Shown: positions 1-34,116 of the stretch, piece by piece
How the letters are laid out: every line of letters starts with the position of its first letter
Numbering within the stretch: the first letter of the stretch is position 1
From: Syntrophomonadaceae bacterium
GTDB lineage: Bacteria; Bacillota; Syntrophomonadia; Syntrophomonadales; Syntrophomonadaceae
Length of the DNA stretch: 34,116 nucleotides
Assembly (NCBI GenBank): GCA_012729495.1
Contig: JAAYCZ010000310.1
Coordinates: forward strand, 1-34,116
Reading direction: 5' to 3'
The notes under the pieces: generated by a model
Told to the model about the DNA's origin: nothing
What the model saw: only the letters and a program-made list of their open reading frames with translations
Database searches by the model: none
Made by a program: the position numbers and the translations under genes

Positions 1-1
1 C

Positions 2-64
2 GGCAATATAAGCAATAAATTGATCAGGTATAAGCTGCCGGAAAAGATGCAAGAATACTTATAG
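2..64 (+). CDS. 3' end of an upstream CDS truncated by the window edge (...GNISNKLIRYKLPEKMQEYL*)
   Basis: Open frame from base 2 to TAG at 62-64, followed by a 39-bp gap and the GT4 gene on the same strand; too short to assign. Confidence 0.4.
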   Translation, partial: GNISNKLIRYKLPEKMQEYL

Positions 65-103
65 GAACTTTATAAAATACGTTAACGAAAAAGGAGAATA
101 AAT

Positions 104-1279
104 ATGAACATTTTAAATATAGGAACCTATCCGCCTAAACAGTGCGGAATCGCAACATTTTCAGCTGATTTATGCAGAAGTATTACCGAACATGGACATG
201 ATATAAAAATAATCGCCATTTCCGACAATAGCTGCAGTTATCATTACAGCAATCAGGTTATCTTTAATATCCGGCAAAACCAGCGCCAGGATTATATGAA
301 AGCGGCCGCCTTCATAAATGCAGCCACATCAGTGGACTTGGTTATTTTGCAGCATGAATACGGAATTTTTGGAGGTCAGGACGGAGAATACGTTTTAAAT
401 CTGGTTAAATTATTACACAAGCCCTATGTTTTGATAACTCATACGGTTCTTCCCCGTCCTTCCAAAAAGCAAAAACAAATATTGAATGATGTCTGCCACC
501 GGGCGGCGGGCATTGTCTGCATGACGGAACGTTCCCGGGATCTGTTGATCAATCTTTATGAAGCCCCGGCTGAAACCGTTAAAGTAATTGCCCACGGGGT
601 TCCTGATTTTATTAAAAAACCACAAGATGAGCTCAAGCAAGAACATGGTCTGGAAAATCGCCAACTGATAAGTACCTTTGGTTTGATTGGGCCGGGCAAA
701 GGTCTTGATGCAGGCATAAAGGCAGTGGCTGAACTGGTGGCTGAATACCCGCATATTGTTTACCTGATTCTGGGGCAAACCCATCCCATGCTGCTGCGCA
801 AGGAAGGCGAGAAATACCGGCAGACGCTGGTTGATCTGGTAGCCAGACTTGATCTCCAGCAAAACGTGGTTTTCATCAACAAATTCCTGACTGATCTTGA
901 ACTGGGTGATTACCTGTATATGACTGATATTTATCTGAGTCCTTATCCGAATCTGGATCAGGCGGTAAGCGGAACGATGGCTTTTGCGGTAGGCTGCGGA
1001 AGAGCCATTGTATCAACTGGCTATGCCTATGCCAATGAAGTTTTAAGAGCAGGACGTGGTTTGCTTGTCCCCAGTTCCGACCCGCATCTGCTGGCGCAGG
1101 GTATGCGGCAGATTTTGGACAGCTATGAATTACGGGAAAGCTTGCAGGACAATGCCTGGCAACTGGGCAGAACTTGGACCTGGTTCAATGTAGGTCGGGA
1201 ATACATTAATTTCTTCAGGCAAATCCTGAGCCTTAATCGAATTAGTGAGGAAAGGGTTCTGAATTATGCCAAACTATAA
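104..1279 (+). CDS. Glycosyltransferase family 4 (GT-B fold)
   Basis: 391 aa; N-terminal 'IGTYPPKQCGIATFSADL', mid 'STFGLIGPGKGLDAGIKAV', C-terminal 'SGTMAFAVGCGRAIVSTGYAYANEVL', typical of GT4; RBS aaaaggagaataaat before ATG. Confidence 0.88.
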   Translation: MNILNIGTYPPKQCGIATFSADLCRSITEHGHDIKIIAISDNSCSYHYSNQVIFNIRQNQRQDYMKAAAFINAATSVDLVILQHEYGIFGGQDGEYVLNLVKLLHKPYVLITHTVLPRPSKKQKQILNDVCHRAAGIVCMTERSRDLLINLYEAPAETVKVIAHGVPDFIKKPQDELKQEHGLENRQLISTFGLIGPGKGLDAGIKAVAELVAEYPHIVYLILGQTHPMLLRKEGEKYRQTLVDLVARLDLQQNVVFINKFLTDLELGDYLYMTDIYLSPYPNLDQAVSGTMAFAVGCGRAIVSTGYAYANEVLRAGRGLLVPSSDPHLLAQGMRQILDSYELRESLQDNAWQLGRTWTWFNVGREYINFFRQILSLNRISEERVLNYAKL

Positions 1280-2291
1280 ACACTTTCTGAATATGACCGA
1301 TGAAACCGGTATTTTGCAGTTTTCGAAATATCATCATCCTGATCAGGACAGCGGTTATACGCTGGATGACAATGCCCGGGCCCTGATGGTAGCTTTATCA
1401 ATGGGCGATGAAGGCTATCCTTTGGCGCTCGTTTTTACCCGTTATCTGCGCCGCAGCTGGCAGGAAAATGGCCAATGGTGCAACCTGCTGCTGCATGGTC
1501 AATATTATAATCATTTTGACTCCGAAGACAGCTTCGGGAGAGCTTTTTGGGCCTGCAGCACCGGCAGTTGCTCTGATTGGCCGATCATCGCCCAAAGCTG
1601 CACGGAAATGCTGGAACGGGCAGTGACCAGGCTGCCTTCTTTTCATTCGGCGCGTGGTATAGCCTATTGTTTGATTGGATTATGTAAAGGCAGGTTTCCA
1701 TTTTTAACTGCCAAATATCATAACAACCTGGTTCATCTGTTATCAGAACGTTTACTTTCGTTTTACAGCAGCCAGCAAAGTCCCGATTGGAATTGGTTTG
1801 AGGATAAAATGACTTACTGCAATGGGGTCTTGCCGCAATCACTTTTTGCGGCATATGCATATAACGGCAACCGAAAATGCCTGCAAACAGCGCGGGAATC
1901 ACTTCGCTTTCTAAGCAATCATTTATTTGCCCGAGGCTATTTAAATATTGTCGGCAATGAAGGCTGGTATATAAGGGGAGGAAAATTGCCTTTATGGGAT
2001 CAGCAGCCGGTGGATGCAGCCTCGGTTATTTTTGCCTGTCATGAGGCATATCAGGTTACGGGTTTAAATGAATACAAGCTGCTGATGAAATTAGCCTATA
2101 ATTGGTACCGCGGGTTTAATATCAACGGTCTGCCGCTTTATGATATTGAAAGCGGCGGTTGCTTTGATGGGCTGATCCGAGAAGGGGTAAATCTAAATCA
2201 AGGTGCGGAGGCTGTACTTTCTCTATTACTAAGCGATTTGCTGCTGGCCGGTTATTATGCAGGCAATCTGCCTCAGGCTAAATCGGTATAA
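1266..2291 (+). CDS. Glycosyltransferase-associated protein, probably an (alpha/alpha)-barrel glycosidase/epimerase-like fold ('YTLDDNARAL' family)
   Basis: 341 aa; overlaps the GT4 gene by 14 nt; 'DSGYTLDDNARALMVAL' and repeated helical/aromatic pattern. Confidence 0.7.
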   Translation: MPNYKHFLNMTDETGILQFSKYHHPDQDSGYTLDDNARALMVALSMGDEGYPLALVFTRYLRRSWQENGQWCNLLLHGQYYNHFDSEDSFGRAFWACSTGSCSDWPIIAQSCTEMLERAVTRLPSFHSARGIAYCLIGLCKGRFPFLTAKYHNNLVHLLSERLLSFYSSQQSPDWNWFEDKMTYCNGVLPQSLFAAYAYNGNRKCLQTARESLRFLSNHLFARGYLNIVGNEGWYIRGGKLPLWDQQPVDAASVIFACHEAYQVTGLNEYKLLMKLAYNWYRGFNINGLPLYDIESGGCFDGLIREGVNLNQGAEAVLSLLLSDLLLAGYYAGNLPQAKSV

Positions 2292-2338
2292 TAAACGCCA
2301 TTGCTAGCTACGGAAAGCTTTAAATCCACAAGAAAATT

Positions 2339-2370
2339 AAGGAGCCGATGAATATCGCCTCCTTTTTTTA
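2339..2370. terminator. Hairpin with T-run between convergent genes
   Basis: AAGGAG-C-CGAT gaat ATCG-C-CTCCTT followed by TTTTT; lies between the stop at 2291 (+) and the stop at 2376 (-). Confidence 0.7.
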
Positions 2371-2375
2371 AATTA

Positions 2376-4451
2376 TTATTTATTTTTCTCTTTATTTTGC
2401 AGGGCTTCTTTCAGTTTATCGCCCAGACTTTGCCCCAGGTCTTTTTTGTCACTGTATCGGGCCATCAACCGGGGATTGACGCGGTCAGAATTCTTGTTTT
2501 TGCTGAAAACATTCGTATCCGGCTGCTTTTCCGGTTGGCGATGACCGCAGCTACGGTCTGGGCAGACCAGCATTTTACCTTGGCGGGTGTTGACCAGCAG
2601 CATATTCTTGCCGCATGACGGGCATTTGCTTTTGCTTACATTGGTGGGTTTGTATTCATTGCTGGACTGTACTACTGCTTTCACCATCCCGCTGGCATCA
2701 TCCCGAATGGATGCAATCATTTTGCCTTTGCTGCTCTTACCGCGGGAGATATCTGTCAGGTGTTGTTCCCAAAGAGCTGTCAGTTCTGGTGATCTTAAAG
2801 CGGGCGGAGCCAATTCAATCAATTGGATTCCTTTGGTAGTAGGAATAATCTCTTTCCCCTGTCTTTCAATATAGAAGGTATTAAACAACTTCTCGATGAT
2901 CTCCGCCCGGGTGGCAGGAGTACCCAGCCCGCTGCCTTTCATAACTTCGCGCAGTTCCTCATCTTCGATATATTTTCCGGGGCTTTCCATTGCCGTCAGC
3001 AGGGTTGCTTCGGTATAACGTGCGGGTGGTTTGGTTTTAGCTTTATTTATACGGCAATTTTCAACTTTTTTACGTTCACCTTTATGTTGCTCATTGAGAA
3101 TCTGTTCCGGCGGCAATTCCTCTTTGCCTTCTTCTTTTTCCGCTGCGTGGGTATGCAGCGCCCGCCAGCCCAACTCTTTGACTACTTTACCGCGGGAGAT
3201 AAACACTTCGCCCTCAACCACGGTTGTAATCGTAGTTTGTTCATAACGATAAGGCGGATAGAGTACCGCCAGAAAACGCCTGGCGATGAGGTCATAGAGT
3301 TTCTTTTCATCCACGCTAAAAGCAGTCGGATTGAGGCGTTGTTCGGTGGGGATAATGGCATGATGATCAGTGACTTTGCTGTCGTCAACAAAGCGTTTAC
3401 CGGGCTGAATTTTTTGACTGAGCAACGGTCTTATATATTCAATATACGGTCCCGCTTGCATGGCCTGCAAACGTGCCGGCAACGTAGGTACGATATCTTT
3501 GGTTATGTAACGGCTGTCGGTACGGGGATAGGTTACCACTTTATGCACTTCGTACAGACTTTGCAGGACTGACAAAGTCTTCTGGGCAGACCAGCCCAGA
3601 CGTCGGTTACCGTCTCTTTGCAGTTCGGTCAAATCATAGGCCAAGGGAGGCGGCTCAGATTTTATTTCCTTTTTAATATCCTGAATAACCCCGGTTTTGG
3701 CTTTGATTTTGGCGGCAATATCTTCCGCCCGGGTAGCATCAAATATGCGTCCCTGATTCTTATGATCCCGCCAATCGCCAAAGTAATCACCAAAATCTGC
3801 CCGAATGGTCCAGTAATCAAGCGGCTGAAAATTCTTTATTTCAGTTTCTCTCTGCACGATCATGGCCAGGGTGGGAGTCTGCACCCGCCCGGCGGTCAGC
3901 TGGGCATTATATTTACAGGATAATGCTCGGGTCACATTCAGTCCGATGAGCCAATCCGCCTCCGCCCGGCAAACAGCGGCAGCATAAAGATTGTCATAGT
4001 CCCGGCCCGGCTTGAGCTGCCGAAACCCTTCCTGAATCGCAGCATCTGTCTGGGAGGAGATCCATAAACGTTTGAAAGGTTTTTTCCATCGGGCCTGCTC
4101 CATGATCCACCGGGCTACCAGTTCACCTTCCCGGCCGGCATCTGTGGCGATAACCAAATCATTTACATCACCCCGGTTCATCAGGTTTTTAACCACCTGA
4201 TACTGATGGGCAGTATGTTTGATGACTTTTAATTTCATTTTTTCCGGCAGCATGGGCAGATCTTCCAGTCGCCATTGCTTGTATTTAACATCATAATCTT
4301 CCGGCTCCGCCAGGGTGACCAGATGACCAAGGGCCCAGGTCACAACATATTGGCTGCCTTCAATATAACCTTTTTGTTTATTATTGCATTTAAGCACCCG
4401 GGCTATTTCCCGCGCTACGCTCGGCTTTTCAGCCAGCACTAAAGATTTCAC
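2376..4451 (-). CDS. topB: DNA topoisomerase III (type IA) with C-terminal zinc finger
   Basis: 691 aa; 'LVLAEKPSVAREIARVL', 'ATDAGREGELVARWI', 'TYPRTDSRYI', C-terminal 'CPSCGKNMLLVNTRQGKMLVCPDRSCGH'. Confidence 0.95.
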   Translation of the reverse strand: MKSLVLAEKPSVAREIARVLKCNNKQKGYIEGSQYVVTWALGHLVTLAEPEDYDVKYKQWRLEDLPMLPEKMKLKVIKHTAHQYQVVKNLMNRGDVNDLVIATDAGREGELVARWIMEQARWKKPFKRLWISSQTDAAIQEGFRQLKPGRDYDNLYAAAVCRAEADWLIGLNVTRALSCKYNAQLTAGRVQTPTLAMIVQRETEIKNFQPLDYWTIRADFGDYFGDWRDHKNQGRIFDATRAEDIAAKIKAKTGVIQDIKKEIKSEPPPLAYDLTELQRDGNRRLGWSAQKTLSVLQSLYEVHKVVTYPRTDSRYITKDIVPTLPARLQAMQAGPYIEYIRPLLSQKIQPGKRFVDDSKVTDHHAIIPTEQRLNPTAFSVDEKKLYDLIARRFLAVLYPPYRYEQTTITTVVEGEVFISRGKVVKELGWRALHTHAAEKEEGKEELPPEQILNEQHKGERKKVENCRINKAKTKPPARYTEATLLTAMESPGKYIEDEELREVMKGSGLGTPATRAEIIEKLFNTFYIERQGKEIIPTTKGIQLIELAPPALRSPELTALWEQHLTDISRGKSSKGKMIASIRDDASGMVKAVVQSSNEYKPTNVSKSKCPSCGKNMLLVNTRQGKMLVCPDRSCGHRQPEKQPDTNVFSKNKNSDRVNPRLMARYSDKKDLGQSLGDKLKEALQNKEKNK

Positions 4452-4521
4452 TTTTTCGCCTCATCTCTTCGCTCTATTGCTGTTCATCTTATCATGAAAC
4501 AGCCGCTTTGGCGAAGAGTAA

Positions 4522-7500
4522 TCAGACGCTCCTGAATTTTTCCGGAATTAATTCGGCTAAAGTAGCTTTGGCCATACCGATACTGGTGTCGGCTGCTCCG
4601 TAGTAGACCAAAATTTCATCATCATCTTCCAGGATCTCTTTATCTGTACTGGCCACTGCACCACAGGTGAAAACCACATTGGGTACCCAGGCCCCGGATA
4701 AACCCAGTTCATAATCCTCAATCGGCTCCAGAACCGGATTAGGAGAACGATAAATTACCTTTTGCGGGTTTTTCAGATCGACCAATATGACCCCCAGGCG
4801 ATAGACGTAATTGTAATCCACCCCATGGTAGATTAAAAGCCAGCCATAACGGGTCTTGATAGGTTGTGCGCCGGCCCCGATCTTTAATGAATCCCACATC
4901 CGACCTGGACGAGGGCCGATGATGATAGCGTGTTTTTCACGGCAGGGGAAGCTTAGCTCCTGCATATAGGTGATCCACATACTCGGTTCGATCCGGTGGT
5001 AAAGAATATATTTGCCATTGATTCGATCCGGAAACAGGATGGCGTCTTTGTCCCAGATATTTTTAAATGCCAGCCCCTCCCTCTGCCACTTTTCAAAGCG
5101 CCTGGCCAGAAAATCCTCAACTCCGATGGACGCTGCGGCAATTTGAGCAATATTACCGTCATAGGCCGTGTATAGCATCCAGATGCGTTTTTCAATAACA
5201 ATGAGGCGGGGATCTTCACAACCCATTTTTTCTTCCGGCATGGCTGGTGAAAAGATCGGCCTGTCAAGCCTCTCCAGCACTTCATAGCCATCGGTAACAG
5301 CCAGACCAATATGGGAAACGTCATCATTGCCAACCGCCCGATAAAACAAGTAGACTTTATCCTTGATCCGCAGAGCGCCAGGATTGAGGACGTATTTGCA
5401 CTCCCAATGATGCTCAGCAATTGGTTCCAGCAGAGGATTGCCCTGATATCGTTTCAGATTTTTACTCGGCTCATTGGTGGTTTCCTGCACCACCACGGTT
5501 ACGTCTTTGGGCCGGTGGGGCAAGAGTGCATCCAGCAGACTCTGACCATTCCTGCCTGCCTGGATTGAGCGGTACACGGTCTGCATAATTTCTTGTTTAT
5601 CATATCCCAGCTCTTCATATAAAGCTTCCAGGAACTCATGATTAAACCAGCGGCTTTCAATGCTGGTGGAAATCGGGGTGGGTATTTTCAAGCCGCCTTT
5701 AAAGCTGTAGCTGGCCCAGCTCCAGACCGTACAGCTTAAAAACGTACCGTCTTCCAGCACCTGGCTCAAACCGTAACCGTCCGCCATTAAATGGAATATA
5801 CGGGCCTCGTCTCTTTTCCCCTCACCAGCCAGGATCTCTGCCATGCTCCTGATCTTGCCAACCAATTCCCGTTGCACATTGTTTTCAAACATCTTCTGAG
5901 CTGAAAAGTCATCTCCCTTTTCCATTCTCATCAAGGCGTTGCGGGCTTTATCACCGATATTTTTTCTTTCCTTCACATTTTGCCTGAAGAGGCGGGAGTA
6001 TTGTTCAGCCAGGCAAATTCGACGGATAATAGATGTGAAATATCTCAGTTTAGGATATTTGCCACCCTTTTGCTGCTCCAGGGCTTTAATGGTAACCCGG
6101 GCTGTGATTCGATTCAGGTTGGATACTTTATTGTGTGACCAGGCTCCGATGGGCAGATCCGAATTAATGATCAGCGGCTTCAGTTCCACCCATTCAAAGC
6201 TTTCCGGTTTAAGTTGATCCGTCATCCAGATCAGATCCCGGTCATTGTAGCTCCAGCTTTCCACCAGATTGGCGTAGGTGACTGCATCGCGCGGATCCAT
6301 ATTGGCAATTAAATCAGCGGGACGGTAATACCCAAGCGGGATCATCAAGTTGACCGGCGGAAAACGGATCAGCATTTCCCGCAGCAAATCGTGGTTTATA
6401 CTAAAGATTTGCTGGTGGGGCACCACTGCAAAAAGTCGGTTAACAAAAGTATCAAGTCCCGCTTCTTCCTGCAGGTTACCCGGTAGCAGTCCGTCGATGG
6501 TTTGTTCTGCCTGTTGGATAAAGGCCTCAACCGCCCGTATGATCTCTTCCGCTTCTGCTTTGGGGTTAAGCCCTAATCCATCGGTAATAAAACGGGTGAA
6601 ACGGTCTTCATATCTTCGGCGCAGATGTTTGAACAAATCGTCGGTCTGCACAATACGCTGATCCTTGCCGCTGATTTTTTTCGGCACAACAATAGGCCGG
6701 TTGGGAATATACTCCATATATCCGAGCGGCACCAGCGGCGGTTTGGCCTGTTCACTGCGGGCTGCCCATTGTCTGCTCAAGGCCGGCTTTTGCCGCCAAA
6801 ACTCTTCGGTGATCCGCTGGTGAATGCTTTCCATTTTCTGGATCATCATTTCATTGCTATGGCTTAACTCCTTGATTTGCTCATAAAATTCCTGCATCTC
6901 CAGGGCATGACTGGTGATCTTGCCATTATATAAAGCCATCAAGGCCGTTAGGATTTCCGGCTGCTGTTTTTCTTCGCCAAAGGCATATTGCAGTAAAAAG
7001 GAATAAATGCTGTTTACCCAGAATTCATCCTTGAAATTTCCATTTTGCGTTTCCATCATTTTTACAAGCTCCTGCAGGGCATTCACGGGCAAAAACTGCT
7101 CCATTACCTGTATGGATTGATCAAAATAACCTTTAAATTCCTGCCGCAGATCTTCCAGTGAATATTCGGCCATTTCTGCCTGTTCCACCTTGCTGCGGGC
7201 CAGGATATCAGCTACTTTAATTATTAATCGATCCCGCAGCCAGACAGCACTGTCCCGACGCAAACTTTCAAAGATGGTATGGCTCATTTCATAAAAAACC
7301 TGGTTCCGGTAAGCAAGTTGATGCGATTTTACCATTCCTCCCATACTGACTTCACAGATATCTTTGTTCCAGCATAAAGTACGGGTGATCAACCAGAAGT
7401 CAATGCCTGCACCGGCGATAAAATCGGTCCAAAATTTTGCTTCGCTGGCCAGTTCCTCTACCAAGTCATGGGCAATAGCATAAATCCCGCCCAGCGGATC

Positions 7501-8046
7501 ACTTAGCCGGCTGCCATAAAATGACTCCAATATAGGAGCTGCCAGCATATAAGCAATACTATCTATCCCGCAATGCTGACGCAGGCTGCCTAAAACCATG
7601 TCATACGATCCCTGAATCGGGGTCAGCAGACTTTCCAGCCAGTTGGCATCAATGCCGGGACCTTCAGATGTCCGCATGTTGGCATTAAAAATGATCAGAT
7701 CGGCTTCCATTTTTTTGGCTGTCTCAATAAGAACCCGAATACTCATCCCTCGACCGCTGCCTTCCGGGGGTAAAAGGAATGCCAGATGGGGATGATGCAG
7801 GGATAATTTTTGGATCAATTCCAGGGTGGCTGAAGCACTGGCATCACCGACACATACAATAAGCTGCCGGCGGCCGATCCATTTTTGCAGGACTTCATCA
7901 ACCGATTGAAGCACCTTAGGCAAATCTTGACTGTCATTATTAAAAGGGATGCCAATCACCAGATCATAATCAGTATAATTATCCATTTGCGGCAAAATCT
8001 TTTTCATTTCTTCATCAAAGATACTTTCGCGATTGCTCTGGTTCAA
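4522..8046 (-). CDS. Multidomain protein: N-terminal GT81/GT2-like glycosyltransferase, unassigned middle region, C-terminal GH130 (glycoside phosphorylase) domain
   Basis: 1174 aa, TTG start with AAGGGGG RBS. N-terminal 'DYDLVIGIPFNND...GRGMSIRVLIETAKKMEADLIIF...SDPLGGIYAIAHDLVEEL' matches the GpgS/GT81 pattern; C-terminal 'NPLLEPIAEHHWECKYVLNPGALRIKDKVYLFYRAVG...KMGCEDPRLIVI...GAGAQPIKTRYGWLLIYHGVD' is GH130. Confidence 0.85.
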   Translation of the reverse strand: MNQSNRESIFDEEMKKILPQMDNYTDYDLVIGIPFNNDSQDLPKVLQSVDEVLQKWIGRRQLIVCVGDASASATLELIQKLSLHHPHLAFLLPPEGSGRGMSIRVLIETAKKMEADLIIFNANMRTSEGPGIDANWLESLLTPIQGSYDMVLGSLRQHCGIDSIAYMLAAPILESFYGSRLSDPLGGIYAIAHDLVEELASEAKFWTDFIAGAGIDFWLITRTLCWNKDICEVSMGGMVKSHQLAYRNQVFYEMSHTIFESLRRDSAVWLRDRLIIKVADILARSKVEQAEMAEYSLEDLRQEFKGYFDQSIQVMEQFLPVNALQELVKMMETQNGNFKDEFWVNSIYSFLLQYAFGEEKQQPEILTALMALYNGKITSHALEMQEFYEQIKELSHSNEMMIQKMESIHQRITEEFWRQKPALSRQWAARSEQAKPPLVPLGYMEYIPNRPIVVPKKISGKDQRIVQTDDLFKHLRRRYEDRFTRFITDGLGLNPKAEAEEIIRAVEAFIQQAEQTIDGLLPGNLQEEAGLDTFVNRLFAVVPHQQIFSINHDLLREMLIRFPPVNLMIPLGYYRPADLIANMDPRDAVTYANLVESWSYNDRDLIWMTDQLKPESFEWVELKPLIINSDLPIGAWSHNKVSNLNRITARVTIKALEQQKGGKYPKLRYFTSIIRRICLAEQYSRLFRQNVKERKNIGDKARNALMRMEKGDDFSAQKMFENNVQRELVGKIRSMAEILAGEGKRDEARIFHLMADGYGLSQVLEDGTFLSCTVWSWASYSFKGGLKIPTPISTSIESRWFNHEFLEALYEELGYDKQEIMQTVYRSIQAGRNGQSLLDALLPHRPKDVTVVVQETTNEPSKNLKRYQGNPLLEPIAEHHWECKYVLNPGALRIKDKVYLFYRAVGNDDVSHIGLAVTDGYEVLERLDRPIFSPAMPEEKMGCEDPRLIVIEKRIWMLYTAYDGNIAQIAAASIGVEDFLARRFEKWQREGLAFKNIWDKDAILFPDRINGKYILYHRIEPSMWITYMQELSFPCREKHAIIIGPRPGRMWDSLKIGAGAQPIKTRYGWLLIYHGVDYNYVYRLGVILVDLKNPQKVIYRSPNPVLEPIEDYELGLSGAWVPNVVFTCGAVASTDKEILEDDDEILVYYGAADTSIGMAKATLAELIPEKFRSV

Positions 8047-8278
8047 CGTTTATAAACCCCCTTAAAAGCTAAATTGTCTCTACATAGTTATGCGCAAAAT
8101 CTTCCTAATATATTATGCAAAAGACGAATAAAGTGGCTGCCTTGAGTATGAGTCTCCTGATCTTCCTGTATACAGATGTTTGTTAAAACGCCTCTTGCAA
8201 TTTATGAAAATTTCAAACCAATACCCATTAAAGCACGTATGGTCTGGGCTATGGATTAAAAGGCGAGGAATTGATTTG

Positions 8279-8458
8279 ATGGCCAGAATTCTGGGGATAT
8301 GCGATACCTGCGATGCCATGAGCGGCAGCCATCCTTGTCAGCCTGAGAACCTGAGTCAGGAACAGGCCGTCAAGAGCTGCGGATCTGCAAGTGATGCGAA
8401 ATTCGCGCAAGAGCTGATCAATGTCTTGCATGATGATGCTTTAGCACAATCTGACTAA
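8279..8458 (+). CDS. Possible 59-aa cysteine-containing small protein (MARILGICDTCDAMSGSHPCQPENLSQEQAVKSCGSASDAKFAQELINVLHDDALAQSD)
   Basis: ATG at 8279 preceded by GCGAGGAA about 10 nt upstream; CxxC plus two further Cys; intergenic. The track's longer form (8180 start) is less likely. Confidence 0.4.
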   Translation: MARILGICDTCDAMSGSHPCQPENLSQEQAVKSCGSASDAKFAQELINVLHDDALAQSD

Positions 8459-8525
8459 GTAAAATATCCATTATTAGTTATTCTCTATATGCAAAAAACA
8501 ATTAATTTAGATTTGAGTATGAAAA

Positions 8526-8548
8526 GGGAGAGGCTTTTTGCCCCTCCC
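8526..8548 (-). terminator. Hairpin downstream of the acyl-CoA dehydrogenase gene
   Basis: GGGAGaGGC ttttt GCCcCTCCC; on the minus strand followed by TTTTC. Weak T-tail. Confidence 0.45.
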
Positions 8549-8639
8549 ATTAAGACTGCACCTTGTCATTAGCCGCAAATTAGCTTTAATAACCTATCTA
8601 ATTGAAGTGATTGAATAAGAATCAGTATAATCTGTTAAA

Positions 8640-10472
8640 TTAAAAATCGAAAACTTCTACCGGTGCATCAATGGCAGTACGGTCGGCGATCTTGATCAAA
8701 TCAGCCGTGTACCATACATTTGGCACAATGCTGCGCAGATAGTAACGGGCAGATAGGGTTTTACCATAATAATACATGTAATCATAATGATCTTCGCCCA
8801 GTTCCTGTGCGCAACGGCTGGCAATCACCGCCTGATCCAGCAGCAAATAGCCGCAGTATAATTGGGCAGTAGCTGTCAAAATGCGCCGGGCATACAGCCC
8901 GATTAGTCCAGCGTTGCCGGATTTCATAAAGCCCATAGCCGTCATCATGATGCCACGATAAGCCTGCAAGGCTTTCTCCAGGTGTTCAATTTCCAGTTCC
9001 CAGCCCTCCCAATTGCCTTTTTGGGCTGCAATAAAGTCTTCGACTTCTTTGAGCATGGAGGCAAAATGTTCTCCTTTGGCTTGGGTCCATTTACGGCCAA
9101 TCAGGTCCATGGATTGAATATAATTGGTGCCTTCCCAGATGGACCAGATTTTTACGTCGCGGGCTGAATTGGCTGCCGGGTAATCTTCGCAATAACCGTA
9201 TCCGCCATAGGACTGCAGGGATTCACCGATCAGGGTCCAGCCCTCATCACTGGGATAAGCTTTGCACAACGGGGTCAGAACATCCAGTTTGCTTCGGGCC
9301 CATTTGCGACGGGCCGGGTCCGGATCATAAGCTTTAACATCCGAATAGTAGTAGCACTTGGCCAGTAAAGCCCGGCAGGCTTCCGTGGTAGACTTGCTCA
9401 TCATGTACATGCGTTTTACGTCTTCATGCTGGTTGATAGTGACCCGGCCTGCTTTAGGATTGGTCAGCAGACGGCCCTGGACTCTTTCCTTGCCGTAGTC
9501 TTTGGCATTCCAGTAAGCATTAGCGGTCACAGCGGTGGACAGGCGTCCGGTATCCAGACGTGCTTCATTCATCATGTTAAACATTTGAGCCATACCCTGA
9601 CCGGCTCCGGTCTCATCCGGTATATTACCGACGATAAAGCCCCGGCAGCCTTTGTTCTCACCAACCACCAGTTGAGCGGTGGAGGAACCCTTCAGGCCCA
9701 TCTTATGTTCTACGCCGATGCATTGCACATCATTGGGAGACAGACTGCCGTCATCATTGACCCAGTATTTCGGGACCACAAACAGGGAAAGCCCTTTGGT
9801 TCCGGAAGCTGCGCCCTGCACCCGGGCCAGATACATATGTATAATATTTTCTACATCATCCCGGTCACCACAAGTTATAAAGATTTTTTGTCCGACAATG
9901 TTGTAAATTCCCGGGACATCAGTAGGGATAGCTTTGGACAATAAATCACCGGCATCGCTGCCAGTGGTCGGCTCGGTTATAGACATGGTTCCGCCCCAGG
10001 TACCATCCAATAACTTGGGCAGGAAGCGTTCCTGAACTTCTTTGGAGGCATAATCCTGAATAATATCCACCACGCCTTGACCGGTGTTCAAATAGGGCAT
10101 GAAAGCCGGGTTGGCAGCAGACATGATTTCCACCAGCATGTTGATGATCATCAAGGGCAGGGCGCCCTCCGTCTGGTGCCCGTAGTTGCTGGTTCCCCAG
10201 CCCTGTTCCTGCAGAAAATGATAGACTTTATGGAATGAAGGGGGGATATAAGCCTGTCCGTTCTCATAGCGGACCCCAAAGGTTTCACCGTCTTCTGCGG
10301 TGGGAGCGATAACTTCTTCCGCAATTTGTCTGACCTGGTCTACCACTGTATCAACGTCATCTTTACTCCAGTAATCCTTGTATCTGTCATAGGCCAGTAC
10401 TTCATCCAGCGGCAGCCATTCTTTCAGGATAAACTTGACATCACGGGTATTATAAGCATATTTGTATGACAT
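8640..10472 (-). CDS. Acyl-CoA dehydrogenase (long, ~600-aa subfamily)
   Basis: 610 aa; 'WGGTMSITEPTTGSDAGDL', 'GQKIFITCGDRDD', 'GGYGYCEDYPAANSARDVKIWSIWEGTNYIQ'; AGGAGTG RBS upstream. Confidence 0.92.
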   Translation of the reverse strand: MSYKYAYNTRDVKFILKEWLPLDEVLAYDRYKDYWSKDDVDTVVDQVRQIAEEVIAPTAEDGETFGVRYENGQAYIPPSFHKVYHFLQEQGWGTSNYGHQTEGALPLMIINMLVEIMSAANPAFMPYLNTGQGVVDIIQDYASKEVQERFLPKLLDGTWGGTMSITEPTTGSDAGDLLSKAIPTDVPGIYNIVGQKIFITCGDRDDVENIIHMYLARVQGAASGTKGLSLFVVPKYWVNDDGSLSPNDVQCIGVEHKMGLKGSSTAQLVVGENKGCRGFIVGNIPDETGAGQGMAQMFNMMNEARLDTGRLSTAVTANAYWNAKDYGKERVQGRLLTNPKAGRVTINQHEDVKRMYMMSKSTTEACRALLAKCYYYSDVKAYDPDPARRKWARSKLDVLTPLCKAYPSDEGWTLIGESLQSYGGYGYCEDYPAANSARDVKIWSIWEGTNYIQSMDLIGRKWTQAKGEHFASMLKEVEDFIAAQKGNWEGWELEIEHLEKALQAYRGIMMTAMGFMKSGNAGLIGLYARRILTATAQLYCGYLLLDQAVIASRCAQELGEDHYDYMYYYGKTLSARYYLRSIVPNVWYTADLIKIADRTAIDAPVEVFDF

Positions 10473-10960
10473 TCAACATACACTCCTTCTCATATTTATG
10501 GCATCTTGCTTAGTGGGATCATACTGCTTGTCTAGATACCGCCCCCTATTCCTCTATTAAATGTTGACCGGTTAAAAACTTCTATCTTAACAGACCATGT
10601 CCTGATCCAGCAAAAGTTATTTCCGATTTAAACTCCACTCAATAAGGTCTCCAAGATTTTGCAGCTGAATCTTTTGGTTATATTTAACTTTTATCTCTTA
10701 ACAAAATATGTGCGAATTTTGTCCTTTTATCTTGTCGAAGCTTTATGCACAGTTTAGCATAATCCCATTTCTCAGGCAATTTAACAGTGTATTTTCAAAA
10801 TTCAAAATGTCGATTCGTGTCATTTAATATTTTTAATCTTTTTATTTTTTTAACTTTTTATAGGAACAATATTGTTTTATTTCTGCAAATTATAATGAGG
10901 AACTTTTCTACGGTATGTCTTTTAGGGCCTCTCACTCATAACAATAGAATTTCCCGCACT

Positions 10961-10991
10961 AAAAAAGCACCTACCACATCAGGCAGGTGCT
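10961..10991 (-). terminator. Rho-independent terminator for pepF
   Basis: Minus strand AGCACCTGCC tgatgt GGTAGGTGCT followed by TTTTT. Confidence 0.8.
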
Positions 10992-11016
10992 AAAATGATT
11001 AGACTGTTATAATTAA

Positions 11017-12816
11017 CTAGATAAGAGTTTTCAACTCTTCCAGCAGACGGGCGAAATATTTCAAGGCATCATCCACCGGCTCCGGTGTAGTGAGATCCAC
11101 ACCTGCTTTCTGCAGCAACTGGATGGGATAATCAGAACCGCCCGATTTTAAAAATTCCAGGTAGCGCTGCACCGCTGGCTGGCCTTCCTGGCGGATAGCT
11201 TCCTTGATGGCGGTGGCGGCGGAAAAACCGGTGGCATACTTATACACATAAAAGGCGGAATAAAAGTGCGGGATACGGGCCCATTCGATATCGATTTCCT
11301 CATCCAAGACTACATCCGGACCATAATACAGTTTATTCAAATCCCGATAAATGGAACTCATTAATTCAGGGGTTAGCGCTTCTCCCTGTTCGGCCCGTTC
11401 ATGGATTATTTTTTCAAATTCAGCAAACATGGTCTGGCGGTAAACGGTCCCCCGAAATTGTTCGAGGTAGTGGTTGAGCAGGTATATTTTCTCTTGTTTA
11501 TCTTTGCTGTGTTCAAGCAGGTAGTCAATCAGCAGCGATTCATTTACGGTAGAGGCAACTTCCGCTACGAAAATGGAATATTGGGCATAAACATAAGGCT
11601 GGTTCCGGTTGGAATAATAAGAGTGCAGGGAATGACCCATTTCGTGAGCAAGAGTAAACAAATCATCCAGTTTATTATCATAATTCATCAATATATAAGG
11701 CTGCGTGTCATATGTCCCCCAGGAATAAGCACCGCTGGTCTTGCCCTCATTTTCGTAGACATCTATCCACCCTTCTTGCAATCCTTTCCTGACAATTTCA
11801 AGATATTCTTCCCCCAATGGCTGCAGCGCCTTGAGCATGGTTTGCTGAGCTTGTTCATAGGGAATATTTACTTTATAATCTTTGACCAGCGGGGTGTAAA
11901 TATCATACATATGCAATTCATCAACATCCAGCTGTTCTTTCCTTATTTTCATGTAGCGATACATTGGTTCCAAATTATTGTGCACAGCTTCGATCAACCG
12001 GTTATATACTTCCACCGCTATATTATCCCCATCCAGAGATGCGGCCAGCGCCGAAGGATATTTGCGGGCCCGGGCATAAAAAATATCTTTCTTTACACTT
12101 GAACCCAGGCCCGCTCCCAGCGTATTGATCAACTTCCGGTAGGAACTATAGAGTGCTGCAAATGCATCCTGGCGCACCTGGCGGTTCGAACTCTCCATAA
12201 AACTGCCATAGCGTCCTTTGGTCAGCTCAACTTCGTTGCCTTCCTCATCTTTGATTATGGGGAATTTAATATCCGCGTTGTTGAGCATGGTAAAAATATT
12301 GGAGGAAGCCATGGATAGATCCGCCGCCATAGCCAGCAAACGTTCCTCCGGGGCCGAAAGAATATGCTCCTTCTGACGAAGGATCTCCTCCAGGGCATGC
12401 CGGTAAACAGCTAAATCTTTATTCTGCTGCATATATTTATTTAGATCTGCCTCGGGAATCGTAAGTATCTCCGGCACTATAAAAGCTGATGCGCTGCTGG
12501 CCTCAACGCTTAATCTTTCCGCCCGGTCAAAAAGCGCCTGATAAACATGATTGGCATTATTTTCATCCCGGCGCATGCGGGCATAAACATATAATTTTTC
12601 CGCGATCCTTCCCATATCATCAGAAATCTGCAAAACCTTCAGCAGAGCTTCAGCTGATTCTGCCAGACTGCCCTGCAGGGCAGCAATTTTTTCAATCAGT
12701 TGCCCTAATCTTTTAAAATCATCTTCCCAAAGGGTTTCAAGGGTATAAATTTTTTCCAAATCCCATTTAAATTTATCATCAAGCTCTTCTCTTTTTTTCG
12801 TATGCTGCTCAGCCAA
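11017..12816 (-). CDS. pepF: Oligoendopeptidase F (M3 metallopeptidase)
   Basis: 599 aa; HExxH zinc motif 'LAHEMGHSLHSYYS', 'RQTMFAEFEKIIHE', 'HFYSAFYVYKYATGFSAA'. Confidence 0.95.
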   Translation of the reverse strand: MAEQHTKKREELDDKFKWDLEKIYTLETLWEDDFKRLGQLIEKIAALQGSLAESAEALLKVLQISDDMGRIAEKLYVYARMRRDENNANHVYQALFDRAERLSVEASSASAFIVPEILTIPEADLNKYMQQNKDLAVYRHALEEILRQKEHILSAPEERLLAMAADLSMASSNIFTMLNNADIKFPIIKDEEGNEVELTKGRYGSFMESSNRQVRQDAFAALYSSYRKLINTLGAGLGSSVKKDIFYARARKYPSALAASLDGDNIAVEVYNRLIEAVHNNLEPMYRYMKIRKEQLDVDELHMYDIYTPLVKDYKVNIPYEQAQQTMLKALQPLGEEYLEIVRKGLQEGWIDVYENEGKTSGAYSWGTYDTQPYILMNYDNKLDDLFTLAHEMGHSLHSYYSNRNQPYVYAQYSIFVAEVASTVNESLLIDYLLEHSKDKQEKIYLLNHYLEQFRGTVYRQTMFAEFEKIIHERAEQGEALTPELMSSIYRDLNKLYYGPDVVLDEEIDIEWARIPHFYSAFYVYKYATGFSAATAIKEAIRQEGQPAVQRYLEFLKSGGSDYPIQLLQKAGVDLTTPEPVDDALKYFARLLEELKTLI

Positions 12817-13020
12817 AATTTAATCCTCCCATTCAGATAATTTTTAAATTTATGTATAAACTTATTCTAACCACTTCCCGCCAGAAATAACATAACTGCT
12901 TGTATAATGCAAAAATAATATATAGGGATATTATTTTTTTTAATATTATTAATACATTTATTGCTTAATTTATAAGCATGCTTTAAACTTAAAGAAATAT
13001 TTAACAAAGGAGGAACAGCA

Positions 13021-13479
13021 ATGGCGGATTTAAACAGTTATATAAACATTCTTTCAATGGCTATTGAAAATGAAGTGGAAGCGTACGAATTTTACCTGGG
13101 TGTATCACAGAAGGTTGAAGATGCCAATATCAAATCCATATTTAAAGAATTGGCTGAACAGGAACTGGGACATAGAGATTTGTTGTCATCTTATCTCAAT
13201 AATGATACCCGTCCCTTAAACTTTGCCGAGCTACCGGACTATAAGGTGTCGGAAACGGTAGCCAAACCCAAACTATCTTTGCAGATGAAACCAGTGGATG
13301 CCATTGCCCTGGCCATGAAGAACGAAGAAGAAGCTATGAATATGTATAAAGACCTGGCTGATAGCAGCACTGACGCGGAACAGAAAAAACTGTTTATGAA
13401 TCTATCCAATATGGAAAAAGGCCATAAAGCGCAATTGGAAGACATCTATACCAACATGGCTTTCCCCGAAACCTGGTAA
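13021..13479 (+). CDS. Rubrerythrin/ferritin-like diiron protein lacking a rubredoxin domain
   Basis: 152 aa; duplicated ExxxxFY...ExxH pattern ('ENEVEAYEFY...EQELGHRD', 'KNEEEAMNMY...NMEKGHKAQLE'); RBS AAAGGAGGAACAGCA-ATG. Confidence 0.85.
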   Translation: MADLNSYINILSMAIENEVEAYEFYLGVSQKVEDANIKSIFKELAEQELGHRDLLSSYLNNDTRPLNFAELPDYKVSETVAKPKLSLQMKPVDAIALAMKNEEEAMNMYKDLADSSTDAEQKKLFMNLSNMEKGHKAQLEDIYTNMAFPETW

Positions 13480-13507
13480 TGCACTTTCATCCCCGGAGGT
13501 ACAAATC

Positions 13508-13876
13508 TTGATATTGAATCATCTGGGCGTGGTCGTCAGTAACTTAACAAAATCGGAAGACTTTTATTGCCGGGCGCTGGGTTGTACCCTTTCCGGACGC
13601 TGGCAGAATGATGAACTTAAAGCAGTTAATCTGCAGTGCGCAGGATTGACCATCGAGTTGCTGGAATACGTCAGTCCTTCGCAAACGTATACACCTGCAG
13701 GAGTCATCAATCACCTGGCTTTTAAAGTCCAGGATATTGAAGCTCAGATTGAACGTTTAAACAAATTGGGGGCAGCGTTTGAAACCGTTTCCCCCAAAAT
13801 TATTGCCAGCAATAAAAAAATAATCTTTTTCCACGGTCCGGATGGAGAAAGAATTGAACTGGTTGAAGAAAACTGA
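13508..13876 (+). CDS. VOC-superfamily (glyoxalase/methylmalonyl-CoA epimerase-like) protein
   Basis: 122 aa; 'ILNHLGVVVSNLTKSEDFYCRALGC', 'GVINHLAFKVQDIEAQIERL', 'FFHGPDGERIELVEE'; TTG start after GGAGG. Confidence 0.82.
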   Translation: MILNHLGVVVSNLTKSEDFYCRALGCTLSGRWQNDELKAVNLQCAGLTIELLEYVSPSQTYTPAGVINHLAFKVQDIEAQIERLNKLGAAFETVSPKIIASNKKIIFFHGPDGERIELVEEN

Positions 13877-13879
13877 GTT

Positions 13880-14154
13880 TTATTCAATGCTGTGCCAAAG
13901 TATTTCACAGATATCCATTACCTTCACCTGTTCGTCCTGACCGGCTTCTTTGATCCCATCGGAGATCATTGCATACAGAAGGGGCAATTAACCATGCGGA
14001 CAAATACAGATGATTTTCTTCACTCCATAGTTATCGAAAGTTTCTATATTATGGCGGGCCAGGGATTGATAGAGATAATTCTTCCAAATCACATAAAACC
14101 AAACAGCAGCTGCAGAAAAGGCAGCCAAAATAAAAACCCCGCCGCCCGTGATTA
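13880..14154 (-). pseudogene. Degraded remnant of a membrane-anchored CCG-domain (DUF224-type) Fe-S oxidoreductase
   Basis: Minus-strand conceptual translation: 'LITGGGVFILAAFSAAAVWFYVIWKNYLYQSLARHNIETFDNYGVKKIICICPHG*', then frame-shifted 'NCPFCM', then 'MISDGIKEAGQDEQVKVMDICEILWHSIE*' ending at 13880. Matches the family patterns 'NIETL..YGVKKIV..CPHC' and 'CPFCMTMxxDGIKE....VKVxDIAEIL' with the intervening segment missing. Confidence 0.7.
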
Positions 14155-14168
14155 AACGGGAAGCGGGG
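14137..14168 (-). terminator. Rho-independent terminator downstream of the LolA-like gene
   Basis: Minus strand CCCCGC-tt-CCCGT ttaatc ACGGG-cg-GCGGGG followed by TTTTTATTTT. Confidence 0.75.
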
Positions 14169-14199
14169 TGGATTTAGTTTTAAATTAATTTTTCCCTGT

Positions 14200-14913
14200 T
14201 CATTTTTTACTGTTGGCAGTACGATCCGGCGGTTTAATGACAATGCGTTTGTTAATATCATAAAACTCAGCTTTTATATTCAGACGAGTTTTATCATTGC
14301 GTTGGTTTTGGGCAGTCAGTACCGCCTTTTTGATAACATGGTTATGATAGTCGATCCAAAGCCGGTATTCAAAATTACTCCACAGACTTTCCAGAAGTTG
14401 ATTTTGTAACGATGGCTTGCATCCTACCACCAGACATTCCACACCATCTACTTTGGAGAATCCAATTTTTTTGATTCCTTGCACTCCTTTAAACTGAAAA
14501 TTGGATAGCGGATTCAATTCCGATATGAGCAGTTCACCCGAATTGCTGGTGCCGCTTTCGATAACCAGCCACTTTTTGGAAAAGGAATCAAAGTTATATA
14601 TGGTGCGGTCGATATAATAGATATCAATTGGTGTGTTGACCATCTCCCCCTTTATATGAGTATTACCATTCTCCGTTTCACCTTCTACCCTGCTTATCAC
14701 CTCCTCCCGACCATCAACCGTAAATCCTGACTGCAGTCTGTATCGGAAACTGTTAAGCTGAGGCATTTTTTGCAAAACCTGTTGCAGCTCAACTTCGGGT
14801 TCCAGTTTTGACTTTTCATAGTAATCCATAATTGTGCCGGCACTGGTCAGCAGAGCAAGCAGTAAAATGACGACGGCAATAATTGCCCAATAAGATTTTT
14901 TTATACTTCTCAC
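14200..14913 (-). CDS. Membrane-anchored outer-membrane-lipoprotein-sorting (LolA)-like protein
   Basis: 237 aa; N-terminal hydrophobic helix 'YWAIIAVVILLLALLTSAG'; 'MPQLNSFRYRLQSGFTVDGREEV...GEMVNTPIDIYYIDRTIYNFDSFSKKW...YRLWIDYHNHVIKKA'. Confidence 0.55.
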   Translation of the reverse strand: MRSIKKSYWAIIAVVILLLALLTSAGTIMDYYEKSKLEPEVELQQVLQKMPQLNSFRYRLQSGFTVDGREEVISRVEGETENGNTHIKGEMVNTPIDIYYIDRTIYNFDSFSKKWLVIESGTSNSGELLISELNPLSNFQFKGVQGIKKIGFSKVDGVECLVVGCKPSLQNQLLESLWSNFEYRLWIDYHNHVIKKAVLTAQNQRNDKTRLNIKAEFYDINKRIVIKPPDRTANSKK

Positions 14914-15223
14914 TCCTTTTCGTATATTTTTATCCGTACCTGGACAATGCCGGTATGAATAAATAAATCATCATTTTTGCTAAAAGCCAAAAGATATTAT
15001 ATTCTTATTAAAATCAATTGAATTATATAACCGCTGAAAAAGCAGAATAATATTCCAAAATTAAAAATGAGGATTGGCTAAAATCTAAAATGGATGCAGA
15101 TTATTTTTGCACACACCATATATAGTGCCTTTATCTTCTTAAAGCGGCTATTTCTCTAAGCTTTTTGGCTATGAGCTAACTATGCAAAAGTCCAAAGTAT
15201 ACAATGTTCCTTATTTTAAATTA

Positions 15224-15253
15224 TTTACTATGTATACCGGCTTCTGATATAAT
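15224..15253 (+). promoter_or_regulatory. Putative sigma-A promoter for glnA
   Basis: TTTACT - 18 bp - TATAAT (TGaTATAAT extended -10), 36 bp upstream of the GTG start. Confidence 0.6.
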
Positions 15254-15288
15254 TTGCACCGTAGTTTAATAACAAGGAGGAAGCACGT

Positions 15289-16722
15289 GTGTTTACCAAT
15301 TACAACGAAGTAATGGATTACTGCACAGATAATTCTATTCGGATGATTGACTTTAAAATAATCGATCTTCTGGGTAGATGGCGTCATCTAAGTATTCCTA
15401 CTGCCAGGTTCAAACCGGATACGCTTATCTACGGCATTGGTTTTGATGGTTCCAATTATGGGTTTGCACCGGTAGAAAACAGTGATATGGTATTTATCCC
15501 CGATGTCAGTACCGCTGTACATGAACCTTTCACCGAAGTTCCTACCCTCAGCATGATTGGTGACATCTTTGTCATCACCCAACCGGAAAACCGTCGCTTT
15601 GAGCAAGATCCCCGTTCCATTGCTTACAAAGCTGAAGAATATATGAAATCGACCGGCATAGCCGACGAAATGAGAATCGGACCGGAATTTGAATTCCATG
15701 TTTTTGATCATGTCAGTTATGAATGCAGTCCCAATCATACCAGTTTCACTATCGATGCTGATCAGGCCATTTGGAACAGCGGTGATAACGAATTTCAAAA
15801 TCTGAGTTATAAAGTACCTCACAAAGGCGGTTATCACGCTGCTCCGCCCCAAGATATTCTTTATGATTTAAGATCACGCATGTGTGTTCTGATGGAAGAA
15901 AACCATGTCCCAGTCAAATATCATCATCATGAAGTCGGCGGACCGGGACAGATTGAAATTGAAGTGGAATTTGCCGGTATGCGGGAAATGGCTGACAAAA
16001 CCATGCTGGCCAAATATTTGATTAAGAACCTCGCTTTCCAGGAAGGCAAAACCGTCACTTTTATGCCCAAACCTCTTTATGACGAGGCCGGCAATGGACT
16101 GCATGTACATATGCATCTTTTTAAAGACGGCGAACCTTTATTTTATGATGAAAATGGCTACTCCCAGTTAAGTAAGACGGCTTTATATTTTATCGGCGGA
16201 CTGTTAAAGCACGCACCGGCCGTATTGGCTTTCACCAATCCCAGTACCAATTCCTATAAACGGCTCGTACCCGGCTATGAAGCCCCGGTTAATCTATGTT
16301 TTGCCACTGCCAACCGCAGTGCCGTAATCAGGGTTCCGGCTTATGCCAAAAGTCGTTATCAAAAACGTTTTGAATTCCGCTCTTCAGATGCCACCTGCAA
16401 CCCCTATCTGGCCTATTCCGCCATTCTGATGGCCGGTCTGGACGGCATAATAAATAAAATTGAACCCACTGCCGAAGGCTTTGGGCCCTATGACGTCAAC
16501 CTTTATAATCTGCCCAAAGAAGAACAGGCCAAGATCAAATCACTTCCCAAATCTCTGGATGAAGCACTTGATGCTCTGGAAAAAGATCATGAATTCCTGC
16601 TGAAGGGAGATGTCTTTCCTAAGCGTTTAATTGAGATTTGGATTGAAAACAAACGCAAAGAATCGCGCAAAGTAAATGAATTTCCCCATCCGATGGAATT
16701 TGAGCTTTATTACGATTTATAA
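15289..16722 (+). CDS. glnA: Glutamine synthetase type I
   Basis: 477 aa; GTG start with AAGGAGG RBS; 'GIGFDGSNYGF', 'GPEFEFHVF', 'HHEVGGPGQIEIEVEF', 'NGLHVHMHLFKDGEPLF', 'NRSAVIRVPAY', 'KRFEFRSSDATCNPYLAYSAILMAGLDGI'. Confidence 0.96.
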   Translation: MFTNYNEVMDYCTDNSIRMIDFKIIDLLGRWRHLSIPTARFKPDTLIYGIGFDGSNYGFAPVENSDMVFIPDVSTAVHEPFTEVPTLSMIGDIFVITQPENRRFEQDPRSIAYKAEEYMKSTGIADEMRIGPEFEFHVFDHVSYECSPNHTSFTIDADQAIWNSGDNEFQNLSYKVPHKGGYHAAPPQDILYDLRSRMCVLMEENHVPVKYHHHEVGGPGQIEIEVEFAGMREMADKTMLAKYLIKNLAFQEGKTVTFMPKPLYDEAGNGLHVHMHLFKDGEPLFYDENGYSQLSKTALYFIGGLLKHAPAVLAFTNPSTNSYKRLVPGYEAPVNLCFATANRSAVIRVPAYAKSRYQKRFEFRSSDATCNPYLAYSAILMAGLDGIINKIEPTAEGFGPYDVNLYNLPKEEQAKIKSLPKSLDEALDALEKDHEFLLKGDVFPKRLIEIWIENKRKESRKVNEFPHPMEFELYYDL

Positions 16723-16756
16723 AAAATACAGCCCGGTAAAAATCGGTATATGAATT

Positions 16757-16814
16757 GATATGCTCCCTGCAAAGCAGACAGTGATAAAAAACTGTCATTG
16801 GCAGGGAGCATATC
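16757..16814 (+). terminator. Long branched hairpin, probable glnA terminator
   Basis: GATATGCTCCCTGC ... GACAGT gataaaa ACTGTC ... GCAGGGAGCATATC then ATTTTT; 14-bp perfect outer stem. Confidence 0.65.
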
Positions 16815-16996
16815 ATTTTTCCGGCTTTTATTTAATTTATTTATCATCAGCTCATACCAATGCTTTATAGCCCAATCTATATTTCTTCAAGTTTCCCGGA
16901 TTAACAATCATAATAACCGGGATAAACATAGGAAATGAGCCTTAAGCAAATTTAAGTATTGATAAATTATACTTTCATATTCTTTCCATATAAAAA

Positions 16997-17026
16997 GACC
17001 TCCCATCGAAAAATTGATGAGAGGTC
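16997..17026 (-). terminator. Rho-independent terminator downstream of groEL
   Basis: Minus strand GACCTCTCATC aatttttc GATGGGAGGTC followed by TTTTT (one G-T pair). Confidence 0.8.
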
Positions 17027-17110
17027 CTTGAAATTAACTGGTGTGGTCAGGATTGGGCAACAACCCTATTGTAACCTAATCCCTAATAAGCAATGGGTTG
17101 CTGAGATTGA

Positions 17111-18754
<1,644 letters not shown>

Positions 18755-18788
18755 TTATGTAGCCTCCTTGTAATATTTTAAAATGCAA

Positions 18789-19082
18789 TTACACCAATTT
18801 TGCCAGTATATCTCTCTCTGCGGAAAGAATCATATATTCTTCTCCATCCACTTTGATTTCCATGCCACCGTATTTGGAGAATATGACTTTATCACCCGCC
18901 GCAAGATCAATCGGTATTCTTTCACCCTTATCATTCAATGCGCCGGGACCTACAGCCAGGACTTCTGCTTCCTGGGGTTTTTCTTTTGCTGTGTCAGGCA
19001 CATACAGCCCACTTTTGGTTTTTTCTTCTTTAACTTCAGCTACTTTGACGACTACACGGTCTCCCAATGGTTGAATTTTCAC
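18789..19082 (-). CDS. groES: Co-chaperonin GroES
   Basis: 97 aa; '[47 protein letters not shown]'. Confidence 0.99.
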
Positions 19083-19109
19083 GGGGTATACCTCCTCATT
19101 AATTTGTTG

Positions 19110-19136
19110 TTAGCACTCATTAGTTGCGAGTGCTAA
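19110..19136. promoter_or_regulatory. CIRCE operator (HrcA binding site)
   Basis: Perfect TTAGCACTC-N9-GAGTGCTAA (spacer attagttgc), 27 bp upstream of the groES start. Confidence 0.97.
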
Positions 19137-19169
19137 TATTATTTAATAATAATAGGCAGGATCTGTCAA
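19137..19169 (-). promoter_or_regulatory. Putative sigma-A promoter of groESL
   Basis: Minus strand TTGACA at 19169-19164, then an AT-rich -10 region abutting CIRCE. Confidence 0.55.
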
Positions 19170-19281
19170 GTATACAAATAAAAAAACTCACCAAATCTAC
19201 CTATATCAATGTTTAATAGTGTACACCGGTTATTTTCTTTTTATACCATTATAGATATCTAAATATTCAATTTTATGGCTG

Positions 19282-19773
19282 CTAGCCCTGACCGCATTCA
19301 GCAGCCGAACCGATCAAGATATCCAGACCATGATCCAAAGCTGGCATAATGGCCTCGAGGGATTCGCGTACGCCCTTTACACTGCCGGGCAAATTAACGA
19401 TCAGAGTATTGCCCCTGATGCCTGCCACCGCTCGTGACAGCATCGCCTTGGGCGTATTTTGCAAACCATGGTAACGTATGGCCTCCGGTATACCGGGAAC
19501 AAGCTTCTCTACTACCCTGAGGGTTGCTTCCGGGGTAACATCCCGCCTGGAAAATCCAGTTCCGCCGGAAGTAAGCAACAAATCCAGCTTAAGGTTATCG
19601 CAGACCTGTATCATTTTTTCTATAATTAATTCTTCGTCATCAGGAATAATCTCATAATAGATAAACTCATAATCTTGTTCGGATAATGTTTTTTTTATTT
19701 CTATTCCGCTCAGATCATTACGTTTACCTTGTGAGCCTTTGTCGCTCAAGACTAAAATTCCGGTCTTATACAT
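19282..19773 (-). CDS. mog: Molybdopterin adenylyltransferase / MoaB-Mog family
   Basis: 163 aa; 'GILVLSDKGSQGKRNDLSG', 'LLLTSGGTGFSRRDVTPEAT', 'LIVNLPGSVKGVRESL'. Confidence 0.9.
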   Translation of the reverse strand: MYKTGILVLSDKGSQGKRNDLSGIEIKKTLSEQDYEFIYYEIIPDDEELIIEKMIQVCDNLKLDLLLTSGGTGFSRRDVTPEATLRVVEKLVPGIPEAIRYHGLQNTPKAMLSRAVAGIRGNTLIVNLPGSVKGVRESLEAIMPALDHGLDILIGSAAECGQG

Positions 19774-20221
19774 CAGCCAGCACCTCTACCATGTCTCCCT
19801 TTTTAATATGCCCTCCGTGAATGACGCGGCAAAACAATCCTTCGTAGGGAAGCAAGGTGACGCCCAAAGTCCTGGTCACAACGCTGGGATGATCCTCCTT
19901 GCCAATCTGACTTACTTCCAGAACGGCATCATTACCAATTTTGAGTTTACTGCCCACGCCAGCCTCCGAAAGATCCAATCCCTCAATTAATAGATTTTCA
20001 GCAAATTGACCGGGGCCGATCTGCATATTTTTTTCGCGATTAACCCGTTTGACACTTTCCCAGGCAAGACAAGTAACCTGACGGCCCCAGTCACCGGCAT
20101 GACCGTCATTCTCAATGCCAAAATCTGTTATAAGCTGAGCTTCAGCTACCTCGTACTTTAGCTGTCCACGCTCAGCGGCGATACAAATTGAATGTAGATT
20201 CCCTTCTGCCAATTGTCCCAC
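19766..20221 (-). CDS. MOSC domain protein
   Basis: 151 aa; 'GIENDGHAGDWGRQVTCLAWESV', 'PGQFAENLLIEGLDL', 'LPYEGLFCRVIHGGHIKKGD'; overlaps mog by 8 nt. Confidence 0.85.
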   Translation of the reverse strand: MGQLAEGNLHSICIAAERGQLKYEVAEAQLITDFGIENDGHAGDWGRQVTCLAWESVKRVNREKNMQIGPGQFAENLLIEGLDLSEAGVGSKLKIGNDAVLEVSQIGKEDHPSVVTRTLGVTLLPYEGLFCRVIHGGHIKKGDMVEVLADV

Positions 20222-20235
20222 TCCTTGTTAACAGT

Positions 20236-20715
20236 TTATTGGTTTCCATAAACCAAGTGTCCGCTTTTACCGCCTGATTTCTCCAGTAACCTGATGTCAG
20301 TAATTTTCATCCAGCGATCAACCGCTTTGCACATATCATAAATGGTTAAGGCAGCTATGCTTACCGCGGTCAGCGCTTCCATTTCAACCCCGGTTTTGCC
20401 TGTAGTTTTCACTTGTGAGGTAATTACTATGCTTGACTCGGTCTCATCTAGTTCGAAATCCATGTCAACTCCGCTCAGAGATAGGGGATGACACATGGGT
20501 ATAATCTGGGAGGTCTGCTTGGCTCCCATAATTCCAGCCACTTGAGCAACCGCCAGCACATCACCTTTTTTAATAGCCCCGTCCCGAATCATGATAAGCG
20601 TTTCCGGCTGCATGCAGACCACGGCCTGTGCCCGGGCCAGACGAACCGTATCTTCTTTTTCGCTAACGTCTACCATACGGGCATAGCCCTTTTCATTGAT
20701 ATGGCTTAAGCCCAT
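20236..20715 (-). CDS. moaC: Cyclic pyranopterin monophosphate synthase
   Basis: '[29 protein letters not shown]', '[18 protein letters not shown]', '[34 protein letters not shown]'; the internal ATG (MGLSHINE) after GGGGG is the more likely start than 20730. Confidence 0.93.
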
Positions 20716-20719
20716 GCCA

Positions 20720-21700
20720 TTATCCCCCAATCTGATACATCATGCGGTGGTTGTCTTCCCCCCAGCCGCTTTGCATATGGTGTCGCTTGGGTTTTGAAAA
20801 GATTGTCTGCATAAATAATTGTTTAAGCTCTTCATCATCTGTACTGCGCCTGAGAGCAGGTTTTAAATCTGTTTCTCCCTGCTCATACAGACAAGCTCTC
20901 AATTTTCCCTCCGCGGTCATCCTGATGCGATTGCAGCGCCCACAAAAATGATTGCTCATAGGAGAAATAAATCCTACCGATCCCATTCCGCCGCCTATCT
21001 TATAATAATTAGCCGGGCCACTGCCTTCGATTTTAAAGGATTCTTCCAAAACATATTCCTGCTCGATACGTTGTTTAATTTCCTGACTGGTCATGAGACG
21101 GTCCCGGCGCCAGAACAGCAGATCCCCGATCGGCATAAATTCAATGAATCTTATATGCAGCGGGTATTTGCAGGCCAATTCAGCAAAATCCATGATTTCA
21201 TTATCGTTAAATCCTTTGATAACCACCGTATTAATTTTTATGGGATGAAGTTCCAATGCCAGCGCTTTTTCAATACTATTAAGTACGGCTGACAGATCCC
21301 CCGATCTGGTTATAAAGCGATATTTCTCCGCAACCATGGAATCCAGACTGAAATTCACTCGCTTTAACCCGGCAGCTTTTAACTCCTCAGCCAGGGGAGC
21401 AAACAAAATCCCGTTCGTGGTAATTGCAATATCATCAATCTCTTTAATATCATTTATATAGTGAACTAATTGACTGATGTTCCTGCGCACCAAAGGTTCC
21501 CCGCCGGTCAGTCTTACTTTACGAATCCCGATGGAAGCACCTACCCTGACCAAGTGGGCGATTTCTTCCAAGGAAAGAATGTCATTATGTCCTACATAGC
21601 TGATGCCAGTTTCGGGCATGCAATACTGGCAACGCAGATTACAGCGATCCGTTACCGAAACACGCAAATAATTTATTTCTCTTCCCTGTCCGTCCAACAT
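20720..21700 (-). CDS. moaA: GTP 3',8-cyclase (radical SAM)
   Basis: '[22 protein letters not shown]', '[15 protein letters not shown]', C-terminal '[30 protein letters not shown]'; true start likely [13 protein letters not shown] at 21700 after GGAGGGAGG. Confidence 0.95.
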
Positions 21701-21754
21701 ATATTTTTCCTCCCTCCACCATGGGAAGTTGGGCACGCTCATTCATTAAAGCAG

Positions 21755-21928
21755 CTAAAAACAGCCTAATTCACATCCGTTGATCTTGATTTCCGCTTCA
21801 TCACAGGCTTTTCCGATCTGTTTGTATTCAAGATTCAATTTCTCGGCCAACTGGCGTGCATCGGCACAGCTGATTTTTCCCTGAGGAGCCAATTCTTTGA
21901 TTTTTTCAATGATTTCTTTGTTTTCCAT
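21755..21928 (-). CDS. Small 57-aa protein (MENKEIIEKIKELAPQGKISCADARQLAEKLNLEYKQIGKACDEAEIKINGCELGCF) heading the moa operon
   Basis: Not in the ORF track (below its length cutoff). ATG at 21928 after GGAGGAAT; ends 54 bp before the moaA start on the same strand; helix-turn-helix-like core and Cys-rich 'NGCELGCF' C-terminus. Confidence 0.85.
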   Translation of the reverse strand: MENKEIIEKIKELAPQGKISCADARQLAEKLNLEYKQIGKACDEAEIKINGCELGCF

Positions 21929-22166
21929 CAATTATTCCTCCTTAAAAATTGCAACCTGTGGTAAACTCTGATTAAATCTAATTTTTCCGCAAAATCATGC
22001 AAAAATCTATAATCAGTCTTGTTCATGCCTCATTATATACCAATTAGGACTCCGACAACAATGGATATAATTATAGTACCAGTTAGTAAATTTCGATAAA
22101 TTTGCACACATTATGTTAATATAGTGGTGATAGCTTCGGTGTCTGTTCCGCATATATATTGAGGAG

Positions 22167-22607
22167 GTGAAAATCATGACAACCGCCCAATGGGTTATAA
22201 TTGCTATAGTATGTGGTTCTATAGAAATTTTCACCATGGGCCTCTGGTTTCTCTGGCTGGCTTTGGCAGCCCTGTTGGTGGCTGTAGGAGTTCGTCTGGA
22301 TTGGCTATCGAGTTTGCAATGGCAGCTACTGATTTTTGCATTTTTCACCTTGATCTTCATTATTTTTACCCGTCCATTGGCGATTAAATTTTTTAAAACC
22401 AAAGATACCATCAGCAACGTTAAAGCTTTGGTAGGACAACACGGTATCAGCACCACCGATATTCAGCCTCTGCAATATGGACAGGTAAAAGTAAACGGAG
22501 AAATATGGACGGCCATAGCAGAAAGCGAGATCAAATCCGGCACCAGGATCGTAGTTAATGATATTGACGGGGTTAAACTAATCGTTAACCAAGCTGAACA
22601 GGAATGA
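22167..22607 (+). CDS. NfeD-like membrane protein (short form, C-terminal OB-fold)
   Basis: 146 aa; TM segments then 'LVGQHGISTTDIQPLQYGQVKVNGEIWTAIAESEIKSGTRIVVNDIDGVKLIV'; precedes an SPFH gene. Confidence 0.85.
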   Translation: MKIMTTAQWVIIAIVCGSIEIFTMGLWFLWLALAALLVAVGVRLDWLSSLQWQLLIFAFFTLIFIIFTRPLAIKFFKTKDTISNVKALVGQHGISTTDIQPLQYGQVKVNGEIWTAIAESEIKSGTRIVVNDIDGVKLIVNQAEQE

Positions 22608-22646
22608 AATGTGACCTAATCGTATACATCAGAAAGGGGTACGAGT

Positions 22647-23582
22647 ATGCAATATTTAAGTAGTTTTGCTTTAGTTCTATTTGTGATTATTATTGCTTAT
22701 TCAGCAATAAAAATAATCCGGCAGTCTACGGTAGGTATCGTAGAGCGACTAGGTAAATACCATAAAACGGCCGAACAAGGTATTAATGTCATTATTCCTT
22801 TTATCGATCGTTTTCGTGCCATAGTTGATATGCGGGAACAGGTAGTCAGTTTTGCTCCCCAGCCGGTTATTACCAAAGACAATGTAACCATGATGATCGA
22901 TACGATCGTCTATTATCAGGTAACCGATCCCTTCCGCTTCACTTATGAAATTGCCAATGCTATTATGGCCATTGACAATCTTTCCGCAACTACCCTGCGT
23001 AATATTGTCGGCGATCTGGAACTGGATCAGACCTTGACCTCAAGAGATCTGGTCAATAGCAAACTTCGCGCCATTCTCGATGAAGCCACTGATAAATGGG
23101 GCATAAAAGTCAACCGGGTGGAATTAAAAAATATATTGCCTCCCCAGGATATTCAGACGGCGATGGAAAAACAGATGCGCGCCGAACGCGAGAAACGTCA
23201 GGCAATACTATTGGCAGAAGGACAAAAAACAGCTACCATTCTCGAAGCCGAGGGAGAAAAACAAGCAGCTATTCTAAAAGCGGAGGCAGTGAAAGAAGCT
23301 GCTATACGTACGGCCGAAGGATCACGCCAGGCGAAAATACTGGAAGCCGAAGGTGAAGCGCAGGCAATTTTGAATGTGCAGAAGGCATTTGCTGATAGTC
23401 TGATCATGATCAAAGATGCCGGAGCTGATGACAAAGTGTTGGCGATCAAATCTCTTGAAGCCATCAAAAAGCTGGGCGATGGTCAGGCCACCAAGCTGAT
23501 CATACCTGCTGATCTGGCCGGTATCGGAGGCGTTTTCGCAGCTTTAAAGGAAGTTGTTTACGATAAACCGGAAGCAAAATAA
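22647..23582 (+). CDS. SPFH/band 7 (stomatin/paraslipin-like) protein
   Basis: 311 aa; 'TVGIVERLGKYHKTAEQGINVIIPFIDRF', 'DNVTMMIDTIVYYQVTDP', 'AEREKRQAILLAEGQKTATILEAEGEKQAAILKAE'. Confidence 0.95.
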   Translation: MQYLSSFALVLFVIIIAYSAIKIIRQSTVGIVERLGKYHKTAEQGINVIIPFIDRFRAIVDMREQVVSFAPQPVITKDNVTMMIDTIVYYQVTDPFRFTYEIANAIMAIDNLSATTLRNIVGDLELDQTLTSRDLVNSKLRAILDEATDKWGIKVNRVELKNILPPQDIQTAMEKQMRAEREKRQAILLAEGQKTATILEAEGEKQAAILKAEAVKEAAIRTAEGSRQAKILEAEGEAQAILNVQKAFADSLIMIKDAGADDKVLAIKSLEAIKKLGDGQATKLIIPADLAGIGGVFAALKEVVYDKPEAK

Positions 23583-23674
23583 ATATCGTTGTCCCATTCA
23601 AAAAAAGGTTGTTGAAAATCGTTTACGAAAAAATACAGCCTCCGGCTAAAGACCAAAAATAACACAAAATAAAC

Positions 23675-23715
23675 CAGCCCATACCACTTTTATAAGTGCT
23701 ATGGGCCTGTTTTTT
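23675..23715 (+). terminator. Rho-independent terminator of nfeD-SPFH
   Basis: CAgGCCCATA-type stem (CAGCCCATAcCACTT ttat AAGTGcTATGGGCcTG) then TTTTTT. Confidence 0.82.
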
Positions 23716-23896
23716 GCAAGGAATAATATTTTTTATTTTAGCGACAGTTTTTTACATTTCTTCCCCGCTCATATACCTTGGGGCAAGCCGGGCAGCAATA
23801 TGCTTTTAAGGGCCGGCGCCTTCCCTCCCTGCTCAAAAAAGATGCCCGGTACAAGCATCATTCTTTACCGGCTACTGTTAGCATAGTTGCCTGCCA

Positions 23897-24481
23897 TTAA
23901 AAATAATCCCAATTAATAACCAGTTCCGACTTCTCGGTTACAATCCAATGCATGGGGACATCATTTTCATGGGGAAAGACTGAATCGACCACTTGAAATT
24001 CGTAGCAAATGCCGCACTTAAATGCGTGGCTGCGAAGTCCCGGCAGGAAGCGGTCATAATAGCCCCGGCCATATCCCACCCGGAACCCCCCTGCATCAAA
24101 GGCCAGGCCCGGCGCCAGCACTACATCAATCTCTGCCAAAGGGTAAGCATCACCCAGCGGTTCACGAATACCGAATGAACTAACTTTTGTCTCCGGCCAA
24201 CCTTGCCACTCGACGGGCTTGATCTGATCCCCCTCCACCCGCGGCAGGAGAATGGTTTTCCCCAACTGATGCTGTTGCTCATAAAATGATTCCAGATTGA
24301 CCTCGTTTTGCATAGGCGCATATCCCATGATGGTTCGGGCTTTTTGCACCGGCAGCAAATCATTAAGGCGCCGGGCAATGGTTATACCGGCCTGCTGTAC
24401 CTGCTCCGGAGCCAGCAGTTTACGTTTTTCTTTCATTTCACTACGCAGGATCGCTTTGGAACCCTGTAGATTTATATGCAT
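23897..24481 (-). CDS. 5-formyltetrahydrofolate cyclo-ligase
   Basis: 194 aa; 'AILRSEMKEKRKLLAPEQ', 'IMGYAPMQNEVNLESF', 'VLAPGLAFDAGGFRVGYGRGYYDRFL'. Confidence 0.93.
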   Translation of the reverse strand: MHINLQGSKAILRSEMKEKRKLLAPEQVQQAGITIARRLNDLLPVQKARTIMGYAPMQNEVNLESFYEQQHQLGKTILLPRVEGDQIKPVEWQGWPETKVSSFGIREPLGDAYPLAEIDVVLAPGLAFDAGGFRVGYGRGYYDRFLPGLRSHAFKCGICYEFQVVDSVFPHENDVPMHWIVTEKSELVINWDYF

Positions 24482-24498
24482 GGCAAACTCTCCTCATC

Positions 24499-25272
24499 CT
24501 AAGCCTGGCTTTTTGGCGCTGCGCTATGCTTCTTTTTCCAGCTATGCAGCAGCAGGGCAAGCAGGAATATACCAATACTTATGATTTGCCCCATGGTAAA
24601 GGGCCCGAAGTTGATCTGACTTTCGCGCCAAAACTCAACCACAAAACGGTAAAACGAATAACCCATAAAATAAAATACAAATACTTCTCCGTTATACCTG
24701 CGGCGCGGATAATACCAGAATAAAATGATAAAAAGAACAAAGTTGATTAAAGAGCTGAACAACTGGGTAGGATAACGAACCAAACTGTCCACATAGGGAA
24801 AAACAACTCCGCAGCTTGAACCGGTTATTTTCCCGTAACAACAGCCGTTAAGAAAACAGCCGATTCTTACGATGGCATACCCAAGGGCCACAAAAGGAGC
24901 AAACATATCCAGTACATTCCATAAGGGGTAGCCTTTGCGGCGTAAATACCAGATAAACAAAGGCACATCCACCAAGACCGCTCCATACCATACCAAGCCG
25001 CTCAGACCGTTCTTCAGGGATAAAACTGCAGCCGGATCAGTCAGCAATTCCTGCCATTGATAGGCAATTATATACAACAGACGCGATCCCAATATTCCTG
25101 CCAGAACCAGAATTATCACCATATCCAGCACCGAATCGGCATCATAGCCTTCGCGTTTAAACATTTTTGTCAATCCAATGGCGGCAACAATAACTGCTAT
25201 AGCTAACATAAATCCCCAGGAATATATTTTTATATTGCCAAATTCTAACAACACCGGATGCATCCTTATCAA
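24499..25272 (-). CDS. lgt: Prolipoprotein diacylglyceryl transferase
   Basis: 257 aa; 'GLSGLVWYGAVL', 'PFVALGYAIVRIGCFLNGCCYG', 'RYPTQLFSSLINF', 'YSFYRFVVEFWRE'. Confidence 0.95.
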   Translation of the reverse strand: MIRMHPVLLEFGNIKIYSWGFMLAIAVIVAAIGLTKMFKREGYDADSVLDMVIILVLAGILGSRLLYIIAYQWQELLTDPAAVLSLKNGLSGLVWYGAVLVDVPLFIWYLRRKGYPLWNVLDMFAPFVALGYAIVRIGCFLNGCCYGKITGSSCGVVFPYVDSLVRYPTQLFSSLINFVLFIILFWYYPRRRYNGEVFVFYFMGYSFYRFVVEFWRESQINFGPFTMGQIISIGIFLLALLLHSWKKKHSAAPKSQA

Positions 25273-25287
25273 TCCCTTCTTTAGAAA

Positions 25288-25411
25288 TTATCCACAAGTT
25301 TGAATATCCCATTTCTAGCCGCTTATCTTTTTTAAATCATTGTAATTATTTCTTAAAAGGGCAGAAATCAAGAAACAACAGTTATCAACAGACTTATACA
25401 CATTATCCACA
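25288..25411 (+). promoter_or_regulatory. DnaA-box cluster
   Basis: TTATCCACA 25288-25296, TTATCAACA 25382-25390 (one mismatch), TTATACACA 25394-25402 and TTATCCACA 25403-25411, all on the + strand, separated by AT-rich sequence. Confidence 0.75.
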
Positions 25412-25418
25412 GGCTAAA

Positions 25419-26429
25419 TTACAAGGAATTTAGGCTCGGCTGTGCATTAATATTAAGCGGGGCAAAATTCCCCGTGATATAGTCAAAATAGGCCTTGCCC
25501 GCAATCATAGCCGCATTGTCAGTGCATAAACCCAGGGCCGGATAAAATAATTGCCGACCTTCTTGCTGCGCTCTAATTGTCATCAATTGTCGAAGCGACT
25601 GGTTGGCAGCTACCCCTCCCGCTAGCATAATAGAGCGGACCTGGTAATTATTTGCCGCACGAATCGTCTTTTCCACCAAAATTTCAACAAGCGCCGCCTG
25701 AAACTCAGCCGCCATATCTTCCACCCGGACTTCTCCTCGGCGTGATTGTTTGATCCAGAGATTCATGGCCGCAGTCTTTAAGCCGCTGAAACTGAATTCA
25801 TAATCATTCCGGTCAAGAAATACTCTGGGCAGATGATAAATACCCGCTGTCCCCTGCTCGGCCGCTTTTTGGATCGCCGGACCACCCGGGTAGCCCAAAC
25901 CTAAAAAACGCGCTACCTTGTCAAAGGCTTCCCCGGCGGCATCATCACGTGTTTGACCAATCAGGCGGCTTGTGCCCATGTCTTCCATGTATAGCAGACT
26001 GGTATGACCACCGGATACGACCAGACAAATAGCCGGAAATTCAATTTCCCGATGCTCCAGAATATTTGCCCAGATATGGCCCTGCAGATGATCGACGGCA
26101 ATCAGGGGTTTGCCCAGTCCATAGGCAAAAGCTTTGGCAAAAGACAGACCTACCAATAAGGCACCGATTAATCCGGGGCGATTGGTTACGGCCACGGCAT
26201 CGATATCATTATATTTAAGACCAGCTTCCCGGAAGGCAGTTGCCACTACCGGCGCAATATTTTCAATATGCTTGCGGGAAGCCACCTCCGGAACAACCCC
26301 GCCAAACTGCTGATGGATGCTGATCTGCGAATTGATAATGTTGGCCAGTATCTCCTGACCATTTTTAACAATTGCCGCCGCCGTTTCATCACATGAACTT
26401 TCGATGCCAAGAATCAAAGTGTCTTTCAT
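25419..26429 (-). CDS. tsaD: tRNA N6-adenosine threonylcarbamoyltransferase
   Basis: 336 aa; 'LGIESSCDETAAAIV', 'VVPEVASRKHIENI', 'LVVSGGHTSLLYM', 'LAGGVAANQSLR'. Confidence 0.98.
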   Translation of the reverse strand: MKDTLILGIESSCDETAAAIVKNGQEILANIINSQISIHQQFGGVVPEVASRKHIENIAPVVATAFREAGLKYNDIDAVAVTNRPGLIGALLVGLSFAKAFAYGLGKPLIAVDHLQGHIWANILEHREIEFPAICLVVSGGHTSLLYMEDMGTSRLIGQTRDDAAGEAFDKVARFLGLGYPGGPAIQKAAEQGTAGIYHLPRVFLDRNDYEFSFSGLKTAAMNLWIKQSRRGEVRVEDMAAEFQAALVEILVEKTIRAANNYQVRSIMLAGGVAANQSLRQLMTIRAQQEGRQLFYPALGLCTDNAAMIAGKAYFDYITGNFAPLNINAQPSLNSL

Positions 26430-26447
26430 TTTTTCACACCAACTCCA

Positions 26448-26900
26448 TCAGAATAAATATCGGGTCATAACCAGCGCATCTTCACCATTATCTGTATAAT
26501 AAGCTTTTCTGACTCCTGTCTGTACATAACCGAGTTTGTTATACATGCCTAAAGCAGCTTTATTGCTTGGTCTGACCTCCAGCAGAATACGGGTGGCCTG
26601 TTTGGTCCGGGCAATTTTCTCCAGCTCCCGCATCAAATCACTGCCGATTCCCTGTCCGTGATATTTACCGGCCACTGCCACATTGGTAATATGAGCTTCC
26701 TCGAAAACCACCCAAATTCCTCCGTAAGCAGCGATATCTCCGCCATCATCACAAACCAGATAATTGGCAAACTGGTTCTTCAATTCTCCCAGGTAGGAAT
26801 CCCGTGACCAGGGCAGACTGAATGATTCCTTTTCAATAATCATCACCTTGTCTACATCGGTTTCGGTCATTTTCCGCATCATATATTTTGTATTCAGCAA
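26448..26900 (-). CDS. rimI: Ribosomal protein S18 alanine N-acetyltransferase
   Basis: 150 aa GNAT; 'ESFSLPWSRDSYLGEL', 'AHITNVAVAGKYHGQGIGSDLMREL', 'LLEVRPSNKAALGMYNKLGY'; in tsa cluster. Confidence 0.93.
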   Translation of the reverse strand: MLNTKYMMRKMTETDVDKVMIIEKESFSLPWSRDSYLGELKNQFANYLVCDDGGDIAAYGGIWVVFEEAHITNVAVAGKYHGQGIGSDLMRELEKIARTKQATRILLEVRPSNKAALGMYNKLGYVQTGVRKAYYTDNGEDALVMTRYLF

Positions 26901-27617
26901 CTATAACGCTCCTTTGCCCAACCTGTATTCTGCTTCTGAAAGTCTCACATAAATCGGTCGCAGGGCATAAGCATCATCAAAATCATTCTTTATTGCCCTT
27001 TGCCAGGCCAGACTGCCCAGCGCTGCAGCCCGGGGCAACATCAACGGTCCCGGGGCTACCTGCAAAACGTCCTGAAAGTATTCCTGAAAAAACTCCTCGT
27101 AGGGATAAAAGCCATCTCCTAAAAGGGTTATATGGGGTTTTCCCAATACCGTTGCCAGCTCGCGTGCCCGAGCGGCCATCTCCTGAGGGGAACAGGCCAT
27201 ATCTTCAGTTAAACGCTGCGGGATGTCCCCGTCAGCAGCAAAATAAGCAGTATATACTTCCTGTTTGCGTGCATCCAGCAAAGGGCAAACCAAATTCTCG
27301 CTAAAGACAATATTGTGGGCCAGTACGTCCAGGGTCGAAATGCCTAGCAATGGTTTCCCGCAGGCCATGCTCAATCCCTTGGCAGTTGCCAGGCCAATTC
27401 TCAAACCGGTAAAGGAACCGGGACCAACCGTAACTGCTATGGCATCAAGATCAGCCACCGTAATCTCACAATCATGCAAAACCCGATCCACACCTGGCAT
27501 TAATGTCTCTGAATGGGTTTTCTTGAAGTTGATAAATTCTTCGCGCATTACCTTTTGATCATGGAGCAACGCCAGGCCGGCCACCGGGGTAGCGCTATCT
27601 ATGGCCAGAATGTACAA
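26901..27617 (-). CDS. tsaB: tRNA t6A biosynthesis protein TsaB
   Basis: 238 aa; 'LAIDSATPVAGLALL', 'VTVGPGSFTGLRIGLATAKGLSMACGKPLLGISTLDVLA'. Confidence 0.96.
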   Translation of the reverse strand: MYILAIDSATPVAGLALLHDQKVMREEFINFKKTHSETLMPGVDRVLHDCEITVADLDAIAVTVGPGSFTGLRIGLATAKGLSMACGKPLLGISTLDVLAHNIVFSENLVCPLLDARKQEVYTAYFAADGDIPQRLTEDMACSPQEMAARARELATVLGKPHITLLGDGFYPYEEFFQEYFQDVLQVAPGPLMLPRAAALGSLAWQRAIKNDFDDAYALRPIYVRLSEAEYRLGKGAL

Positions 27618-28074
27618 ACTGCATCAATCCTTCTAGTTTTTTTTCATATTTTGCTCCCCGGGCAGTGATCTGCACGCAACGGGCAAGTTCATAATCATCG
27701 TAGAGAAGTGAAATCGTTACCAGCAAAGCTTCTGCCGGCAATGATTGATCTGTCAGGTTGGGCCATTCAATCAGGGATATGCCCTTTCGCTCAAGATAAT
27801 CTTCCAGTCCCAGATCAAATGTATCCCCTGTCTCCAGACGGTAAAAATCAAAATGGTAAAGGGGGGGATCAACTTCATAAATATTCATCAGGGTAAAGGT
27901 GGGGCTGGTTACCCGCCCATTATATCCCCTCGCTCTGGCAATCCCCCTCACCAGTGTGGTTTTACCCACACCCAGTTCGCCCATAAGATAAACAACATCA
28001 TCAGCTTCCAGCAGGGAAGCCATATGCTTTCCCAAGGCCAGCATTTCCTCTTCACTATTTATAATCAGATCCAT
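27595..28074 (-). CDS. tsaE: tRNA t6A biosynthesis ATPase TsaE
   Basis: 159 aa; Walker A 'LMGELGVGKTTLVRGIARARG', 'VTSPTFTLMNIYEVDPPLYHFDFYRLE', 'LIEWPNL'. Confidence 0.96.
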   Translation of the reverse strand: MDLIINSEEEMLALGKHMASLLEADDVVYLMGELGVGKTTLVRGIARARGYNGRVTSPTFTLMNIYEVDPPLYHFDFYRLETGDTFDLGLEDYLERKGISLIEWPNLTDQSLPAEALLVTISLLYDDYELARCVQITARGAKYEKKLEGLMQFVHSGHR

Positions 28075-28102
28075 TTATTCACCTCAAAATCTGCTTCGTC
28101 AT

Positions 28103-28798
28103 TTATAGCAGAGCCCGGTAATCATCCCGGATTAGCTTAAAATCTTCCCAGACAGGGCGCTTGTAATTAGGGTTTCTCAGCAGAGCTGCCGGATGATAGG
28201 TAGGCATTATTTTTATTCCGTTTCTCTGCAGCCACTTCCCGCGCAGCTGACTGATCTTGGCGCGGGGGTCAACCACTGCCTGGGTGGCCATAGCGCCTAG
28301 GCAGACAATGATTTGGGGCTGAATGATTCTGATTTCCGCCTCGAGATAATTGCGGCATACTTTGACCTCATCGGGGTTAGGCAGACGGTTGCCGGGTGGC
28401 CTGCATTTCACCACATTGGTTATATAGACCTCTTCCCTTTTAAATTCAGCCGCAGTCAGAATCTGGTTTAACAGTTGACCGGCACGCCCCACAAAAGGAA
28501 GGCCCTGCTCATCTTCATCACTACCAGGCCCTTCGCCTACAAAAATGATTTTCGAATTTACGTTGCCGGTACTGAATACCACCTGTTTACAAGTCTCCCG
28601 TAGACGGCAGCCTTTACAGCCAAGGGCTTTATTTTTAAGCATTTGTACGTCATGAAAATCTAAATAGGCTTCTTCGATCTTTACCCCGGGCAGGAAAGCG
28701 ATATCCTGAACCATTTCAGATACAATGCTCGCGGTGGTATTCTCCACCTGCTTTTGGGGTTCTTCTTCGTCAAACAAACCCTGCTGCTCAATAATCAT
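28103..28798 (-). CDS. Family 4 (Fe-S) uracil-DNA glycosylase
   Basis: 231 aa; 'CKGCRLRETCKQVVFSTGNVNSKIIFVGEGPGSDEDEQGLPFVGRAGQLLNQIL', 'YITNVVKCRPPGNRLPNPDEV', 'PTYHPAALLRNP'. Confidence 0.94.
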   Translation of the reverse strand: MIIEQQGLFDEEEPQKQVENTTASIVSEMVQDIAFLPGVKIEEAYLDFHDVQMLKNKALGCKGCRLRETCKQVVFSTGNVNSKIIFVGEGPGSDEDEQGLPFVGRAGQLLNQILTAAEFKREEVYITNVVKCRPPGNRLPNPDEVKVCRNYLEAEIRIIQPQIIVCLGAMATQAVVDPRAKISQLRGKWLQRNGIKIMPTYHPAALLRNPNYKRPVWEDFKLIRDDYRALL

Positions 28799-28916
28799 TC
28801 TTTCCCCTCCCCTGATGTTTTAACCATTGGCTGGCATATGGCCGGCCCGGTAAGCCTTTTAATATTCATGAACATTATATCTGATTTGACCCATTTTGAC
28901 GAATAAAGAAATAAAT

Positions 28917-28954
28917 CGGACTCCGCAATACAGGGTTGCATTGCCGGAAGTCCG
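28917..28954 (-). terminator. Hairpin downstream of dapA, possible terminator
   Basis: CGGACT-cc-GCAAT acagggttgc ATTGC-cgga-AGTCCG; the minus-strand tail ATTTATTTCTTT is only moderately T-rich. Confidence 0.5.
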
Positions 28955-29007
28955 AAAATTTAATAAATCCAATTACTGCGGCTGCAGATAGACTGGATTA
29001 CGGATTA

Positions 29008-29898
29008 TTACCTGAGCAGACCATAATTTTTCATTTCCTGCTCCAGGATCGCCAGGTTCTTCTCACTCATTTCCACCAGCGGCATGCGGCAGTTTCCTAC
29101 ATTCATGCCCAGCAAATTGAGCGCTGCTTTGATAGGGATAGGGCTTACTTCAATAAATAAAGCTTTGATCAGATTCAAAGATCTAAGCTGGAATTTCCTG
29201 GCCCCTTCAACATCACCTGCTAAATAAAGAGTTACCATTTGATGAAAATCAGCCGGTATAAGATTGGCGGTGGTTGAAATTACACCTTTTCCGCCCAGGG
29301 ACAGCATCGGTACTACCATGCTGTCATCGCCGGAATAAAGCGTGAAATCTTCTGCGCATAAATTGATTATATCCCCGGCCTGGGCCATATTGCATTCTTT
29401 GATGGCAACGATATTATCAATCAGCGATAATTCCTGTACCGTCTCAGGATTTATATTCAGATTGGTTCTGGAGGGTACATTGTAAAGGATTACCGGTAAG
29501 TGAACACTGTCGGCGATGGCTTTGAAATGGGCATACAAACCCTTTTGCGTAGTTTTATTGTAATAGGGGGTTACGGATAGTATGCCATCAGCTCCGGCCA
29601 TTTCAGCTGCTTTTGACAACTTAATACCGTGGCTGGTATGATTGCTGCCGGTACCGGCAATAACCGGAACTCTTTTATGAACTTGTTGAACTGTAAACTG
29701 AATAGCAGCAATATGGTCATCATCAAGGATGGTACTGGCTTCTCCGGTTGTTCCGCAAACAACGATGGCATCGGTATCATTGGCAATCTGGAATTCAATT
29801 AATTCCGCCAGCTTGTCGTAATCAATCAGATCATTTTTAAAAGGAGTGATAATGGCCACAGCTGACCCGGAAAATAAAATCGGTTTACTCATTTGCAT
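29008..29898 (-). CDS. dapA: 4-hydroxy-tetrahydrodipicolinate synthase
   Basis: 296 aa; 'GSAVAIITPFKNDLIDYDKL', 'VVCGTTGEASTILDDDH', 'PVILYNVPSRTNLNI', 'IVAIKECN', 'YSGDDSMVVPMLSLGGKGVISTTANL'. Confidence 0.96.
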   Translation of the reverse strand: MQMSKPILFSGSAVAIITPFKNDLIDYDKLAELIEFQIANDTDAIVVCGTTGEASTILDDDHIAAIQFTVQQVHKRVPVIAGTGSNHTSHGIKLSKAAEMAGADGILSVTPYYNKTTQKGLYAHFKAIADSVHLPVILYNVPSRTNLNINPETVQELSLIDNIVAIKECNMAQAGDIINLCAEDFTLYSGDDSMVVPMLSLGGKGVISTTANLIPADFHQMVTLYLAGDVEGARKFQLRSLNLIKALFIEVSPIPIKAALNLLGMNVGNCRMPLVEMSEKNLAILEQEMKNYGLLR

Positions 29899-30140
29899 TC
29901 ATCCTCTCTTGAAATTCAAAGCAATCATTAACGTTGATCATGCAAAATGAAACGATTGCATCGTTAACTTTTATCCCCAACCGCATCGAAATGTTGTTGT
30001 TTCCAGAAGATAAAGATATTATATTGCACTTGGCATAATGCTTTTCGTTCTCATTTTTGCATTATTTAAAATTCCTTAATAAGATTTAACTGGTCATTTC
30101 CTCAAAACTAACTTATCATCAAATTATCATCCAGTAAAAT

Positions 30141-30164
30141 AGATTGATTTGATGACATCAATCT
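30141..30164. promoter_or_regulatory. Perfect 8-bp inverted repeat upstream of the LysR gene, candidate autoregulatory operator
   Basis: AGATTGAT-ttgatgac-ATCAATCT, 34 bp upstream of the ATG at 30199. Confidence 0.55.
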
Positions 30165-30198
30165 GTTTAATTAATAGCAGGAAAGTACGGAGGCTAGA

Positions 30199-31134
30199 AT
30201 GGAATTACGTCAGTTGAAAATATTCGTTACGGTTGTGGAAGAAGGAAGCTTTACGCGCGCCGCTCAAAAGATGGGCTATGTCCAGTCAAACATTACCACC
30301 CAGATCCGTTTGCTGGAAGAAGAGTTTAACACCAAACTATTTGAACGTTTGGGCAAAAGGATAGCTTTGACAATTGACGGCGAGAAGCTGCTGTATCATG
30401 CCAAAAGATTGTTAAGATATGCTGATGAGATCAAGGAAACCATGACTTCCACCCCAGAGCCCAGCGGTATTTTAAACATCGGTATCGCCGAGTCACTGTG
30501 TATTTTTAAACTGCCGGCCTTGCTGAAGGAATACAGCCGTCTTTATCCCCAGGTAAAACTGGTTATACGACAGGGAACGCCGCTGGATTTTCAACGCTGG
30601 CTGCATGATAACACCATCGATGTAGCCTTTTCCCTGGATGGTTTAATCAAAGATGATAATCTGCTGGTACGCATATTATGTGAAGAACCCATGATCATTG
30701 TGGCCAACCGGGAACACCCCCTGACCGTTAAAGGTTTTATCGAGCTTAAAGATATCAGCGGGGAATCCTTTATCTTTACAGAACGTGACTGCAGTTACCG
30801 CTCCGTGATGGAAAAATATTTTGCCGAATATAAAGTCCAGCCGCTATCCTCTTATGAGTTTGACAGCATTGAAGCCATCAAACAGTTTGTTCTAAGCGGT
30901 CTGGGCATCGCCTTGCTGCCTTATGCGGCAGTTGAAAAAGAATTAGCCGCCGGCAACATGGTTGATCTTAAATTGAATGAACCGAAAATTGAAATGTTTA
31001 CCCAAATCGTCTTTCACAAAAACAAATGGCTTTCTCCGGCCCTGCAATCGTTGTTGGATCTGGTCAATGCATATTTTAATGCAGAAATAAATAAAACCGG
31101 AGATAATCAGATCGGTTGCGCAAAACCATTCTGA
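30199..31134 (+). CDS. LysR family transcriptional regulator
   Basis: 311 aa; 'MELRQLKIFVTVVEEGSFTRAAQKMGYVQSNITTQIRLLEEEFNTKLFERLGKRIALT' wHTH. Confidence 0.96.
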   Translation: MELRQLKIFVTVVEEGSFTRAAQKMGYVQSNITTQIRLLEEEFNTKLFERLGKRIALTIDGEKLLYHAKRLLRYADEIKETMTSTPEPSGILNIGIAESLCIFKLPALLKEYSRLYPQVKLVIRQGTPLDFQRWLHDNTIDVAFSLDGLIKDDNLLVRILCEEPMIIVANREHPLTVKGFIELKDISGESFIFTERDCSYRSVMEKYFAEYKVQPLSSYEFDSIEAIKQFVLSGLGIALLPYAAVEKELAAGNMVDLKLNEPKIEMFTQIVFHKNKWLSPALQSLLDLVNAYFNAEINKTGDNQIGCAKPF

Positions 31135-31158
31135 CCTCCCCGGTTGCTGTTTAAAATC

Positions 31159-32517
31159 TTATTGGTCCGATATTTTTTCTGCCAGCAAATCGTACAACTC
31201 CGTGAATCCGTTGCCGATCCGCCAGAAGGAAACCCCCGCCAGATTATGACTCCGGGCTACATCAAGCTTGGCCTGCAAACTCGCCCTATTTTCAAGCCAT
31301 ATCCGATGATTTACGCCGCTATGGTCAACATAACTGTAGTAAGGACTCATACTGGCTTCATCAAATGATTCTGTCAGCTTATACTGGCTCTTCAAGCCCT
31401 GCAATCGCTTGGCCGTAACCGTAGTAGTACTGATCCCTTCTCCCCAGTCATAACCGTAGGTAGGCAGCCCCAGCAGTAATTTTTCCGCCGGGATGATGGT
31501 CTTGAGGTAAGAAACCACATCCTGCACCCACCATAAAGGAGCCACCGGTCCGGCAGGACTGGTCTTGTAACTGTAGTCATAGGCCATGATGACCACCCGG
31601 TCGGCAATCTCCCCGATAGCGGCATAATCATAACCGGCCAGCCAGCTCTGGGGCTTGGTGCAGGCAAATAGCGCCACCGATAACTGCTTGTCAGTGCCCA
31701 GACTTTGTTTAAGCTCCTGCAAAAATCGGGTAAAATTATCCCGGTCACCCTGTCCGAGAAATTCAAAATCGATATTTACGCCGTCATATTTACTTTGTTT
31801 TACCTGCTCGCATAATTGCGCAATTAAATATTGACGTCGGCCAGGATCGGAAAGCAGAGCATGCATGCCAACCTTATCCATAAAAACCACACTAGCATGG
31901 GTTTTAATATTGTTATCCCGGGCAAACTGTAAAATTTTATCATAATCATCCTGGTATTCATAAAAAAGGTCACCGTCAGCATTGGTTTCAAACCAGCGCA
32001 GCGCTACATCGGTAATTGAATCAGCATTCTCCTTGAATTCATCAAAAGAGCGATAGTAATAGTAGGCAAATACTTCACTTTTCGCTGGATTAAAATTAAT
32101 GCTGACTTCTCTGACCACAGCGTTCCAAGTTACCCGAGCGGATAGTTGTTCCATCAGAAACCGCAGAGGAATATAAGTACGGCTTTGATATATGTAGGGA
32201 GCAACATCCAAATTTATGTATTCACCGTCAATGCTGACGGTATGGCTTGCTATCCTGAAAACAAAATGCTTGTCCCGACATACAATGCTCACCTCGGCAG
32301 TTTCAGCATTCCACTCCACTGAGCCTTGCAAGGCCGGATCTTCAATAACATAACGAATCGGGATCATGGTTCGTCCATCAACGATCTGACAGGAGGGATC
32401 AAACATTCTTGGTTGTCCGTCTATTTTTATGGCCGGACCGGTATGGGCGGACAACGTTCCAGAACCTGCAAACAAAAACATAAAAACAAAAGCGCATAAA
32501 AGATAAAATCGTTGCAT
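31159..32517 (-). CDS. Secreted glycoside hydrolase family 18 protein with N-terminal copper-amine-oxidase-like (stalk) domain
   Basis: 452 aa; signal peptide 'RFYLLCAFVFMFLFAGSGTLSAHT', 'DGRTMIPIRYVIE...SRTYIPLRFLMEQLSARVTWN', GH18 motif 'YDGVNIDFEFLGQGD', 'VVIMAYDYSYKTS', 'LGLPTYGYDW', 'GVSFWRIGNG'. Confidence 0.9.
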   Translation of the reverse strand: MQRFYLLCAFVFMFLFAGSGTLSAHTGPAIKIDGQPRMFDPSCQIVDGRTMIPIRYVIEDPALQGSVEWNAETAEVSIVCRDKHFVFRIASHTVSIDGEYINLDVAPYIYQSRTYIPLRFLMEQLSARVTWNAVVREVSINFNPAKSEVFAYYYYRSFDEFKENADSITDVALRWFETNADGDLFYEYQDDYDKILQFARDNNIKTHASVVFMDKVGMHALLSDPGRRQYLIAQLCEQVKQSKYDGVNIDFEFLGQGDRDNFTRFLQELKQSLGTDKQLSVALFACTKPQSWLAGYDYAAIGEIADRVVIMAYDYSYKTSPAGPVAPLWWVQDVVSYLKTIIPAEKLLLGLPTYGYDWGEGISTTTVTAKRLQGLKSQYKLTESFDEASMSPYYSYVDHSGVNHRIWLENRASLQAKLDVARSHNLAGVSFWRIGNGFTELYDLLAEKISDQ

Positions 32518-32613
32518 AGCTTCAACTCCTGAAATTAAATCTATATTTTAAAATTCTTAATCGGGTCGGAAATCCCTTGATGAAAATGTTGGTAAATTGA
32601 GAAGGAATGTGAA

Positions 32614-32703
32614 ATGATAGCAGTCATGACCGCCCATCCACCCTTGTCACCCTACCTGGGGCTTTGCAGAAGCTATGAAAGGTATTTCCCGCAGCAGAGG
32701 TAG
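32614..32703 (+). CDS. Possible 29-aa micro-ORF (MIAVMTAHPPLSPYLGLCRSYERYFPQQR)
   Basis: ATG preceded by GAAGGA at 7-nt spacing, in a 225-bp gap between two minus-strand genes; not in ORF track. Confidence 0.25.
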   Translation: MIAVMTAHPPLSPYLGLCRSYERYFPQQR

Positions 32704-32742
32704 TTTAAAACTGAATAATATAGATTTTTCCGGCGGCTGATA

Positions 32743-32934
32743 TCAATGCTTTAACTTGCTGCGGGGAAAAAGATATTCCAGTTCTTCCCGGGAAACATGC
32801 ACCATATTATCCTGGTTGATAACCGCCAGGATCACCATTTCTTCACCGCTGTATTCTTCTTTATAAGAAGCGATTACACAAACCGTCATCATGATACCTT
32901 CCATATAGACGGTAAATAAATCTCCCCTATTCAA
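32743..32934 (-). CDS. Conserved-looking 63-aa small protein coupled to the amidohydrolase gene
   Basis: TTG at 32934 with GGAGG seven nt upstream (MNRGDLFTVYMEGIMMTVCVIASYKEEYSGEEMVILAVINQDNMVHVSREELEYLFPRSKLKH); overlaps the amidohydrolase 3' end by 8 nt. The track's ATG at 32958 is less well placed. Confidence 0.6.
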   Translation of the reverse strand: MNRGDLFTVYMEGIMMTVCVIASYKEEYSGEEMVILAVINQDNMVHVSREELEYLFPRSKLKH

Positions 32935-34072
32935 TCTGATTCCTCCAAAGCAAACCATCTACAAAGACTGCCTCCACAACGGAACGGAAATCAAGCGGAT
33001 GACCGCTGAATATTACCAAATCAGCCCGTTTTCCAGCTTTGATGCTGCCCAGTTCATCTTCTACCCTTAAAAATCTGGCCGGCATGGCAGTAATCGCCTG
33101 CAAAGCCTTTTCTTCACTCAGTCCTTCCCTTGCAGCCAGGGCCGCGCATACCCGGAGGTGCTCAATCGGAACGACAGGATGGTCTGTTATCAGCGAAAAC
33201 TTTACGTCTCTTTCCGCCAGCAGCCGTGCATTTTTGAAAGAAACCGCCTTCATTTCAACTTTGGCCCGGTTGACCAGCAACGGTCCCAAAAATACGCCGA
33301 CCTGGCGCTTTATCAACTCGTCTGCGACCAGATGGGCTTCGGTTCCATGCTGGATCAGAAGATCAAGGTGAAATTCATCCATAATCCGCAGTGCCGTAAT
33401 GATATCATCTGCCCGGTGTACATGCAGCAGAAGCGGCATTTCCCGGCGCAAAACCTTGAAAACCGGTGCTTGGGCATAAGCCTCGCCGCCATCGAGATCA
33501 GGTTTATCAATTATCCGGGAGGCCTTGAACAGCGCTTCCCGCAGCAGACTGGCACTGGCCATGCGGGTCTGTGGGGTCTTTTTTTCTGTGCCGTACACTC
33601 GTTTGGGGTTTTCTCCCAGGGCAGCTTTCAATCCCCAGGGGTTTCTATAGATCATTTCAGCCGGTCCTGCCGCCAGCGTTTTCAGGAAAGCGGCCTGCCC
33701 GCCAAGGACATTGGCACTGCCGGGCATGATCATAGCTCTGGTTATGCCGCCGCGCAGGGCATCATTAAAACCAAGATCAAAATAATTGATTCCATCAACT
33801 GCTTGTAACTGCGGGGTCACAGGGTTGGTTACCTCGTTGACATCATCTCCTTCAACCCGGTAAATCTCTTCTTCCAGGCCCAGGTGAGTATGCGCATCGA
33901 TAAAACCCGGACAGATGTATTTGCCTTGGGCCTCTATGAGTGTATATCCCTCGGGAGGCTGGATGCCGTAATCTATCTGCCTGATCCGATCACCTTCTAT
34001 TAATATCATGGCATCGTTAATAATGCCGGGCTGATCCATGGTAATTATTTTTCCGCCTCGAATCGCATACAT
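32927..34072 (-). CDS. Amidohydrolase (imidazolonepropionase/dihydroorotase-like superfamily)
   Basis: 381 aa; 'IEAQGKYICPGFIDAHTHLGL', 'LLLHVHRADDI', 'LITDHPVVPIEHLR', 'ITAMPARFLRVEDELGSIKAGKRADLVIFSGHPLD'. Confidence 0.93.
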   Translation of the reverse strand: MYAIRGGKIITMDQPGIINDAMILIEGDRIRQIDYGIQPPEGYTLIEAQGKYICPGFIDAHTHLGLEEEIYRVEGDDVNEVTNPVTPQLQAVDGINYFDLGFNDALRGGITRAMIMPGSANVLGGQAAFLKTLAAGPAEMIYRNPWGLKAALGENPKRVYGTEKKTPQTRMASASLLREALFKASRIIDKPDLDGGEAYAQAPVFKVLRREMPLLLHVHRADDIITALRIMDEFHLDLLIQHGTEAHLVADELIKRQVGVFLGPLLVNRAKVEMKAVSFKNARLLAERDVKFSLITDHPVVPIEHLRVCAALAAREGLSEEKALQAITAMPARFLRVEDELGSIKAGKRADLVIFSGHPLDFRSVVEAVFVDGLLWRNQIE

Positions 34073-34116
34073 CTTCTTGCTTTCCTCCCTTGTTCTACAT
34101 TTTATGTTGATTCAAC

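Follow-up and report, generated by a model that had tools for sequence, protein, structure and literature searches.

The locus considered here raises the question of what a single polypeptide that joins a glycosyltransferase-like domain to a glycoside phosphorylase does in the cell. The window (the whole stretch of DNA analysed, 34,116 nucleotides) contains one open frame of 1174 codons, in which a first-pass annotation had seen a GT81-type synthase linked to a GH130 phosphorylase, a pair that could act as a bidirectional enzyme making and recycling an intracellular mannoside or compatible solute. The frame is open on the minus strand only, a point left unstated in that annotation, and the plus strand there is rich in stops. 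The uninterrupted frame proved to be real: because full-length orthologues with 34-76% identity were found in dozens of genomes, a chance frame or an assembly join was rejected. No obvious N-terminal signal sequence was seen when the protein was judged by eye. In one locus (L023:1223-4824), the orthologue is broken near its N-terminus into two overlapping frames with a TAG, possibly by pseudogene formation or a sequencing error.

Of the 300 genomes sampled from the phylum, 38 carried the fusion; two copies were seen in some genomes. Syntrophomonas zehnderi OL-4, of the same genus as the window's genome, has a full-length orthologue with 76% identity. This fusion family is both old and widespread and is not peculiar to one genome, which answers the annotation's suggestion to look for the architecture elsewhere. 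The annotation had also called a GT-GH130 combination unfamiliar as a characterised system; the open literature that was searched contained no paper on it and no description of the three-domain architecture.

Table 1 Features of the fusion gene and its module partners in the window.
Feature	Position	Strand	Basis
Three-domain fusion protein, 1174 aa	4522..8046	-	TTG start at 8046; full-length orthologues
AAGGGGG, plausible ribosome-binding site, 10 nt before TTG	8063-8057 (8057..8063)	-	Sequence
GT81/GT78-like domain, residues 20-400, GT-A core and C-terminal helices, probably non-catalytic	6847..7989	-	Profile, Foldseek, alignment
GT81 DxD position, residues 121-123, here Asn-Ala-Asn	7678..7686	-	Alignment
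GT81 metal His position, residue 240, here Lys	7327..7329	-	Alignment
Middle domain, about residues 440-846, in this fusion only	5509..6729	-	Pfam, PDB-sequence, Foldseek and phylum-sample searches
GH130 five-bladed propeller domain, residues 864-1167	4546..5457	-	Pfam, NCBIfam, solved-protein matches, Foldseek, alignment
Catalytic Asp945 (GCEDPR)	5212..5214	-	Invariant in 44 fusions; (E/Y)DPR motif present
Lys1000, likely counterpart of BT3780 specificity Lys199	5047..5049	-	Invariant; alignment to Teth514 enzymes and spacing
Stretch with basic Arg1018, Lys1055, Lys1064 and His1074, common to solved phosphorylases	4825..4995	-	Alignment
GT4 glycosyltransferase, 391 aa, module partner	104..1279	+	Pfam, recurrent neighbour
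P341, (alpha/alpha)-barrel-like glycosidase-type protein, module partner	1266..2291	+	Resemblance to 7tem and 3k7x, recurrent neighbour

The assignment of the C-terminal domain is firm. As the annotation had reported, it is a GH130 domain with "YRAVG" and "GCEDPR" present, and Pfam PF04041 matched residues 886-1167 with 170 bits against a cut-off of 26 (7e-50). The nearest solved proteins by sequence were Teth514_1789 (1.6e-58) and Teth514_1788 (1.8e-54), the beta-1,2-mannobiose and beta-1,2-oligomannan phosphorylases of Thermoanaerobacter, both acting on beta-1,2-mannosides. The AlphaFold model of the fusion protein had a pLDDT of 83.6, and its GH130 part matched 9fj8 by Foldseek at 3e-23 with a TM of 0.87; both the sequence family and the five-bladed propeller fold of GH130 were thus found in this domain. 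The window's genome also holds a second, shorter GH130-like stretch (G000:C162:14925-15263, L003) with 47% identity across 113 residues, part of a 438-aa frame, and similar shorter stretches recur in family members.

Two residue patterns described for GH130 bear on its activity: in GH130 hydrolases the basic residues that bind phosphate are swapped for Glu, and beta-1,2 specificity is marked by a Lys (PMC4599007). Alignment of 44 fusion GH130 domains indicated that D945, R947, K1000, R1018, K1055, K1064, and H1074 were invariant in all 44. R1018, K1055, K1064, and H1074 are basic as in the sequence alignments with 7fip and 9fj8, and none is replaced by Glu. We therefore infer that the domain is active as a phosphorylase. 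K1000 is common to the fusions and the Teth514 enzymes, yet it is also found in the other GH130 clade, and its equivalence to Lys199 rests on spacing. NCBIfam NF052550, the beta-1,2-mannobiose phosphorylase equivalog, gave 250 bits, below its curated cut-off of 450. In the tree, the 44 domains formed one clade (support 0.86) beside the Teth514 type, which is consistent with a single origin of the fusion. Taken together, these findings suggest that the domain is probably a beta-mannoside phosphorylase, with the beta-1,2 linkage most favoured. The linkage could be a different one, since most of the stand-alone GH130s that adjoin GT4 and P341 genes (described below) in other lineages fall in a different clade, nearer to beta-1,4-acting enzymes.

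Next, the N-terminal domain was compared with GT81 and GT78 enzymes. The annotation's GT81-like assignment stood at the level of the family, whereas the window's own N-terminus alone gave no significant Pfam match. The NCBIfam GpgS model matched 11 of 40 orthologous N-termini (best 2e-4), a profile of these N-termini matched GT-A enzymes (GtrB sll0501, 2e-4 to 3e-4), and, bridging these faint direct sequence matches, among the stand-alone homologues of the domain (L054-L056) that of L056 matched solved GpgS at 4e-8. The fold check that the annotation had named was run by Foldseek on the AlphaFold model; it returned a GT fold, with mannosylglycerate synthase as the match (9e-11, TM 0.74). Hence, a GT-A fold and homology to GpgS hold at the family level, through the stand-alone relatives. 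The helical motif "...ALMALYNGKI..." quoted by the annotation likewise recurs in stand-alone GT81-like proteins ("ALSPLYNGRIAAFAREARHM"). Two of these proteins (L054:852-2090 and L056:5413-6696), with intact DSD and KVHD, lie near a LacI-family regulator, and in L056 a creatininase-like gene is also close by.

Although the fusions share the GT-A core and C-terminal helices with GpgS and the GT78 mannosylglycerate synthase, they differ in being joined to two further domains and in having lost catalytic positions. The stand-alone GT81-like proteins retain GKG, DSD, and KVHD. In the alignment of 45 fusion N-domains, by contrast, DxD was found in none, and the aligned metal His in one (L057). The domain is also the least conserved of the three, with pairwise identities of 0.40, 0.49, and 0.71 for the N-terminal, middle, and GH130 domains, respectively. 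These results suggest that the GT81-like half is probably non-catalytic, so that "synthase plus phosphorylase" was half right: the phosphorylase part agrees with the invariant GH130 residues, and the synthase part does not agree with the loss of DxD and His. An active GT81 synthase on the same chain would be in keeping with the fold and its C-terminal helices, with the use of GDP-Man by the best structural match, mannosylglycerate synthase, with the apparent formation of GDP-Man by the fusion locus, and with the Gly-Arg/Lys-Gly and Asp216 positions, which are largely retained. In view of the lost metal-binding residues, we nevertheless judge it improbable. A residual or metal-independent transferase activity is conceivable, because 26 of the 45 fusions retain the second Asp of DxD.

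Between these two domains lies a domain of approximately 400 residues, which the annotation overlooked, as it did the fact that the transferase has lost DxD and His. Sequence searches against Pfam families and solved proteins gave no match. When folded alone, the domain yielded a confident model (pLDDT 86.5), and Foldseek with this model gave no match (best E 0.36). It was present in 38 of the 300 sampled genomes, in every case as part of the long fusion frame or of a piece of it, and none was found on plasmids. The middle domain is lineage-specific, without a sequence or fold match.

Subsequently, the gene neighbourhood was examined across 38 fusion loci. A GT4 glycosyltransferase was found in 25, P341 in 24, phosphomannomutase (PMM) in 20, and mannose-1-phosphate guanylyltransferase (GMP) in 18; in two further loci, counted on top of these tallies, GT4 and P341 are one protein (L058 and L060). 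P341 is a 341-aa protein resembling 7tem and 3k7x, which are (alpha/alpha)-barrel proteins, and the GT4 had no relative among solved proteins at 1e-5. In several loci the genes form tight same-strand runs, GT4-P341-fusion or GMP-PMM-fusion, most of them spaced by about -20 to +12 nt. P341 occurred in 33 of 38 genomes with the fusion versus 33 of 262 without it (Fisher 2e-20, with genomes treated as independent and kinship ignored). Among genomes lacking the fusion, 12 retrieved loci (L114-L123, L127, and L128) have a separate GH130 next to GT4-P341. GMP and PMM are themselves fused (about 1040-1090 aa) at L116:9284-12541 and L128:3721-6831, beside GT4-P341 fusions and a separate GH130. At L083:11345-12709, a GT4 and the cupin domain of a mannose-6-phosphate isomerase form one protein near a fusion of the L083 type, and a GH5 mannanase/mannosidase-like gene (L083:12776-13999) lies next to it. 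Several fusion loci, L063, L067, and L093 among them, had no module gene within about 8 kb. In the window's genome, GT4 and P341 lie at the left end of the window, and contig C196 carries PMM together with GMP, PMM reaching the contig end, which would fit a break between contigs within the module. This gene context (GMP, PMM, GT4, and P341) lends support to the link with intracellular mannoside metabolism that the annotation had drawn.

Among the closest known systems is the GH130 cluster of Thermoanaerobacter, which holds GMP, GT4, and GH5 genes and was interpreted as salvaging beta-1,2-oligomannan taken up from outside (PMC4264767). The phosphorylases of strain X-514 are 36-40% identical to the fusion's GH130 domain, have the same catalytic Asp and basic residues, and form the sister clade; unlike the fusion, they are single-domain proteins of about 300 aa with neither a GT81-like nor a middle domain. 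In a corresponding salvage reading, the phosphorylase would degrade imported beta-1,2-mannooligosaccharides and the Man-1-P released would be converted to GDP-mannose, for which the GH130 type and the GMP, GT4, and GH5 neighbours speak. However, the Thermoanaerobacter cluster has an ABC transporter, whereas no family of sugar ABC transporters is found repeatedly around the 38 fusion loci, and the PMM and mannose-6-phosphate isomerase genes of the module point to de novo supply. An import-and-salvage locus was accordingly demoted and appears unlikely, and synthesis and remobilisation inside the cell are preferred because no sugar transporter recurs near the fusions. The ABC protein that does recur is, in seven loci, a neighbour of FtsX and PcsB.

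We therefore favour, as rather more probable than its opposite, a cytoplasmic beta-mannoside phosphorylase, most likely acting on beta-1,2 linkages, that belongs to a GDP-mannose-linked module making and remobilising an intracellular mannoside, with a degenerate N-domain. The activities, the product, and the roles of the N-terminal and middle domains are proposed here from the domain homology, residue patterns, conservation, and gene linkage observed. PMM and GMP would interconvert mannose-6-phosphate, mannose-1-phosphate, and GDP-mannose. The separate GT4 would transfer mannose from GDP-mannose, probably building an alpha-linked core or primer, and the P341 barrel protein may trim the GT4 product or transfer it; the transferase step is more likely to come from the adjoining GT4 than from the fusion's N-domain. 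GH130 would catalyse the reversible reaction of a beta-mannoside and phosphate to alpha-mannose-1-phosphate, thereby extending the beta-mannosyl part or, at normal phosphate levels, mobilising it. The degenerate GT81-like domain more likely binds an acceptor, product, or nucleotide, or holds a complex together.

A narrower form of the favoured reading would make the product a bacterial counterpart of mannogen, the beta-1,2-mannan of Leishmania. GT108 has the same fold and mechanism as GH130, and the Leishmania GT108 enzymes are mannosyltransferases and phosphorylases of dual activity acting on this polymer (PMC8950772). By analogy, the fusion may set a propeller of the GH130 type within a beta-mannan economy fed by GDP-mannose and, like GT108, use both GDP-Man and Man-1-P, which would fit a GDP-Man module with no other obvious beta-mannosyltransferase. 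On the other hand, the polymer and the use of GDP-Man are proposed by analogy, no GT108 structure was among the sequence matches listed for the fusion, and the GT108 enzymes are eukaryotic and have neither the GT81-like nor the middle domain. We consider such a beta-1,2-mannan reserve possible, though on the less probable side. In its fullest form, the proposal is that syntrophic and related Bacillota build a mannogen-like intracellular beta-mannan from GDP-mannose, with the retired GT81 domain and the new-fold middle domain serving as a primer or polymer platform for a GH130 synthase-phosphorylase; this we put forward only tentatively.

If the favoured reading of a GDP-mannose-linked mannoside module is true, a mannose storage or solute pathway would be widespread in anaerobes existing at the energetic limit, for which phosphorolysis means a saving of ATP. 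The fusion further adds a conserved domain without a known fold and offers a clear case of a transferase domain retained after loss of its catalytic residues. Through the conserved GMP-PMM-GT4-P341-GH130 module, the question of whether bacteria hold a beta-mannan reserve can be put to a direct test.

Two further gene associations were observed around the fusion. Its neighbours at L064:314-3038 and similar places, seven loci in all, include genes for FtsX, an ABC ATPase, and a PcsB-like M23 peptidase. In 12 of the 38 loci, an oligoendopeptidase F gene (11017-12816 in the window) is located a short way upstream of the fusion, which is probably plain synteny within the family.
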